From contig NZ_JAQOUE010000001.1 in the NCBI RefSeq assembly GCF_032191465.1, positions 930,001 through 994,000 on the forward strand: a stretch of DNA of 64,000 bases, written 5' to 3'. The translations under genes were made by a program, and so were the position numbers. The notes under the pieces are model-generated. The model saw only the letters and a list, made by a program, of their open reading frames with translations. It was not told the origin of the DNA and did not search any database. Of the stretch, positions 1-64,000 are shown one piece after another. The stretch's first letter is position 1. Every line of letters starts with the position of its first letter. The DNA is from Candidatus Nitronereus thalassa (lineage in GTDB: Bacteria > Nitrospirota > Nitrospiria > Nitrospirales > UBA8639).

Positions 1-754
1 CCTGAAGAATATGCGCATGATGCATGAGAATTAAATCCGCTCCCCGGCCCATTAACTGTTCAGCCATTGCCTTGTGATCCGGACTGGGATAATCGATGTA
101 CATCATACCTATATGAATCGACACAATTAACAGGTCTACCTGAGAACGGCTTTCCTCAATAGCGGCAAGCAATTCGTTTTCCTCAAACTCCCAATATTGC
201 GGCCCACTTTCATTTTGAGGCAGGAGGGTTCGACCACAACCTAACCAGCCAATACGAAGTCCACCCACATCGGTTCGTTTGAGCTGTTTTGCCATTTTTG
301 CATCATCGCCGGCACCCAAAGGCACCAATCCCTTCGAACAAACTGCATGTAGGGTTTTCGACAGGCCTTCCTGACCATACTCACTGACATGATTATTGGC
401 CAAATGCATCAAGGAAAACCCTGCTCTTTGTAATAGTTCTGCTCCCATCAGGGGGGCCGCAAACATCTTTGTTGAAAGACTATCCTTAACAAGAGGAGAC
501 TCAAGATTTCCAAACACAATATCTGAATCCTGAAAAAGCGGCGTGACCTCCGAGAATAAAACATCCCCTCCATCACGAGTTGCTGTCATAGCCGCTCGTC
601 CAGAAAGTCCAATATCTCCGACCGCACACAACGAAACCATGGACCCGGCAGGACGGCGATGCATGATTTGCCATGCCGGAACATCAGGAGGGACATTCGT
701 TGAAATGGTATTCCCTTTCACGATGTGAAATTGACACGGCACTTCGGTTTTCAT
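1..754 (-). CDS. CapA-family protein, C-terminally truncated by the window edge
   Basis: The reading frame runs from an ATG at 754 off the left edge, so only about 251 N-terminal residues are visible. Metallophosphatase-like CapA motifs are seen in order: VGDIG at about residue 45, GNLESPL at about 82, LANNH at about 118, and a later run with VSIHIG and HHAHILQ. CapA/PgsA proteins belong to the calcineurin-like phosphoesterase fold and are tied to capsule or poly-gamma-glutamate export, but their reaction is poorly defined. The ATG overlaps the TGA of the upstream glycosyltransferase by four bases (ATGA), so translation is probably coupled. A second CapA-like gene lies at 5557-6618. The role is probably in surface-polymer assembly; the exact function is unknown. 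Confidence 0.8.
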   Translation of the reverse strand, partial: MKTEVPCQFHIVKGNTISTNVPPDVPAWQIMHRRPAGSMVSLCAVGDIGLSGRAAMTATRDGGDVLFSEVTPLFQDSDIVFGNLESPLVKDSLSTKMFAAPLMGAELLQRAGFSLMHLANNHVSEYGQEGLSKTLHAVCSKGLVPLGAGDDAKMAKQLKRTDVGGLRIGWLGCGRTLLPQNESGPQYWEFEENELLAAIEESRSQVDLLIVSIHIGMMYIDYPSPDHKAMAEQLMGRGADLILMHHAHILQ

Positions 755-1866
755 TGTGCTCCTTTTTCAGCCAAGGCATCCAGATATACAGTCGTCATAT
801 TCATCACCATTTGCTTTAGGCCAAAATCCCTTTCCATTTTTTCCCGCCCAGCCTTGCCCATGAACTCCCGACTATCTGGATATTTCAAAAGGCCATTGAC
901 ATATTTCGCCATATCTTCAGTATTATTTGGGGAAACCAAATATCCAGTCACTCCATGATCAATCAGTTCTTTACTCCCTCCACAATCAGTTGACACAACT
1001 GGAACTTTTGCTGCTGCGGCTTCCATCACCAAATTAGGCATCCCCTCAGTCCATGATGTTAGGCAACAAACATCAAAAGCAGGTAAATATTGAGCGGCAT
1101 TGGGAATAGCACCGGGGAAAAACACTTTGTCACTAACCCCTTTGCTTTTCGCCATGTTTATCAACAAGGATCTTAGGGGACCTTCGCCAATGATCATTAA
1201 TCGTAAGTCAGGCCATTGAGGTTCCAACATACAAAATACGTTGACCAACATCGCATGGTTTTTATTATGATCAAGCCGACCTATACTTCCCATCAACAAC
1301 TGATTGGGCAAAATACCCAACTTTGCTCTCAGACCCAGAAGATCCGCGGGGCTGAACTCTTGAGACACTCCGATCCCATTAGGCACCACTTTCACCTGCA
1401 GTTTTGGATGATTGCTTTCAGATAAATGCTGTGCAGTAAACGCAGAGTTTGTCACAAGAACATTGCTTCGAAGGCCTAGCCACCTCAATAATTGGCTCTT
1501 GGGTAATCCTTCGTAATTTTCTCGCATCGAACCAACTTGTAATGGCACACCGGCTAATTTTCCACATAGCTTTGCATAGGGATTGGTATGAAATACCCAG
1601 CTATGGACCACTTTTACCTTTTTGGTCCGTAAGATGTTGACGATTTTCAAAATTCGCTGGAGTCGGCCTAATGACCGTGGCACATGCCAAACATTGATTC
1701 CTAATTGATCAATCGGGCCAGCCCAATGTTCATTGGACTCAGAACCTAGATTTATCACCTCAGGACAAAACCGAGTTCGATCTATTCCCGAAAGGAAATA
1801 AAAAAGCTGCTGTTCCGCGCCTCCAATTCCTAACTGGCCAATAATGATGGCAATACCAACTGGCAT
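751..1866 (-). CDS. Glycosyltransferase family 4
   Basis: Predicted GT-B fold retaining glycosyltransferase of 371 residues that would add a sugar from a nucleotide donor to the growing polysaccharide at the cytoplasmic membrane face. The N-terminal glycine-rich loop QLGIGGAEQQ (residues 11-20), GRLDHNKN at about 196 and the donor-site E-x7-E motif EGMPNLVME at 274-282 are typical of GT4. The ATG at 1866 is preferred over an upstream in-frame TTG at 1950, because the longer form would overlap the asparagine-synthase gene and adds 28 residues that do not look like a GT4 N-terminus. It follows the amidotransferase gene by 23 bases and overlaps the downstream capA-like gene by four. Donor and acceptor cannot be read from sequence. 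Confidence 0.88.
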   Translation of the reverse strand: MPVGIAIIIGQLGIGGAEQQLFYFLSGIDRTRFCPEVINLGSESNEHWAGPIDQLGINVWHVPRSLGRLQRILKIVNILRTKKVKVVHSWVFHTNPYAKLCGKLAGVPLQVGSMRENYEGLPKSQLLRWLGLRSNVLVTNSAFTAQHLSESNHPKLQVKVVPNGIGVSQEFSPADLLGLRAKLGILPNQLLMGSIGRLDHNKNHAMLVNVFCMLEPQWPDLRLMIIGEGPLRSLLINMAKSKGVSDKVFFPGAIPNAAQYLPAFDVCCLTSWTEGMPNLVMEAAAAKVPVVSTDCGGSKELIDHGVTGYLVSPNNTEDMAKYVNGLLKYPDSREFMGKAGREKMERDFGLKQMVMNMTTVYLDALAEKGAQ

Positions 1867-1889
1867 GATGGTGAGAAATAACCCTTTTC

Positions 1890-3827
1890 CTAATCGAGGT
1901 ATTGCCTTGCCCAAAGTTCGAACATGACAAGAGTCCACACCCGGTGCCAAAGTTGATGGGTACTAATCCTCAGTGCTCGTTCCCCATCATCAGTGACAAT
2001 GGCTTGCCGTATTTTTCCAACACTGAGTGGATCAAACAGACCACGTCGTTTGACTGAATCTGAAGAGAGACAATCTTCTAATAAGGCTTTCCATTCACCC
2101 GATTTAAACCATCCCCCAAATGGCACGGCAAACCCGGATTTCCCGCGATTCACGATTTCCTGGGGAAGGACATCAGCCAACGCTTCTTTGAGAATTGATT
2201 TGCTATTTTGACCCTCTAGCTTCATCTCAGGGGGAATCGTCCCTGCAAATTCAACAAGCTTGTGATCCAGCAAAGGGCATCGCACCTCCAGGGAACAAGC
2301 CATTGACATCCGATCCACTTTGACTAAGGAATCATCGACTAGATTGGTCTCAAGATCGCGGGCCATAAAACCAACGATGGGATCTTCAAAAACGGAAAGA
2401 TTGTTCAGATGGTTTCCGTTGTTGGTCAGGCTGGAATAATCCTGCAAATGCGCAGAGAAATCACCAGAGTAGAGGGCTCGCTTGTCAATTTCATCGTAAT
2501 AACTGAGCAGCGCAACCATACGCTCCGGCTCAGCCAGTGCACTTAAATCAATCGCCTTCCCCAATTTTCTTAAATTCTCACTCCCAGAACGCCATGTATC
2601 TTCCAAGAGATGATAACCCGCCCGAGATAACCACCCTAGGGAATGACGAAGTCCTTTGGGTAGAAGGGCCATTTTTCGAAGCCACCGGACATACTGATAA
2701 CGAGGATATCCGGCAAACAATTCATCTCCGCCATCTCCAGAAAGCGCCACGGTCACATGTTTGCGAGCAATTTGTGATACCTGATAGGTAGGGATCGCAG
2801 AAGAATCGGAAAATGGCTCATCTAAATACCACACCAATCGTTTCAAAAGATCGACGTTATACGGGCCGACAATTTCCTCCGTATGGTCGGTACCATAGGC
2901 CCTTGCCGCTATGCGAGCATAGTGGGTTTCATCAAATCGTTTGTCTTGAAACCCCATACTAAAGGTCTTGACCTGCGTGGATGGCAGTGCGTTACTCATT
3001 AAACCCACGACCGCCGTGGAATCGAGACCACCACTCAAAAAAGCCCCCAACGGCACATCGCTACGTAACCGCAGTCGCACTGACTCTTCTAATAGGCTAC
3101 GTAGCCCATCCACAAAATATTTTCGTGATTTTCCCCGATCAGGCTCTGGCTGAAATTGCCAATATCGGGTCAACTCTATATGACCAGTATCAACACATGC
3201 CACTAATCGGTGACCAGGGGGAAGTTTGTGCACATGTTCAAAGATTGATTTTGGAGATGGCACATAAAGAAAACTTAGATAATCATGGATCGCTCTGGCG
3301 TTGAGTGCTCGGTTTAATCCTGGCCAAGGGAGCAAGGCTTTAATTTCAGACGCAAACGCTAGTTGGTGGTTGTGAATACTCCAAAATAATGGTTTCTTTC
3401 CAATACGATCTCTAGTCAAAATCACCTGTCTTTTTTGACTATCCCACAAGGCCACCGCAAACATTCCACGCAGATGATAGGTGAAATCCAATCCATACGT
3501 TTCATAGGCATGAACAATGACCTCGGTGTCGGAATTTGTCCGAAATCGATGCCCTCGGTTCTGTAAATCAACGCGCAATTCCTTAAAGTTATAAATTTCC
3601 CCATTAAACATGACCCAAATGGTTCCGTCTTCATTAGAGACCGGTTGGGTTCCGGCTTCCAAATCGATGACTCGTAAGCGCCTAAACCCAAATCCCACTG
3701 GGCCATCAACCAGCGCCCCCTCTTCGTCAGGTCCTCGGTGGACTAACTTTGAGGCCATCCGTTTGACAATGGCCGGCTCATCCAATGGTCTACCATTTAG
3801 ATTGAACAGGCCCGCGATTCCACACAA
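1890..3827 (-). CDS. asnB: Asparagine-synthase-like glutamine amidotransferase (AsnB family)
   Basis: A 645-residue two-domain amidotransferase. The N-terminal class II glutaminase domain has the catalytic Cys2 (MCGIAG), RGPD at 31 and NGEIYN at 75. The C-terminal ATP-pyrophosphatase domain has SGGLDS at 265 and SGDGGDELFAGYPRY at about 364. The start codon is TTG: Cys must be residue 2 after Met removal, and a good ribosome site (AAGGAG) lies seven bases upstream. The length matches AsnB-like proteins found in exopolysaccharide/exosortase loci rather than the 550-residue E. coli AsnB. In this context it may amidate a sugar acid or other polymer component rather than make free asparagine, but that is inference. 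It sits directly upstream of a GT4 gene. Confidence 0.9.
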   Translation of the reverse strand: MCGIAGLFNLNGRPLDEPAIVKRMASKLVHRGPDEEGALVDGPVGFGFRRLRVIDLEAGTQPVSNEDGTIWVMFNGEIYNFKELRVDLQNRGHRFRTNSDTEVIVHAYETYGLDFTYHLRGMFAVALWDSQKRQVILTRDRIGKKPLFWSIHNHQLAFASEIKALLPWPGLNRALNARAIHDYLSFLYVPSPKSIFEHVHKLPPGHRLVACVDTGHIELTRYWQFQPEPDRGKSRKYFVDGLRSLLEESVRLRLRSDVPLGAFLSGGLDSTAVVGLMSNALPSTQVKTFSMGFQDKRFDETHYARIAARAYGTDHTEEIVGPYNVDLLKRLVWYLDEPFSDSSAIPTYQVSQIARKHVTVALSGDGGDELFAGYPRYQYVRWLRKMALLPKGLRHSLGWLSRAGYHLLEDTWRSGSENLRKLGKAIDLSALAEPERMVALLSYYDEIDKRALYSGDFSAHLQDYSSLTNNGNHLNNLSVFEDPIVGFMARDLETNLVDDSLVKVDRMSMACSLEVRCPLLDHKLVEFAGTIPPEMKLEGQNSKSILKEALADVLPQEIVNRGKSGFAVPFGGWFKSGEWKALLEDCLSSDSVKRRGLFDPLSVGKIRQAIVTDDGERALRISTHQLWHRVWTLVMFELWARQYLD

Positions 3828-3915
3828 AATATTACTCCTTTACTTTACACGACCTATGGATGTTGAATACTAATCAGTGAAGGAATGCTGCCATATGACT
3901 GGCAGCATCAATACT

Positions 3916-5313
3916 TCAATGAACGACTTCGCGGTTGTGTTGAAAAAACGAAACAACTGGCTTCAGCTTCCCCAAGGCTGTACGTTCTAATTTCGAAACT
4001 AACTCTACTGAAACGGATACCCCAGGAAGCTCATTTTTTAAAACACTTTCCAGTCTTTCCAAATCATTTGATCGCAAACGAGCGCTGGGTACTATCTTCA
4101 TTTTCACATCTCCACTCTTTTCTTGAATAACCTGATATTCTCCAATATCAAAACCCCCAGGGTAATAGCGAAGAAACTGAAGCCGAACTAAATCCCCACT
4201 GGGAAGTGCAATTTGATCAAGAACTCGACCAGTAATTTTCTCCAACACTTGGGTGTTCCACTCACAAGCATCCGATGGAAATTGGGCACAGTCACCAATT
4301 CGATACCGAAGAAAGGGCATACCACGACTGTGCAGATTCGTCACAACGATCTCTTGACTTCCTGCCGAATCTCTGGGACCAAAAGGCTCCAGGAAAACAT
4401 TTGCGCCAGCGACAAACAGGCGGTCATCCAAGGCAGATCGTTGCGTGGCAATCAAACCACAATCTCGGCTCCCGTAGGATTCATACACTGGAACCTTGAA
4501 CACACTTTCAATAATTTTACGTTGCGAAGCGTCGAGTCCTTCTGCTCCGGTCATGATTCCCTTTCGAGGGTAGGTTGGTTGACAATTTCGTTCTCGCAAT
4601 CGCAAAGAAAGCAAGGTCATGGCTGAAGGATAACACCTGAGGTACTCTGGCCGATATGCTGACAACCGCTTATCAATCAAATCCAGCTGATTGGAGCTTA
4701 ATCGACAACAGTCATGAGTTTGCTGATGGGCCAGCCAATCTACCACTCGACCCTTCATCGTTGTGTGTATGTTGGCATTCATATGTGGGGGAACGCCCCA
4801 AATTAATCCTAGACGATCGCCGGACTCATATCCCAATTTTGAAAAGGCCCACTCTGAGGCAGCTTCTCTCCAACCAAGATTCTCAACATCCAACCAAAAA
4901 CGCATCGGTTCGCCAGTGCTTCCACCCGTCGTATTAGCCATCATAGTATCACGGGAAAATCCATCTGCGATAAGGTCGGCCGTTCGGGTCCGGATAATGT
5001 CTTTATCAAGAGTCGGAAGCAATTGATAATCGGCAAAGCTGAAATCAGCATATGGATCAAAACCGATTTTTTTAAACAGCTCTCGGTAATAGGGAACCTT
5101 TTCACCTGCCCACCGCACCAATCCTTTCAACTCATTCAATGTCCACTTTCGTTGGCATTCTAAATCTCCATTATCCCAACACTGGAATCCGGCCTTGGCC
5201 TGTTTCCAACTTGCAAGGAACTTCCTTCGATCTAAAGTCCAAGGACCGTGGATAATCCAAGGGAGGGCGATCTTTTGACTAAACCATCGATGCAATTGAT
5301 GAGACGGGGACAT
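3916..5313 (-). CDS. CapK/PaaK-like adenylate-forming ligase
   Basis: Member of the phenylacetate-CoA-ligase-like (CapK) branch of AMP-binding enzymes, about 465 residues. The phosphate-binding loop TTGGSTGEP lies at about residue 128, with YGSRDCGLIA at about 284 and RYRIGD at about 341 as adenylation core motifs. The first in-frame ATG is at 5313, one codon after a GTG. Such proteins are common in capsule clusters, where they probably activate an acyl or amino-acid substituent; the substrate cannot be predicted. The gap of about 240 bases upstream, after the CapA-like gene, contains no other gene, so a separate promoter is possible. It should not be read as evidence for phenylacetate catabolism. 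Confidence 0.82.
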   Translation of the reverse strand: MSPSHQLHRWFSQKIALPWIIHGPWTLDRRKFLASWKQAKAGFQCWDNGDLECQRKWTLNELKGLVRWAGEKVPYYRELFKKIGFDPYADFSFADYQLLPTLDKDIIRTRTADLIADGFSRDTMMANTTGGSTGEPMRFWLDVENLGWREAASEWAFSKLGYESGDRLGLIWGVPPHMNANIHTTMKGRVVDWLAHQQTHDCCRLSSNQLDLIDKRLSAYRPEYLRCYPSAMTLLSLRLRERNCQPTYPRKGIMTGAEGLDASQRKIIESVFKVPVYESYGSRDCGLIATQRSALDDRLFVAGANVFLEPFGPRDSAGSQEIVVTNLHSRGMPFLRYRIGDCAQFPSDACEWNTQVLEKITGRVLDQIALPSGDLVRLQFLRYYPGGFDIGEYQVIQEKSGDVKMKIVPSARLRSNDLERLESVLKNELPGVSVSVELVSKLERTALGKLKPVVSFFQHNREVVH

Positions 5314-5556
5314 CACCTTTCAAATCCTATTTAACACTACCTTGAGGTTATTCTTAGGTTTCCACAGTAAGGAAAATACTAGGAGAACTAAGCAGGCTAA
5401 CAGGGGCCGGTTAGTGAATTTTTATGCTTATGGCCCTAGTGAAACTGGCCAGGCCTAATTTTTTTGGAGAGCCTTTGAAACTAAAGCTGAAACTAATTGA
5501 GGTAAATTACTTTTCGCCAAAAACCTAGGTGGAGGGATGTGTTTGTGTATACACAA

Positions 5557-6618
5557 TTAGCGACCTAATACAGGTTCAATATTAGACTGAGCCTTTTTCA
5601 ACACCCATCCCAACACACCACGCCACCCCAATGCTGGGATCTGAAAATGCCAGCGGTACCCCCATCGATCAAAACTTTTTCTTGTTCGACAGTACCAATT
5701 TCCGTAATCTGAGAAGGAAAGAGGGCGACTAACCTTTTTCATTTGGCGAACGGCTCTCTGACGAGAATCAAGAGAAGGAAACCGTCCATTTTTCCAAAAT
5801 GAATGAACATTCCATGTCATCGTTTTCCCACGAGAAAATTTTAATTCGACGGCAATCGATTCACGCAATCGGTGCGACTGACCACGCACTCTTTCATGAT
5901 CAGGAGAAAAAAAACAATTCCCTAAACTATAAAAAACTGGCTTTCCTTGAATCGTTTCCATCCCACGAACAACATGAGAGTGATTTCCCACAACCGCGTC
6001 CGCACCATATGTCACTAATCGCTCTGCCATTTGCCGATCTATCGGTCTGGGATAAGGAAATAATTCATCACTCCAATGAAGATAGATTACCACCCAATCG
6101 ACTTCTTGACGAAGGCGAGCAATTTGAGCCTTTGCTTCCTCATCCCCTGGCCAAAGATTTGGCCCCATACCGGATTGATCCGGTGGATCAGGATGGGTTT
6201 CGGCCGTTACCCAATTGATCACACCCAACCGCCCCTCCTCAGTCTCCCAAATCCACGGCCGTGCAGCGGCATCAAATGTCATTCCTCCCCCAAAATAAGT
6301 CAGCCCAAATGACTCCAACTCCTTCATAGTATTGCGCACCCCCTCAGTGCCACCATCCATCAAATGATTATTCGCCAGAGCAGCTACCGTTGGTCCCCAA
6401 TGAGAAACAAGGACAGCCGCCCCTGGGGGTGAAACAAAGCGATACCCACTTCCATTTGCCCGAGGAATTTTTAAACTTTGTTCACTAGAAGGCAATTCCC
6501 AGTTAAATAATATATACGTGTCTTTTTCCGCATTCGAATTTGGAAAAGGAAAGGGCCAGGGAGATTTTTGTGGCATATCACCGCGTATGCCTATATCACC
6601 AAAACAAAACAGTCTCAT
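5557..6618 (-). CDS. CapA-family protein (second copy)
   Basis: Complete 353-residue CapA-like protein. Metallophosphatase motifs are GDIG at 7-10, NWELP at 39-43, LANNH at 81-85, HWSDEL at 181-186 and GNHSHVV at 211-217. The ATG at 6618 follows AAGGAC at good spacing. No N-terminal membrane anchor is visible, so the protein looks cytoplasmic or acts with a partner. It is a paralogue of the truncated protein at the left edge of the window, and two CapA-like proteins in one locus suggest two related modification or release steps. The family link to capsule and polyglutamate systems is known; a specific reaction is not. Confidence 0.85.
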   Translation of the reverse strand: MRLFCFGDIGIRGDMPQKSPWPFPFPNSNAEKDTYILFNWELPSSEQSLKIPRANGSGYRFVSPPGAAVLVSHWGPTVAALANNHLMDGGTEGVRNTMKELESFGLTYFGGGMTFDAAARPWIWETEEGRLGVINWVTAETHPDPPDQSGMGPNLWPGDEEAKAQIARLRQEVDWVVIYLHWSDELFPYPRPIDRQMAERLVTYGADAVVGNHSHVVRGMETIQGKPVFYSLGNCFFSPDHERVRGQSHRLRESIAVELKFSRGKTMTWNVHSFWKNGRFPSLDSRQRAVRQMKKVSRPLSFSDYGNWYCRTRKSFDRWGYRWHFQIPALGWRGVLGWVLKKAQSNIEPVLGR

Positions 6619-6754
6619 AAAATTCGTCCTTTTTCAGTAGGAAAGGCATGATTCTCAAATACGGCTAATGAACCAAATGATAAATAAAAATAGTCGAGCC
6701 GGATTTGGAAGACTGGAAAAGGCCTTTTTCGAACTTGAAAATTTTCAAAACAGC

Positions 6755-8143
6755 CTACATGATCAATCTGGATTTGACACCTTGTTTGCTGTAGGACACT
6801 TTCAATTTCCGCCGCGCATGGGGGATACTTGAAACGACCCGTTGTTGCCAAATCCAAGATTGGGAAGCAATCAACAGCCCAATTCCCAAGGAAAGTTCTT
6901 TGGCATAGAGACGGTGTGATCCCATCATCATAATAAGTAACGTCACTGATACACCCAGAACACAAAGACTGAGAGGATCTTTCCCACACTTTCGAGGAAT
7001 GCAACGATATCCCTGATACACGATCATCAAAAGACATAGTAGCCCGGGTATTCCCCAATAAATAATTGTGGCAATAAATGAATTATGTGGACCGACAACG
7101 CTGAAATATGTCGGATGTTTAAAATTTGTTTTCATTCCCCAGGGACCCCAAAAGTTTCCCGAACCAACTCCAACCAAAGCATACTGATCAAATGTGTCCA
7201 ATGCTGCAGAATAAATGCGAGCGCGAGCTTCCACTTTTCCTGATCGACTTTTTTCAGTGGAAAAAGCCATTCGGGACAGAACCGCATCTGGTACCACTAT
7301 CACAACACAAAGGGAAAAAATTGCTCCCATCACAATAACCTTTGCCCGCAACCCAAAAGCTAGCAAAATGGCAGAGACTGCCATTATGACCGCAAGCAAA
7401 CCACTTCTCGACATTGGGAGAAATGTCGCAATGAAACAGAATGCCGCAATTCCAAAAAGAATATTCCGTTTTCGAATAGACCCGCCCACTAAGGCTAAAG
7501 CAAATGCCACGACCGTGCCCTGGCCGGAAATCCGGGCCATGGTATTTAAATTAATTTCAATATCTTTCCCCTCAAACGCGGCATTTCGAGCCTTGTCGGC
7601 TTCTTGAAAATTACTTGCGGAAACCCCACTCAATGCCCCATACGATGTCAAGAACAGCACCACGGCCATCCACACACCTGCGGCAATATAGCCATAGAAT
7701 CCCCACTGCAAAGCCTCCCGATCTCGACAAACCGATGCCACTAAAATCCCACCAAACACCATTTGCCCGAACTGACTTAAAATTGAGAACGTGGGATAAG
7801 GATGCGAAGATTCTATGATGAACCCCACCAAGATCAGCGCATAGGCTGACAAACAAATGGGATGCATAACGACTTTCATTAACGCACTGAAGCGAAATGC
7901 CAAAACGTACATCCCCAACACCGCAAACAAAAGAAACAAAGCACTAAAACCACCTACAGTAGGAAGGTGATTTTCAAGGGGCAATATCATAATAATGGCC
8001 GTTAATAAAATCTTTTCCGTAAGATTGGTTTTTTTTACGTGGACGGTTTTCCTAACAGGCATACTCTTGCCCCGACCGACCGAAGAGATTCTATTTTCGT
8101 GGACAGGTTCCATGGGATTTTTTTCCAACGACTCCAACTTCAT
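6755..8143 (-). CDS. O-antigen ligase / Wzy-type polymerase membrane protein
   Basis: Multi-spanning membrane protein of about 462 residues with at least ten hydrophobic segments and a periplasmic loop bearing the Wzy_C-type signature GVGSGNFWG followed by VGPHNSF. Proteins of this family either polymerise undecaprenyl-linked repeat units (Wzy) or ligate O-antigen to a lipid core (WaaL); sequence reading alone does not separate these roles. The ATG at 8143 overlaps the TGA of the upstream glycosyltransferase by four bases, so it is preferred to the GTG at 8152. The N-terminal 45 residues are polar and basic before the first helix. The 135 bases between its stop and the next gene hold nothing obvious. 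Its presence beside an ABC-type exporter argues that ligation is at least as likely as polymerisation. Confidence 0.82.
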   Translation of the reverse strand: MKLESLEKNPMEPVHENRISSVGRGKSMPVRKTVHVKKTNLTEKILLTAIIMILPLENHLPTVGGFSALFLLFAVLGMYVLAFRFSALMKVVMHPICLSAYALILVGFIIESSHPYPTFSILSQFGQMVFGGILVASVCRDREALQWGFYGYIAAGVWMAVVLFLTSYGALSGVSASNFQEADKARNAAFEGKDIEINLNTMARISGQGTVVAFALALVGGSIRKRNILFGIAAFCFIATFLPMSRSGLLAVIMAVSAILLAFGLRAKVIVMGAIFSLCVVIVVPDAVLSRMAFSTEKSRSGKVEARARIYSAALDTFDQYALVGVGSGNFWGPWGMKTNFKHPTYFSVVGPHNSFIATIIYWGIPGLLCLLMIVYQGYRCIPRKCGKDPLSLCVLGVSVTLLIMMMGSHRLYAKELSLGIGLLIASQSWIWQQRVVSSIPHARRKLKVSYSKQGVKSRLIM

Positions 8144-9498
8144 ACCCTGCACATCACCGTTCGCAATAGGTCATCAAACTTTTTTCCGATATTCTCCCAA
8201 GCATATTCTTGGGACGGACTATTCGGCGTCAAAGCACCTTTCATTAATCCCATGAGAAATTCTTCAATGCCTTCAATGTCCAGCCCATCAAAGCGCTTCC
8301 CCATACTCGCCTGTTCAATCACACCTTCAATGTCACTACCTTGTGGAGCAATGACGAGAATTGGCGTCTCCAGCCCCATTGCCTCATAGACTTTTGCCGG
8401 GACCATCCCCTTGTCAGCTAAAGTGGCTTTCTCGGCTAATGACGTAATCACCACCGCCACCCCTGCACCTTTCACAGCCGAAAGTGCCTCTTGACGAGAA
8501 ACCTTGCCATGAAGCACGACTTTATCTTTCACCCCCCACTGTTGAGCTTCTTCACGGACATACTGACAATCGTTACCGTAATAATGAAAAAACCATTCTG
8601 GAATACATCCCCCGAGCATATTGTTTTTCAACCGCTGCAATGCAGCCATCAGAGGAGAAATACTTCGCTTGGGAGGATAAAACGTGCCTGCATACACAAT
8701 GGCAAAATGATCAAAACTATACGGATTTACATCAGCAAGACTTTCATGGTCATACCCGTTGGTGACAACATGCAATTTTCCACCCAACCTATATCGCTCC
8801 TTTAAGTCTAACCCCCAAGACGAAGAGACGATTGTGACTGCCCCGGCCCCTTGAAGTAATTGCGCCTCTTCTTGGATGGTAGATTCCCGTGTCCAGCCAA
8901 CACCATGAAGATTATCAGTCCATAGATCTCGATAATCCATGACATAGGGACACCCTAATCTTTTGGAAATTCTTTGCGCCACACGAAATGCCGAAAATGG
9001 GGAGCCGGTTGCAAGGATCAGATCGACATCTTTTTTAGTGAGCGTTTGACAAGCTTGTTCAGCTGCATGCATCCACCCAATCCCATTATCAATACCAAAT
9101 GTGCGAGCCAGAGTTCGGCACATACCGCCAAACACCCTTCCAACCCCTTGGCGTTGATATTGCTTTGACGAAGTCACCAAGCACTGCCATTGATGGGCCG
9201 TTAATATTTTTTTAATTCCTTCCTGTTCCAGTGCAAGTTGGGTTTTCTCGACATCCTCAAGATTGGCCCACATTTCGGGTTGAGGGGTAACCACGGTCAC
9301 ATCCCAACCCAACCGACTTAAGCATTTCGCGATATTCCATGTTCTTACGCATCCGATGACCTGCAAAGGCGGGAAAGGACGAGAAAGAAACAATAGCTTT
9401 GGCCTCCGAATACCAGAACACCCAAAAGGCTCACATCCATATGGATCAAAGGATTGTGGAATAATTATTGAAGGTTTCCCTTTAATATCATTGTGCAT
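8140..9498 (-). CDS. Glycosyltransferase (GT-B fold, GT4-like)
   Basis: A 452-residue GT-B type glycosyltransferase. An N-terminal Rossmann half begins with LLFLSRPFPPL, with DLILATGSPF and YVMDYRDLW in the middle and VYEAMGLETPILVIAP in the donor-binding half. The ATG at 9498 is preceded by GAGGGA; the upstream TTG start at 9513 is less convincing. The extended N-terminus before LLFLSRP (about 35 residues) is unusual for the family. It is translationally coupled to the downstream O-antigen ligase/polymerase gene through ATGA. Sugar donor and acceptor cannot be predicted. Confidence 0.82.
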   Translation of the reverse strand: MHNDIKGKPSIIIPQSFDPYGCEPFGCSGIRRPKLLFLSRPFPPLQVIGCVRTWNIAKCLSRLGWDVTVVTPQPEMWANLEDVEKTQLALEQEGIKKILTAHQWQCLVTSSKQYQRQGVGRVFGGMCRTLARTFGIDNGIGWMHAAEQACQTLTKKDVDLILATGSPFSAFRVAQRISKRLGCPYVMDYRDLWTDNLHGVGWTRESTIQEEAQLLQGAGAVTIVSSSWGLDLKERYRLGGKLHVVTNGYDHESLADVNPYSFDHFAIVYAGTFYPPKRSISPLMAALQRLKNNMLGGCIPEWFFHYYGNDCQYVREEAQQWGVKDKVVLHGKVSRQEALSAVKGAGVAVVITSLAEKATLADKGMVPAKVYEAMGLETPILVIAPQGSDIEGVIEQASMGKRFDGLDIEGIEEFLMGLMKGALTPNSPSQEYAWENIGKKFDDLLRTVMCRV

Positions 9499-9760
9499 TC
9501 CAACATCCCTCAAAACCCAAATTTCTCTCTTCGGTCATTAACAAGGTTTTCCTGTTCTATTTTTGGGAAATACTCGGGGTTATCAATTTTCTACAATGGA
9601 AGTTTATTGATAGCACGCCAGGTTTCAAAACGGGGTTTTGGCATGGTCCACCCATATCATTCTGCGGGCCGTCCATTCTGTCTAAAACGGGAATACCCAT
9701 GGTTGGTTGCTTTCTGTAAGTTTTGTTTCAAAACAAACCAAAATTTCTAATTAGGCTTGT

Positions 9761-10918
9761 TCAGGCCACATCCCTTATCAATTCTTTAAAGTAGGTTTCA
9801 TATTTCATTCCTGTATTCTTCGAAAGAAATCGTTCCATCACCGAGGCATATCCATTTTGAGATATCGTATTTCTTAATTCTGGATTCTCCAATACACTCA
9901 ATAAGGCCCTACCTAATTCAAAAGAATTATCAGGTTCCACTAAAACGCCATTATGCCCGTTTTCTATAATTTCGGGAACTCCTCCAACATTCGTGGCCAC
10001 TACTGCTTTTTTACAGGCCATTGCCTCAATGATGACAATGCCAAATGGTTCGGACCGAGATGGTAAAACAAAAGCCTGGCATCCATGCAACAATTGGGCA
10101 ACGTCTTTTCTTCCTTTGCTTCCTAAAAAAATTACCTGATCCTGCAATCCTAGCGAGACAACCAAATCTTTTAACTGTTCACTCAATGGACCTTCCCCAA
10201 CGAGAAAGAGCTTTATAGGATCCACCGCGTCTGTGATATCCTTCCAGGCTCGGATTAAGACATCAAGGCCTTTCTTTTGATTGTGCGCTGCGATACACAA
10301 TACATACGCTACTGCATGTTTTGCCCCTTGGGAAACCTCAAAATTCAATAATTCAAGCGAACACAACCCATTATGAATAAACCTCGTTTTTTCTTGAAGA
10401 AACGGAAAAAGTTTGACAACATCATTTTTAAATGCCTGGGATGGTGTGACGACTAAGTCTGCAGCCTTCAAAATAATTTTCAATCCAAGCGGATATGTCC
10501 TCCTTCGTTCACCTTTAGGAAAAAGATCAGCCCCATGAGCCGACACGACTAATCGCAAAGGTAACAACCATCGACAAATAGCAAAATAAAAAAATCCGCT
10601 AACCGGATAATGGATATTGATTATATTGACATCATGATCCTTTATTATCTTTATTAATTGAAACAGTCTTATGGGAAACAAAAAAATTAATATTAATTTT
10701 CTTAAAATGAAATTTTCATTTCCGACATTTCCACCGAGAGAGCCTCGGTATCCAAAAAATCCCAATTTTGTGGTCTGTGGTTTGAACCAAATTTCCTTCC
10801 CAGGGTGAAAGCAAAGAAGGTTGTGCCCTGATTTTTGAATTTCTGTTGCTAGATTGCGAACAACGGAAACCACGCCTCCAAACTCTTGGTCCCACGGAGC
10901 AACTATTAATACATTCAT
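9761..10918 (-). CDS. Glycosyltransferase family 4
   Basis: A 385-residue GT4 enzyme. The N-terminus MNVLIVAPWDQEFGGVVSVV is the acceptor-side glycine-rich loop, LVVSAHGADLFPKG follows, and the donor-side motif is EPFGIVIIEAMACKKAVVAT with VGGVPEII. Start at the ATG at 10918; the TTG five codons upstream has no better ribosome site. The gene is noticeably A+T-rich in its 5' half (runs of AATTTT and ATTAAT between 10,600 and 10,800) compared with the neighbouring genes, which may reflect separate acquisition. A gap of about 260 bases without a gene separates it from the next transcribed gene at 9498. The function is polysaccharide assembly, with unknown linkage. Confidence 0.87.
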   Translation of the reverse strand: MNVLIVAPWDQEFGGVVSVVRNLATEIQKSGHNLLCFHPGKEIWFKPQTTKLGFFGYRGSLGGNVGNENFILRKLILIFLFPIRLFQLIKIIKDHDVNIINIHYPVSGFFYFAICRWLLPLRLVVSAHGADLFPKGERRRTYPLGLKIILKAADLVVTPSQAFKNDVVKLFPFLQEKTRFIHNGLCSLELLNFEVSQGAKHAVAYVLCIAAHNQKKGLDVLIRAWKDITDAVDPIKLFLVGEGPLSEQLKDLVVSLGLQDQVIFLGSKGRKDVAQLLHGCQAFVLPSRSEPFGIVIIEAMACKKAVVATNVGGVPEIIENGHNGVLVEPDNSFELGRALLSVLENPELRNTISQNGYASVMERFLSKNTGMKYETYFKELIRDVA

Positions 10919-11029
10919 TTTCTTAGATTTCAATTATCCTATCCTTGCACATCTCTGCGAAATTACGACCAAATTTTTAATACACATTCAGCATGAGGTA
11001 AATTTTATTCTCACTGCCTTCGTATGTTG

Positions 11030-11920
11030 TTAATTTTTGACCCGGGGCCTCAAGGCAAAAATTAAATCTTCAATCATTCTTTTCTTTTTCTCTCTAATCC
11101 ACATGAGCATAGGCACAATACACTTTATTTTCTGAGAACGGGTTAATGGCGATTTCCGAATTGACTTCAAATGCTCCACCAACAATTTCCACGAAGGAAA
11201 ACAAATCTTATTTTTCTTTGAAGTATCGAACCACTTCAAGCGGGATTGAAGAGAGGGGTTCGCCTTGGTTGAACGATTGGAATGCTCTCTATGATAAAAA
11301 AGCGGTTCAGGCATTTTATGGAAGCGTCCACGAAGGGAAAGTTCTCCCAGCATCACTCGATCCGAACCTACATAGGATCCAAATGGGAGGGTGGACCATA
11401 GAACATCAGCACGCATGAGGCCAAAAATCTCAACAACAATTTGGTCCGCTACAATCAAATCCACAAACCGTCGACTCCATTGATACGATTCAACATCCAA
11501 CTGATAATTATAGTCCTTGAGATATTTTCCCTCTTCATTGATGAATTTGGTCTTTGAAAAGGCGAGCACTACTGTAGGGTCACTATCTAAAACCGCCACA
11601 GCTTTTTCGATAAACGTTGGCGCCAAGACATCATCGTGTGCCATCCATTGAAAATATTCTCCAGAGGCCAACTCCACCACCCGATTAAAATTCCATGATG
11701 CGCCCATATTTTTTTCTGCGCGATAATACTTTACCCGATCATCCCGCGCTTCATATTTCCGACATATCTCTTCTGTTCTATCCGTTGAATGATTATCCGA
11801 AATTATGAGCTCAAAATCTTTATAGGTTTGCCCCAATATGGAATCAATCGCTTCCACCAAAAAGTTTTCCCCATTGTAAACGGGCAAACCAACACTGACT
11901 CTTGGAAATTTTTGGGTCAT
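11030..11920 (-). CDS. Glycosyltransferase family 2
   Basis: Inverting GT-A fold glycosyltransferase of 296 residues. The N-terminus has VSVGLPVYNGENFL and ILGQTYKDFELIISDN (nucleotide-sugar binding), and the metal-binding DXD-like region is WMAHDDVLAP at about residue 95. The ATG at 11920 is used because GAGGA lies five bases upstream; a GTG at 11923 is also in frame. The C-terminus is basic. It lies between another glycosyltransferase and a lipoprotein gene in the same orientation. It probably transfers one sugar of the repeat unit; donor unknown. Confidence 0.87.
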   Translation of the reverse strand: MTQKFPRVSVGLPVYNGENFLVEAIDSILGQTYKDFELIISDNHSTDRTEEICRKYEARDDRVKYYRAEKNMGASWNFNRVVELASGEYFQWMAHDDVLAPTFIEKAVAVLDSDPTVVLAFSKTKFINEEGKYLKDYNYQLDVESYQWSRRFVDLIVADQIVVEIFGLMRADVLWSTLPFGSYVGSDRVMLGELSLRGRFHKMPEPLFYHREHSNRSTKANPSLQSRLKWFDTSKKNKICFPSWKLLVEHLKSIRKSPLTRSQKIKCIVPMLMWIREKKKRMIEDLIFALRPRVKN

Positions 11921-11944
11921 CACATTCCTCTTAGTTGTTTGTTT

Positions 11945-13213
11945 CTACGAAGCACTTACCATATTCATTCCATTAAAATGGGGCGATTTGGTAGCAATGC
12001 CTATTTTCCAATTTTTCCCATTTCTTCCATCAAAAACATACACCCATTCATCATGGAACCACACCGCATGACCTCGGTGAATGTTCTGCCCCTCCCATTC
12101 AGCACCAGACAGGGGAAAAGTAAAGCCTTCCGTAATCCAGCGGCCATCCATTCCTTCTGGGGATAGATGATTAATGGCAAACGTGCCAATCGCCTGTTGC
12201 CTATTCGGTTTTGTCACGCCCATAAAGAGAACCCATTGTTCATTTAATTTCAGTGAGGTTATTTCCACTATTTCTGTAACCCACTCCTCACCAGAAATAT
12301 CAATTAGTGGCCTATCACCAATTTCCTGGCTATCGTTATCCCAATTCGTAGTAAAACCATTGGCCCATCTTCCACGAACCCATTGATCTTCACCCAGGCG
12401 GCTTCTACCCAACCCCACTTTTCTTAAAACCCTGGAATAGAGGGAATTATTTGGCTCTCCGTTGAAAAATTTTCGATTTCCCGTAATTCCCAATAAATAC
12501 CAATTCCCCTGTTCCTCAAAAATTGAGAACTCCACCATATGGTCCCACCCATGATTCAAAGCGGTAAAGATCACCGATTCGTCGCTCCATTGACCAACCT
12601 TTCCTAGTGGACTCCATCGCGAGTAGATTGACCCATTTTGGTTATGGTTATAAAAAACATAAACTTTACCCTCGTGTATGAGCGCCTGGGGATGAGAAAA
12701 ATGTATAGCGTTCACCGAAAGTTTATTGAAATTTTTCCAAGATTTTCCATCATAGCTTTCTGCCATCCAGATCTCACCCAACCCCTTATCACTTGGATAA
12801 GAGACAGATTCCAGCAAAAACGCCTCGAAAAACATGAAAAGGCGGTCACCAACCACTAATAAATAGGGATCAGCAAAAAAAGAATGATTGGGAGAAACAT
12901 CACGTCCTACAATAACTGGATTTCCTTCATATCGCCTTAAATTTTCATGCCAGGTGGAAACTGGACCCGAAAACCCTGAGATCGAAGCAATCCCTTGGGA
13001 ACTTCCAAAATTTTTCGTCGATGGATTTGGGAGTAGCGGAGAACTTAGATCCTTGGGTTGATAACGTGTTTCTTTTAAGAAATGGCTTGAGGATTTTCCA
13101 TTATTTCTCTCTTCACTGATCTGTGAAGAAGAATTGTAATCCCCTTCGCACCCTAGCACAGAAAAAATCAGAACAATCAAAGCAATATTCGTATAAAGGC
13201 TTTTCCATTTCAT
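11945..13213 (-). CDS. Lipoprotein with five-bladed beta-propeller (GH43-like) fold
   Basis: A 422-residue protein with a lipoprotein signal: hydrophobic segment at residues 8-19 and lipobox SVLGC with Cys22. After a Ser/Pro-rich linker, the region from about residue 90 has motifs SFFADPYLLV, MFFEAF, IWMAESYDGKSW and HPQALIHEGKVYVFY. This pattern resembles the propeller domain of the GH43/GH32 superfamily and the N-terminal domain of plant glucosamine-inositolphosphorylceramide transferase. The family often sits beside glycosyltransferases in polysaccharide loci without a proven reaction. Membrane anchoring suggests it binds or trims polymer in the periplasm. The Asp in ADP is a candidate catalytic residue. 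The fold is inferred from motifs only. Confidence 0.65.
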   Translation of the reverse strand: MKWKSLYTNIALIVLIFSVLGCEGDYNSSSQISEERNNGKSSSHFLKETRYQPKDLSSPLLPNPSTKNFGSSQGIASISGFSGPVSTWHENLRRYEGNPVIVGRDVSPNHSFFADPYLLVVGDRLFMFFEAFLLESVSYPSDKGLGEIWMAESYDGKSWKNFNKLSVNAIHFSHPQALIHEGKVYVFYNHNQNGSIYSRWSPLGKVGQWSDESVIFTALNHGWDHMVEFSIFEEQGNWYLLGITGNRKFFNGEPNNSLYSRVLRKVGLGRSRLGEDQWVRGRWANGFTTNWDNDSQEIGDRPLIDISGEEWVTEIVEITSLKLNEQWVLFMGVTKPNRQQAIGTFAINHLSPEGMDGRWITEGFTFPLSGAEWEGQNIHRGHAVWFHDEWVYVFDGRNGKNWKIGIATKSPHFNGMNMVSAS

Positions 13214-13231
13214 ACATAATCCCTTTAAATT

Positions 13232-14971
13232 TCACGCACATTTATTGTGAAATAATTCTTTCCCGTTCCCGCTGGTTAGCAACGATTGAAAGGCCGCCCC
13301 ATCCTCCTTTTTGCCAATAGGCAATAAAAAATCCTCATCATCACTTCCACCTACCCATTGAGCGATAGCCTTCATGTCGGCAGCACTCACCCAGTCTTCT
13401 TTGGTCCTAATATTGACATGACCTTCCGCTAAATGCTTTTTGCTACTTTTGTGATACTCTAAGCTGACACTGCTTAACGGAAGGGACCTTAACATGAAAA
13501 ATCCAAAAGCAAATCGTTGGGCTAACTCTTCCTGGAAAGGAGACAGAGGGTTAATTTCGTGGATTCGTGAGACTTTTTCTAAGTATTCTTCCCTGGTTTC
13601 TGAATCAATGGTAAATCCCCGGTGATCATAGGGCCCTGTTCCCGCCGTCAAAGTCGGAATCCCTCGACTTGCGGCCTCCATCCCCACACGACCTCGTACC
13701 GTCAAACAATAATCCATCACATCGAATAACGAAAATGTGCAAATGTCGCTATTCGCGGGAATCATCTTCACATGTGGAGGCAATGTTCCGATATGCTTAC
13801 GAATGGCAATTTGCTCTCCCGGCTCCTCACTGAATCCCTCTCGAGCCGCCTTTCCAAGGTTGGCCGGATGGATTTTAATGACCCAATTCACCTGATCATT
13901 GGCACAGGCAGCTCGCACGGTTTCAATTAACCATTCCTCATAATTTTGGAACAACGCACCTTTCCAAAATAACCAAGCATCCCAGAAAATATGAGAAAAG
14001 ATAAATGCGGTTTTCTTTTGGGGATCGAGACCCAGCCGACTTTTGATTTCATGGGGTTCAAGAAGGCGCTTATTAAATTGAGTCCCAGCGACGCTATACC
14101 AATCACCCCTGGCATAAGTCTGATGAAATTCCTGTTGAAGTTTTTCCTTCCAGTCCTCAGTCCATTCCATTTGCTGAAGAATGTTCCAGGATTTTTTGGA
14201 TAAAGAATTGGTATGCATATCCCTATTTTCACGATTGAACCGTTTGAGCAACAACGTATTACTTTTATACCCAAGGGCCCAATCAATGACATCAATACCT
14301 TTCGCAAGACATTTATCCAACAATTCCCCTTTAGGAGAATATCCTTTATCCGTCATCACGACTAAATCCGGGGAGATCCGTTTGAGGATACTTTCTGCGG
14401 CCCTGGTACACGCCATGCTTCGTGCAATAGCTTCGGCCAAAAATTCACGATCTTGCGTATCATCCAAATGCAGCGCTCCCAATCGATTCCATCGAACGGC
14501 AGTACAGGATGCGAATCTTCCAACTCGTACGCCCTTATACTCATAGGTCAATAGCTGTTCTAATGAAGAATATTTATCAAGAACATCACGCCCTTCATCG
14601 ATATTCAGTGACTGGACAAATTCCCCCCAGTCATAAATTTTTTTCACGCCAGCGAGCTTGTAATACTTGGGGAGCAACTGACTATTCGCTTTCACCAATA
14701 CCAAGGGGATATACCCAGCGAGTTCGAGTGCCTTAATTAATTCCATTTCGATAAACACTTCCGGAACATGGACACTGCAAATCAAGGCCACTTTTTTCTT
14801 TCCAGTCCCCTTTGACAAATTATGCCCAAGAATAGATCCATAACGTTTTTTGAATTGCCGATACTGTGGTCGGTATGGACTTCTGATCCATTGAGCCTTA
14901 TCCATCAATCCAGTCCCTCTCAAAATTAAGGAAAGGGCTTGTTTGCATTGATTGGTAATCGTATTCCTCAT
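13232..14971 (-). CDS. Capsule polysaccharide biosynthesis-type protein (GT-B-like)
   Basis: A 579-residue soluble protein. An N-terminal Rossmann-like segment (KKVALICSVHVPEVFIEMEL) is followed by a C-terminal half with WVIKIHPAN, VDYCL-like and GRVGMEAASRGIPTLTAG motifs, the arrangement seen in KpsS/KpsC-like and related capsule proteins that share a GT-B fold. These proteins often transfer Kdo-like or other acidic sugars. Start at the ATG at 14971. It is followed 18 bases later by the propeller lipoprotein gene and preceded by neuA, so transfer of the nonulosonic acid made by the upstream genes is a reasonable but unproven role. No membrane segment is seen. Confidence 0.6.
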   Translation of the reverse strand: MRNTITNQCKQALSLILRGTGLMDKAQWIRSPYRPQYRQFKKRYGSILGHNLSKGTGKKKVALICSVHVPEVFIEMELIKALELAGYIPLVLVKANSQLLPKYYKLAGVKKIYDWGEFVQSLNIDEGRDVLDKYSSLEQLLTYEYKGVRVGRFASCTAVRWNRLGALHLDDTQDREFLAEAIARSMACTRAAESILKRISPDLVVMTDKGYSPKGELLDKCLAKGIDVIDWALGYKSNTLLLKRFNRENRDMHTNSLSKKSWNILQQMEWTEDWKEKLQQEFHQTYARGDWYSVAGTQFNKRLLEPHEIKSRLGLDPQKKTAFIFSHIFWDAWLFWKGALFQNYEEWLIETVRAACANDQVNWVIKIHPANLGKAAREGFSEEPGEQIAIRKHIGTLPPHVKMIPANSDICTFSLFDVMDYCLTVRGRVGMEAASRGIPTLTAGTGPYDHRGFTIDSETREEYLEKVSRIHEINPLSPFQEELAQRFAFGFFMLRSLPLSSVSLEYHKSSKKHLAEGHVNIRTKEDWVSAADMKAIAQWVGGSDDEDFLLPIGKKEDGAAFQSLLTSGNGKELFHNKCA

Positions 14972-15015
14972 TACAAATATCTCCAGGTCTTTTTTAACAG
15001 TTACAGGGACACTTC

Positions 15016-15768
15016 CTAGGCGACCTTTTCACTGTTTCGGTGGTTTTTTTGGCTCCCAAATTCTTCTTTTCCTTGTTCCTTTAAGAGCATTTCCACGAGT
15101 TTTAAATCCAACTCTGAGTCAATATTCACAGACCGTTCCTCCGGCATAATATACGGGACAATTTTTTCGCCCCAAATGGAGTGTTGGTTCATAATGACAT
15201 CTCGCTTCGTTAAATATAATGCCCCATTTCGCTTATACGCCGGAGGATTCAAATCCTGCCGTCGAGTCCCCTCTCGCTCTGGCAAACAATACGGAAGTAA
15301 CTGATTATTCTCGATGCGCTTTATTAGAATCGGATGATCTGAAACTACAGGAACCACACTGATGACAGAATCACAGCGTTGTTGGCCTGCCAACGAGATA
15401 GCCGCTTGAATATCACTGGTGGTTCGAAGCGGAGATGTCGGCTGAAGCAACAGAACCCAATCGAGAGACACATTATCCCTGGACTCGATAAAACGAACTG
15501 CATGTTGTAAGAGCGGCAAAGTTGGGGCCCCGTCACTCGCCAATTCGGTCGGTCGAATAAACGGAACTTCCGCCCCAAAATCAGTGGCCACCCTCGCGAT
15601 CTCGGGGTCTTCCGTACTGACAATTACCCGATGCACTAAATGCCCAAGAGGAAGCACCGCATTAATCGTATACCCGATCAGTGGCGTCCCCAACACAGGG
15701 CGAATATTCTTCCGCAGTACCCCTTTGGATCCGCCTCGGGCAGGGATGACCGCTAAAATTTTTTGCAT
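15016..15768 (-). CDS. neuA: Acylneuraminate (nonulosonic acid) cytidylyltransferase
   Basis: A 250-residue CMP-sugar synthetase of the NeuA/KdsB type. It would join a nonulosonic acid (sialic, legionaminic or a related acid) to CMP using CTP, giving the donor for glycosyltransferases. The N-terminal nucleotide-binding motif AVIPARGGSKGVLRKN and the LLQPTSPLRT motif at about residue 105 are diagnostic. Start at the ATG at 15768, 17 bases after the neuC stop. The C-terminus ends shortly after the core, so no fused acetylhydrolase domain is present. Together with NeuB and NeuC it completes a three-step route, although the exact acid cannot be told from sequence. Confidence 0.9.
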   Translation of the reverse strand: MQKILAVIPARGGSKGVLRKNIRPVLGTPLIGYTINAVLPLGHLVHRVIVSTEDPEIARVATDFGAEVPFIRPTELASDGAPTLPLLQHAVRFIESRDNVSLDWVLLLQPTSPLRTTSDIQAAISLAGQQRCDSVISVVPVVSDHPILIKRIENNQLLPYCLPEREGTRRQDLNPPAYKRNGALYLTKRDVIMNQHSIWGEKIVPYIMPEERSVNIDSELDLKLVEMLLKEQGKEEFGSQKNHRNSEKVA

Positions 15769-15785
15769 GATGGTTTTTTCCTAGG

Positions 15786-16952
15786 TCAATAGCTAATACA
15801 TTTTTCGATCCGCAAGGGCACTTCACTTAATAAATTGGCAATACGTGGGCCAGCCTTCCCATCTCCATAAAGGGTTTCACATTGATAACGACCATTATGA
15901 AGATGGCGCTGAATAGCATCCTGAATTAATTTCTTATCATAAATAACATCAATCACATTGGCCCCTCGGTCTCGCCGTTCTTGCCGAGTACCAATATTGA
16001 CGACAGGAACTCCCAAAAACGACGCTTCTCGTATTCCAACGCTCGAGTTGCCCACCAGACATTTTGAACCCACAAGAAGCCGCAAAAAATCCTCCGGGGT
16101 TAAATTTTTGAAAAAATGAATAAATGGAATATGGTGTAATTCTCGAAACCGTCGAATGGATTTCGAAATTCTATCTGATCCAGCATCAACATTTGGCCAA
16201 AACCAAAAAGTGGGATAGCCAAGTGTGCGAATGGCTTCCAACGTTTCCTCAATTTGATGTTCCGAATTTTTATATTCAGTGGTCACCGGATGCTGCATGA
16301 CTACCAAGTATCCTTTCTCCATATTAAAGGCTGACCCCACCCCACCATATTTGGCAAAAGGATTAAAACCATTTTGGCCTTGAGCCACGACCCGACTCGC
16401 TAAATCTATAGAGGGGCACCCAGTAATAAAAACGGTATCCGGATCCTCACCCATCCGAATGACTCGTTCGGCCGCCATTGTATTCGCGACACAGTGAACA
16501 TTAGAAATTTTGGTGACGGCATGACGGACTTTTTCATCGATCGAACCCGTCACCTCTCCTCCCTGTACATGACAAACTGGAATATTGAGGTAAGAAGCTG
16601 CCAAAGCCGTGGCGATGGTCTCGTACCGGTCCGCAATGCTCACGACAATATCTGGTTTCAAGTTATCGAAAATAGTGGCCAACTCCACCATGCCGAGCCC
16701 CGTCGATTTTGCGGTAGTGACAAGATTTTCGCCCTCTACGACCATATACACCACCGCATTGGGTTCAAATCCATCCTTACGGATCACATCGATCACTGGG
16801 CCAAATCGCTCTAACAATGCTGAGGCACCAACGATTAATTGCAGCTCGAGTCTTGGATGATCACGGATACTTTCTAAAACAGTTTTTATTCTCGCGTAAC
16901 TTGGGCGCGCAGTGATAACCACGCATACTTTTCTGACAGTAGCGTCTTTCAT
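15786..16952 (-). CDS. neuC: UDP-N-acetylglucosamine 2-epimerase (hydrolysing) family
   Basis: A 388-residue epimerase of the NeuC type, which opens a UDP-HexNAc and releases the 2-epimer (ManNAc or a deoxy analogue) for NeuB. Seen motifs are VITARPSYARIK at the N-terminus, HVQGGEVTGSIDEKVRHAVTK at residues about 125-145 and VGNSSVGIREA at about 296. The ATG at 16952 overlaps the TGA of the upstream dehydrogenase (ATGA). Substrate could be UDP-GlcNAc, UDP-GlcNAcA or a 2,4-diacetamido sugar. The lack of obvious legionaminic-acid dehydratase and aminotransferase genes in the window favours a sialic-acid-like route but does not prove it. Confidence 0.9.
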   Translation of the reverse strand: MKDATVRKVCVVITARPSYARIKTVLESIRDHPRLELQLIVGASALLERFGPVIDVIRKDGFEPNAVVYMVVEGENLVTTAKSTGLGMVELATIFDNLKPDIVVSIADRYETIATALAASYLNIPVCHVQGGEVTGSIDEKVRHAVTKISNVHCVANTMAAERVIRMGEDPDTVFITGCPSIDLASRVVAQGQNGFNPFAKYGGVGSAFNMEKGYLVVMQHPVTTEYKNSEHQIEETLEAIRTLGYPTFWFWPNVDAGSDRISKSIRRFRELHHIPFIHFFKNLTPEDFLRLLVGSKCLVGNSSVGIREASFLGVPVVNIGTRQERRDRGANVIDVIYDKKLIQDAIQRHLHNGRYQCETLYGDGKAGPRIANLLSEVPLRIEKCISY

Positions 16953-17971
16953 GAGACCTTCCGTTCCAGCACAAAAGAAAAACCTTTTGAGGATTGCCGC
17001 TGAGTGTGAATAAAGTGTGTGAGTTTTTTCGCCATAAATATTTCTGTCTTGGCCATCGACTCAAACGTGGCCCCTCCAATATGAGGTGTGATCAGTAGAT
17101 TGTTATTGTTCCGAGCATAGGCCATTAGGGGTCTTCCTCGCCCTACCTGTTCCCGTCGTTCTTCTGCGATGACATCAAGAGCGGCTCCAGCTAAATGCCT
17201 GCTTTTAAGGGCCTCAATGAGAGCATCCTCTTGAATGATTTCCCCTCGTGATGTATTCACAATAAACGACCCAGCAGGCATGCAGGCCAATTCTTGTGAT
17301 CCGATCATCCCACAGGTCTCCTGGTTTAACGGGACGTGGACCATGAGCACATCACTTTCCTGCAAGAAACTATTTAAGTCGTGAACTCTGCGGACACCCT
17401 CGACCCATTCAGCCGGATGAGGATCATAGGCCACGACATTCATGCCAAACACTTGAGCATACGAGGCCACCATGCTCCCAATTCTTCCCAAACCAAGGAT
17501 TCCTATTCGACGATCACGTAAGTCGTGGCCTTTGAATACATCACGATTCCACACCCCGCTCTTCACAGAATTCGTGGCCGGAACCATGTTTCGGAGCAGC
17601 CCAATTAATAGGCCCCAACTCAGCTCAGCCGTGGCCGTCACGCTCCGTAAAAATTCTCGTTCCCCTTGTAAACTTAAAATGGTAATTCCCTTTTCCTCCG
17701 CATATTTCACATCGATATGATCAAGTCCAGTTGTAGCGGAAACAATTACCTGGAGCTGCTTCCCCGCATTAATGACCTCCCGGTCAATCTGATGTTTCAA
17801 TCGAATAATTAACCCATGGAAATTGGGCAGGACCCTCAACAAGTCGGAGCGATTTAACTGGATCAGTTCTAACTCAGCTTCACTCTGAATTATTTTCTGA
17901 GCCCTCGCTGCATATCCTTCAGGCTCAATATTAAGGATCCGAAACGATTGATGGGTTCCAACATTAGTCAT
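16949..17971 (-). CDS. D-isomer-specific 2-hydroxyacid dehydrogenase
   Basis: NAD-dependent dehydrogenase of the SerA/phosphoglycerate dehydrogenase family, about 340 residues from the ATG at 17971. Features in order: catalytic-domain segment VSATTGLDHIDV, NAD-binding GILGLGRIGSMVA, VNTSRGEIIQEDAL and the substrate-site ITPHIGGAT. An in-frame TTG at 18052 would add 27 residues, including many Trp, Cys and Lys, that do not resemble the family, so the ATG is chosen although its ribosome site is weak. It lies between neuB and neuC and overlaps neuC by four bases. Its place inside the nonulosonic-acid set suggests it supplies or modifies a keto-sugar or an acyl substituent; no specific substrate is visible. 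Confidence 0.85.
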   Translation of the reverse strand: MTNVGTHQSFRILNIEPEGYAARAQKIIQSEAELELIQLNRSDLLRVLPNFHGLIIRLKHQIDREVINAGKQLQVIVSATTGLDHIDVKYAEEKGITILSLQGEREFLRSVTATAELSWGLLIGLLRNMVPATNSVKSGVWNRDVFKGHDLRDRRIGILGLGRIGSMVASYAQVFGMNVVAYDPHPAEWVEGVRRVHDLNSFLQESDVLMVHVPLNQETCGMIGSQELACMPAGSFIVNTSRGEIIQEDALIEALKSRHLAGAALDVIAEERREQVGRGRPLMAYARNNNNLLITPHIGGATFESMAKTEIFMAKKLTHFIHTQRQSSKGFSFVLERKVS

Positions 17972-18091
17972 TGAAAGACAACTTGACAGAAATTTTTTCC
18001 TACATGGCCACCACTTGGGTAAAGGCAACTCCCAATGGGAGCACTCCACCAACTCAGTGGGACAGGTATTAATTTGAAAAGGACTGCAGAA

Positions 18092-19141
18092 CTAGAGAAG
18101 ATCTTCGTTGGAAAGAAAGGTGTTCGCGAGAACAGGTCGCTTCAGTTTTCGACCTGTGACTTCTCTCAAATGCGATGCCGGAATTCCTGTACCCGGTTTT
18201 TTTACCGCGAGGAATTCTGGCGTGAGAACGGCGCCAACAGGAAGACTTTTTCGGACGACAATGCTTTTTGTGAAAAGATTTCGTACCGTTTGCATCTCAT
18301 GAAATATTTCATCTTTGTTCAAAGGATGATGAAGAGCTTGCTCAATAAACCTAACTCCATCTACTAATTGCTTTAACTCACTCGTTGTGATTGAAACAGG
18401 CACATCTGGCCCGAACATTTCTCGGCTAAAGGTCACATGCACTTCAACGACTTGGCTGCCAAGGGCAGCCGCCGCGAGACCAGCATAAACGGTTCCAGAA
18501 TGATCAGATAACCCAACGGCACAGCCATAGCGCTCACGAAGCCAGGCAATCAGATTGAGCCCAAGTTTCTCGGGAGGACAGGGATAGGAAGAAGTACATT
18601 GAAGAATCGCCAATGGCACATGATGAGGTTGGACATACTTTACTGCCTTATCAATTTCCTCGATGGAACTCATTCCCGTGGAAAGAATGATTGGTAATTT
18701 CGTTTCTACTATTCGCTCCAACAACACCAAATTATTTGTTTCCCCAGAGGGTACTTTCCAGCCTGAGACCCCCACTCGGGTGAGCAACTCCACAGCCTCC
18801 AGAGAAAATGGGGAACTGAGAAACTTCAACCCCAACTCCTGCGCGTGATCTTTTAAGCCTTTCCACTGGACTTCGGTAAACTCCATCCTTTTCCAGTACT
18901 CAAACCTGGAAGCGTCCTGCCGACTAAATTTCACCCGCCAGGGCTCATCCGGCGTACTTTCGAATTCTGCCAGATGGGTCTGAAATTTTACGGCATCCAC
19001 TCCGGCCTTTGCGACCGCATCAATATAGGCATGCGCAGTTCCCAAACTCCCATCATGAGCTTGGGCTATTTCCGCGATAACAAAGCAGGGAGCATTTCCC
19101 TTTGTTAATGTCGCACCCAGTGTATGTTCTTGTGGCTTCAC
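18092..19141 (-). CDS. neuB: N-acetylneuraminate synthase family protein
   Basis: A 349-residue NeuB-type synthase that condenses phosphoenolpyruvate with a 6-carbon amino sugar to give a 9-carbon nonulosonic acid. The TIM-barrel part has FVIAEIAQAHDGSLGTA and VDAVKFQTH near the N-terminus, LSTGMSS at about residue 155 and QCTSSYPCPPE at about 182. The C-terminal SAF (antifreeze-like) domain ends with LTPEFLAVKKPGTGIP. The start is a GTG at 19141 preceded by AAAGGA; no in-frame ATG occurs before the conserved core. It stands directly downstream of the Wzt-type ATPase gene and upstream of the dehydrogenase, NeuC and NeuA. Confidence 0.9.
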   Translation of the reverse strand: MKPQEHTLGATLTKGNAPCFVIAEIAQAHDGSLGTAHAYIDAVAKAGVDAVKFQTHLAEFESTPDEPWRVKFSRQDASRFEYWKRMEFTEVQWKGLKDHAQELGLKFLSSPFSLEAVELLTRVGVSGWKVPSGETNNLVLLERIVETKLPIILSTGMSSIEEIDKAVKYVQPHHVPLAILQCTSSYPCPPEKLGLNLIAWLRERYGCAVGLSDHSGTVYAGLAAAALGSQVVEVHVTFSREMFGPDVPVSITTSELKQLVDGVRFIEQALHHPLNKDEIFHEMQTVRNLFTKSIVVRKSLPVGAVLTPEFLAVKKPGTGIPASHLREVTGRKLKRPVLANTFLSNEDLL

Positions 19142-19184
19142 GATTGACGAATCCTTTACCTAACGCATGGAATGGTCATGTTCC

Positions 19185-20480
19185 CTATGACCCAATTTGT
19201 TGATGTTCGGTCTTCAGGTTTTGGAGTGGCGTATGACTAGTGTGCTTCAATTCCCACGAGACTGGAGGGCAAAGTTGTCCAACCAAAGCCGCTGCCAGAT
19301 CTTCGTACATTTCGTCACAGGGCTCTATGTCAAGCACTCTTGGATCTGACACATACCTGCCCCGTGAGCCGACTTCATTGGTTATCGCTTTAAAATGAAG
19401 ATTATACGGTCCTGGCCTCAACCATAATGCAGGAATATAAATTTTCACCTGGTACTTTCCTGGAACCATTTCTTCCATTAGTTCTGTATGGTCAATGCGA
19501 TGGTGTAATACAAAATTTCCCTCAGCATCTTTGATAATGCACCACAGTTTAGCCGAATCGATTTTTGTCCAAATATTTAGCGTGACACCAATTTCAAGTG
19601 GTTCCGAGGTTTTAATAGAAAGGCTGGAATTGTCCTTTAAGACAATATTGGAAAATACGATTTTTCCCATTTGGGGAGTCGTTTCCGTCTGTTTGAGGGC
19701 CCCATGATATTCCTTGATCGCGCCAAAGACTTCTCCATCATATTTCACACGCCCATGCTCAAGGAGAATGGCCCGATTACACAATGTCCGAATGGCACTC
19801 ATGTTATGGCTCACAAACAGAACCGTTCGACCCTTTTTACTGACTTCATTCATTTTTCCCAAACATTTCTTTTGGAAATTGGCATCACCCACAGCCAACA
19901 CTTCATCCACAAGCAAAATCTCAGGTTCCAAATGCGCCGCGACGGAAAATGCCAATCTCAGATACATTCCACTGGAATAATGTTTCACAGGGGTATCAAT
20001 AAACTTCCCAACTTCCGCAAAGGCCACGATTTCGTCAAACTTTTGGTAAATTTCGCTTTTCCTCATTCCCAAAATTGCCCCATTCAGAAAAACATTTTCC
20101 CGTCCGGTTAATTCAGGATGAAACCCTGTTCCAACTTCCAAGAGTGAACCAATACGACCATTAATATCAGCATACCCCTCGGTTGGTTCCACAATTCGCG
20201 ATAAAACTTTTAATAAGGTGCTCTTTCCGGCACCATTCGGCCCGATGATTCCGACAACCTCTCCTTTTTGTATACTAATATTGATATTTTCGAGGGCCCA
20301 AAACTCTTCATTTAATTCCGCAGCACCTGTAGATTTCCCACTAACAAGATCCCTCGCCCGCCGAAATGGCGCCACAACAGCTTCAGTGAGGGCTTCTCGA
20401 AAGGTCTGGTACCCTTTTTTCTTTGCCCCAATATGATATTTTTTTCCTAGGTCCTTGACTTGGATAGCAATGTTATTCAT
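19185..20480 (-). CDS. wzt: O-polysaccharide ABC transporter ATP-binding protein with C-terminal sugar-binding domain
   Basis: A 431-residue protein with an ABC ATPase domain: Walker A GPNGAGKST at residues 80-88, ABC signature YSSGMYLRLAFSVA and Walker B EILLVDEVLAVGD. From about residue 280 a beta-rich domain typical of Wzt C-terminal domains follows; these bind the finished polymer and couple its export to the Wzm permease. The insertion between the N-terminus and Walker A (KKKGYQTFREALTE) is the usual Wzt extension. The matching permease is encoded at 25164-26042. About 240 bases without a gene precede it. Confidence 0.92.
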   Translation of the reverse strand: MNNIAIQVKDLGKKYHIGAKKKGYQTFREALTEAVVAPFRRARDLVSGKSTGAAELNEEFWALENINISIQKGEVVGIIGPNGAGKSTLLKVLSRIVEPTEGYADINGRIGSLLEVGTGFHPELTGRENVFLNGAILGMRKSEIYQKFDEIVAFAEVGKFIDTPVKHYSSGMYLRLAFSVAAHLEPEILLVDEVLAVGDANFQKKCLGKMNEVSKKGRTVLFVSHNMSAIRTLCNRAILLEHGRVKYDGEVFGAIKEYHGALKQTETTPQMGKIVFSNIVLKDNSSLSIKTSEPLEIGVTLNIWTKIDSAKLWCIIKDAEGNFVLHHRIDHTELMEEMVPGKYQVKIYIPALWLRPGPYNLHFKAITNEVGSRGRYVSDPRVLDIEPCDEMYEDLAAALVGQLCPPVSWELKHTSHTPLQNLKTEHQQIGS

Positions 20481-20718
20481 GTGGCCGCCTATCGGTAGAT
20501 GTACTGTTCAAATCAACATTTCTCATTCGGTTGGCATGTTCCAATTGTTCCAAGCTCTGTTTATGTCTACTTACTCATTTTAAAATTGTAAAAGATACGC
20601 CCCAAAGCCAGATCTCATGCAATATCATACAGAAGAAGAACACGTCCCTATCAAAAAACCCAATTATTGAAGTAATGTCGCGGAGAAGTTGCGCTATGAA
20701 CGATTCAAGAACCAGTAT

Positions 20719-21900
20719 TTAAATGGGAATCAGTTCGGCTCGAACATTCATCTCATCAAGTTGGGTTTGAATCTCTTCAACATAAATAGGATTCATCACG
20801 ACTACGATATCTGGACGATACCCTTCCAGAAAGGCGGGGGATACGATTTTCTGACCAGTGCCAGCCAAAAATTTTCCATGTTTATAGGGATTAATATCCA
20901 CCACATATTCTATTTCGCGGTGAATTCCCAAAGTCGTAAGAAAGGCCACCCCCTTTGATCCCGACCCCCATAGGGCAACCCGCTTTTCTTCCTTTTTCCA
21001 TTGCTCTAGCTTTTCACTCCAATTTGCAAGTTTTTGCGAAATACCACCTTTAAAGGCTTCAACTAACTGGGTAAGGTTTCCCAAATTCGGTTGTACGATC
21101 GAAGGTTCGGTTTTTCCAACTGGCACGGGACGTGCTTCAATCATTAAATACTGGCCATCATATTCTTTGGCCGTATCCAATACCTCAAATCCATTCTTTA
21201 GAAAGACCGACTCTAAAGAGGCAAGAGAAAAGTACGAGCAATGTTCATAGTAGACATCCCAAAAGGCTTGCTCCTCTAGGATTCGCTCAACATCGGGGAC
21301 TTGGAATAATACGATCGTCTCAAATCTTTCTCCTATGGCTCTTCGAACCATACCGATAAAATCAGAAGTGGGTTGAATATGCTCCAATGTCATTTTGCAG
21401 CAGACAAAATCAGCGGAATAGGACGTATACGCTTCAGAGTAAAAATCTCGAATAAAGTTAACTTGATTGGCAGAAGGTGCGGTATTCCGTTCTGGAATAT
21501 AGCTTGGGTCAAACCCCACGCCTCGATTGCCCCCGAGGTCACACAACATGGTGATGAATTCGCCTTTTCCGCACCCGATCTCAATGACATCCTTGTTTTT
21601 GAGGTTATATTTTTTAATTAGTCTTTCTGCCATCTGTTTGTGAAACTTATTGAAGGTGGGAGAAAAACTTTGAGTCTCTTCATAGTTGGAAGAATATTCA
21701 TGGTGCCGAGGATCAAATGATCCATTTTGTATAAAACCGCAGGCAGGACAAAACTCTAGGCTGATTTCCCCCGTGGGGTAACACAGCGCCGCTTCCCGCG
21801 TCGGCATTAACAGACAGCTATGCACAGGAACATTTTTTATCGAATACAATTCCGCAAGCCCCGTGGAATGACAATTATGACAACGATTCGATTCATGCAT
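20719..21900 (-). CDS. SAM-dependent methyltransferase with N-terminal zinc motif (C-methyltransferase type)
   Basis: A 393-residue protein. N-terminal zinc-binding Cys pairs (CHNC at about residue 7 and CPAC at about 52) are followed by a class I methyltransferase core with VIEIGCGKGEFI (SAM site) and a C-terminal Rossmann-like domain starting near VALWGSGSKGVAFL. This three-part layout is known from sugar C-methyltransferases acting on NDP-deoxy-keto sugars, such as TylC3. The ATG at 21900 is well placed before the first Cys pair. A related but distinct gene lies just upstream. Likely role is branching or methylation of a nucleotide sugar; the product is unknown. Confidence 0.85.
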   Translation of the reverse strand: MHESNRCHNCHSTGLAELYSIKNVPVHSCLLMPTREAALCYPTGEISLEFCPACGFIQNGSFDPRHHEYSSNYEETQSFSPTFNKFHKQMAERLIKKYNLKNKDVIEIGCGKGEFITMLCDLGGNRGVGFDPSYIPERNTAPSANQVNFIRDFYSEAYTSYSADFVCCKMTLEHIQPTSDFIGMVRRAIGERFETIVLFQVPDVERILEEQAFWDVYYEHCSYFSLASLESVFLKNGFEVLDTAKEYDGQYLMIEARPVPVGKTEPSIVQPNLGNLTQLVEAFKGGISQKLANWSEKLEQWKKEEKRVALWGSGSKGVAFLTTLGIHREIEYVVDINPYKHGKFLAGTGQKIVSPAFLEGYRPDIVVVMNPIYVEEIQTQLDEMNVRAELIPI

Positions 21901-21987
21901 GAAAAAACCAACGCCTCCTTATATTTTTCCCATGTGCATATAGTAAAACCCGCGACCAAGTTTTTGACGTCCCATCCGCCTGTGAGG

Positions 21988-23217
21988 CTACAACACCCCA
22001 ACCTGAGGAATCGGAACGATAAATTTTCCACCCTTACTGCGATACACTTCTTGTTGCTTCACGATTTCATCTTTAAAGTTCCAAGGAAGAATTAATACAT
22101 AATCCGGCATTTCCTCCACCAATGTGACTGGGGGAAGGATGGGCAAATGATTTCCGCCCATAAACCGTCCTTGTTTGTAGGGATTTAAATCTACGACATA
22201 CTCCACATGAGTTTTATCAATACCGCAATAACTCATTAATGTCGTTCCCTTGGCTGCAGCTCCGTATGCGGCCACTTTCTTGCCATTTTTCTTGAGTTCA
22301 CCCAACAATTCCATCAAGGAGGTTTTAATCTTTTGAACATTTTCGGCAAAGTTCTGATAATAGGCCATCCGATGCATCCCGCGGGATTTTTCTTCGAGAA
22401 GCATTCCCTTCACGTTTTCGGTTTGAGCTTCTTGCTTTTCCACAAACAACCGGAGGGACCCTCCATGAATGGCCAGTCGCTTAACATCATTGAGGTATAA
22501 CGAATGCCTTCGAAATAATCTGTCTAACGCGGTCATCGTGAAGTAACACAGGTGTTGATGATAGATAGTGTCAAATTCACAGTGATCAATCAGATCTCCT
22601 AAATACGGCACTTCGATGACCGCCACGCCATCTTCCTTCAACAACATCCCGATCCCACTGACAAACCCATTCAAATCTGGCACATGGGCCAGCACATTAT
22701 TCGCGAGAATCACATCAGCCTGCTGTTTTTCTCCGTGTAATTGAGTCGCAAGTTCTTTACTGAAAAATGCATGACGAGTTTGCACACCAGACTTTCTGGC
22801 GACTTCCACTGGTCCCTTGGCCGGATCAATTCCAAGAACGGGAATCTTCTCATCAAGGAAATTTTTCAACATGTACCCATCGTTACTCGCCAGTTCAATC
22901 ACCAAACTATTTTCATTTAATTTTCTCGACGAAATAATGGCCTTAGCACTCTCGGCAAAATGTTGGAGCAACGACTGTGAAACCGAGGAGAAATACGGGT
23001 AGTCTCCTCCAAATAGAATTTCAGGGGGAACAGATACTGTAATTTGCACCAAGGTACAAAAGGAACAGAAGACGAGGTCCAAGGGCGCGGTATATTCCAA
23101 TTCCAAAAGTTGATCCTTGGTAAGAAGACCATCAGCTAATGGGGTCGTCCCCAATGACAAAATAAGTTCTAGCTTAGTATGTCCGCATGATCTGCATTTT
23201 AATCGTTCCATGCTCAT
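21988..23217 (-). CDS. SAM-dependent methyltransferase with N-terminal zinc motif (second copy)
   Basis: A 409-residue protein with the same three-part layout as its downstream neighbour: zinc motif CRSC at the N-terminus with CSFC about 40 residues later, a methyltransferase core with [12 protein letters not shown], and a C-terminal domain with [14 protein letters not shown]. The core matches NDP-hexose C-methyltransferases closely. The ATG at 23217 overlaps the TGA of the upstream SDR gene (ATGA) and is preferred to the longer ORF beginning at 23265. The two paralogues in tandem suggest two separately methylated or acylated carbons, or two different sugars. Confidence 0.87.
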
Positions 23218-24278
23218 GCACAGGCCCTTTCCTGATGATCCGATATGGCCTGAACCTTGTTCCATCGAAGTGTTCGGTCAAGCCGTCCCGATTCAATTAA
23301 ATCTTTGATGTGGTCAATACGCTTGTAGCGAATCCCCTCAAACTCCTCGAGTCGTAATCCGGTTTCTTTGTAGGCATCATATAATTCCTTTGCCCCTTTG
23401 GCAGCGGTCCATTGAGGAGCAAATTCGGCCACCATCCCTAGAATTTTTTGGCAATCCACCCGATAGCATCGTTTATCCGGACCCGCATCTTTGGCATATT
23501 CAATATGGCACCCAGGCACGGTGGCTTTCACCATATCCGCTAGCTCTCGCACACGATAATTTTCCTTTGTATCTCCAACATTAAAGGCTTGGTTGTGAAC
23601 AGATTCCCGAGGGGCATGCAACACCGCGATAAAGGCCTGGGCGACATCCTCGACATGAACAATTGGTCGCCAAGGGCTTCCATCACTTTTGATAAATACC
23701 CGGCCGCTGGTAAAGGCCCAGGCCACCAAATTGTTTAAGACGAGATCAAAGCGAAGACGCGGGGATACTCCATATACAGTAGCATTCCGAAGGAAGACCG
23801 GACTAAACGTTGGACCGGCCATCGGCGAAACATCTTGCTCCACCATCACCTTGGAGCGTCCATACGGAGTCACGGGATTAAAGGCTGAATTTTCGGTTAA
23901 CAGGTCCTCCCCTCCAGCCCCGTAATTACTACACGACGAGGAGAAGATGAACCGCGACACACCCGCTTCCTTGGCCAATTTGGCCAACTTCACGGAAGCT
24001 TGGTAATTGATGGCATACGTGAGGTTGGGGTCAAGATCTCCCAGAGGATCATTGGAAAGGCCAGCGAGGTGAATGATAGCATCTACACCTTTGACGTCTT
24101 CTGATGTCACATCACGGATATCTTTCTTAATCCATGGAATTTCCTGAACTTCGGTCCCAAACGTACAATCCGCAAACAAATCACTGTCTAGCCCCTTCAC
24201 GTCATAGCCAAGAGCCACAAGTTTAGGAACCAACACCGTCCCGATATAGCCCTTATGCCCAGTCACTAACACTTTCAT
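23214..24278 (-). CDS. NAD-dependent epimerase/dehydratase (extended SDR)
   Basis: A 354-residue extended short-chain dehydrogenase. The N-terminal NAD motif is [26 protein letters not shown] follows, and the active-site Ser and Tyr-x3-Lys are in the [10 protein letters not shown] and [11 protein letters not shown] segments. It resembles sugar-nucleotide epimerases/reductases rather than RfbG-type CDP-glucose 4,6-dehydratase, which normally begins near a GKRVFVTGHTGFKG motif. The start is three bases after the rfbF stop. Acting on a CDP- or other NDP-sugar intermediate in the same pathway as RfbF is likely. Confidence 0.88.
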
Positions 24279-24281
24279 GTT

Positions 24282-25052
24282 CTACCTCCACACCTTCCAT
24301 GGGGCCTGTTGTTTTTTCCAAAGACCGTCTAAATACCTTTTGTCCCGCAACGTATCCATACATTGCCAAAAATCGTGGTGCCGATAGGCCATGAGTTGAT
24401 GTTCTTTCGCCAAACGTTCCAGAGGTTCTTTTTCCCACTGGGTATCATCGCCTTCAATATAATCAAACACCTCGGGTTCAAGCACAAAATACGCCCCGTT
24501 AATCCACCCCTCCCCAAGCTGGGGCTTCTCTGAAAACTCCAATACCTGGTCTCCATCAAGTTCAAGTTTTCCAAACCGCGCTGGAGGACGCACCGCAGTA
24601 ACTGTGGCCAATCGCCCATGGGACTTGTGGAATTTCAGCAACTGATGAAGATCAACCGTTCCTACCCCATCACCCCAAGTCAGCATGAACGTTTCATTTT
24701 CCATAAAAGGTTTCAGTTGTTTAATACGACCTCCGGTGTTCGTCTGTTGACCGGTATCGACTAAATCAATTGTCCAATCTTCCTTCTCCCCTTCATGCAT
24801 CTTGACGGACCCATTGTGTAAATTGACGGTTAGATTACAGGCCAAAGGTGAGTAATCAATCATATAGCGCTTAATACAGTCCCCTTTGTAACCAAGAGCC
24901 ACGACAAAGTCGTTGAACCCAAAATGTGAATAATATTTCATGATGTGCCAAAGAATGGGCCGTCCTCCGATTTCGACCATCGGCTTGGGTCTGGCCTCGG
25001 TTTCTTCCATTAAACGAGTACCAGTCCCTCCAGCAAGAATGCCAACTTTCAT
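24282..25052 (-). CDS. rfbF: Glucose-1-phosphate cytidylyltransferase
   Basis: A 256-residue nucleotidyltransferase that makes CDP-glucose from CTP and glucose-1-phosphate. The N-terminal LAGGTGTRL motif, EARPKPMVEIGG, FVVALGYKGD and VDTGQQTNTGGRI segments are characteristic of RfbF, and the length equals that of known RfbF proteins. Start at the ATG at 25052. It heads the sugar-nucleotide part of the operon, followed by the SDR and two methyltransferases. The usual partner CDP-glucose 4,6-dehydratase (RfbG) was not found in the window. Confidence 0.94.
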   Translation of the reverse strand: MKVGILAGGTGTRLMEETEARPKPMVEIGGRPILWHIMKYYSHFGFNDFVVALGYKGDCIKRYMIDYSPLACNLTVNLHNGSVKMHEGEKEDWTIDLVDTGQQTNTGGRIKQLKPFMENETFMLTWGDGVGTVDLHQLLKFHKSHGRLATVTAVRPPARFGKLELDGDQVLEFSEKPQLGEGWINGAYFVLEPEVFDYIEGDDTQWEKEPLERLAKEHQLMAYRHHDFWQCMDTLRDKRYLDGLWKKQQAPWKVWR

Positions 25053-25163
25053 AATTTACTCTCCATGGTATCGAACTAAATAAACGTCTGGTTTTCAATC
25101 ACTTTGCTTAATCAGCTTTGACTAAAATACATGGCCCTTTTGCCATAACCTGAATGATATGGC

Positions 25164-26042
25164 CTAAACCACATCGGCAAATGTTCTTTCCATTCGCCGA
25201 AAATAAAAGGCACCACCAACCAAGATTATAAGAGCCGCCATAAACGATGCGGCAATCATCGGCCCTGGAGCCGTATTGGTTCCCAATAGAGCCCATCGAA
25301 ATCCTTCAACCACACCAACCATTGGATTGAGGGCATATAGAGTTCGCCATGGCTCCGAGAGAAGACTACTGGGATACGCAATCGGCGTGGCGAACAACCA
25401 AAATTGGGTAATAAATGGAACGGTATAACGAATATCCCTGAATTGAACATTCATAGCCGAAAACCAGAGTCCGACTCCCAATGAAGTCATGAACGCCAAA
25501 ATTAAAAGAAACGGGAGCCAGATGATATTGGCGGTGGGAATAATCCCATAAAATAGCACCATTCCCACGAGAACTAGAAAGGCGAGAGTAAAATCTATGA
25601 CGCCGGACACTACACTAGAAATTGGGATCACTAATCTAGGGAAATATATTTTTTTGATTAAATTCGAACTCCCAATCAAACTGTTTGAAGATTGCACTAA
25701 GCCATTGGCAAAAAATGTCCATGGCACTAATGCCGCATAGGCAAAAATAGGATAAGGGATTCCGTCTGAAGGCATTTTGGCCAATTTGCCAAAAAATAAG
25801 CTGAAGACCACCATGGTAAAAAATGGTTGGATAATAGCCCAGGAGGCACCCAACACAGTTTGCTTGTAACGTACTTTGATATCTCGCCAGGTTAAAAAAT
25901 AGAGCAACTCTCTATATTCCCACAGCTCCCCAAGTCGGAGATTCACCCAGCCTTTTGATGGCTGGATTCGAAATGCTTCAGGAGAACTCAACTCCCCTGA
26001 AGGTACCACTGGCATTAATGTTTCTGTGCCTTGTTGATTCAT
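25164..26042 (-). CDS. wzm: O-polysaccharide/teichoic-type ABC transporter permease
   Basis: A 292-residue ABC-2 permease with six predicted membrane segments after a cytoplasmic N-terminus of about 50 residues. The conserved segments LLYFLTWRDIKVRYKQTVLG and ASWAIIQPF are typical of Wzm/KpsM/TagG permeases, and the segment AIVYP-like FATPIAYPSSLL is in the right place near the fourth helix. It pairs with the Wzt-type ATPase at 19185-20480 to move lipid-linked polymer across the inner membrane. It is the first gene after the long leader that follows the NusG-like gene. Confidence 0.9.
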   Translation of the reverse strand: MNQQGTETLMPVVPSGELSSPEAFRIQPSKGWVNLRLGELWEYRELLYFLTWRDIKVRYKQTVLGASWAIIQPFFTMVVFSLFFGKLAKMPSDGIPYPIFAYAALVPWTFFANGLVQSSNSLIGSSNLIKKIYFPRLVIPISSVVSGVIDFTLAFLVLVGMVLFYGIIPTANIIWLPFLLILAFMTSLGVGLWFSAMNVQFRDIRYTVPFITQFWLFATPIAYPSSLLSEPWRTLYALNPMVGVVEGFRWALLGTNTAPGPMIAASFMAALIILVGGAFYFRRMERTFADVV

Positions 26043-27043
26043 ATAATTTCCATGTTCAGATTTTTCCGTTTAGGAAGCTAGTAAAATGAGGGCCAAATGA
26101 TTCACAACTTCTTGGACGAAATTTACAGATCACCGATCCCTACCCACAATACGACAACATCCGTACTCGTTCTTATCAAAATTACTTCCAAGCGATCTTG
26201 CCAAAAAGCACCCTTGAAGAAAGTCAGAAATTTTTGGATCATCAAAAAAGTTCAAACGGCAAAATCGTTCGAAACAGCTAACCCTTCAAATCAAAAATTA
26301 ATAGGACGGTTTCCTACTTTCCTGATGCACTCCCCCCCCTGTCGTCACAGTCAAATTCTTTTGTCGGATTCCTCCTCACAGCATTCGAAGAAGCCGGCAT
26401 ACTGTTGGTAGGGACAGGGCTTGAAACGCACCTACCCAAAAGTGAATTTTCAATTGTTTTAGATTCTGGGGTAGATTAACGTGAATGAATCAGAGAGAAA
26501 GGAAAAACACGGAATTTAAGAAATGAGAAAAACACGGGCTGCCGCCATTTACAGACATTGTCTGATCAAAATTAACGGAACAACCAATAGCTTCTTGCAA
26601 CAATTTCCTGCATCCTGCAGCTTTCTTTTTGTGAAAGTATTTTTGTAAGAAAATTAAAAAAAACAGCTATTCTTGATAATATTTTCAGGTCTAACTATCT
26701 ATAAAATAAAGGATATACCAGGTACTGAGGAGCCACAATTAGGACTTCCCCTTAGCCCTAAAGAGGGGGTGAACCCGAGTTGTGTCAAGAAGATTTTTCC
26801 ATCAGGTTTTTTACAAGGCTTCTTGTTTTTAAGTTATTCATAAAGAACCCTTATTTTCTCAAAAAAACCAAAACCAGGACTATTTTGTTTTTAATACTCA
26901 CACCTCCTTCAAGCATTCGACGTGACATCCAACCCAAATAACTTCAATAAGGAAGTGGGGTCAGCCCTAGATCCTAAATAATGATCCACGTTGCGACGTA
27001 AGTTGGGTTAAGCAAGAATTCCTCTTCCTGCTGACTGAAGACA
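26043..27043. other. Gene-free leader region between antiterminator and export operon
   Basis: About 1 kb with no convincing gene. It lies between the stop of the NusG/RfaH-like gene and the ATG of the ABC permease, both on the minus strand. It is A+T-rich and holds one imperfect palindrome with CCCC and GGGG arms (26737-26770). The only sizeable frame (26097-26411, plus strand) has no recognisable features. The position fits a long untranslated leader where a specialised antiterminator could load; a classical ops/JUMPstart sequence was not seen. Confidence 0.5.
26737..26770. repeat. Palindromic CCCC/GGGG element, copy 1
   Basis: On the plus strand AATTAGGACTTCCCC is followed seven bases later by an AAGAGGGGG arm. 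The first 10 bases and both G/C arms are shared with the element at 32835-32864. It lies in the leader of the export operon, downstream of the NusG-like gene. It may be an operator, a weak terminator hairpin or a small dispersed repeat. Confidence 0.4.
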
Positions 27044-27544
27044 CTAAATATTAGCCACATGTGTTATTAAATCACGCTCCACAATAAGTCGGGCATTATA
27101 GGACACGCTTTTCAATAAGAGGGCCACGCGTTGAGTTCCGGTCAATTCCCTTTCAAACACTGCTAATAATCCTTTAAATGGGCCCTCTTGAATCTGAACG
27201 GTTTCCCCAGGACTAAAGGAGTAAGAGTCCAAGCTCACGAATCCATCCTCCATTCTGGATCGAATTCCTTGAATGATGGAATCATCAACTTTGGCGGGGG
27301 TTGATCCAAACATGACCACATCCGCTACCCCATGAGCATATGTAACCTTGCGATAATCCCGACCCAAATCAAATTTTGAAAATAAGTAGCCTGGAAATAG
27401 CGGGGCTATGACCGTTTGTTTTTTTCCACGGCGGGCCTTGGTCTGTTTAATCTGTGGACAAAAAGATTCGATATCCCAACGGTGAAGATTCGCTTCCGCT
27501 AGGAATTCCTGACGAATTTTGCTCCGTATGAGATACCAATCCAC
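27044..27544 (-). CDS. NusG/RfaH-like transcription antiterminator
   Basis: A 166-residue protein with the NusG N-terminal domain (WYLIRSKIRQEFLAEANL, then IAPLFPGYLFSKFDL) and a C-terminal KOW segment (FSPGETVQIQEGPFKGLLAVF). Operon-specific NusG paralogues of this size (RfaH, UpxY, LoaP) bind RNA polymerase at a leader element and stop early termination in long polysaccharide operons. The ribosome site GAGGAG lies six bases before a GTG at 27544, preferred here over the TTG at 27547. It sits immediately upstream of the leader and about 26 kb of co-oriented genes. Specificity for this operon is inferred from position. Confidence 0.88.
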   Translation of the reverse strand: MDWYLIRSKIRQEFLAEANLHRWDIESFCPQIKQTKARRGKKQTVIAPLFPGYLFSKFDLGRDYRKVTYAHGVADVVMFGSTPAKVDDSIIQGIRSRMEDGFVSLDSYSFSPGETVQIQEGPFKGLLAVFERELTGTQRVALLLKSVSYNARLIVERDLITHVANI

Positions 27545-27913
27545 CAATTACTCCTCAGTCGAAATTTTTTCATTGTGTTTGTCTCTAAGGCCACCTTAAG
27601 ATACGTCACGATTCCATACAATACGGCCTTCAACGTATTGCCACCTGCCTCGCGCACGTAGACCTCACAACAATGAAAAAATACGTACGAAGTCATTTAA
27701 CGAGAAAAATATTTTTATGAAAATGCAGGATCCACGCCCTGATCAAGGAAACAATCAAAGCAAACAGATTTTGGGAACTCTTTTTGAAAGTATGCTGCGG
27801 GCAATGGCTTGAAGAAACCGTGAATAAAAAATTCCTTCAGAACCTATCGAGGTGATGAAAAGCGCCTGAACAACCACTAGGGAATTTGATCGAAATTTTC
27901 ATCTATAACATAA
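27545..27913. other. Intergenic region upstream of the NusG-like gene
   Basis: About 370 bases between the Wzc-like gene stop and the NusG-like start, on the same strand. No gene is supported here; a 65-codon frame overlapping the NusG start has no family features. It may hold a promoter that allows the antiterminator gene to be expressed apart from the export-machinery genes. Confidence 0.4.
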
Positions 27914-30310
27914 TCAAGCGCTTTTCACCTTGACACTGGGGGCTAAAGATTTTTTTTGGTTTTTATAGGCGAAATATGGGGAATCACGATAATAGGATGG
28001 CAGATTGGCCATTGCAACCTTTTGCATGACCACGCCGAGAACATTAATTCCATGATTTCTAAATCGATCCAAAACTTCTATGGCTTCGGCCTTCACTGTT
28101 CGTCCGGCACTTACTACCAAAATCACGCCTTCAACCATATTACTGACGATCATGGCATCAACAACAGGAAGTGCCGCGGGCGTATCGAGAATGACACTAA
28201 ACCCTTGCTCTTTACACCATTGCAGTAATGTTCTCATTTTCTTCGAATGCAACATTTCCGTCGGATGTGGAGGAATATAACCAGCGGGGATGACAGCTAA
28301 ATTCGGCACCATGGTCTCATGCAAAATTTCACTGATCTCCGCTTCACCTTCCAAGTAGTGCACCAAACCTTTTGCTTTATCATGATCTTCATCAAGGCCA
28401 AAGATATTAGCCACCCGAGACCGTCGTAAATCCGTATCGATCAACACGACCCGAACACCTTCAACCTGGGCCAAGGCAATGGCTAAATTAGCGCCTAAAG
28501 TTGTTTTTCCTTCCTGGTCGCTTGGGCTGGTCACCGCAAATGAAAAAGGCGGTTCACTTTCCATCGCAATCCACAGACTAGTCCGAATATGACGATAGCA
28601 ATTTGCCGAAGCCCCCATGGGATAATCGAGCATCACAAGGGATTGACCAGTCTTTCGAATCCCGGGAGATATGGGGACCATGCCAAGGGTTAGGAGATTT
28701 TCAAAATAGCGTGACAAGTCCCGTGGACTTTTTATAATTTTGCCTCCAAATTCCAGGAACAATGAAAGCCCGGCACCTGACACCAACCCAATGAGCAAAC
28801 CCATCATAATATTCAACGGGGTCTTAGGCCGAATTTTTTTTGAATTTGGGATAGCGGGCTCAGCTAAATAAATATTACTCGTTTGGATTTTGGTTGAAAG
28901 ATCGGTCCGGCTCATTTGTTGCAGAAACAGATCATAAAGCTGTCGATTGCTATTGACCTCTCTTTCTAACAGAGAAGCTTGAACCGAGTATTTATCGAGA
29001 GCCACCTTCTCCGCCTTTTGTCGTAGTACATTTCTCCGTACGGCATTCTCACGCGCGAGGGCAAGCTGATAGTTACTTTTTACGGAGCCATACACCTTAT
29101 CCAGTTCTTCTGCCATTCGAACGCGCAATTCATTTAGCTTGGATTTCGCCTGTATCATTTTCGGATGAAGCGGTCCATATTTCTCTGACATGTTCGCTAA
29201 TTCCACCAACGATTCGATTTCACGACTGCGAAGACTTCGAATCACATCAGAATTTAGGACCTCGGTTAGAGAATCTAGCTCCGATCGATCGATTTTTTGC
29301 CCACTTGCTTGAGATTGAACTTTGGCTCGAATACTCTCAATTCGCTTATAACGGGTTTGGGCCTCCGTTCTCTCCTTTTCCGCCCTGATTAATTCCAAAT
29401 TCTGCTCATCAAGCCGTTGTGCCGCAATGGTTTGTTGATTGCTCAAATTCACAAGCCCGTGTTCCGCTCGGTAGGCATATAATGCTTGTTCGGCTTTTTC
29501 GAGCTTTTGTCGAAGGTCATCCAAATGAGAAGAAAACCAGTCCGAGGCAAATTCAGAAAATTCCGACTTCTTTTTCAAAGTTCGTTCAATATAGACCGCA
29601 GACAACGTATTGGCTGCGCGCGCAGCAAACTCCGGTTTTTCCGAGTCGACCACGACTTCAACGATTTTACTGCCATGCACAGGATTGACACTCACATGGC
29701 TTCTAAAGTCCAATACGAGCGAGGCATCTTTTTTATCGGGAAAGTTTTCTTCCAATTCGGGAAGGCCCTTCTTTTTCGATCCCCAGCTAAAAATTGATTT
29801 GATGGCCTTCACTACCTTCTGCTTGACGTCTTTGACTGTAGAGACTCCCCAAGATAACGTCTCTTGTAACCAGGGTATCTCAATTTTCTTAATTAACATT
29901 TTGAGGCGTGATGGCCTTGGTTGATATTCGGCTTCTTGAGAAAGATCCAATTGGCGTACGGCTTCTTCTACCACCGGATAACTCGTCATTAATTTGACAT
30001 GGGTTTCAATCTGCTCCGCCCCCTGAGAAATTTTCGAATCATCCGGCAAGTGAGTTTCCATCACCTTAGGATCTTGTGCCTCGATAACCAATTTGGCCTT
30101 GGCTTGATAGATGGGAATCTGAGTATAAGACCAAAAAGCAGCCACCCCGCCACAGACAAAAACCAGGCTTCCGATTAACCACTTTCGTTGAAGGCAAGCC
30201 GTTACATACTCCATTAGTTTTGCCGACTCGTCGGCTTCAACAGCTTGCGATTCAAAATCAGAGAATTGCGTCATATTACTACCATGTTCCTTTGTATCCT
30301 TAACGTTCAT
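27914..30310 (-). CDS. wzc: Wzc-type polysaccharide chain-length regulator and tyrosine autokinase
   Basis: A 798-residue two-part inner-membrane protein. A Wzz domain with a first membrane helix (about residues 43-65) is followed by a long coiled-coil periplasmic region to about residue 470, a second helix near 500, then a cytoplasmic BY-kinase. The kinase has Walker A DQEGKTTLGANLA, Walker A' VLIDTDLRRS and Walker B VILDTPAAL. The C-terminus has a Tyr cluster (SYYRDSPYFAY) as autophosphorylation sites. It would work with the Wza-type protein encoded next door to control chain length and export. The Wzz part carries an extra insert of about 50 residues near 150-200 compared with E. coli Wzc. 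Confidence 0.92.
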   Translation of the reverse strand: MNVKDTKEHGSNMTQFSDFESQAVEADESAKLMEYVTACLQRKWLIGSLVFVCGGVAAFWSYTQIPIYQAKAKLVIEAQDPKVMETHLPDDSKISQGAEQIETHVKLMTSYPVVEEAVRQLDLSQEAEYQPRPSRLKMLIKKIEIPWLQETLSWGVSTVKDVKQKVVKAIKSIFSWGSKKKGLPELEENFPDKKDASLVLDFRSHVSVNPVHGSKIVEVVVDSEKPEFAARAANTLSAVYIERTLKKKSEFSEFASDWFSSHLDDLRQKLEKAEQALYAYRAEHGLVNLSNQQTIAAQRLDEQNLELIRAEKERTEAQTRYKRIESIRAKVQSQASGQKIDRSELDSLTEVLNSDVIRSLRSREIESLVELANMSEKYGPLHPKMIQAKSKLNELRVRMAEELDKVYGSVKSNYQLALARENAVRRNVLRQKAEKVALDKYSVQASLLEREVNSNRQLYDLFLQQMSRTDLSTKIQTSNIYLAEPAIPNSKKIRPKTPLNIMMGLLIGLVSGAGLSLFLEFGGKIIKSPRDLSRYFENLLTLGMVPISPGIRKTGQSLVMLDYPMGASANCYRHIRTSLWIAMESEPPFSFAVTSPSDQEGKTTLGANLAIALAQVEGVRVVLIDTDLRRSRVANIFGLDEDHDKAKGLVHYLEGEAEISEILHETMVPNLAVIPAGYIPPHPTEMLHSKKMRTLLQWCKEQGFSVILDTPAALPVVDAMIVSNMVEGVILVVSAGRTVKAEAIEVLDRFRNHGINVLGVVMQKVAMANLPSYYRDSPYFAYKNQKKSLAPSVKVKSA

Positions 30311-30369
30311 TTTTTAATCTACACATCAGGGCTCTAAATGGCCACCATGCCCTCATCTGAAAAACGATA

Positions 30370-30951
30370 TTAAAAGAAACTTTCAGGGACAATAATGATG
30401 TCATCGGGCTGCACAAAATCGTTCATGTCAACAGTGAGCATTTGCTGATTTCCATTCACGTCACGCAACATTTTTGCCTCATCTTTCACAGCCCGTTCAG
30501 TCCAACCACCTGCTAAGGTAATTGCTTTGAGCACGGTAAGGCCCTCCCGATATGGATAGGCTCCTGGGTTTCTGGCTTCCCCACTTATGAAAAAGTTTCT
30601 ATAGGTCAGTATGGAAACCGTCACCTTCGGATTTTTCAAATATCCGTCTTCAAGCCGTTTGGCTAACGTTTCCTCTACTTCCTTCACGGTCATTCCGGCC
30701 ACTCGAAGTTCCCCTAATAAAGGAAACTTAATCACTCCAAGTCCACTGACAGCTGTTTCTGTCAACAAATCTGGCTCATCAAAGACTTCAACCCTTAGTA
30801 CATCATTCGGTCCTACTTGATAGGATGGGATCACGACTTTCGAGGTTTCATCCGCCACTGGAGGTTCAGAAGAAAACGGGGAATAGGCACACCCCACCGC
30901 CATCAAAAGAAGCACCAAACTTACAGTCAAGATCCCAATGTCCTTTAACAT
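30370..30951 (-). CDS. Wza-type polysaccharide export lipoprotein
   Basis: A 193-residue lipoprotein from the ATG at 30951: hydrophobic signal, lipobox MAVGC with Cys21, then the export domain with YQVGPNDVLRVEVFDEPDL and an SLBB-like segment FFISGEARNPGAYPY. A GTG 17 codons upstream would put an unlikely polar stretch before the signal. It is shorter than E. coli Wza (about 380 residues), with a single SLBB domain, as in many non-enteric systems that use a separate outer-membrane barrel; such a barrel is encoded just upstream. It forms part of the periplasm-to-surface export path with the Wzc-like protein. Confidence 0.9.
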   Translation of the reverse strand: MLKDIGILTVSLVLLLMAVGCAYSPFSSEPPVADETSKVVIPSYQVGPNDVLRVEVFDEPDLLTETAVSGLGVIKFPLLGELRVAGMTVKEVEETLAKRLEDGYLKNPKVTVSILTYRNFFISGEARNPGAYPYREGLTVLKAITLAGGWTERAVKDEAKMLRDVNGNQQMLTVDMNDFVQPDDIIIVPESFF

Positions 30952-31070
30952 TTTTAGTCGCCAAAAACTCTTAAAATGTTCCTTATTACATTTCTCCGAC
31001 ACAAAAATTCTTTCCCAAAATTTTATAAATCAATTAATACCCTCAGCGACAAAAAGGCCACTTTTTTATT

Positions 31071-32405
31071 CTAAAATATGCCCTGAATTGAGACCATGAG
31101 CGTATTTGCGTAGGACTCAAAGGCCGCGATCGTGGAACTCCTTTGGTCATACCGATATTGGGCCGTGACCCCCAACCATCTGACAGCTTGGTAGGTAACT
31201 CCAAATCCGCCGCCAAAATTATTGTCTTTCCTAGTCGTGGCGCCTAGGTTGCCTTGATCATTTTCGAAAACGGAATCGGCATAATTAAAATTTGCATTAA
31301 TTGATGTAAGAGCCCCAAATGTATAATTCGCAGTAAAATCGATGGCCGTCTGGGTAAAGGTCGAAGTCCCCAAGATTCCCGATTGCTGGATTGATCGAGA
31401 GGGACGCAAGCTCATATTTAATCGAGAAGCCGGTTGCCAATTCAAACTACCTGACACCTGAATAGCATCACTTCGACTTCCCCCTGAACTGAGTGGCGAC
31501 CCAGATGGTTGAGAACGTGGAGCACGATCAGGAATTAAGAACGTGTATCCAACTTGAATTTCCCCTGTCGTCTTCCCCGTGGCACGCCAACGTAACCCTG
31601 TATTCATTTGGTAATTCATACTATCGAGTTGGGTATTTTGGTCATAGACTTGTCGCGTTACTCCAAAATTCAACAAGGCATAGGTTTTGGGGGCGATGAG
31701 ACCAAACACCGTAATATTTCCTTGACTACTCAAGCGATCTCTCGTCACGGCCTGATTATTATTTTTGAATTCCCGATCAACCGCTCGAACTCGAAGGCGA
31801 ACTCCAAATTGACTTCCTATGGTTTCTGCTTCCCCGATAAAAGTCTTCTGGGCCCATTTCGTAGGTTCAAGAAACTGTAAATCTAACTCTGATCCCCGTA
31901 GGTCAAATCCTTGGGCATATCCTCCCTGAAGTTTCATTTCGAGACCGCCTGGAAAATTTAACAACACTTGCCCCCTCAGGTCCTGGTTGAGCACATTGTT
32001 TGAAGGGAATCGCTGGGAAAATGACTTTGTGGCCCGGTAATCGATCGCGGCTCGATGCAATCCAGCGAAGGGCAATTGAATCTGAATACCCGGAGAGACG
32101 GTATGAACAAAATCGCTTTGGCGATTGGATGAAGTCCGAAACGCATTATCGGTAAAGATTTCTCCTGCCCCAAAGAACGGATGAATCCGAAACGAACCAG
32201 CTTTGATCCCATTGGTGGACATGAGTGGAAGAAATCCATTTCTAGGTATGGCGCCACCTGTAAAGGCATAAGAAACCTCGTTGCCCGACAATTGAGCGAA
32301 ACTCGTTTCCACACCCAAACCCCATAAACTAACGGTCACCAACACCAGAAAAAGACAAATCTGGACTTTACATTTCCTCCCTCCAGATTTTTCCCGGCCA
32401 CTCAT
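31071..32405 (-). CDS. Outer-membrane beta-barrel protein of polysaccharide export locus
   Basis: A 444-residue protein with an N-terminal signal peptide (hydrophobic residues about 16-36, then TSFAQ). The rest consists of alternating amphipathic strands, and it ends in Phe (SIQGIF), the usual signal for outer-membrane barrel insertion. Segments such as QFGVRLRVRA and TAQYRYDQRSS are strand-like. Proteins of this kind sit beside Wza/Wzc genes in exopolysaccharide loci, where they may form or help the outer-membrane pore. Start at the ATG at 32405 with AGGAAAA upstream. No sequence motif shows the substrate. Confidence 0.8.
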   Translation of the reverse strand: MSGREKSGGRKCKVQICLFLVLVTVSLWGLGVETSFAQLSGNEVSYAFTGGAIPRNGFLPLMSTNGIKAGSFRIHPFFGAGEIFTDNAFRTSSNRQSDFVHTVSPGIQIQLPFAGLHRAAIDYRATKSFSQRFPSNNVLNQDLRGQVLLNFPGGLEMKLQGGYAQGFDLRGSELDLQFLEPTKWAQKTFIGEAETIGSQFGVRLRVRAVDREFKNNNQAVTRDRLSSQGNITVFGLIAPKTYALLNFGVTRQVYDQNTQLDSMNYQMNTGLRWRATGKTTGEIQVGYTFLIPDRAPRSQPSGSPLSSGGSRSDAIQVSGSLNWQPASRLNMSLRPSRSIQQSGILGTSTFTQTAIDFTANYTFGALTSINANFNYADSVFENDQGNLGATTRKDNNFGGGFGVTYQAVRWLGVTAQYRYDQRSSTIAAFESYANTLMVSIQGIF

Positions 32406-32849
32406 GTCAACGTTTTCCTAATAATAACAGATTGAAACATCCAATCTCCGAACCAATCGCGAAATCTCCATTTAGAGGACTTATAGTGAGATAAATAAGG
32501 GAGGGCCATAAAGCTTAGACGACCCTTACCATTCCTGGATTCATGAAACATGTGACGCCCAGCACAGCGAGAAGAAATGTGCAGCTCACTCGTCAAAAGT
32601 GAAAAAAGATATCCCTTGGGAAGACAAAAAACTCCCTCTTCATGTAATAGGGTATTTCCCTAGAACCGTCCATGCGCCAAGTTACGTAGGAAAATTCGAA
32701 CTTCAAGCTCAGGGGCTAATAAAATAGGACTTTCCAGCTGTTCTCGGACACTCTGGTAATACCTTGCACCATTAGGTGGAAAGTCATGGAGAAAAGTCCA
32801 GAAGAGAAAAAAACACAAAAATTTTATGAGGGAAAATTAGGACTACCCC
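32406..32849. other. Intergenic region upstream of the export-machinery genes
   Basis: About 440 bases with no supported gene, between the FG-GAP-type gene and the beta-barrel gene on the minus strand. It is a good candidate for the promoter of the barrel-Wza-Wzc genes. The palindrome at 32835-32864 lies at its right edge. A sigma-54-like GG/GC pair with correct spacing was looked for on the minus strand and not found. Confidence 0.4.
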
Positions 32850-32864
32850 TCAATAGAGGGGGGG
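32835..32864. repeat. Palindromic CCCC/GGGG element, copy 2
   Basis: Plus strand AATTAGGACTACCCCTC, four bases (AATA), then GAGGGG: a perfect 6-bp palindrome arm pair spanning the stop codon of the FG-GAP-type gene. In the minus-strand transcript it forms a hairpin followed by a weakly U-rich stretch. It shares its first 10 bases and arms with the element at 26737-26770. Confidence 0.45.
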
Positions 32865-34094
32865 AAGGGAAGGAAATGAAAACTGATAAACAAGACCCGC
32901 ATCTGGCATGTTTGCAAGATCCCCATAAGGAGCTCCCACAAACAGGTGTTCTTTGGATCCATTCATCGACAGGCCAAAGAGATCGGCCACTCCCGTGGCA
33001 TCACCGGGATTGGAAAGAGTGAATTGCAGCGACCCCTGTTGTTTGTCAAACACAAAGACCGTTCCAGAATCAACCCCGGCAGAGTCATCACCTGGAGCAG
33101 CCACCACGTAGTGGTTTTTTAGAAGAGCCACAGCCTCTCCAAAGTGGTCACCTGATTGGGGGTGTGGGGATTCCAATCTTTTCTGAAACTCCCCTGAATG
33201 ATTGTAATAATAGACTGCACCGGCTTCAGCTCCCCTCCCCAAGGCCCCAACCAATAACGCTTCACCATCGCTGACAAGGGACCACCCGAAATATTCGTTA
33301 GATTGCGGTTCTAAGGATTTAAGGGTTCCCACTAATTCATGGGATTGGAGATCAAAGAGATAAATTTTTCCATGATCGATAGGATCGACTCCTCCCATGG
33401 GAGCACTAATCGCAAGGCTTGCCCCCACGAAAGCCAGAGCATGCCCAAAACCATCGGCTTTCCCTTGTTGCACCTCTGGAGCTAAAAACGTGTGAAGTAA
33501 TTTTCCTGTTGCAAGCTCAAACACCAACACTTCCCCAACTTCAAAATTTTCAGGAGAACTCGCCCCAGGATCTCCAATGGCTATCCATGGTCCCTGAATA
33601 GCCATCGCATGACCGAATACGGCCGCCGTAGAATTGGGGCTGACAAACTCCTGAACAAATTTCCCACTCTGCCGATCAAAAATCTCGACTCGTCCTGCAG
33701 GACGCTGTGTTAGGCCTCTTCCCCGAGGAGCCCCAATCACCACGAATTGCTCAATCAGCCCAACCGACAGCCCAAACAAATCATCCCCAACTGGCGAAGA
33801 AGGCAAAAAGACATGAAGAATTTTGCCGGTTTCTCGATCAAATAAAAATGCTTTTCCCGTTTGGCCTCGAGTCCCCGAGGCATGGGGAGCCCCAACCAGC
33901 ACCACATCCCCATCGCTCGCCACCGCAAATCCAAATCCTTCCAATAATGTCGGCTGCGAAGAGGTGAGGGTAACTCCTTGGGCATACGGAGATTGCGCAA
34001 AACCCCCTTGCACAAAAAATAGCGACCACACGACCCAGACCATGCCAAACACTAAAAAACCATAGGAGGGTTCTTGTTTTCCACGAATACTCAT
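32850..34094 (-). CDS. Secreted FG-GAP/integrin-like beta-propeller protein
   Basis: A 414-residue protein with an N-terminal signal peptide (hydrophobic residues about 15-30, ending in GGFAQS) and seven repeats of roughly 50 residues. Each repeat has an FG-x-x-(V/L) start and a VGAP-like end: GFGFAVASDG/VGAPHA, LFGLSVGL/IGAPRG, VFGHAMAI/IGDPGA, GFGHALAF/ISAPMG, YFGWSLVS/VGALGR, HFGEAVAL/VAAPGD and LFGLSMNG/VGAPYG. Seven such units make one integrin-alpha-like propeller. The ATG at 34094 follows GAGG; the TTG at 34103 is less likely. It is the first gene of the minus-strand series and could be a surface or periplasmic polymer-binding or adhesion protein. It lacks obvious calcium loops, and no enzyme function is visible. 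Confidence 0.82.
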   Translation of the reverse strand: MSIRGKQEPSYGFLVFGMVWVVWSLFFVQGGFAQSPYAQGVTLTSSQPTLLEGFGFAVASDGDVVLVGAPHASGTRGQTGKAFLFDRETGKILHVFLPSSPVGDDLFGLSVGLIEQFVVIGAPRGRGLTQRPAGRVEIFDRQSGKFVQEFVSPNSTAAVFGHAMAIQGPWIAIGDPGASSPENFEVGEVLVFELATGKLLHTFLAPEVQQGKADGFGHALAFVGASLAISAPMGGVDPIDHGKIYLFDLQSHELVGTLKSLEPQSNEYFGWSLVSDGEALLVGALGRGAEAGAVYYYNHSGEFQKRLESPHPQSGDHFGEAVALLKNHYVVAAPGDDSAGVDSGTVFVFDKQQGSLQFTLSNPGDATGVADLFGLSMNGSKEHLFVGAPYGDLANMPDAGLVYQFSFPSLPPLY

Positions 34095-34256
34095 GTTGAC
34101 CAAACCTCGTTATCTTACCCTAGATCATTGCGATGTCATCAAGAGAAGTTCAGAATAGGTTCGTCCATTATCCTAGCATGCTCGGCGCCAAGAAACCCAA
34201 CGAGGTCATTACCCCATTTCCCTGACCCAAAAATTCTCCTTCTCGAGATCATATTT

Positions 34257-35039
34257 ATGTCTTCATGGCCCCTTCCCAAACGTGACCCTTGGTCCACACC
34301 ATTTGCGGAAACATTACTATCGCAACTCGATCTCCGTCCGGGATTGTCAATTCTCGATGTGGCCTGCGGTCATGGCATTCCTGCATTTTATCTTGCCGAT
34401 CAGGTTGGAAATGCAGGACGAGTTCTAGGCATTGATATTCATCCCACCCAATTGGCCAGAGCCAGATCTATCCAAGGCCAGGGGTTGCCATGGTTAGAGT
34501 TTGCTGAACATGATGTTCGTCATCTTCCTGCCACTCTTCCAACGTTCGACCGAATTACAGGAAACTTATCTTTTATGTTTTTTCGCCCAGACCGGTATAC
34601 GGCATTAGAAGGTTTGATCCAACACCTCAGACCCGCCGGACAAATTGTTCTCACCTTCCCCGCCATGGGCACATTTGACTCCCTTTGGCAACACGTAGAC
34701 CAAGAGATGACCATTCGCGGTTTGGAACTAGAACGCACAAAGTTGTGGGAATACATCCATGAACGCCCCTCTGGCCAAGAGGCCTATCAATGGCTTAAAC
34801 AATTAAGGATGGAAAAAATAGTCGTAGAAAATCACCCCCTGGAAGTAGAAACTGGCTCTGGACAAGAATTTCTTTGGCATCCCTTGCTCCGGGGAGGATT
34901 TTTAGACGATGTGTTCGAATGTTTTGAAGACCAGGATCGTGCCAACAAATTCATGATGTCCATATCACAAGACATTGCGAGCTTTGTACCCCTCATTGCT
35001 CAAAGATGCGTGATGTCCGGATGGAAACCATCAACATAG
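34257..35039 (+). CDS. Class I SAM-dependent methyltransferase
   Basis: A 260-residue methyltransferase. Motif I is LDVACGHGIPAFYLA at about residue 30, followed by GIDIHPTQLARARS and RITGNLSFMFF. The start is placed at the ATG at 34257; the longer frame from 34074 begins with 61 residues of low-complexity sequence overlapping the divergent promoter region. The substrate is unknown; the overall form resembles small-molecule or quinone methyltransferases. It is divergent from the FG-GAP-type gene, with about 160 bases between the starts. Confidence 0.75.
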   Translation: MSSWPLPKRDPWSTPFAETLLSQLDLRPGLSILDVACGHGIPAFYLADQVGNAGRVLGIDIHPTQLARARSIQGQGLPWLEFAEHDVRHLPATLPTFDRITGNLSFMFFRPDRYTALEGLIQHLRPAGQIVLTFPAMGTFDSLWQHVDQEMTIRGLELERTKLWEYIHERPSGQEAYQWLKQLRMEKIVVENHPLEVETGSGQEFLWHPLLRGGFLDDVFECFEDQDRANKFMMSISQDIASFVPLIAQRCVMSGWKPST

Positions 35040-35066
35040 AATTATTACTACCTCACCCATAAAAAA

Positions 35067-35387
35067 TTAAGAGGAAAGAGGGAGATCAATTACATGGCGT
35101 ATCGGTCCCTCTGATGTTGGTTCACGTTGATGAAGTTCAAATGGTGGGATATCGACCTGCAGACGCCTCAACAAGCGGCGAATAAATTTTTGACTGGGGG
35201 CTTCACATATCCAGACATACATCCCGGTTTCTAATTCATGCCGATGCCGTTTCATACGAAAGCGCGGATCTTCCATGAAGTACGCCGATAAAAATCCCGT
35301 GACCGCATGCACAACCCAGTCATGTTCTTGGGTATAACGAAAACTCATTCCAATTTCATGCACTTCAACTGCATCATTACCAGGCAT
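35067..35387 (-). CDS. Hypothetical protein
   Basis: A 106-residue protein, not recognised. The ATG at 35387 has AAGGG six bases upstream; a GTG at 35417 is also in frame. The sequence has mixed charge with a basic stretch (RRLLRRL) and no signal peptide or membrane helix. It lies between two plus-strand genes in the opposite direction, 27 bases from the end of the methyltransferase gene. Its reality rests on a good ribosome site and a reasonable amino-acid composition only. Confidence 0.5.
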   Translation of the reverse strand: MPGNDAVEVHEIGMSFRYTQEHDWVVHAVTGFLSAYFMEDPRFRMKRHRHELETGMYVWICEAPSQKFIRRLLRRLQVDIPPFELHQREPTSEGPIRHVIDLPLSS

Positions 35388-35559
35388 CACTGCCCTTTCT
35401 TCAGCACACGTGAACACCCACCCGAATCGAAACCGCTCACCGCCACAAGTTTCCCATTATACATAGATTTCATTCAAGAGAGTCGTGATTGTGCTCATCG
35501 CCATCCTTTGCTAAATTACTTCGCCTTTGACAATTTTGCCACCCTAACAAGGAAACACC

Positions 35560-36345
35560 ATGTCACAACATGCAAATCCACGAACGAATGATACCGACCC
35601 TGCTGACCCGTCCGAACCCACATATGCCGAACGGGCTCGGACTCTGATGCATCTGGCACCTGTCGCTACACTGTGTACAACGTCCCAAAAGCATCCCGAT
35701 TGGCCTTTTGGATCAATTGTAACCTATGGTCTGGATAATAAAGGAAATCCAACATTTCTTATCAGCACGATGGCCATGCATACCAAAAATATTTTAGCGG
35801 ATCCCCGGGCTAGTGTATTTGTCATGCAACCGGGTGGAGAACACGACCCATTAGGCGCAGCCCGCCTCACCGTGATGGGAAAAGTCACCAAAGTGCCGAA
35901 AGACCGAGACGCGGATATTCGCATGCAATATTTAGCCCGACACCCTAAGGCCAGCTATTGGGCAGACTTTGCGGATTTTTCGTTCTATCTGATGGATACG
36001 ATCGATCTGTATTATGTCGGTGGTTTTGGCTCAATGGGTTGGGTCTCCGCGGAAGAATATGCCGAGGCAAAGATCGACCCACTCGCCGATGCTGGTCCAG
36101 AAATAATTGACCACGTGAATGCCGATCACAAAGATTCCCTGATAATTCTGGCTTGCGCCAATGGTCAAACAGAAGCCGATGAGGTTACCCTCACGGCCAT
36201 TGACCGACTTGGATTCCACCTTCGACTGAGGATCAAAGACCGTTACACCGGGATGCGCTTGGCCTTCCCGCAGGAACTCACAAGTCCCGAGGATGCGCGG
36301 CCAGCCTTCGTCCACATGGTAAAACAGGCGCGCGGCACCACCTAA
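35560..36345 (+). CDS. HugZ-like pyridoxamine-5'-phosphate oxidase-fold protein
   Basis: A 261-residue protein with an N-terminal FMN-binding split-barrel domain (VATLCTTSQKHPDWPFGSIV, then LISTMAMHTKNILADPRASV) and a C-terminal DUF2470-type domain with the segment IIDHVNADHKDSL, where the His residues bind haem in HugZ-like proteins. Such proteins either break down haem or act as haem/FMN-dependent oxidoreductases. A membrane anchor is absent. It is followed 45 bases later by ettA. Start at the ATG at 35560. No iron-uptake genes are nearby, so a role in iron use is only a family-based guess. Confidence 0.83.
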   Translation: MSQHANPRTNDTDPADPSEPTYAERARTLMHLAPVATLCTTSQKHPDWPFGSIVTYGLDNKGNPTFLISTMAMHTKNILADPRASVFVMQPGGEHDPLGAARLTVMGKVTKVPKDRDADIRMQYLARHPKASYWADFADFSFYLMDTIDLYYVGGFGSMGWVSAEEYAEAKIDPLADAGPEIIDHVNADHKDSLIILACANGQTEADEVTLTAIDRLGFHLRLRIKDRYTGMRLAFPQELTSPEDARPAFVHMVKQARGTT

Positions 36346-36390
36346 TAAAAACCACAAAGACCACAGGCAGCTTGAAGATAAAGGAGCCAC

Positions 36391-38076
36391 ATGGCAACTA
36401 GTGACAGACAAATCATATTTTCCTTAATCGGGGTCGGACGAGTCCATCCTCCCAAGAAACAGGTGCTCAAGGACATTTACCTTTCCTTTTACTATGGCGC
36501 CAAGATTGGCGTCTTAGGTCTGAACGGATCAGGAAAAAGTTCGCTCCTCCGAATTATCGCAGGAGTGGACAAAGACTATCTTGGCGAGATCACTATGTCC
36601 AAAGGATACAGCGTTGGGCTGTTGGAACAAGAACCAAACCTGGATCCTGACAAGACGGTCAAGGAAGTCGTGGAGGAAGCACGAAAAGAACTCATCGATA
36701 TGTTGGCCGAATACGAATCAGTCAGTAACCGCTTGGGCGAGCCCATGGAGGCCGAGGAGATGGAGAAACTCCTCGAAAAGCAAAGCACGCTGCAAGAAAA
36801 GATTGAGGCTGTCGATGGATGGGAGCTAGAAAACCAACTCGAGATTGCCATGGATGCGCTTCGTTGTCCATCACCAGACGCTAAAGTGGGACCTCTCTCA
36901 GGGGGAGAGAAACGGCGCGTGGCACTTTGTCGCCTTATGATTCAAGAGCCGGACATTTTATTACTGGACGAACCCACTAACCATTTGGATGCCGAATCCG
37001 TCCAATGGCTCGAGGACCATCTGCAACAATACAAGGGCACAGTGATTGCCGTGACCCATGATCGCTATTTCCTCGACAACGTGGCCGGATGGATTCTCGA
37101 ACTCGATCGCGGGCAAGGAATTCCATACGAAGGCAATTACTCTTCTTGGTTGGAACAAAAACAGGCGCGACTCGAAAAAGAAGAAAAAGCTGAATCCAAA
37201 CGTCGCAAAACCTTAGAACATGAACTCGAATGGATTCGCATGTCGCCCAAAGGCCGCCAGGCCAAAGGCAAAGCCCGTGTCACTCGCTACGAAGAACTCA
37301 TGACCGAGGAGCATGAAAAGGTGGCAGATGATTTGGAGATTTATATCCCCGCTGGCCCACGCCTTGGCGATGTTGTGATTGAAGCTAAGGATCTCAGCAA
37401 GGCGTTTGGGGATAAGCTCCTATTCGAAAACCTCTCGTTTAATTTGCCTCGAGGTGGAATCGTGGGAGTCATTGGTCCAAATGGAGCGGGGAAAACCACG
37501 TTGTTTCGCATGATCACCGGGGAAGAAAAACCCGACGCCGGATCTTTTACGGTTGGCACCACCGTCAAACTCGGATACGTGGATCAAAATCGAACCTTGG
37601 ATGGGAATAAAAATGTTTGGGAAGTAATTTCCGGCGGGCAAGACACCATTACCCTAGGCAAAAAAGAAATTAATTCACGGGCTTATGTCAGCCGTTTTAA
37701 TTTTGGCGGCAACGATCAACAAAAGAAAGTGAATGACCTTTCTGGCGGTGAACGAAATCGCGTACATCTCGCGACAATGCTTAAAGAAGGTGCGAATGTC
37801 TTGATACTGGATGAGCCAACCAACGATTTAGACGTCAATACCTTACGCGCATTGGAAGAGGGTCTTGAACAATTTGGCGGCTGCGCCGTCATCAGTAGCC
37901 ATGACCGCTGGTTCTTAGACCGAATCGCAACCCACATCTTGGCATTCGAAGGGAATAGCCAAGTCGTCTGGTTTGAAGGCAACTACAGCGAATACGAAGC
38001 CAATCGCAAAAAACGCCTTGGTAAAGATGCCGATCAGCCCCACCGCATTCGATATAGAAAATTGGCAAGAGAGTAA
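36391..38076 (+). CDS. ettA: Energy-dependent translational throttle protein EttA (ABC-F)
   Basis: A 561-residue ABC-F protein with two ATPase domains and no membrane segments. Walker A motifs GLNGSGKSS (residues 43-51) and GPNGAGKTT (362-370) are seen, with signatures LSGGEKRRVALC and LSGGERNRVHLA, and Walker B LLLDEPTNHLD and LILDEPTNDLD. The arm insertion (EEARKELIDMLAEYESVSNR) follows Walker A in the first domain, as in EttA. EttA binds the ribosomal E site and gates the first translation steps according to ATP/ADP. AAGGAG precedes the ATG at 36391. It ends 31 bases from the convergent end of the peptide cluster. Confidence 0.94.
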   Translation: MATSDRQIIFSLIGVGRVHPPKKQVLKDIYLSFYYGAKIGVLGLNGSGKSSLLRIIAGVDKDYLGEITMSKGYSVGLLEQEPNLDPDKTVKEVVEEARKELIDMLAEYESVSNRLGEPMEAEEMEKLLEKQSTLQEKIEAVDGWELENQLEIAMDALRCPSPDAKVGPLSGGEKRRVALCRLMIQEPDILLLDEPTNHLDAESVQWLEDHLQQYKGTVIAVTHDRYFLDNVAGWILELDRGQGIPYEGNYSSWLEQKQARLEKEEKAESKRRKTLEHELEWIRMSPKGRQAKGKARVTRYEELMTEEHEKVADDLEIYIPAGPRLGDVVIEAKDLSKAFGDKLLFENLSFNLPRGGIVGVIGPNGAGKTTLFRMITGEEKPDAGSFTVGTTVKLGYVDQNRTLDGNKNVWEVISGGQDTITLGKKEINSRAYVSRFNFGGNDQQKKVNDLSGGERNRVHLATMLKEGANVLILDEPTNDLDVNTLRALEEGLEQFGGCAVISSHDRWFLDRIATHILAFEGNSQVVWFEGNYSEYEANRKKRLGKDADQPHRIRYRKLARE

Positions 38077-38106
38077 GCTCACTATGTTTGGGAGGCAATG
38101 AATGAA

Positions 38107-39333
38107 TTAAAATTTTTTGGGATGAATGGTAGCCATGGAACCCGCAAGGCCTAGGAGTTTTCGAAGCAAATATACGGGATAACTTACAATGAGATACCAG
38201 GGCATAGATACTCCAGCGTCCTTTGCATGTTGTCGGGAAAATGCCACATAACGCCGAATAACACGACGAAAAATATTTCGAACCTTTTTGCTTCGTGCGT
38301 GATGACTTAAAGTATCAGAACAAGCCATGCTAAGCATCCATAAGCATACGGGACTCATATCCTGCTCCTGAAGCACAATTGCCTTTCGGATACTCCTTTT
38401 TATCAAGCGTTCTTCAAATGGAAACCCACAAAATCGAGAATGTAATTTCTTAAGAGCAACATCAGGCACATCTGCACACACAACCTCTTTCGCCAGCCAT
38501 AATGCATAATAGAGATATTTTGAAATCCTATAGTCCATGGCAATTGCGTCAAGCCTTTTCCAATCGATGTCGCTTCCGAAATGCTTAACCGATTCCTCAA
38601 GGTCATACAACACCTTAATTTTTCCGATATAAGAATCCACAGCTACATGCAGAGAAAGGTGAATCAATAAGTCCTCCGGAGACAGCATCTGACAGGGGAC
38701 ACCGGCAATCTCCACGTATCGTGCTCTCTCCCACAGGTCCTGAATTGGAATTTGTGTGGGAAACCGCTCCGAGACAAGATGACGGTGTAATTCAACTACA
38801 ATGGACTTATCCCTTGAAACATAGGGTACAATATGGTGATGATGTTGTTGATACCACTCTTTTGAGTGTTCCCTTTCGTTGGCCTCAAACCCGAGAGAAA
38901 TCAATATCTGTTCAGCTTTGGTCAAATCCTCCTCACGGACAAGGAGATCCACATCTGCCATGGGGCGAAGCCCAACGTGAGGGTACACCACATTTGCTAA
39001 TGCCGTGCCCTTCAGTGCCACAGAAAAAATTCCCTCTGCAGCAAAGAGGGTTAATACCTCTTTGAGACTTCCAAACCGTTTCATATTTCTGGCTTGGTTC
39101 CAGTACAGCAGAGATTTGCCTGTAGCCAGCACCTCCTCAGGTATTGCCAATGCACCTGATCCGTGTTTTAAACGATAGTACACGATGGGCCCAATTCCTA
39201 AAGTATTCGCATGATCGACCAGGGCCATCCAATTGATAGAGGAATCCCTCAACCCGAAACATGGATTTCCCGTCTCAACAAAATTAAGAAAGTTTAGAAA
39301 GGATTCATTATGATGAGCATATGCGGTAATCAT
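38107..39333 (-). CDS. Nucleotidyltransferase-fold protein of RiPP cluster (NTP_transf_5 family)
   Basis: A 408-residue protein with the NTP_transf_5 core: VALKGTALANVVYP, then RPMADVDLLV with the acidic metal-binding pair at about residue 135-140, and VELHRHLV. In the pseudomycoidin lasso pathway a homologous-type protein (PsmN) adds sugar to the phosphorylated peptide, which makes a decorating role likely here. The ATG at 39333 is chosen; the TTG at 39348 is also in frame. It is the last gene of the minus-strand peptide cluster, 57 bases after the exporter gene. The family has members with other roles, so its substrate is inferred from neighbours. Confidence 0.82.
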   Translation of the reverse strand: MITAYAHHNESFLNFLNFVETGNPCFGLRDSSINWMALVDHANTLGIGPIVYYRLKHGSGALAIPEEVLATGKSLLYWNQARNMKRFGSLKEVLTLFAAEGIFSVALKGTALANVVYPHVGLRPMADVDLLVREEDLTKAEQILISLGFEANEREHSKEWYQQHHHHIVPYVSRDKSIVVELHRHLVSERFPTQIPIQDLWERARYVEIAGVPCQMLSPEDLLIHLSLHVAVDSYIGKIKVLYDLEESVKHFGSDIDWKRLDAIAMDYRISKYLYYALWLAKEVVCADVPDVALKKLHSRFCGFPFEERLIKRSIRKAIVLQEQDMSPVCLWMLSMACSDTLSHHARSKKVRNIFRRVIRRYVAFSRQHAKDAGVSMPWYLIVSYPVYLLRKLLGLAGSMATIHPKKF

Positions 39334-39390
39334 GAAAGGCCCGTGCAAAGAATAGGGAAAATATAAATAGTGGAACGCCTTTACTTCTAG

Positions 39391-41199
39391 CTAGCGATAA
39401 TATTGAGCTTGCAGGGAAAACATTTTGGCATATTCACCATCGCGCTCCAATAAGTCATTATGATGACCACTCTCAAGAATCCGACCATCCTCTAAAACAT
39501 AGATACGATCCACCATTTTCACCGTGGAAAGCCGATGACTGATCAGGATCGCCGTTCGTCCTTTGGTCAGTTCATGGAAATGTTGGAACAGTTCATATTC
39601 GGCTTTCGCGTCCATAGCACTGGTGGGCTCATCAAGAATAACAATTTGGGCATCCCGCAAAAAAGCGCGGGCAATCGCTATCTTTTGCCACTCGCCAATA
39701 CTCAGCTCTTCTCCACCCTCAAACCAGCGGCCGAGAATGGTGTCATACCCCTTAGGCAACCGACGCAAGGCGCTATCAATTCCTGCCATTCGTGCGGCAT
39801 CGATCACCTGGTCCGTGTCACGAGGTAACAGGGTATTGCCCAGCCAAATATTTTCTCTTGCGGTGAAATGGTATTTAGCAAAATCCTGGAAGACGACACT
39901 GATTTCTTTTCGAAGTTCAGCAGGTTTCAAGTCTCGCAGATCAACCCCATCAATAGTAATGCGTCCCGCGGAAGGATCGTATAATCGAGCTAACAACTTC
40001 ACTAGGGTGGTTTTGCCAGCACCATTCTCTCCAACCAAGGCAATGTGTTCACCAGGCCTGATCGTTAGACTAATATCTTCCAGCACCTTTCGTGTCCCGC
40101 TGGGATAATCGAACTTTACATGATCAAAGACAATCCCCTGCTGCAAAGGTCGATGAATGGCCTGCGGGCGTTGGGGTTCCACGGCTTTGGGTTGTATATC
40201 CAGGAAATCATACAAATGAGTGAGAAAGAGGTTACTCTCGTATAAATACGCCAGGTTCATCATTAAGCTCTGAAGAAAGCCCGCGCCACGTTGCACCGCC
40301 TGAAAGTACATGACCAAATCCCCCAACGTGAGAAATCCAAGAAGGGTCTGATAAGCAAAAAATATATTCACGCCAATCGCTGCAGCCACACTGCTGGAAT
40401 GAGCAACAAGTTCGGCAATCGACCGCCGCCCCTCAAGTGATAACCGTTCCCGCCGGATACCTTCACGAAGATTCCGAAATCTGTCAATAAACAGTTTGCC
40501 AAGATCAAATAACCGTATTTCCTTCGCATGGGTGTCACGCGTAAGCATCAAATTGAGATACCAAGACTCCCGTTCAGCCGGGGTCGTTCCCTTTTGCCAG
40601 GCATAGAGTTTCTTTCCATATCGCAATCGCACAAAAACAATGGGAAGCGCCGTCCCAATAAGGACAAAAAGAATTCCCCAATGGAACCAGAACAATAGGG
40701 CCCCAATCGCGATTAATGAAATCCCATTTTGTCCAGTATCAAACAGGGCCGAGAGAATCCGGGTGGGGCGGGAGGATGCCTCCCGTTGAGCGCGGTGCAA
40801 AGTATTGTAGTACTGAGGTTCCTCGTAATACTCCAAATCAACATCAACTGATTTCGCATGCAGTATAGAAGACATGTAATCCGTCACGGCTTGCGCCTGA
40901 CCGGTATGCACAAAACTCTTGAGGATGGAACAGGCGGTACTCGCAACGGCCACGACACCCAGAAGGCTGAGCAAGAAGATCACTTCATACAATCCGGCTG
41001 AGGGATTTGAACTTGACAGGTTGGCCGTGACTGAATCAATGACCAACTTGATTAAATACAGCATCGCCAGGGGAAGCAGTCCCTGAACGACAAGGAGAGC
41101 CGCACTGGCGAGGGTCCATCCTCGACCACTATCCCACACAAATCTCAACGCACGAAACAAATTCTGTGCCAAGGTATGAGCCGATGTTTTTGGAGTCAT
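39391..41199 (-). CDS. ABC exporter of RiPP cluster (permease-ATPase fusion)
   Basis: A 602-residue half-transporter with about six membrane segments in residues 25-310 and an ABC ATPase domain with GENGAGKTT, signature LSIGEWQKIAIARAFL and VILDEPTSAMD. The signature has I in place of the usual second G (LSIGE rather than LSGGQ), as is common in the lasso-peptide D exporters. No N-terminal C39 peptidase domain is present, so leader removal must come from the B2 protein. The ATG overlaps the B2 stop (ATGA). Its expected cargo is the mature peptide encoded at 44080-44193. Confidence 0.88.
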   Translation of the reverse strand: MTPKTSAHTLAQNLFRALRFVWDSGRGWTLASAALLVVQGLLPLAMLYLIKLVIDSVTANLSSSNPSAGLYEVIFLLSLLGVVAVASTACSILKSFVHTGQAQAVTDYMSSILHAKSVDVDLEYYEEPQYYNTLHRAQREASSRPTRILSALFDTGQNGISLIAIGALLFWFHWGILFVLIGTALPIVFVRLRYGKKLYAWQKGTTPAERESWYLNLMLTRDTHAKEIRLFDLGKLFIDRFRNLREGIRRERLSLEGRRSIAELVAHSSSVAAAIGVNIFFAYQTLLGFLTLGDLVMYFQAVQRGAGFLQSLMMNLAYLYESNLFLTHLYDFLDIQPKAVEPQRPQAIHRPLQQGIVFDHVKFDYPSGTRKVLEDISLTIRPGEHIALVGENGAGKTTLVKLLARLYDPSAGRITIDGVDLRDLKPAELRKEISVVFQDFAKYHFTARENIWLGNTLLPRDTDQVIDAARMAGIDSALRRLPKGYDTILGRWFEGGEELSIGEWQKIAIARAFLRDAQIVILDEPTSAMDAKAEYELFQHFHELTKGRTAILISHRLSTVKMVDRIYVLEDGRILESGHHNDLLERDGEYAKMFSLQAQYYR

Positions 41200-41771
41200 G
41201 ATCTATCCTTCGCAGTACACACCATGGAAGTTCCCTCACTACCATTTGACACTGGCGTTTGAGAAAGATTTGATGGTCGTGCAAGTCCAGAATTTCGCCA
41301 AGTCGAACTCGCGACACCCCTTTTCACATCTCTATGGGGATAGGAATAGGTCACCACGTTAGTAGTAAATGGGTTTCCGGATTCTAAAAAAGGTTGGTTG
41401 TGCAAGCTGAGCCAAGCATGACCTTGCAATTCTCCATTCACTCGGCTCACCCCGCAATGAAAGTGGACAGGGAACCCACTTCGCCTTCCAAAGGCATACA
41501 AGGCAAGAGAACGAACCAAACAACACCCACGAGGATTTGATGGAAATCTATCGAGCACACTAGTGATATACCGGTCGACAATTGATAATTTATGATGGCG
41601 AGGGACTGCGGAAGCCGAATAGGGAGTTAACCAACGTAACAATGTTGGGAGCTTAACCCACCGCACGAACAGGCGAAGGACACTCGTGACCCCGAGCACT
41701 TGCCACGCAAGCAAGAATTCACTGAGATTTTTCGGTGGAGTGTTCGGCCACCCCCATTTCTGCTTCCTCAC
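41196..41771 (-). CDS. Lasso-type B2 leader peptidase (transglutaminase-like)
   Basis: A 191-residue protein of the lasso peptide B2 family. The cysteine-protease-like core has RGCCLVRSLALYAFGRR with the catalytic Cys at residue 84 (Cys83 adjacent) and GHAWLSL with His118. B2 proteins cut the leader from the precursor bound to B1. The start is a GTG at 41771 with GAGG ten bases upstream, lying inside the end of the upstream kinase gene (4-base gap). It is coupled to the exporter by ATGA. In known lasso pathways B2 acts just before the cyclase, which is absent from this cluster. Confidence 0.88.
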   Translation of the reverse strand: MRKQKWGWPNTPPKNLSEFLLAWQVLGVTSVLRLFVRWVKLPTLLRWLTPYSASAVPRHHKLSIVDRYITSVLDRFPSNPRGCCLVRSLALYAFGRRSGFPVHFHCGVSRVNGELQGHAWLSLHNQPFLESGNPFTTNVVTYSYPHRDVKRGVASSTWRNSGLARPSNLSQTPVSNGSEGTSMVCTAKDRS

Positions 41772-41775
41772 AGAC

Positions 41776-42768
41776 TTACCACCTCTCCATCAGTGGATCA
41801 ATTAGTCGGGGGAGATCCAATACGTCCTGGCCAAACAACAGTCGATAACAAGATGACTGTTTCACGAGTTTTGATAAAAGATGAAATTCTTGTTTTGCGA
41901 TGTCATTACCCCTAGGCAAAAAGCTCTCGCGGATGAGGCTATCCAGCGCCTGTGTGCCTGATACCCGTTCAAGAACACTGGTCGGGCGATCCATGACCTG
42001 TGGAAAAATGATCAATCCTGGCTTACACGAGGTCGCCAACCCTTCGGAGTACACATTCTCGATCAGGAAATAGGGTTTCCGCATTCCTGGGTGAATATAT
42101 TCACGTGCGGATCTGAGTTCCGGAAAAAATTCGATTGAGTCCTCTGTGACATCAACCTTTTCCGGAAAAGAATAAATGTTCAAACCATTTCCATTTTCAT
42201 GAACAAGAGGATGATCATCTGAGAGGCACCGATACCCCGATCGAAGGAGCGAAAGAAATGCCGTGGTTTTTCCACGCCCACTATTGCCAGGAATCAGCAC
42301 GGCACGGCCATTTTTTTCAAGAGAAGTAGCATGAAGCGTGAAATAGCCTTTACGTTTGAGAATATTTTGAAGAGCCAGATGAATCAGGTTCATTCGAAGT
42401 TCGGAAGGCACGTTCTCTGGGTCTACAATGTATCCCTCCACATGCCCTAAATGTTGATCAATCACAAACAGATAACCACTACTCCGGGAATCAAAAATCA
42501 ATCGGCCTTGGTCTTGATACACAGCATTGTGCACATCGATCCTTGCCTGATTTTTTGGAGCACTTAGACAAATGGCCTCCGCAGAAAGGGCCAAAGGAAT
42601 ATCCGACGGTAAAGGAACCCCGTGCAAGGAAAGACTCAGCCCAGCAGCCCCTTTAATTGAATTCACAGGGAAATAACGAAGCAAAAATTTTGCGGATTCA
42701 GCAATAGCAGAGGTATTGGTAGAAAATTGAAGCGAATTTCCGTGTATGTAAAAGTTCAGAATATGCAT
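41776..42768 (-). CDS. HPr-kinase-like peptide kinase, copy 2
   Basis: A 330-residue protein of the HprK-related family. P-loop GNSGRGKTT at residues 161-169 and a conserved CLSDDHPLV segment with the acidic pair at 184-185 match HprK kinase features; the HPr-docking N-terminal domain of classical HprK is replaced by a different beta-rich region. In paeninodin-type lasso clusters such kinases phosphorylate the C-terminal Ser of the peptide. The ATG at 42768 is used. It is paralogous to the kinase just upstream (shared layout, SLLR and FFPEL motifs), so two kinases act in this cluster or one has a new role. Confidence 0.85.
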   Translation of the reverse strand: MHILNFYIHGNSLQFSTNTSAIAESAKFLLRYFPVNSIKGAAGLSLSLHGVPLPSDIPLALSAEAICLSAPKNQARIDVHNAVYQDQGRLIFDSRSSGYLFVIDQHLGHVEGYIVDPENVPSELRMNLIHLALQNILKRKGYFTLHATSLEKNGRAVLIPGNSGRGKTTAFLSLLRSGYRCLSDDHPLVHENGNGLNIYSFPEKVDVTEDSIEFFPELRSAREYIHPGMRKPYFLIENVYSEGLATSCKPGLIIFPQVMDRPTSVLERVSGTQALDSLIRESFLPRGNDIAKQEFHLLSKLVKQSSCYRLLFGQDVLDLPRLIDPLMERW

Positions 42769-42891
42769 GACCTAAATGGAAAATGATCTTTTTTTTCGAA
42801 TCATTGAAAACTTTGTCATGGAACTCGCTGGTCTACAATTCGATGTTTGACGAATGGCACACGGAATAGTTCCTAGGTCAGAATAACCGCA

Positions 42892-43950
42892 TTAGACCGC
42901 TGCATTTGTGAACGATGCAGCCCTTACGCCCATTTGACTGCCGTCCCCACAACATTTTTGGAGAATAGGATCAAGGAGAGTGGGCAAGTCCCAACGATCT
43001 TCCCCATAATGCAGACGATAACAAGGTGTTCGTTCCACCAACGTGGAGTACAGTTGAAACTCGCGCTTGGCTATTTCCTTATCATGAATCAGCAATCCCT
43101 GAGGAAGCAGTTCTTTGAGCGCAAGGTGTTTCGACATCGGCTTCAGATAACTCTGCTTCTCTGAGACCACCTGAGGAAAGAGTAGTAAATGACATTCACA
43201 GGAATCCACCTTGGTTCCAGGAAACAGGTCGTTCACATAGAAGGAATCTTTTTTCGATCGGTCTCGACGAGTGAGGGGAATGGTTTGCAGTTCAGGGAAA
43301 AACCCAAGAGTTTTCTCCCGAACATCAATCCGATCATGACCAGCGAGGATTTCGATCCTACTTTCTTTGATTCTGAGAAACGGAAAATCATCCGAGATAA
43401 ACCCATAGCCCGCTCGAAGAAGGGAAAGACCAGCCGTTGTTTTTCCTAACCCAGGTTTTCCAGCGATCATCACACCTTTGCCAAACCGCTCCATTGCCAC
43501 GGCATGAATCTCATAAAGCCCTTTCCAGCGAAGTAGTTCAGCAATAGCTACGTTCACAAAGAAAGAACGTAACTCCAGATCCATTGATTCAGGTTTGACT
43601 AGATATGCTCTAGCGAGTGCACCAGGGCCATTAATAAAAATAAGCCCATATTGATAAAGTTCAATAACCAGTTTTTCTTGATCTTGGTAAAATTCATAAG
43701 TTAAACCAAAGCGCTTGACCTCCTTCTCTAACTTTCCCTTTCGTCGTATAAGGTTACATTTTGATTTTAAAATGGTGGTGGGAATTTGGTTCAAGTGAGC
43801 AATAGCATGGAGTTCAACCCGGACATCAGATGTGATGGCCTCAGAACCTAGTGAGTCTTGAGAAAGGTCCGAAAAAGCTTCACAAATGGCGAAGCTTTTT
43901 GTGGACAACTTGACCCCGATACCATGTATAGGAAAACACGATTCGTACAT
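42892..43950 (-). CDS. HPr-kinase-like peptide kinase, copy 1
   Basis: A 352-residue HprK-related protein. P-loop GKPGLGKTT at residues 164-172, followed by FISDDFPFL with the acidic pair at 187-188, matches the kinase core. The N-terminal 140 residues resemble those of copy 2 in layout but not closely in sequence. Start at the ATG at 43950 with AAGGA about ten bases upstream. It is the first gene after the hairpin downstream of the precursor gene and is separated from copy 2 by about 120 bases. A target Ser/Thr on the peptide is expected, but phosphorylation of another cluster protein is possible. Confidence 0.85.
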   Translation of the reverse strand: MYESCFPIHGIGVKLSTKSFAICEAFSDLSQDSLGSEAITSDVRVELHAIAHLNQIPTTILKSKCNLIRRKGKLEKEVKRFGLTYEFYQDQEKLVIELYQYGLIFINGPGALARAYLVKPESMDLELRSFFVNVAIAELLRWKGLYEIHAVAMERFGKGVMIAGKPGLGKTTAGLSLLRAGYGFISDDFPFLRIKESRIEILAGHDRIDVREKTLGFFPELQTIPLTRRDRSKKDSFYVNDLFPGTKVDSCECHLLLFPQVVSEKQSYLKPMSKHLALKELLPQGLLIHDKEIAKREFQLYSTLVERTPCYRLHYGEDRWDLPTLLDPILQKCCGDGSQMGVRAASFTNAAV

Positions 43951-44025
43951 GTATGATGATATCCTTGTTTCCGTCAGATAAGTGCACCTTCACAGGGGGG
44001 ACAACCGGAATTCATGCAATCAACT

Positions 44026-44071
44026 AAATGAGGCCCCGGCCACCTCAATGGAAGATACCGGGGCCTCATTT
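44026..44071 (-). terminator. Perfect 14-bp stem-loop between precursor and kinase genes
   Basis: Arms AAATGAGGCCCCGG (44026-44039) and CCGGGGCCTCATTT (44058-44071) pair perfectly with an 18-base loop. It starts 9 bases after the precursor stop in the minus-strand transcript. The U-tract after it is short (TTTAG), so it is more likely a leaky terminator or an RNA-end stabiliser that gives more precursor than enzyme mRNA. Confidence 0.75.
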
Positions 44072-44079
44072 ATTACTAC

Positions 44080-44193
44080 CTAAGAGCTTCCACTTTGACT
44101 TTTTGCACTTCTATATCCCTTGGAAGCAGTAATATCCTTCAGAGGATCTTGCTTTTGCAGCTGAGGAGCTACATACATTTCTTTTTGCATCAT
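44080..44193 (-). CDS. Lasso-like RiPP precursor peptide (37 residues)
   Basis: Short ORF of 37 residues. The leader has a Y-x-x-P-x-L recognition motif, MYVAPQLQKQDPLKDIT from residue 6, as in lasso precursors that bind a PqqD-like B1 protein. Thr22 is placed like the conserved -2 Thr, giving a putative core SKGYRSAKSQSGSS of 14 residues with six Ser and no Asp or Glu. The start is one of two adjacent ATGs (44193 or 44190) behind a near-perfect AAAGGAGGTGA ribosome site, which lies within the end of the pqqD-like gene. A hairpin follows at 44026-44071. The missing acidic residue argues against a classical lasso ring; C-terminal Ser residues are candidate phosphorylation sites. The cleavage site is inferred. 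Confidence 0.8.
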   Translation of the reverse strand: MMQKEMYVAPQLQKQDPLKDITASKGYRSAKSQSGSS

Positions 44194-44194
44194 C

Positions 44195-44533
44195 TCACCT
44201 CCTTTCATTTTGGATTAGGCCTTCCTGACTAAGATGTTCTACAAGTGACAACAGATCATGTTGTGCCATATCTTCACTCACTTCAAAACATTCACAAATC
44301 CTCCCATGCACTTGGCTTAAAGTTCGCTCTCCATCAAAAAGTTCCCATGCCACAGTTCCGACTCGATTTAAAGTGAAGTACGACCCAGTTTCCAGGTTGA
44401 GGAGTATTGCCTCTCCGTCCAACACGGAACATTGGACATCTGGATCAGGAACCACAATGGTATTCTCCCAATTTGCCTTTCCTTCTACTTCCACTTCCTC
44501 ATCCGATTCATTTTTTCCCTGCTTTAACAGCAT
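44195..44533 (-). CDS. PqqD-family RiPP recognition protein (B1)
   Basis: A 112-residue protein with the PqqD fold: about 30 charged residues, then VQCSVLDGEAILLNLETGSY, FTLNRVGTVAWELFDG and a C-terminal helical part. PqqD-like proteins (B1 in lasso clusters) bind the leader peptide and bring it to the B2 peptidase and tailoring enzymes. The ATG at 44533 with GGAGG eight bases upstream is chosen over the GTG at 44590. The stop is one base before the precursor start, and its last codons contain the precursor's ribosome site, so the two are translated together. It is the first gene of the peptide cluster. Confidence 0.88.
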   Translation of the reverse strand: MLLKQGKNESDEEVEVEGKANWENTIVVPDPDVQCSVLDGEAILLNLETGSYFTLNRVGTVAWELFDGERTLSQVHGRICECFEVSEDMAQHDLLSLVEHLSQEGLIQNERR

Positions 44534-44853
44534 CACTTTTTCCTCCGAATGATATTTTAATTTCTTAAACGCCCATTTTTTCTTTACCACCTTAAATGGT
44601 TATGAAGGGCCGAGTCCTATCCATAAAACCAGCAGCTAAAGGTAACGAGGATGAACTGAAGGTAAAATACGCAATTGCCCGTATCATCCCCCCCTCCAAA
44701 AAGGGGAATACACCGCATGAACGTGGCAACTAAAAAAATGAATTCGCTGGTAATAAAAAGGCTGAATAGCCAGATTTCGTAGGAACAAGAAATTGATTAA
44801 TGGCAACGAGATATTTGAGGAGTTTCAATACTAAAATCACATCAGCAACTTAC
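44534..44853. other. Promoter region of the RiPP cluster
   Basis: About 320 bases between the CREST-like membrane-protein gene and the pqqD-like gene, all minus strand. It contains a CCCCCCTCC-AAAAA-GGGG stretch at about 44688-44704 and a short GGCT/AGCC hairpin followed by TTTTT near 44758-44774 (minus sense), a possible weak terminator of the upstream gene. A 31-codon frame (44592-44687) is discussed among the rejected items. No clear -35/-10 pair was found. Confidence 0.4.
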
Positions 44854-45624
44854 CTATTCACATTTCGGTGCAATTCTTTGGCAAGCCAACAACACCCAAG
44901 CTATGGCGAGGGCTGCAATTACATGCTTCAGAGAATGACCACTAATCACTTCGGTTACGAAAAAAATTTCACCATCGAAGTATTCCACGACTTTTGCTAA
45001 AAGATACGTACCTAATGTGGCCCAGAGAAAAGGAGCGAGCAAAGACCGAGTTCCAAAGAGAATCAGCATGACAGGAATGAGAAATATGGGTAGAAATTGC
45101 ACCACAACGTAAGGACGAAGATCTCCCACACCCCACAACTCAGTTACATACCAGTAACCAATTGAAACAACCCCAATCCCTATCAGAGGCCACAGCAGGA
45201 CTTTCCCGACTTTAGGGGATACGCAATCACTAATAACAATGGTGAGAAATGCCATAAACGACACGGTCATGGGTAACCGATCCCATACAAGGGTGGCATT
45301 ATTGGGATTGACATGATAATAGGCCGATCCTACCCCAATGAGTACCACGCCCCCAAAAAACAGTTTGTAGGCTGTCCCTATGTGAGCAGATACCGACACT
45401 CCACCGCGGGAATGCGATGCTAACAACCCGATAATTCCCACTAGAATAAAAAACACATTACTCACCACGTTAAGAAAATTGGGAATGCCCACAAAAGGCC
45501 GTGAATCCGCAAAGCTATGATAAAGAGAATCTTGGGGAATACGATCAAGAAAAAAGGGTAAGACCAGCCCCAGACCGACTACCCCGAGTAAGGTTCCGTG
45601 CCTCCAATTCCACCGGGGCCACAT
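44854..45624 (-). CDS. CREST/alkaline-ceramidase-like membrane hydrolase
   Basis: A 256-residue membrane protein with about seven hydrophobic segments. Conserved motifs of the ceramidase branch of the CREST superfamily are present: YHSFADSR at about residue 35, NVVSNVFFILVG, SAYYHVNPNNATLVWDRLPM at about 120 and a final segment with GHSLKHVIAAL. These Ser, Asp and His residues form the zinc site in alkaline ceramidases. The ATG at 45624 is divergent from the next gene. Activity on ceramide-like lipids is family-based; bacterial members are mostly uncharacterised. Confidence 0.78.
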   Translation of the reverse strand: MWPRWNWRHGTLLGVVGLGLVLPFFLDRIPQDSLYHSFADSRPFVGIPNFLNVVSNVFFILVGIIGLLASHSRGGVSVSAHIGTAYKLFFGGVVLIGVGSAYYHVNPNNATLVWDRLPMTVSFMAFLTIVISDCVSPKVGKVLLWPLIGIGVVSIGYWYVTELWGVGDLRPYVVVQFLPIFLIPVMLILFGTRSLLAPFLWATLGTYLLAKVVEYFDGEIFFVTEVISGHSLKHVIAALAIAWVLLACQRIAPKCE

Positions 45625-45966
45625 GAATCACCTCCCTACACCACGAAGACTCTACGGTTTGCCACGGTTTTCCACCCACCTAGAAATACGCAGCTGCAAT
45701 ACCGTACAATCACTCCGAAATCTTTAGCCGATTGGCGCATTCAGTTGCAGATCCCTTCTCACCCACATATTTGGATTGCCCGCGTCATTGGCATCATCGC
45801 GATTGCCTCGGGGTTTGTGCTCGGAATCGAAGGGTTGGACCAACCCGATTCGATATGGCTACCAACCGCTTTGGGGTTAATCTTGACAGGTCTTTGCGCA
45901 CAAGGCTATGCCTTCTACCGTACCATCACAGATAAAATTCACCCACAGGATAAAAAGGATTCATGA
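45598..45966 (+). CDS. Small membrane protein (two hydrophobic segments)
   Basis: Up to 122 residues, not recognised. Two hydrophobic helices are visible: IWIARVIGIIAIASGFVL and LPTALGLILTGLCAQGYAF. The stop overlaps the start of the next gene (ATGATG), which supports real translation. The start is uncertain: the GTG at 45598 lies inside the first codons of the divergent ceramidase-like gene, and a start further in is likely. It is probably co-transcribed with the lipoprotein and RlmL-like genes that follow. Confidence 0.5.
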   Translation: MPPIPPGPHESPPYTTKTLRFATVFHPPRNTQLQYRTITPKSLADWRIQLQIPSHPHIWIARVIGIIAIASGFVLGIEGLDQPDSIWLPTALGLILTGLCAQGYAFYRTITDKIHPQDKKDS

Positions 45967-46412
45967 TGTTGTTCCGCTTATTTCCAACTTGTACCCGTTC
46001 ACCTTTGGCTACCCCGCTGGTTTGGGTGGTTTTGACCTGTGTAATAGCCTCATTAGGAGCCTGTACCCATTGGCGTGAATCTTACCTAAAAGGCGCGGTC
46101 GAGGAAGCCACTCAAGAAAATGTCATGGCAAAGCTTGGAGATCCGTGGCGAAAAAAAGAATCCTTATTAAATGGGGAATCAACCTGGATTTATCGCTACA
46201 CCCTTACCAAAAGCGAACTCGACCCGATGGGCTTTAACACCTTAGGCAAAGGGGTGAGCCAGGCCGCCAACACCGCGGCATCCATGATTGGACAAGGTGA
46301 TCCAAACCTTGGGGTGGATAAACCTCGATGCTTTCACTATGTGCTCACCTTTGATGCTTCCAAAATTCTGAAGTCTTGGGTACGCGAGTTTTGTGCTGAC
46401 ACTTCTTTATGA
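45963..46412 (+). CDS. Small lipoprotein (SmpA/OmlA-like)
   Basis: A 149-residue protein with a hydrophobic segment at about 18-33 and lipobox SLGAC with Cys34. The mature part begins with about 20 polar residues, then ENVMAKLGDPWRKKESLLNG and STWIYRY, a pattern like the helix-then-strand SmpA/OmlA (BamE-like) fold. It is longer than BamE, and a role in outer-membrane assembly is only suggestive. Either ATG at 45963 or 45966 could be used. Its stop overlaps the next gene by ATGA. Confidence 0.7.
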   Translation: MMLFRLFPTCTRSPLATPLVWVVLTCVIASLGACTHWRESYLKGAVEEATQENVMAKLGDPWRKKESLLNGESTWIYRYTLTKSELDPMGFNTLGKGVSQAANTAASMIGQGDPNLGVDKPRCFHYVLTFDASKILKSWVREFCADTSL

Positions 46413-47590
46413 CCCTCCCACGACTATCAACGTTTTTTGCCCCATGCCCACGAGGACTGGAAGCGGTCCTGTGCAACGAACTCACTCAATTACAAGCCCT
46501 CCAACCCGGCCCTCTCAAGGGAGGTGTCCGATTTCGCGGACCATTTGACTTGTGTTATCGCGTGAATCTCCACAGCCGAATTGCCAGTCGCGTGTTATGG
46601 GCCCTCTCTGAAGGGTCCTATCAGAATGAACATGACATTTATGAAGCCGCATTGAATCTCCCCTGGCCTTCTTGGTTTTCAGTGCGTAATCGAATCAAGG
46701 TTCATGTCAGTGCTCACCATAGTCCACTTCCTAGCCTGGAATTTGTTACACTACGAATTAAAGACGCAATCTGTGATCATTTCCGCAAGACCATAGGCAA
46801 ACGACCTGACGTAGACACCCAGGCTCCCGACATGAGCATTTATGCCTATCTCGATGAGAAAACTTTCACCTTTTATCTTGATACCACAGGAGAACCCCTT
46901 TTCAAACGAGGTTACCGGAAAGTCCAAGGCTCTTCACCATTACGAGAAAATTTGGCCGCTGGCATATTGAATTTGGCTGGATGGACACCCGGACAGGTCT
47001 TGCTCGATCCCATGTGTGGCAGCGGAACATTTTTATTGGAGGCAGCTCAAATGGCGGCGAATATCGCCCCAGGGATCAACCGGTCCTTCGCCTTTGAAAA
47101 AATTTTACACTTTGATGAAAAAACTTGGACGGCCTTGCGCAAGGAAAATCAGGTCGCCCAACAACCGATTCCATCTGATACTCTCTTTGGGTTTGATTAT
47201 CATCCAGAAGCCGTCAAATCTGCAAAGACTAATGTGAATGCGGCTGGATTTGGTGACTGCATCTCCATTCAACAAGCCGATATTCTAGAGATTCAACCGC
47301 CCGCTCCTGAAGGATGGCTGATCACCAATCCTCCATATGGAGTCCGGAGCGGGCAGGACATGAATCTTGATGAATGGTACCCGCTTCTTGGAGATGCCCT
47401 CAAACGGCACTTTCCAGGATGGCGGACATTTTTCTTCACGGCAGACTTTGGATTACCCAAACGCATAAGGCTATCGGCGGCACGACGAACACCGTTATAT
47501 AATGGTGCCCTCGAATGTCGGCTCTTTGAATATCCAATTGTTCACGGCAGCCATCGATCTCACCCCACTCCCGCAACTATTTCTCCCTAA
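46409..47590 (+). CDS. THUMP-domain RNA methyltransferase (RlmL N-terminal type)
   Basis: A 393-residue class I methyltransferase with an N-terminal THUMP region (about residues 50-155, with RPDVDTQAPDMSIYAYL) and a C-terminal Rossmann core: DPMCGSGTFLLEAA at about 208 and the catalytic ITNPPYG at about 310. The NPPY motif means base N-methylation, as in the m2G-forming half of RlmL or in YpsC-type proteins. The ATG overlaps the upstream stop by four bases. The length fits the single-domain form lacking the RlmK half. Likely substrate is 23S rRNA. Confidence 0.9.
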   Translation: MTLPRLSTFFAPCPRGLEAVLCNELTQLQALQPGPLKGGVRFRGPFDLCYRVNLHSRIASRVLWALSEGSYQNEHDIYEAALNLPWPSWFSVRNRIKVHVSAHHSPLPSLEFVTLRIKDAICDHFRKTIGKRPDVDTQAPDMSIYAYLDEKTFTFYLDTTGEPLFKRGYRKVQGSSPLRENLAAGILNLAGWTPGQVLLDPMCGSGTFLLEAAQMAANIAPGINRSFAFEKILHFDEKTWTALRKENQVAQQPIPSDTLFGFDYHPEAVKSAKTNVNAAGFGDCISIQQADILEIQPPAPEGWLITNPPYGVRSGQDMNLDEWYPLLGDALKRHFPGWRTFFFTADFGLPKRIRLSAARRTPLYNGALECRLFEYPIVHGSHRSHPTPATISP

Positions 47591-47679
47591 CTGGACGTGC
47601 ACCCATGCCAAACATTTACAAAAGCGGCGCATTCCTCCAGCAATGCTTCTCCGTTCACCCCTTATCCCTAAGTTTCAAG

Positions 47680-47952
47680 ATGCTGACGCTTCCAGACAAA
47701 CTTGGCATTGCTTGCGTCAATTGCAAATCCCGTCATCGCCTCACTATCGGAACGATTTCTCGAATTATTGGAGATTCTGAATCGCACGAAGACGGTGCCG
47801 CCATGAGTTTGGAGACCTGTGTCACCCAACATCAAGCCGCCTTACATGTGACCGAAGTGAATGTGGATCGAGACATTATCCAATTCCGTTGCCGAGAATG
47901 TAAGGTGGGCTTTCAAACCATAATTACGCTCTACGAAACCTACCAACCTTAA
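47680..47952 (+). CDS. Small zinc-ribbon-like hypothetical protein
   Basis: About 90 residues from the ATG at 47680; an upstream ATG at 47605 adds 25 residues of doubtful quality. Two CxxC pairs (CVNC and CREC) separated by about 55 residues suggest a zinc-binding fold. The region between them is polar. No family was recognised. It is 89 bases after the RNA methyltransferase gene on the same strand and may be co-transcribed with it. Confidence 0.55.
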   Translation: MLTLPDKLGIACVNCKSRHRLTIGTISRIIGDSESHEDGAAMSLETCVTQHQAALHVTEVNVDRDIIQFRCRECKVGFQTIITLYETYQP

Positions 47953-48065
47953 AAAACGTCGCTCGTTGTTTGTATCTCGTTGCTCGCAACAATATAAAGA
48001 CATGCTCAAAATTGTGAGTTACGACACACCGCCATCACCTTGATCCGAGGTCTTAAAAAATAGAC

Positions 48066-48100
48066 AAAAAAAGAGCCGCCCCTAATGGAACGGCTCTTTT
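48066..48100 (-). terminator. Rho-independent terminator of the peroxiredoxin gene
   Basis: Stem AAAAGAGCCG (48069-48078) and CGGCTCTTTT (48091-48100) pair perfectly with a 12-base loop. In the minus-strand transcript the hairpin is followed by a run of U (48066-48072), giving a standard terminator 28 bases downstream of the peroxiredoxin stop. Confidence 0.9.
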
Positions 48101-48127
48101 CGAAAGAACGAGGCTTGCGAGAAGGTC

Positions 48128-48763
48128 TTACTTGTTGGGCTGTGGCGTGAACCGAAGGTAAGGCTTCACGGCCCGGTGGCCCTTGGGAAATTTGGAGGGA
48201 ATTTCTTCGTCCTTCACCGCAGGGACAATGATACAATCTTCCCCGTCCTTCCAATTGGCAGGGGTAGCCACTTGATGTTTGGCCGTCAATTGCAATGAGT
48301 CCACCACACGAAGAATTTCATCAAAATTTCTTCCAGTCGATGCTGGATAGGTAAGCGTTAGTTTCACTTTCTTGTCAGGTCCGATCACAAACACCGAACG
48401 CACCGTCATATTATCTAACGCATTGGGATGAATCATGTCATACAAATTCGCGACCGTGCGATCTGGATCAGCAATGATGGGATAACTCACCGAACAATTT
48501 TGTGTTTCATTAATATCATTAACCCAGCCTTTATGAGAATCCAGGGGATCAACACTCACCGCGAGCACTTTTACATTTCGCTTTTTAAACTCATTCGTGA
48601 TTTTTGCCACCGCCCCCAACTCCGTGGTACACACCGGAGTAAAATCTTTAGGATGGGAAAATAAAATACCCCAACTATCACCAAGCCATTCATGAAATTT
48701 TATCGTTCCTGCTGTCGTTTCCGCCGTAAAATCTGGGGCCACATCGCCTAATCGAATTGCCAT
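48128..48763 (-). CDS. 1-Cys peroxiredoxin (Prx6/AhpC-TSA family)
   Basis: A 211-residue peroxiredoxin. The peroxidatic Cys45 is in FTPVCTTEL. The C-terminal extension with KDGEDCIIVPAV and KGHRAVKPYLRF is typical of the Prx6 group; the second Cys (in EDC) is not in the usual resolving position. It reduces hydrogen peroxide and organic peroxides in the cytoplasm. GAGGAGGAAT precedes the ATG at 48763. A single-gene unit closed by its own terminator. Confidence 0.93.
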   Translation of the reverse strand: MAIRLGDVAPDFTAETTAGTIKFHEWLGDSWGILFSHPKDFTPVCTTELGAVAKITNEFKKRNVKVLAVSVDPLDSHKGWVNDINETQNCSVSYPIIADPDRTVANLYDMIHPNALDNMTVRSVFVIGPDKKVKLTLTYPASTGRNFDEILRVVDSLQLTAKHQVATPANWKDGEDCIIVPAVKDEEIPSKFPKGHRAVKPYLRFTPQPNK

Positions 48764-48943
48764 AATCTATTCCTCCTCATGAATTAAACTGTCGAAAAAT
48801 TATAGGCCCAGAGCAGGATCAGTTCCATAATATCCCACCCTTTCGTAATTGCCGAAAAGTATACGCCTACCGCAAAAAACGAGTCAACTTGGCCAGGCCA
48901 TAGAAATAATTGAAATATTTGGTACATTTTGATTTCCAGACAT

Positions 48944-48976
48944 AAAAAAAGGGAGGCTTTTAGCCTCCCTTTTTTT
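48944..48976. terminator. Bidirectional terminator downstream of the cold-shock gene
   Basis: Stem AAAAAAAGGGAGGC paired with GCCTCCCTTTTTTT around a five-base loop. The T-run on the plus strand and the A-run on the other side make it usable in both directions. It lies 54 bases after the cold-shock gene stop on the minus strand. Confidence 0.88.
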
Positions 48977-49030
48977 CCTAATTTTTATAAACTGTCTGAA
49001 TAAAACTTATCGCTCTTCTATCCCAATAGG

Positions 49031-49264
49031 TCAGCCAGCAGACTCTTGGGCCGCGTGAGTTTTCACAACGTTAGCAGCCTGTGGACCTTTAGCGCCTTCC
49101 ACCAAATCAAATTCAACCGGTTCTCCCTCCTTCAAGGTTTTAAATCCTTCTCCTTGCAAGGCAGAATAATGAACAAATACATCCTGTTCACCGTCGACAC
49201 GAATAAATCCAAATCCTTTCCGATCATTAAACCATTTGACCACTCCCGTCTTTCTTTCACTCAC
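49031..49264 (-). CDS. Cold-shock protein (CspA family)
   Basis: A 77-residue single-stranded nucleic-acid-binding protein. RNP1 KGFGFI at residues 16-21 and RNP2 VFVHY at 29-33 are present, and the length matches the family. The start is a GTG preceded by AAGGAGG seven bases upstream. It acts as an RNA chaperone. Upstream is an A+T-rich stretch holding a GCCGCA/TGCGGC hairpin at about 49333-49363, which may lie in the 5' leader of its mRNA. Confidence 0.95.
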
Positions 49265-49966
49265 AGCTTCCTCCTTATTCCCGGACCTTGGAAAGTAATT
49301 TCCCCGATTACAAGCAGGCCCTAAAATAAATAAGCCGCATAAGGACTTTTCGCCCTCTGCGGCATCTTATAAAAAAGAATTCTCATTATAAAAACCAAAA
49401 TAATAAAGGCACGATCTACCATAGCCACCAGAATATGTCAATAACAATACGCAATATCATTTAATCTAAAATAATTTGAGGATTTGAATACCATTTAACC
49501 CCTCCAATTTCATAATTTTTCAAAGACCACATAGACCTTTCCACGCCTCAAAAATTATCCCTGCACATTTTTCCTAGCAAAGTGGGCTTCGACATTGTCC
49601 TCAAACCCTTGAAAACGACCCGTTAATTCTACATTTACGTATATATACTGAAATCACCTCACTGCACCCTAAGCATTCTCACTCACAATTCATTCGTTCA
49701 CAAACAATTTTAACTACTTGTTTTTATTATTTTTTTTATGTCCAAAACATAAAGGCATCGTTATTGCTGATCCCGGTACTGATTTAAACGAATTCAAACA
49801 AAAAATTTCCATCACAGGCCCAAAATTTTAAATGGGCAATTTTTTATTAGGCACTATAGGCAGGTTTTTCACTTAACTAAATTAATCTAGGTATAAAAAC
49901 TTAATTTTTATTCCAGAAAACAAAGAAAAGATATCACCCCAAGAAGAAAACCCCATGGAGCGCATA
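49265..49966. other. A+T-rich intergenic region between divergent cold-shock and repeat-protein genes
   Basis: About 700 bases without a supported gene. It carries the hairpin near 49333-49363 on the side of the cold-shock gene and a short GCCCA/TGGGC hairpin with a following T-run at 49818-49848. It must hold promoters for two divergent genes. No CRISPR, tRNA or repeated units were found in it. Confidence 0.45.
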
Positions 49967-52900
49967 ATGAAGAGTGTTCAATCCCTGATCCGAATAACGA
50001 CATTTCCAATCATACCGTTTTTACTTCTTACGAACTTTTCTTTGCTATTGGCTCCTCAAACTACATCCGGGACTACTTCAGAGACTGGGACATTAAGTTG
50101 GTCACCAAATCCTGAACCAGACTTGGCCGGATATGAAATTTTTTTTGGAGACCAACCTGGTGTTTACAACCACCCCAATTCACCCATTTCTGTTGGGAAC
50201 GTGACAAACTACACCTTTCCGACCGGAACACTCTTACCAGGTATTACCTACTCTTTCGCGCTAAAAGCCAAAGACGATTCCAATAACATGAGTGGCCTCT
50301 CCCAGGAAATCACAGGTGGCCTTCCTCCGGTCATTACCTTTCCCACGATTTCAATCACATCCCCAGTGAATGGGTCCACTATTTCAGGAATTGTTCTAGT
50401 CTCTGCCAATGCGAGTGACGTTTCAGGAATTAACCATGTTCAATTCTTTTTGGATGGTAGTCCCCTAGGAGCCCCAGACACATCCGCACCGTTTGCTATT
50501 AACTGGAATACTTCGGGACTGGTAGGCACTCATACCTTAGCCGCACGAGCACGTAATAATACGGGTCAGGAAACAACCACTCCAGCCATTTTAGTTACGC
50601 TCGGTGGCCCGACGGGGTCTCCCGAGATCGCTTGGGAAGCCACCCACCAAAATACCGGGGCGTCATGGACCAACTCCAGTTGGCATGATCGCAGTTTCCG
50701 TGTCTTGCTCGACGGGGCCGCCATTACCCGCTCCGGCACCACCGTGCAACTGACCCTCCACGGCCGCTCCTCCGGAAATTACACCCTCCAGCGCGTCTCG
50801 TTGGTTCGCCGCGACGGCACCTCCCTCGATGGCGTCGATAGCTCCTTCACCCACGTCACCTTTGGCAGTTCCTGGAATGCCGGCGTCACCGTCCCCGCCG
50901 GCGACTCCATCACCAGTGATCCCATTGCCTTCGACCTTCTCGCCGGGCAGGATGTCTTTCTCTCCTTTTGGGTCCCCGCCGGCTCCCCCACCGTCTATTT
51001 CCCCGGCGGCAGCCAAACCACGGCCTGGACCATCACAGGCAACGATATCACCTCCACGATTGATTGGGAGGGCCATACCATCTCCGAAAGCAATAGCAAC
51101 GTCTATGTGGCAGACACCTTGGAAGTGCTGGCCACGAATGGGCCAACGCCCTTGCCCCTGACCGTGACCCTCGCCGGCACCGGCGCCGGTACCGTCACCA
51201 GCCAGGATAGTACTCTGAGTTGTCCCGGGGGCTGCTCCCAGAACTACCCCGCAGGCACCACGGTAACTTTGACAGCCCAGGCCGCCGCCGGCTCCTCCTT
51301 TCAAGGCTGGTCCGGTGCAGGCTGCTCCGGGACCGGGTCCTGCCTCGTGACACTCCAGCAAGCAACCGTCGTCTCAGCGAATTTTGTCACCGTCTCCCCG
51401 CCCCCTGACTCGACACCACCAACCGTGGCCATCATGAATCCGGCACCCGGCGGACTGGTTTCGGGCATCGTGTCGATTGCCGCCACGGCCTCTGACAATA
51501 TTGGGGTCGCCGGCGTCCGGTTTTATGTAAATAATTCTCCCCTCGGCAACGAAGACACCCAAGCGCCCTATACAATCAATTGGGACACCACTGGACTTGC
51601 TCCCAATACGTATGAACTCAAAGCTCTTGCCCGCGATGTCGCGGGTAATGAAAGTCTCTCGGGCATCGTCCCAGTTACGCTCGGTGGCCCGACGGGGTCT
51701 CCCGAGATCGCTTGGGAAGCCACCCACCAAAATACCGGGGCGTCATGGACCAACTCCAGTTGGCATGATCGCAGTTTCCGTGTCTTGCTCGACGGGGCCG
51801 CCATTACCCGCTCCGGCACCACCGTGCAACTGACCCTCCACGGCCGCTCCTCCGGAAATTACACCCTCCAGCGCGTCTCGTTGGTTCGCCGCGACGGCAC
51901 CTCCCTCGATGGCGTCGATAGCTCCTTCACCCACGTCACCTTTGGCAGTTCCTGGAATGCCGGCGTCACCGTCCCCGCCGGCGACTCCATCACCAGTGAT
52001 CCCATTGCCTTCGACCTTCTCGCCGGGCAGGATGTCTTTCTCTCCTTTTGGGTCCCCGCCGGCTCCCCCACCGTCTATTTCCCCGGCGGCAGCCAAACCA
52101 CGGCCTGGACCATCACAGGCAACGATATCACCTCCACGATTGATTGGGAGGGCCATACCATCTCCGAAAGCAATAGCAACGTCTATGTGGCAGACACCTT
52201 GGAAGTGCTGGCCACGAATGGGCCAACGCCCTTGCCCCTGACCGTGACCCTCGCCGGCACCGGCGCCGGTACCGTCACCAGCCAGGATAGTACTCTGAGT
52301 TGTCCCGGGGGCTGCTCCCAGAACTACCCCGCAGGCACCACGGTAACTTTGACAGCCCAGGCCGCCGCCGGCTCCTCCTTTCAAGGCTGGTCCGGTGCAG
52401 GCTGCTCCGGGACCGGGTCCTGCCTCGTGACACTCCAGCAAGCAACCGTCGTCTCAGCGAATTTTGTCACCGTCTCCCCGCCCCCTGACTCGACACCACC
52501 AACCGTGGCCATCATGAATCCGGCACCCGGCGGACTGGTTTCGGGCATCGTGTCGATTGCCGCCACGGCCTCTGACAATATTGGGGTCGCCGGCGTCCGG
52601 TTTTATGTAAATAATTCTCCCCTCGGCAACGAAGACACCCAAGCGCCCTATACAATCAATTGGGACACCACTGGACTTGCTCCCAATACGTATGAACTCA
52701 AAGCTCTTGCCCGCGATGTCGCGGGTAATGAAAGTCTCTCGGGCATCGTCCCAGTTACGCTCGGTGGCCCGACGGGGTCTCCCGAGATCGCTTGGGAAGC
52801 CACCCACCAAAATACCGGGGCGTCATGGACCAACTCCAGTTGGCATGATCGCAGTTTCCGTGTCTTGCTCGACGGGGCCGCCATTACCCGCTCCGGCACC

Positions 52901-54376
52901 ACCGTGCAACTGACCCTCCACGGCCGCTCCTCCGGAAATTACACCCTCCAGCGCGTCTCGTTGGTTCGCCGCGACGGCACCTCCCTCGATGGCGTCGATA
53001 GCTCCTTCACCCACGTCACCTTTGGCAGTTCCTGGAATGCCGGCGTCACCGTCCCCGCCGGCGACTCCATCACCAGTGATCCCATTGCCTTCGACCTTCT
53101 CGCCGGGCAGGATGTCTTTCTCTCCTTTTGGGTCCCCGCCGGCTCCCCCACCGTCTATTTCCCCGGCGGCAGCCAAACCACGGCCTGGACCATCACAGGC
53201 AACGATATCACCTCCACGATTGATTGGGAGGGCCATACCATCTCCGAAAGCAATAGCAACGTCTATGTGGCAGACACCTTGGAAGTGCTGGCCACGAATG
53301 GGCCAACGCCCTTGCCCCTGACCGTGACCCTCGCCGGCACCGGCGCCGGTACCGTCACCAGCCAGGATAGTACTCTGAGTTGTCCCGGGGGCTGCTCCCA
53401 GAACTACCCCGCAGGCACCACGGTAACTTTGACAGCCCAGGCCGCCGCCGGCTCCTCCTTTCAAGGCTGGTCCGGTGCAGGCTGCTCCGGGACCGGGTCC
53501 TGCCTCGTGACACTCCAGCAAGCAACCGTCGTCTCAGCGAATTTTGTCACCGTCTCCCCGCCCCCTGACTCGACACCACCAACCGTGGCCATCATGAATC
53601 CGGCACCCGGCGGACTGGTTTCGGGCATCGTGTCGATTGCCGCCACGGCCTCTGACAATATTGGGGTCGCCGGCGTCCGGTTTTATGTAAATAATTCTCC
53701 CCTCGGCAACGAAGACACCCAAGCGCCCTATACAATCAATTGGGACACCACTGGACTTGCTCCCAATACGTATGAACTCAAAGCTCTTGCCCGCGATGTC
53801 GCGGGTAATGAAAGTCTCTCGGGCATCGTCCCAGTTACGCTCGGTGGCCCGACGGGGTCTCCCGAGATCGCTTGGGAAGCCACCCACCAAAATACCGGGG
53901 CGTCATGGACCAACTCCAGTTGGCATGATCGCAGTTTCCGTGTCTTGCTCGACGGGGCCGCCATTACCCGCTCCGGCACCACCGTGCAACTGACCCTCCA
54001 CGGCCGCTCCTCCGGAAATTACACCCTCCAGCGCGTCTCGTTGGTTCGCCGCGACGGCACCTCCCTCGATGGCGTCGATAGCTCCTTCACCCACGTCACC
54101 TTTGGCAGTTCCTGGAATGCCGGCGTCACCGTCCCCGCCGGCGACTCCATCACCAGTGATCCCATTGCCTTCGACCTTCTCGCCGGGCAGGATGTCTTTC
54201 TCTCCTTTTGGGTCCCCGCCGGCTCCCCCACCGTCTATTTCCCCGGCGGCAGCCAAACCACGGCCTGGACCATCACAGGCAACGATATCACCTCCACGAT
54301 TGATTGGGAGGGCCATACCATCTCCGAAAGCAATAGCAACGTCTATGTGGCAGACACCTTGGAAGTGCTGCCCTAA
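49967..54376 (+). CDS. Secreted tandem-repeat protein (FN3, Ig-like and InlB-type repeat domains)
   Basis: About 1,469 residues. A hydrophobic signal (residues about 13-32) is followed by an FN3-like domain (LSWSPNPEPDLAGYEIFF...) and a first Ig-like domain (SPVNGSTISGIVLVSANASD). From about residue 210 three complete 360-residue units and half of a fourth follow. Each unit has a beta-sandwich part (EIAWEATHQNTGASWTNSSW), an InlB B-repeat-like part (TVTLAGTGAGTVTS... GWSGAGCSGTGSC, with paired Cys) and an Ig-like part (TPPTVAIMNPAPGGLVSG). The ATG at 49967 is chosen because GGAG lies six bases upstream; the ATG at 49955 is also in frame. There is no sorting signal or membrane anchor at the C-terminus, which stops right after a beta-sandwich part (VLP). 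Likely an extracellular or surface adhesion protein. Confidence 0.85.
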   Translation: MKSVQSLIRITTFPIIPFLLLTNFSLLLAPQTTSGTTSETGTLSWSPNPEPDLAGYEIFFGDQPGVYNHPNSPISVGNVTNYTFPTGTLLPGITYSFALKAKDDSNNMSGLSQEITGGLPPVITFPTISITSPVNGSTISGIVLVSANASDVSGINHVQFFLDGSPLGAPDTSAPFAINWNTSGLVGTHTLAARARNNTGQETTTPAILVTLGGPTGSPEIAWEATHQNTGASWTNSSWHDRSFRVLLDGAAITRSGTTVQLTLHGRSSGNYTLQRVSLVRRDGTSLDGVDSSFTHVTFGSSWNAGVTVPAGDSITSDPIAFDLLAGQDVFLSFWVPAGSPTVYFPGGSQTTAWTITGNDITSTIDWEGHTISESNSNVYVADTLEVLATNGPTPLPLTVTLAGTGAGTVTSQDSTLSCPGGCSQNYPAGTTVTLTAQAAAGSSFQGWSGAGCSGTGSCLVTLQQATVVSANFVTVSPPPDSTPPTVAIMNPAPGGLVSGIVSIAATASDNIGVAGVRFYVNNSPLGNEDTQAPYTINWDTTGLAPNTYELKALARDVAGNESLSGIVPVTLGGPTGSPEIAWEATHQNTGASWTNSSWHDRSFRVLLDGAAITRSGTTVQLTLHGRSSGNYTLQRVSLVRRDGTSLDGVDSSFTHVTFGSSWNAGVTVPAGDSITSDPIAFDLLAGQDVFLSFWVPAGSPTVYFPGGSQTTAWTITGNDITSTIDWEGHTISESNSNVYVADTLEVLATNGPTPLPLTVTLAGTGAGTVTSQDSTLSCPGGCSQNYPAGTTVTLTAQAAAGSSFQGWSGAGCSGTGSCLVTLQQATVVSANFVTVSPPPDSTPPTVAIMNPAPGGLVSGIVSIAATASDNIGVAGVRFYVNNSPLGNEDTQAPYTINWDTTGLAPNTYELKALARDVAGNESLSGIVPVTLGGPTGSPEIAWEATHQNTGASWTNSSWHDRSFRVLLDGAAITRSGTTVQLTLHGRSSGNYTLQRVSLVRRDGTSLDGVDSSFTHVTFGSSWNAGVTVPAGDSITSDPIAFDLLAGQDVFLSFWVPAGSPTVYFPGGSQTTAWTITGNDITSTIDWEGHTISESNSNVYVADTLEVLATNGPTPLPLTVTLAGTGAGTVTSQDSTLSCPGGCSQNYPAGTTVTLTAQAAAGSSFQGWSGAGCSGTGSCLVTLQQATVVSANFVTVSPPPDSTPPTVAIMNPAPGGLVSGIVSIAATASDNIGVAGVRFYVNNSPLGNEDTQAPYTINWDTTGLAPNTYELKALARDVAGNESLSGIVPVTLGGPTGSPEIAWEATHQNTGASWTNSSWHDRSFRVLLDGAAITRSGTTVQLTLHGRSSGNYTLQRVSLVRRDGTSLDGVDSSFTHVTFGSSWNAGVTVPAGDSITSDPIAFDLLAGQDVFLSFWVPAGSPTVYFPGGSQTTAWTITGNDITSTIDWEGHTISESNSNVYVADTLEVLP
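50593..54370 (+). repeat. 1,080-bp tandem repeats inside the secreted-protein gene (3.5 copies)
   Basis: Copies run 50593-51672, 51673-52752, 52753-53832 and a partial copy 53833-54370. All bases compared between copies at the same offset are identical. The unit codes for 360 residues and keeps frame. Its G+C is much higher than the flanks: 40 of 60 bases at 50701-50760 against 27 of 60 at 50101-50160. Confidence 0.95.
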
Positions 54377-54534
54377 TTTTTAGATTGGAAATCTTGAGTT
54401 TACTAAGGAAAGAGGTAGATGGAAGCTTAGACAACGAAACCCTAAGTTGGTGGGACTATATAATCATACAAACCAAGCAGGTAACCACTAGTACTTCCCT
54501 TTATTAATGACTAGTAATTAACCGACATCAATGC

Positions 54535-56259
54535 TTACATCGCAAATTGTGCTTCATAAAGAAGTCGATACAATCCATCTTGATTCACAAGATCGGCATG
54601 CGTTCCTTCCTGTTCCAGACGGCCTCGATTTAAGACGAGAATACGATCAACCTGTTGAAGCGTGGAAAGCCTGTGTGCGATCACAATAGTAGTCCGACCT
54701 TGCGTCAACACATCCAAGGCTTCTCGAATTTGCACTTCGGTTTCCGTGTCAATATTTGAGGTGGCTTCATCGAAAATAACCACAGAAGGATCTTTCAGAA
54801 GCACACGCGCAATCGCAATCCGTTGTTTTTGCCCCACCGAAAGCTTAACCCCTCGTTCACCAATCCATGTGTCATACTTATCCGGCAATTCCAAGATAAA
54901 GTCATGCGCTCGGGCGGCCATCGCCACCGCCTCGATTTCAGATTGGGTTGCTTCCGGATTACTATAGGCCAGGTTCTCGCGCACTGTCCCGTTAAATAAA
55001 AAGGGTTCTTGTTGCACGAGACCAATTTGATTTCTCACAAACGTTAACGGCAAATCTCGGACATCAGTTCCTCCCAACGAAACAAACCCATCCGTTACAT
55101 CATAAAACCGTAGGATCAATTTAATGAGAGTGCTTTTCCCTGCACCACTGGGTCCAACCAATGCGACCCGCTGCCCCGAAGGGATCGTGACATTAATGCC
55201 ATTCAACACTGGAACATCGGGACGGTAAGCAAAACGAACATCGTTTAACTCTACCGTTCCGTTAAGTTTTCCTCGGGGAGCTTGAACGCCGGGACGATCT
55301 ATGACATCTGGCTCCGTATCGAGGATATCAAAGATGCGTTCACTCGCAGCAAGCGCATGCTGCAGCAGATGATTCACCGAATGGATTTGGTTAATGGGCA
55401 CATAAAACAGGGCGAGATAAGAAACAAACATCACCAATTCACCAATCGATAACCGGCCCGCAGCCACTTCGCTTGGCCCCACCCAGAGCACAAAGACCGT
55501 CCCCAAACTGCCAATGAAAATCATTCCGGGAGAATACACTGACCACAGCAGCATGGCTTTTAAAGTGCTCACATTGACTGCCTGACTTTTTTGGTCGAAT
55601 CGTGCACGCTCAAAGTCGTGCCGATTAAATCCCATGGTTTCACGGATACCGGACAACGCATCTTGCAGGTAAGCACTTAAGTCCGCGGTGTTTTTTCGAA
55701 TCTCATGATAATAGCCATGCACTCGCCGAGAGAACGTTACCGCCGAAATGGCCAAAATGGGAATCGGGATCAGAGCACATAAGGCAAGCTTCCAATTCAG
55801 CGTAAACAGAAGCACGGTAATCCCCACAAGAGTGAGAGTGGCCGTCAACATACTCTCTAGCCCATCAATAAAAATCCGCTCGACATGTTCAGTATCACTC
55901 ATGACCCGCGACATAATCTCACCGGTTGACCGGTTTTCATAAAAGCTGATTGACAAACATTGCAGTGCATGAAAGACCTGCTGACGCAATTGAAAAATGA
56001 CCCGTTGCTCAAGAATATTATTAAAACGGATCCGAAGAGAGTTCAGGAAGTTTTTCAGCCCATACGCTAATATGACCCCACCCAGTACCCACGGGAGCAA
56101 TTCATTTCGCTCGGCTTGGATCACATCATCGATAATGACTTTAATCAACCACGGGGGAAGAAGATCAAAAATCGTGGTCAGCATGGCAAAGGACAGGGTG
56201 GTCAGGACTAAACCACGATGGGGACGAAGATAGCCAAGGGTACGAAAAAGAGAGTTCAC
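54535..56259 (-). CDS. MsbA-like ABC exporter (permease-ATPase fusion)
   Basis: A 574-residue half-transporter: six membrane segments in residues 15-290, then an ABC ATPase with GPSGAGKST, signature LSVGQKQRIAIARVLL and VIFDEATSNID. The layout is that of lipid-A/multidrug exporters of the MsbA/LmrA group. The start is a GTG at 56257-56259 with no better ATG nearby. Cargo cannot be read from sequence; it is not next to the peptide cluster, and its ATPase signature (LSVGQ) differs from that of the cluster's exporter. Confidence 0.9.
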   Translation of the reverse strand: MNSLFRTLGYLRPHRGLVLTTLSFAMLTTIFDLLPPWLIKVIIDDVIQAERNELLPWVLGGVILAYGLKNFLNSLRIRFNNILEQRVIFQLRQQVFHALQCLSISFYENRSTGEIMSRVMSDTEHVERIFIDGLESMLTATLTLVGITVLLFTLNWKLALCALIPIPILAISAVTFSRRVHGYYHEIRKNTADLSAYLQDALSGIRETMGFNRHDFERARFDQKSQAVNVSTLKAMLLWSVYSPGMIFIGSLGTVFVLWVGPSEVAAGRLSIGELVMFVSYLALFYVPINQIHSVNHLLQHALAASERIFDILDTEPDVIDRPGVQAPRGKLNGTVELNDVRFAYRPDVPVLNGINVTIPSGQRVALVGPSGAGKSTLIKLILRFYDVTDGFVSLGGTDVRDLPLTFVRNQIGLVQQEPFLFNGTVRENLAYSNPEATQSEIEAVAMAARAHDFILELPDKYDTWIGERGVKLSVGQKQRIAIARVLLKDPSVVIFDEATSNIDTETEVQIREALDVLTQGRTTIVIAHRLSTLQQVDRILVLNRGRLEQEGTHADLVNQDGLYRLLYEAQFAM

Positions 56260-56418
56260 GAAAGGTACGTCCGCCTATATTAAAAACACACGATTAATCT
56301 TTTCTGCGAGTTGGCAGACATGCCTCACTACACACTGAGTGATGACTTATGCCTCCCGTCTTGAGGAACAACTGAATGAAGGAACTCCGAGCTGAAAGAG
56401 GAAACTCATGAAAAGAAT

Positions 56419-56949
56419 TTAGATCACGGTAGCCGACTCTTCCTTCCAGTACGAGTCAAACTCCTGCAATTGAGTGAGTGTTGAAAGATTGGTCATCCGA
56501 TCCAGAAACACCTTACCAATCAAATGATCCATCTCATGTTGGATGCACACACCGTAAAGGCCGGTGACTTCAAAATCCAGTGCCTGGCCATGTCGATCCA
56601 ACGCCTCGACGCGGATAGAGGAAGGACGAGTCACTTTTCCCCGCAGACCATCGACACTTAAGCAGCCCTCCCACATCTCCACCTGTTCGGGACCATAAAA
56701 AACAATTTTTGGATTGATCAACACGGTTTCAGGGAAACCAGACTCTCCTTCACAACCCATGACCACCAATTGTTCCGACCGTGAAACCTGTGGAGCTGCT
56801 AACCCAATGCCATCATTTTCATACATGGTTTCAAACATATCATCGATGAATTGCTGGAACGCAGACGTCATGATGACATCCGGCGAAATGGGTTTCGCAA
56901 TTTTTCGCAAAACCGGATTCCCAATTTTGGCTATGGGCAACACCGCCAT
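56419..56949 (-). CDS. def: Peptide deformylase
   Basis: A 176-residue metalloenzyme that removes the formyl group from new proteins. All three family motifs are present: GIGLAAPQ at residues 47-54, EGCLS with the metal Cys at 94-98 and HEMDH with two metal His at 138-142. The ATG at 56949 follows GAGGAG; the longer frame to 56988 includes the ribosome site itself and is rejected. It stands alone in the minus direction about 160 bases from the exporter gene. Confidence 0.95.
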   Translation of the reverse strand: MAVLPIAKIGNPVLRKIAKPISPDVIMTSAFQQFIDDMFETMYENDGIGLAAPQVSRSEQLVVMGCEGESGFPETVLINPKIVFYGPEQVEMWEGCLSVDGLRGKVTRPSSIRVEALDRHGQALDFEVTGLYGVCIQHEMDHLIGKVFLDRMTNLSTLTQLQEFDSYWKEESATVI

Positions 56950-57051
56950 GATTTTCTCCTCTTCAAGAAGGTGAGTCCCTATAATCAAGACCTCACCATA
57001 TTTTTTTGTGGTTTTACGATTGGCAAATTGATCGGAACACAGTACAGACGT

Positions 57052-57852
57052 TTAGGATATGGGTTTCTCTGATGGAGAATTTGGGGAATTTTCCCGATTT
57101 TGCAAGGCGGTCTCCCACCAGTCTTTCCATTCCAGAGCCCATTGTTTTCGCTGCTCTTGTGTTGACCCTTGCCAATCATGAGGCTTTCCCGAAAAACGTG
57201 TTAATCGCCAAAATGATTCCAGGGCAGTGACCGCCACATATCGCTCGGAATCCCCAAGCAATTGGATCAACAGAGGGGGAATTTCCGTATCGCGGACGTA
57301 GCGTGACAAAAATGCCACGGCTCGACGCATGGTATCATTTTTATCATTCACAATAGTTTGCAACGCCGGAATGGATTGAATAGGATCCAACTTCACCGAC
57401 ACCCGAAGAGCACGTTCACGCACTCGGGTCATCTCATCCAGATCCAGAGCCGTTTCTATTAAGTTCGGAACCGCCTCGGGAGATTTAATCATGGACAATG
57501 TTTCAATCGCATTATATCGAAGCCTCGTACCAGGAAGTTTCAGCGCCTTCACCAACACCGGCACCACTGGCTTCCCAAGATGCACAAACTCTCCCATGAT
57601 ATAGAGCTCTTGTTGCCCTTCCAAAAGAGGCAGCAAGGCTTCGGCGCGTTTTAATTCGGCTTCTGACAATACATCGGGAGCTGGTGTAGCCTTTGGGATT
57701 TCCGGAAATTCCGGTTCTGGTGGGGCCTCATAGGGAATTTGAACTAGAATAATTCTCCCATTGGACGAACTCTCCCACGCCAAGCCCCCCGCAGGAGCAC
57801 TGAAAACTATTCCCAACACACAACTCAAAAGTACCAAAGATGGAATTTTCAT
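57052..57852 (-). CDS. Exported HEAT-repeat protein
   Basis: A 266-residue protein with a signal peptide (hydrophobic residues 5-20, ending at GGLA), a Pro-rich linker (PPEPEFPEIPKATPAP) and about four HEAT-like helical repeats from residue 95 to 225 (KPVVPVLVKALKLPGTRLRYNA and similar). The ATG at 57852 has GAGGAG nine bases upstream; an in-frame ATG at 57861 lies directly on the ribosome site. HEAT repeats mediate protein contacts; no enzyme motif is seen. The partner is unknown. Confidence 0.72.
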   Translation of the reverse strand: MKIPSLVLLSCVLGIVFSAPAGGLAWESSSNGRIILVQIPYEAPPEPEFPEIPKATPAPDVLSEAELKRAEALLPLLEGQQELYIMGEFVHLGKPVVPVLVKALKLPGTRLRYNAIETLSMIKSPEAVPNLIETALDLDEMTRVRERALRVSVKLDPIQSIPALQTIVNDKNDTMRRAVAFLSRYVRDTEIPPLLIQLLGDSERYVAVTALESFWRLTRFSGKPHDWQGSTQEQRKQWALEWKDWWETALQNRENSPNSPSEKPIS

Positions 57853-58036
57853 TTCCAACATCTCCTCAATTTCATCGCTAGTTTCTTCACCTCCTTTAGT
57901 CTAGTGGGTAACCCTGAGACTGGTCAAGAGAGAGGACAAGAAACGTCTTGCGGGATGTGTGTGAAAAATATAAGGAATACTTTTTCCAATACTTCGAGCT
58001 TCCCACATTGCGCTTTACGTTTCCCCACATGCCAAC

Positions 58037-59140
58037 TCAATGTACTTTGAGCTCTGTCCAAGCCCGGTCATAATATCGGATAGCCTCACCAGTATCGACC
58101 ATCCACTCCATTCGATCAATCACCTCTTGGGGAGGATATACCGCAGGATTATTTCTTACAGATGGAGCAACGAGACTTTTGACCAATCGATTCGCGGATG
58201 CAAAAAGCAGTCGTTCCGAAGTGGCATGAGCGACTTCGGTCTCAATGAGATAGTCAATAAACTTCCAGGCCATCGATTTACGCGATGATGATTCCAGTAC
58301 CACCAAGCAATCTGTCCAGATGGTTCCGCCTTCCTGAGGAACCACATATTGAATTGACGGGCGCTCCTGCATGGCCCGAGCCACCGGACCTCCCCAAGCA
58401 TGGGCCAACACAATATCTCCCGACACCAATAGATGATCGAAAGTTTCACTCGTATACATTCTCACTAACGGTTTTTGTGCGATAAGTTTTTGTTTAGCTT
58501 GTTCAATTCGCATAGGATCCTGACTATTCAAGGAATACCCCAATGATCGCAGGGCCATTCCGAACACTTCCCGCTGATCATTGAGCATACTGATTCGCCC
58601 TTTGAACCGGGAATCCCACAAAATGTCCCAACTCCTGGGCGGTTCGTCGATCACGTCGGAATCGTATCCAATACCTACTGTGCCCCAGAAATAAGGCACG
58701 GCATATTCTTGCGCAGGGTCAAAGGGAAGTTTCTTAAGAAAGGTTTCAATAAATTGAATATTCGGAATTTTTTGGTGATCCAACTTCGCCAGCAAACCCT
58801 GGTGCGCCATGATGGAGACCATAAAATCTGAGGGAACTACCACATCATATCCCGACATTCCGCTCTGCACTTTCGCTAACAACTCTTCATTGCTACTAAA
58901 GGTATCGACCACCACCGTGATTCCGGTTTTCGCCTTAAAGCCATCGAGAAGGACTTGGTCAACATAATCTGACCAGGTAAAGTAATATAGTTTTTTCTCT
59001 ATCGCGTTTTGTGAGGTTTCACTAACTGAAGAAGAATCAACAGATGGACCACATCCTGCCACGCCACCGAAAAAAATGGGAAGCGTCATGGCCAGCATAC
59101 CCATTTTTCTTAATGCCATCTTGAAGAAACAGCCCACCAT
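58037..59140 (-). CDS. potD: Spermidine/putrescine-binding lipoprotein
   Basis: A 367-residue periplasmic binding protein of the PotD family. Lipobox GVAGC with Cys30 shows membrane anchoring. KLYYFTWSDYVDQVLLDGF at about residue 50, GYDVVVPSDFMV and PYFWGTVGIGYDSD are PotD motifs for polyamine binding. It completes the potABCD operon as the last gene, 11 bases after potC. The ATG at 59140 is the first of several possible starts. Substrate could be putrescine or spermidine. Confidence 0.92.
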   Translation of the reverse strand: MVGCFFKMALRKMGMLAMTLPIFFGGVAGCGPSVDSSSVSETSQNAIEKKLYYFTWSDYVDQVLLDGFKAKTGITVVVDTFSSNEELLAKVQSGMSGYDVVVPSDFMVSIMAHQGLLAKLDHQKIPNIQFIETFLKKLPFDPAQEYAVPYFWGTVGIGYDSDVIDEPPRSWDILWDSRFKGRISMLNDQREVFGMALRSLGYSLNSQDPMRIEQAKQKLIAQKPLVRMYTSETFDHLLVSGDIVLAHAWGGPVARAMQERPSIQYVVPQEGGTIWTDCLVVLESSSRKSMAWKFIDYLIETEVAHATSERLLFASANRLVKSLVAPSVRNNPAVYPPQEVIDRMEWMVDTGEAIRYYDRAWTELKVH

Positions 59141-59151
59141 TCTTGATTCCT

Positions 59152-59919
59152 TTATTTTCGTTGCAACACCAACGACACCCCAATGAACAACATGGAAACT
59201 GTGACCAAAACCGCAGAAAGCGCATTAATTTCAGGGGTAATCCCGGTTCGCATCATAGAAAAAACTTTGAGAGGCAGAGTCGTGGCTCCAGGTCCGGTCG
59301 TAAAAAAGGTTACCACAAAATCATCCAAAGATAGGGTAAAGGCCATCAAACCTGCACCCCAAATAGCTGGACGAAGCAATGGAAAAGTGACGTAGATAAA
59401 GGCTTGCCACGGAGTTGCACCCAAATCGCGAGCGGCGGCGTCCCAGACGGGGTTAATTTTCCGAAGCCTCGCTCGCAATACCATAATCACCAAGGGCAAA
59501 TTAAACACACAATGACCAATGATCACCGTGGTTAAGCCAAGGGGCCATTTGATAAGAACAAAGAACAATAATAGAGCTACGCCTAACATTATTTCTGGAA
59601 TAACCAGGGGAAGCAGGAGGATTCCTTCGACTAAGGGCTGTCCCATAATTCGCCTCCGTTCCAATATCACAGCGGAGCCAATGCCCAGCATCAACGACAC
59701 CAAGGTGGACACTCCTCCAATCACTAATGAATGGCGAGTGGCTAGCCACAAGGAGTGATCTCCGGCTAATTGTCGGTACCAATATAGAGAGCCACCCTCC
59801 CAAACCACAGACATTTTTGAGACATTAAAGGAAAAAACAAGAATGACCAGAATAGGGCCATATAAAAATAACAAGGTCCCTACACTCAATCCCCGAAGCC
59901 ACTTCGAGCGGGAAGTCAT
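59152..59919 (-). CDS. potC: Spermidine/putrescine ABC transporter permease
   Basis: A 255-residue permease with six membrane segments and the cytoplasmic EAA loop (DAAARDLGATPWQAF...). VFSFNVSKMSVVWEG after the first helix is characteristic of PotC. The ATG at 59919 overlaps the potB stop (ATGA) and is chosen over the longer frame from 60015, whose extra residues overlap potB. It pairs with PotB and the PotA ATPase for polyamine import. Confidence 0.93.
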   Translation of the reverse strand: MTSRSKWLRGLSVGTLLFLYGPILVILVFSFNVSKMSVVWEGGSLYWYRQLAGDHSLWLATRHSLVIGGVSTLVSLMLGIGSAVILERRRIMGQPLVEGILLLPLVIPEIMLGVALLLFFVLIKWPLGLTTVIIGHCVFNLPLVIMVLRARLRKINPVWDAAARDLGATPWQAFIYVTFPLLRPAIWGAGLMAFTLSLDDFVVTFFTTGPGATTLPLKVFSMMRTGITPEINALSAVLVTVSMLFIGVSLVLQRK

Positions 59920-60764
59920 GGTTTCCCCCAGAGTTTTTGACCTTGAAAAACCGGAACACTCACTACTAGCACCAATCCCATTAACAAAAAGGAAATGGCC
60001 GAGCCAAAGGGCCAATCCCGTACAACCAAAAACTCATGTTGAATGAGCGTCCCAAGCATCATGCTCTGCCCGCCTCCCAATAAATGAGGAGTAATAAATG
60101 CGCCCAATGATGGAATAAACACCAGGATACATCCAACGACGATACCTGGTTTTGCCAAAGGCATCACCACATAGCGAAGCACTGACCAGCGACTTGCATA
60201 CAAATCAGCGGCAGCCTCCTCGAAGGAAGGGCTAATCCGTTCAATGGCGACATACAACGGCAGGATCATAAACGGTAGGTACCCGTACACTAATCCAATA
60301 AATACCGCACCATTGGTATATAACAAATCAAGTGGGACATCGATGATGTTCAAATGCAGAAGCACTGTATTGAACAAGCCTTCAGTCCTGAGCAGAAACA
60401 TCCACGCATACGTGCGCACGAGGAAGTTCGTCCAAAAAGGAATCATCACCAGTATCAACAGTATCGTCTGCATTCGAGCGGACGATCTGGCCATCACCAT
60501 GGCCAACGGAAATCCTGCCACCAAACAGACGAGAGTGGTCGCCCCTGCGAGGACCAATGAACGCCCATAAATATTCCAATATAAGGGGTCAGCTAGACGC
60601 TGATAATTCTCAAATGTCATCGTCCATTCAATACCCCCGTATAACCCACGAGAGGCCAAACTCACGCCAAACATGAGGAGCAAGGGAAGACAGAAAAAAA
60701 CCCCCAAAACAAGGAGTGTAGGAAACAGAAGCCATGATTGTGGGCGAAAAGGAGAGATGTTCAT
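59916..60764 (-). CDS. potB: Spermidine/putrescine ABC transporter permease
   Basis: A 282-residue permease with six membrane segments, the first at about residues 12-32. TYAWMFLLRTEGLFN and the EAA-loop segment EEAAADLYASRWSVLRYV are typical of PotB. It follows potA by 47 bases and overlaps potC by four. Start at the ATG at 60764. Confidence 0.93.
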   Translation of the reverse strand: MNISPFRPQSWLLFPTLLVLGVFFCLPLLLMFGVSLASRGLYGGIEWTMTFENYQRLADPLYWNIYGRSLVLAGATTLVCLVAGFPLAMVMARSSARMQTILLILVMIPFWTNFLVRTYAWMFLLRTEGLFNTVLLHLNIIDVPLDLLYTNGAVFIGLVYGYLPFMILPLYVAIERISPSFEEAAADLYASRWSVLRYVVMPLAKPGIVVGCILVFIPSLGAFITPHLLGGGQSMMLGTLIQHEFLVVRDWPFGSAISFLLMGLVLVVSVPVFQGQKLWGKP

Positions 60765-60811
60765 TGTAAAGCTACTGGATTGGTCAGGTATCCATCTATA
60801 AGGAAAAGAAA

Positions 60812-61936
60812 CTATTGTGGAAAAAGTAGTCCGTGTTGCACTCCCCAGCGAACGAATGCCTTTTCACCAGGACGAAACCGTGCTGCACGATCATCATGAA
60901 CCGGTCCCTGCACGGTCCACGATACGTGGGGAGCCACAGTTATTACGTACTGCATAGCTTCGCCAAGGTAAAAAGCCTGATCAATTTGAGATTCTAGACA
61001 ATTTTCACCAAATCCACATTCGTTTTTGCGAGACAACGTCAGCTGTTCTGGTCTAAGAATCATGACTGATTTTCTTCCAGCCAGGGTCCGAGAGGTGTGC
61101 GGGATCCGCATGGAGGGAAGGTCATATGATTGGAATAGACTATGACTATCATGGGTTAATATCACTTCACCTTCCAGCCTATTGGACCGACCGACGAATT
61201 CGGCTACAAACAATGAACTCGGTTGAGCATACAAATCTTCAGGCTTTCCAATTTGCATCAGTCGCCCTTCGTTCAGTACCGCGACCCGATCGGACATGAA
61301 GAGGGCCTCGGCTTGATGATGAGTCACACAAATAAAGGTGCCCCCTACTTGGGCCTGAATGTACTTCAACTCTCGTTGCATATCCTGACGAAGTTGTTGG
61401 TCGAGAGCCCCTAGCGGCTCATCCAAAAGAATCACGGCCGGGCGATTGACCAACGCTCTCGCCAATGCTACACGCTGTTGCTCCCCTCCTGATAATTCCG
61501 AAGGCAACCGCCCCCCTTTGTTCGGCAACTGAACAATATCCAACACGCTGCCAACTCTCTCTACAACCTCAGCACCCGCCACACCTTGCATGCGCAACCC
61601 GAAAGCCACGTTATCCCAAACGGTCATGTGAGGAAATAATGCATAATCCTGAAAGACCGTGTTCACCGGACGTCGATTTGGAGGCAACCCCTTCATTGAT
61701 TGTCCATTGACAAAAATATCGCCTTCGTCTGGCTGTAAAAGGCCAGCAATCAATCGTAGGGTCGTAGTCTTTCCTGACCCACTGGGACCTAAAATGGAAA
61801 AGAATTCGTTATTTCGTACATCAAAGGAAAGACCATCTACCGCCAACGTATCCCCATGATGTTTCGTAAGCGCCTCGACTTGAACGATGGGATTATTATC
61901 TGAGGGCATATTTAAATTCTCGGGGTCAGCCTTCAT
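60812..61936 (-). CDS. potA: Spermidine/putrescine ABC transporter ATP-binding protein
   Basis: A 374-residue ATPase: Walker A GPSGSGKTT at residues 50-58, signature LSGGEQQRVALARAL, Walker B VILLDEPLGALD, and a C-terminal TOBE-type regulatory domain from about 245 (VGRSNRLEGEVIL). It is the first gene of the potABCD operon; the upstream 195 bases to the MITE-like element probably contain the promoter. An in-frame ATG nine codons in is an alternative start. Confidence 0.93.
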   Translation of the reverse strand: MKADPENLNMPSDNNPIVQVEALTKHHGDTLAVDGLSFDVRNNEFFSILGPSGSGKTTTLRLIAGLLQPDEGDIFVNGQSMKGLPPNRRPVNTVFQDYALFPHMTVWDNVAFGLRMQGVAGAEVVERVGSVLDIVQLPNKGGRLPSELSGGEQQRVALARALVNRPAVILLDEPLGALDQQLRQDMQRELKYIQAQVGGTFICVTHHQAEALFMSDRVAVLNEGRLMQIGKPEDLYAQPSSLFVAEFVGRSNRLEGEVILTHDSHSLFQSYDLPSMRIPHTSRTLAGRKSVMILRPEQLTLSRKNECGFGENCLESQIDQAFYLGEAMQYVITVAPHVSWTVQGPVHDDRAARFRPGEKAFVRWGVQHGLLFPQ

Positions 61937-62131
61937 GAGTGGGAAAAGACGGTCGATTCTAGGTTCTCAAGAAAATTTATGTCAAATCAATCACTTCTGA
62001 CTGTCTTTCGTCCACTCACTTTTTGATTTTCACTCTATGGCCTTCATCCATTGACCATGATCCGAAAATCCTTCACAAGGGGTCACATTCTTTCCTCTCG
62101 AGACATGGAATGTTAAAATTAGGAAATTTTT

Positions 62132-62314
62132 AGGGCATCTCTAAAAACCAGGTTTTTTTGTAAGGGCAAGGAAGCCACGCGCGCAACACCGAAGTGTATA
62201 GGCGAATACATGAGGGCGCACGACACGAAGAACGCCAAGTTTGTGCCCGCCGAAGGCTGTAAGCACATGGATGACACAGCCATCAGGGAACAGGACGGTT
62301 TTTAGAGGTGCCCT
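62132..62314. mobile_element. MITE-like element with 18-bp terminal inverted repeats
   Basis: Left end AGGGCATCTCTAAAAACC (62132-62149) and right end GGTTTTTAGAGGTGCCCT (62297-62314) are inverted repeats with one mismatch in 18. The 183-bp element has no transposase gene, and its ends look like those of IS5-type elements. It is inserted 27 bases before the ribosome site of the cupredoxin-like gene. A target duplication is not clear (TTTA/TTTT-like flanks). Confidence 0.8.
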
Positions 62315-62348
62315 TTTGAAATTGTTAGCGATTGCGAAGGAGGAACGT

Positions 62349-63260
62349 ATGCAATTGGGGATTTTTACTCTGGGTCTTGTTCTCACAATCAGTCTGGGAA
62401 CGGGAACTGGTTGGACCTATGAAGAAATTTCCGTCACTGATGGAGGAACATTAACCGGAAAAATCACGCTTAAAGGAGACGTGCCAAAACCCAAGGGATA
62501 CAATTTAGTCACCTTACCCGACGCAGTGTATTGTGGTCGGATTTCCACAGGAACTGGATGGCGCCTCCTACAACCTTTTGTCATCGGTCCTGAGGGCGGA
62601 TTCAAAAATGTCGTTGTCTACCTTCAAAATATCAAACAGGGAAAATCCTTCGATTATACACCACCGCTCATTGAGGCCATCGATTGTAAATTTGAGCCCT
62701 ATATTAGTGTGGTTCGTGACCGCCAAGGTATTAAGGTCGTGAACAAAGACCCTGTCTTCCATGATATTCAAGGCTATGAAACCTCAAAACGTGGCGCCAG
62801 AGTTCTGTTTAACACTCCGCTGCCCATGAGTAAACGGCTGCGTCAAAAAGATTTCCTAGATGGAAAAACCGTGAAGAATCGAGCAGGGAAAGTCATAACA
62901 CAACCCATCAAAATGGGAAAAGGCCGTAACTTGTTTGTCATGCAGTGTGGGTTTCATGCCTACATGGAAAGCTGGGCTTTTGTGGCTGCCAATCCCTACT
63001 ATTCGCTGAGTGCCGCGGATGGATCATACTCCATCTCAAACATTCCACCTGGAACCTACAAAGTCCTCGTCTGGCACCCAATGGTAAATGAAGAATTCAC
63101 AGTCACCCTCGAGGCAAAGGGAACCACGGAATTACCTATTGAAATCGATGCACCCAGGGGCCGGCTATACGCCAATGAAGTAAGTGAGGGAACGAGGTTT
63201 GGGGTAGAATTATTGGGCGAATCAACAATCAAGCCCACGGTGGAACTGCAAACCTATTAA
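62349..63260 (+). CDS. Exported cupredoxin-like protein with carboxypeptidase-regulatory-like domain
   Basis: A 303-residue protein with a signal peptide (hydrophobic residues 4-20, ending TGTGW). A beta-sandwich with GGTLTGKITLKGDVPKP and a cupredoxin-like region follow, with KVVNKDPVFHDIQ (possible His ligand) and QCGFHAYMESW (Cys, His and Met in ligand-like spacing). A C-terminal carboxypeptidase-regulatory-like segment (ADGSYSISNIPPGTYKVLVWHP) comes last. This fits periplasmic copper-binding or electron-transfer proteins. The ATG at 62349 follows GGAGGAAC; the frame from 62241 runs through the MITE. Redox role is inferred. Confidence 0.75.
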   Translation: MQLGIFTLGLVLTISLGTGTGWTYEEISVTDGGTLTGKITLKGDVPKPKGYNLVTLPDAVYCGRISTGTGWRLLQPFVIGPEGGFKNVVVYLQNIKQGKSFDYTPPLIEAIDCKFEPYISVVRDRQGIKVVNKDPVFHDIQGYETSKRGARVLFNTPLPMSKRLRQKDFLDGKTVKNRAGKVITQPIKMGKGRNLFVMQCGFHAYMESWAFVAANPYYSLSAADGSYSISNIPPGTYKVLVWHPMVNEEFTVTLEAKGTTELPIEIDAPRGRLYANEVSEGTRFGVELLGESTIKPTVELQTY

Positions 63261-63353
63261 GGAAAAATTCTCGGGAAGGAAATAATCTCCTATATTCTTG
63301 ACCTTTCTACACGAATTTCTTGGTCCCGCATAAATCATTTTCAAGAAAAAAGA

Positions 63354-63394
63354 GGATTGCCGTAACACCAAGGCGGCAATCCCCTTCCTTTTTT
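63354..63394. terminator. Bidirectional terminator between convergent genes
   Basis: Stem GGATTGCCG (63354-63362) and CGGCAATCC (63374-63382) with an 11-base loop is followed by TTCCTTTTTT on the plus strand and, on the minus strand, by CTCTTTTTTC. It lies between the convergent ends of the cupredoxin-like gene and the gene at the right edge. Confidence 0.85.
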
Positions 63395-63470
63395 GAAATA
63401 CTTGTGCAAATACTCTCTAAACGCCACTTCCTATCCGACCGATTCCAAATTTCTGTTTATCTTCTGAACA

Positions 63471-64000
63471 TCACCGGTTCATAACGTTTGAATACGGCAC
63501 CGACCGATTCGATGGCATGGACCGAATCGAAGGGCTGGTAGATGGCTGAAAGAGGACTTTCCGCCATGTATTCCCTTGCGAAGCCTCGAAGCGCAAGGCT
63601 TCACCATGATTATTGGTTAATATCAGGTTGCCCGTATTATTGAAAATCGACATCAATACTCCCTCTTCCTGATTTTTGTGCCCGAGACCTATCATCGGCT
63701 CCCAATACGGGCCTTGATTTCGTACCGACATCACAGAAAAACTTTTCCCCATTCCACCTGTCACCTTGATGGCCGGCTGATTTTCCGTCCTGAAACTTAA
63801 ATCAATACGATTGAGTTCATTTCGCCCCATCGAAAACATGGGCAACCCAAAAGAATCCGAACTGAGGTTAGCCACGACCTCATTTTTTTGATTGTATAAG
63901 GTAAGGTGCTTTACTGAAATTGAATCGGCAACCAAATTCCGTTGAGACTCTTCAGCCTCCACATTCACTCCCGCGATCACCAAATGAAACATGGCCGCAC
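63471..64000 (-). CDS. Hypothetical exported protein, N-terminus cut by window edge
   Basis: At least 173 residues to a stop at 63471. The frame stays open to the window edge, and the first residues (MFHLVIAGVNVEAEES) look like the end of a hydrophobic signal or anchor, so the true start probably lies beyond 64000, although an ATG at 63992 exists. Several segments (SVKHLTLYNQKNEVVANL; EGVLMSIFNNTGNLIL) look like short strand repeats in which a molecule is described as label plus value, as in small beta-rich exported proteins. No family was named with confidence. Confidence 0.5.
   Translation of the reverse strand, partial: AAMFHLVIAGVNVEAEESQRNLVADSISVKHLTLYNQKNEVVANLSSDSFGLPMFSMGRNELNRIDLSFRTENQPAIKVTGGMGKSFSVMSVRNQGPYWEPMIGLGHKNQEEGVLMSIFNNTGNLILTNNHGEALRFEASQGNTWRKVLFQPSTSPSIRSMPSNRSVPYSNVMNR

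Follow-up and report, generated by a model that had tools for sequence, protein, structure and literature searches.

The window, by which we mean the whole 64,000-nucleotide stretch of DNA that was analysed, carries on its minus strand a contiguous set of genes for B1, a precursor peptide, two HprK-like kinases (K1 and K2), B2, an ABC exporter (D) and an NTP_transf_5 protein (N), as had been claimed in an earlier note on this DNA (Table 1). Both the B1 RiPP recognition element (RRE) and the B2 transglutaminase-like peptidase are features of lasso peptide clusters. The near-overlapping gene ends, also described there, were found at several junctions: B1 and the precursor are 1-4 nt apart, K2 and B2 are 4 nt apart, and B2 overlaps the exporter gene by 4 nt. 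The exporter and N are separated by 42 nt. Wider gaps set the kinase genes apart: 123 nt for K2 and, for K1, about 130 nt with a strong hairpin in them.

Table 1. Features of the cluster with their positions in the window
Feature	Position	Strand	Evidence
B1, PqqD-type RiPP recognition element, 112 aa	44195..44533	-	PF05402 E 5.5e-16, 59 bits, above cut-off
Precursor peptide, 36 aa, leader MQKEMYVAPQLQKQDPLKDITA, core SKGYRSAKSQSGSS	44080..44190 (alternative ATG 44193)	-	Read directly from the sequence
Hairpin, 16-bp stem	44025..44072	-	Immediately 3' of the precursor stop
K1, HprK-like kinase, 352 aa	42892..43950	-	PF07475 E 1.3e-8, narrowly above cut-off
K2, HprK-like kinase, 330 aa	41776..42768	-	Top NCBIfam match HprK_rel_A E 3e-18, below curated cut-off
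B2, transglutaminase-like leader peptidase, 191 aa	41196..41771	-	NF033537 lasso_biosyn_B2, 46 bits (cut-off 33); PF13471 E 1.1e-12
D, ABC exporter, 602 aa	39391..41199	-	PF00005 E 2e-34
N, NTP_transf_5 nucleotidyltransferase-like protein, 413 aa, TTG start	38107..39348	-	PF14907 E 1.5e-56, 192 bits (cut-off 31)

The family scores were above the curated cut-offs for B2, PqqD, NTP_transf_5 and K1. The best NCBIfam match of B1, lasso_PqqD_Bac, remained below its cut-off (54 bits, cut-off 80). The B1 start was placed at the ATG at 44533; an alternative, longer ORF begins with a GTG at 44590. The whole genome has one PqqD-family gene, which is B1, and one B2 gene. When further precursors were searched for, only the single copy in the cluster was found.

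The hairpin folds with -39.7 kcal/mol and a z of -4.2 against dinucleotide shuffles. No Rfam match was obtained for it. A similar folded stretch lies 3' of most of the relatives' precursors, with z below -2 for 67 of 96 candidate ORFs when mononucleotide shuffles were used. The hairpin is likely an attenuator or a stabiliser of the mRNA between the precursor and kinase genes.

Precursor peptides and enzymes

The leader of the precursor has a YxxP box (YVAP) and a Thr at -2 (ITA), and this plan is repeated in the precursors of the relatives. Our search pattern required the Thr at -2, which is therefore present by construction in the collected candidates; it was seen independently in unfiltered ORFs from the gap between B1 and K of the relatives. 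The cleavage site between leader and core is putative and was placed by homology. The core has no Asp or Glu at any position, including 7-9 where a lasso ring acceptor would be, and therefore no lasso ring is possible. Among the 109 precursor candidates collected, which include about 10 chance ORFs (e.g. those at 1665 and 16274 of locus L105), 44 have an Asp or Glu at 7-9, so that for these relatives the chemistry does not rule out a ring.

The phosphorylation site in this family is uncertain: a C-terminal Ser is the substrate of the kinases that have been characterised, but just 9 of the 109 candidates, that of the window among them, end in this residue. In the main subfamily, the precursors of the DITA type, all 46 have a Ser at core position 3, and 16 of 18 DVTA-type precursors have one at position 4. 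Judged from this pattern, the conserved Ser3, not a paeninodin-like C-terminal Ser, is a plausible kinase site in the main subfamily. In the core of the window, Ser occupies positions 1 and 6 and the C terminus but is absent from position 3, and at least one core among the relatives is without any Ser or Thr.

The residues expected for catalysis are retained in the kinases. K1 has the catalytic His, the P-loop Lys and the Asp-Asp pair, and in K2 His146, Gly164, Gly166, Lys167 and Asp184-Asp185 are invariant across 41 homologues. The model of K2 (pLDDT 90) shows a PEPCK fold, and its profile matches the HprK structures 1ko7 and 1jb1. The two kinases scored 65.9 and 51.9 bits with HprK_rel_A (TIGR04352), so membership at the cut-off of 200 was not met. 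In B2, Cys84 and His118 are present in 63 of 64 aligned homologues and Glu130 in 59. Among 38 homologues of N, Gly114 and Asp132 are invariant and Asp134 nearly so. Sequence searches gave no useful PDB match for N or B2; the solved folds nearest to the N model (pLDDT 81) were LnuA, ANT(2'')-Ia, TM1012 and FKRP, with marginal E-values.

Absence of a lasso cyclase

No Asn-synthetase-like ORF is encoded between 38 and 46 kb of the window, and the sole AsnB-like gene of the window, the ORF at 1890-3827, lies far from the cluster, both in line with the earlier note. A search of the whole genome (4.01 Mb, 2 contigs, 98.7% complete) for a lasso C protein, which it had proposed as a check, found five full-length Asn-synthetase homologues and no lasso cyclase among them, so that the refuting case it had named, a cyclase elsewhere in the genome, was not borne out. 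The best NF033535 score was 266 bits, about half of the lasso-cyclase cut-off of 525. All five homologues begin with (M)CG and have kept the glutaminase Cys (Cys2), and in the tree they were placed outside the lasso-cyclase clade (support 100/100), with ordinary AsnB.

At E 1e-100, NF033535 does not detect every cyclase: it missed the genuine one of genome G037 (locus L018). For the other genomes, the absence of a cyclase was therefore judged by examining the loci themselves; for the genome of the window, it is backed in addition by the tree, by Cys2 and by there being only one B2. Cyclase-looking "AsnB-like" matches of 476-557 aa that adjoin many B2 genes proved to be PurF (ECAVFGI start).

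Conservation in Nitrospirota

The conserved cyclase-free neighbourhood across species that the note had named as support was found: B1-precursor-K-N-B2 sets without a cyclase occur at 55 loci in 50 Nitrospirota genomes, one of them doubtful. Nitrospira defluvii is among the species with the set (locus L060). The window B2 alone, used as a query of the genome contigs, returned nothing, and the matches were obtained with the alignment A1. Plasmid searches gave remote relatives only. A cyclase is present at 14 loci, 12 of which have both B1 and B2, and the nine precursors read from cyclase loci all have an Asp or Glu at core position 8-9. The dN/dS values of B1, B2, K, N and D between close pairs were 0.07-0.33, which indicates purifying selection.

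The B2 tree needed two label changes, not one, because locus L164, which has an internal stop in B2 and no visible C gene, sits among the cyclase rows. Constraining the 12 cyclase rows to one clade was not rejected (p-AU 0.15). Compared with the window, the cyclase-free rows L156-L159 and L163, which are divergent, lie closer to the cyclase clade.

Discussion

We conclude, with a probability of roughly 0.7, that the cluster is a complete and working RiPP pathway in which the lasso leader-processing module (B1 RRE, B2 and a leader with YxxP and Thr(-2)) operates without a lasso cyclase. B1 would bind the YxxP leader and bring the precursor to the HprK-like kinases for phosphorylation of a Ser in the core; site and chemistry are inferred here. 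The NTP_transf_5 protein may then modify the phosphorylated residue by hexose or nucleotidyl transfer, B2 would cut after Thr-Ala at the predicted site, and the ABC protein is expected to export a linear, decorated peptide. The order of the steps and the biological role are inferences too. The product is taken as linear because the cyclase and the ring-acceptor residues are absent; no product has been seen. Against this pathway, it must be said that none of its transcripts, products or activities is known, and cyclisation of the peptide by an enzyme that was not recognised is still possible.

We consider it unlikely that the product is an intracellular peptide-derived signal or cofactor, with a PQQ-like use of the precursor, and is not secreted. 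The Nitrospira defluvii group would fit this idea, as it has no exporter adjoining the cluster and a core start, IQLSR, that is almost fixed between species. HprK- and PqqD-family proteins also occur in other NCBIfam cassettes (SynChlorMet, HprK_rel_A), matched here below cut-off. However, a conserved ABC exporter is paired with B2 in the window and in many other cyclase-free loci, where a close homologue of D adjoins B2 (phmmer E 1e-188 to 1e-223), and the cores of these loci are variable and often Gly-rich, like secreted peptides.

It appears improbable that kinase and nucleotidyltransferase activate a carboxylate for ring closure by a chemistry other than that of the lasso cyclase. The modelled fold of N is one shared by NMP- and phospho-sugar-transferring enzymes, and some relatives have added a graspetide-type ATP-grasp, so the system does recruit ring-forming enzymes. 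No ATP-grasp macrocyclase is encoded in the window cluster, the best distant match in the genome being E 1.9e-4, and since the core is without a side-chain carboxylate only head-to-tail closure is left.

A decaying lasso cluster that recently lost its cyclase gene is a very improbable reading, refuted in the main by conservation. The parts are those of paeninodin and pseudomycoidin clusters minus C, and decayed relatives do exist, with broken B2 or K in L150-L152 and remnants in L160. The catalytic residues of the window enzymes are intact, however, and the core has no ring acceptor. The earlier note had described the cyclase as lost or never present. Its absence stands, but recent loss is unlikely because the cyclase-free B2 genes belong to old lineages of their own, with dN/dS well below 1. 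We find it hardly credible that a cyclase encoded elsewhere acts in trans in a true lasso pathway: the genome has five AsnB-like genes, and the relatives G248, G283, G319 and G394 hold a cyclase-free set or its B2 together with a separate lasso cluster, but none of the five is a lasso cyclase, the core could not accept a ring, and in the four relatives the cyclase adjoins its own B1, in three of them also B2.

B1 and B2 are usually read as markers of lasso peptides, and clusters without a cyclase are filed as incomplete in genome mining. Here, about 50 genomes of one phylum retain exactly this B1/B2 set without a cyclase under selection. This recurrence makes it probable that the set is functional and makes a class of modified peptide not yet described, rather than being a lasso cluster that has broken down. 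No description of such a cyclase-free class was found in the open-access literature searched. The chances seem evenly balanced that the family is a distinct phylum-wide RiPP class with B1/B2 and HprK-like kinase/NTP_transf_5 as its core, no part for a lasso cyclase, an optional ATP-grasp and a linear phospho- or phospho-glyco-peptide as product. Should the peptide prove linear and phosphorylated, the RiPP class would be an undescribed one, and it would offer a setting to study how HprK-like kinases and NTP_transf_5 proteins act on peptides without lasso folding. The chief nitrite oxidisers belong to Nitrospirota, and we know of few natural products from them.

Comparison with known systems

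The earlier note had likened the cluster to the paeninodin/pseudomycoidin type, which holds for the parts list, but the C-terminal Ser that is the substrate of those kinases is lacking in the family as a whole apart from the precursor of the window and a few others. The clusters of paeninodin and of ThcoK/SyanK share with the window the split B1/B2, the YxxP leader, Thr(-2), an HprK-like kinase and an ABC exporter. The kinases of the window have the His, P-loop and Asp-Asp of the HprK fold as in PadeK and ThcoK, and its core ends in Ser as in phosphorylated lasso peptides of the paeninodin type. In contrast to these systems, the window has no C cyclase and no Asp/Glu ring acceptor but two kinases, and a C-terminal Ser is rare across the cyclase-free family. 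PadeK and ThcoK phosphorylate a Ser of the precursor, and PsmN adds hexose to the phospho-Ser (PMC9266682, PMC8498205). The pseudomycoidin cluster (PsmK, PsmN) has a nucleotidyltransferase-like protein and a kinase in common with the window. Pseudomycoidin itself is a genuine lasso peptide whose synthesis involves a C protein, whereas C is missing throughout the cyclase-free family.

The likeness to graspetides (MvdC/MvdD-type ATP-grasp) lies in several relatives that encode an MvdD-like ATP-grasp enzyme with B1, often a second B1 (L022, L023, L117, L119, L121, L123, L126, L128, L129, L131, L136, L146, L147 and L149). These mostly have an extra kinase and precursors rich in Lys, Glu and Asp. 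We know of no graspetide that uses lasso B1/B2. Judged from the members that have gained an ATP-grasp, RiPP classes appear to exchange ring-forming enzymes and leader-processing modules with each other.

The ordinary lasso clusters of Nitrospirota (L017-L019, L161, L168-L176 and L178) have B1 and B2 of the same families and YxxP leaders, and most have N and a weak K homologue. They differ in that the cyclase is in the cluster, the core has its Asp or Glu at 8-9, the leader reads YGxxxKLT and B2 belongs to another lineage.

Gene content of the cluster

Read along its direction of transcription (minus strand, 38-45 kb), the cluster encodes the PqqD-type protein B1, a precursor of 36 amino acids, the HprK-like kinases K1 and K2, the leader peptidase B2, the ABC exporter D and the NTP_transf_5 protein N. 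The part set claimed from the sequence alone, with mostly overlapping or nearly overlapping ends, was confirmed. Except for K1 and K2 the genes are closely packed, with one 4-nt overlap and otherwise gaps of 1-42 nt. The gap ahead of K2 is 123 nt and the one ahead of K1 about 130 nt, the latter containing a 16-bp hairpin (z -4.2). In the profile search, B2 scored above the NCBIfam lasso B2 cut-off, B1 above the Pfam PqqD cut-off and N above the NTP_transf_5 cut-off. K1 was barely above the HPr kinase cut-off, and K2 matched HprK_rel_A best (E 3e-18), under the curated cut-off. Elsewhere, the window encodes a 1473-aa protein that consists of near-identical long tandem repeats (unit ~1080 bp) and has surface-protein-like segments.

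Coordinates of the features and loci
Feature	Sequence	Positions	Remark
Asn-synthetase-like gene	window	1890-3827	only one in the window
Hairpin	window	44025-44072	directly 3' of precursor stop
Tandem-repeat protein	window	49955-54376	
ATP-grasp locus	L022	15114-16987	
ATP-grasp locus	L023	15613-17471	
Further ATP-grasp loci	L117, L119, L121, L123, L126, L128, L129, L131, L136, L146, L147, L149		
Orphan B2-annotated protein	L165	7086-8402	Deinococcus radiodurans plasmid MP1
HprK-like/nucleotidyltransferase stretch	L166	7926-10063	Streptosporangium plasmid NZ_CP109431.1

Absence of a lasso cyclase

The earlier note had placed the window's only AsnB-like gene far from the cluster, and a single such gene was found. 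It had also proposed a search of the whole genome for a lasso cyclase and for further precursors with the same leader. The genome (two contigs, 98.7% complete) contains five full-length Asn-synthetase homologues, and B2, the PqqD family and this kind of precursor are each represented by a single gene. By profile score, N-terminal cysteine and tree, no lasso cyclase was found in it: the best homologue reached 266 bits against a cut-off of 525, and all five begin (M)CG and retain the glutaminase Cys, a residue that is Ser in 3 of four Nitrospirota lasso cyclases, those with a readable start. In the tree the five grouped with an ordinary AsnB, separate from these four (support 100/100). The predicted core SKGYRSAKSQSGSS has neither Asp nor Glu, which rules out a lasso isopeptide bond.

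Conservation in Nitrospirota

Sampled Nitrospirota genomes, mostly metagenome assemblies, and named GTDB contigs were searched with the B2 alignment; beyond the phylum, only plasmids were examined. Matches were obtained in 69 of 396 genomes and at 37 GTDB-contig loci, labelled only Nitrospira, Nitrospirales, Nitrospiraceae or Nitrospirae and including Candidatus Nitrospira defluvii. The neighbourhoods were retrieved and annotated. As the comparison with relatives suggested earlier has now shown, the cyclase-free set of B1, kinase, N and B2 is conserved (55 loci in 50 genomes, one of them, L177, scattered and doubtful). Another 11 loci were partial, being truncated at contig ends, decayed or lacking parts. 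A cyclase was present at 14 loci, 12 of which had both B1 and B2. Certain genomes carry two cyclase-free sets, and in four a cyclase-free B2 locus co-occurs with a separate lasso cluster. In the B2 tree, cyclase-associated sequences fell together, with L164, for which no cyclase was seen, placed among them, and the window's B2 clustered with those of L020, L022 and L023 of the same family. In close-relative pairs dN/dS was 0.07-0.33 for B1, B2, K, N and D, which indicates that the sets are maintained.

At L150, L151, L152 and L160 the cyclase-free cluster has decayed, with B2 and K broken and N surviving in three, showing that certain species, including one of the window's family (L160), lost the set. 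Ordinary Nitrospirota lasso clusters (L017, L018, L019, L161, L169-L174, L178) also contain N and a weak K homologue; in L017 a PRMT-like methyltransferase gene lies between cyclase and kinase.

A survey of rumen lasso clusters included 'incomplete' ones, largely completed by manual curation (PMC7533575). Neither conserved clusters with B1, B2 and a kinase but no cyclase, nor any lasso-type cluster of Nitrospira, turned up in the open-access literature searched, with subscription papers and most preprints outside our scope.

Precursor peptides

Short ORFs between B1 and K, taken without filtering, followed a single leader plan, YxxPxLxKHELLRD(I/V)T(A/G). About 100 precursors sorted into the types DITA, with Ser at core position 3 in 46/46, DVTA, which belongs to the N. 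defluvii group (Ser4 in 16/18, most cores beginning IQLSR), and DVTG/DITG, which accompany ATP-grasp genes. Paeninodin-type precursors are phosphorylated at a C-terminal Ser (PMC9266682); such a residue occurred in 9 of 109. The leader differs at the cyclase loci, where most precursors show YGxxxKLT, and all nine precursors read there have Asp/Glu at core 8-9. In the window and at most cyclase-free loci (L105-L149, L020, L022, L023), a stably folded stretch lies immediately 3' of the precursor. The strong hairpin after the stop is likely an attenuator or mRNA stabiliser.

Enzymes

In 41 homologous proteins, K1 included, His146, the P-loop residues Gly164/Gly166/Lys167 and Asp184-Asp185 are invariant, and the K model adopts the PEPCK/HprK fold (pLDDT 90). 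Gly114 and Asp132 of N are conserved and Asp134 nearly so; the core of its model is similar to nucleotidyltransferases for lincosamides and aminoglycosides and, to a lesser degree, to FKRP, with marginal E values (2e-3 or worse). B2 has Cys84 and His118 in 63/64 and Glu130 in 59/64 sequences. These features are compatible with active enzymes.

On L166, a 7-deazaguanine-type cluster has an HprK-like protein adjoining one of a nucleotidyltransferase family, and PqqD and B2 are not annotated in this stretch; the K-N pair may work jointly outside RiPPs. The orphan on L165, 438 aa long, is annotated as lasso B2, and its surroundings have no annotated cyclase or PqqD.

ATP-grasp variants

At several loci, B2 is accompanied by an MvdD-like enzyme of the ATP-grasp type with a degenerate partner, by B1 (often a second copy), mostly by D and mostly by an extra kinase. 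Their precursors, such as MEQQKKESYAEPVLIAHELLRDVTG continued after the predicted cleavage site by QKYKEKTSDKVADDV, are rich in Lys, Asp and Glu. Here the lasso leader module B1/B2 is naturally combined with a graspetide-type enzyme. No ATP-grasp enzyme is encoded in the window. L023 and L136 also have a GMC oxidoreductase pair, and L022 a 2OG-Fe(II) oxygenase.

Proposed pathway

The simplest reading is that B1/B2 and the kinase/nucleotidyltransferase pair form a pathway of their own. B1 would present the precursor, K would phosphorylate a core Ser and N would elaborate the phosphate; B2 would then cut off the leader after Thr-Ala and D would export the peptide. That the window's peptide carries more than one phosphate is a guess from its Ser-rich core and the doubled kinase. 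N has the same kind of annotation as PsmN of the pseudomycoidin cluster, which attaches a hexose to phospho-Ser, perhaps following nucleotidylation (PMC9266682). As far as leader removal, the pathway would work like that of lasso peptides. However, two defining lasso features, the cyclase and the ring acceptor, are missing here, and its cluster should therefore not be filed as a lasso peptide.
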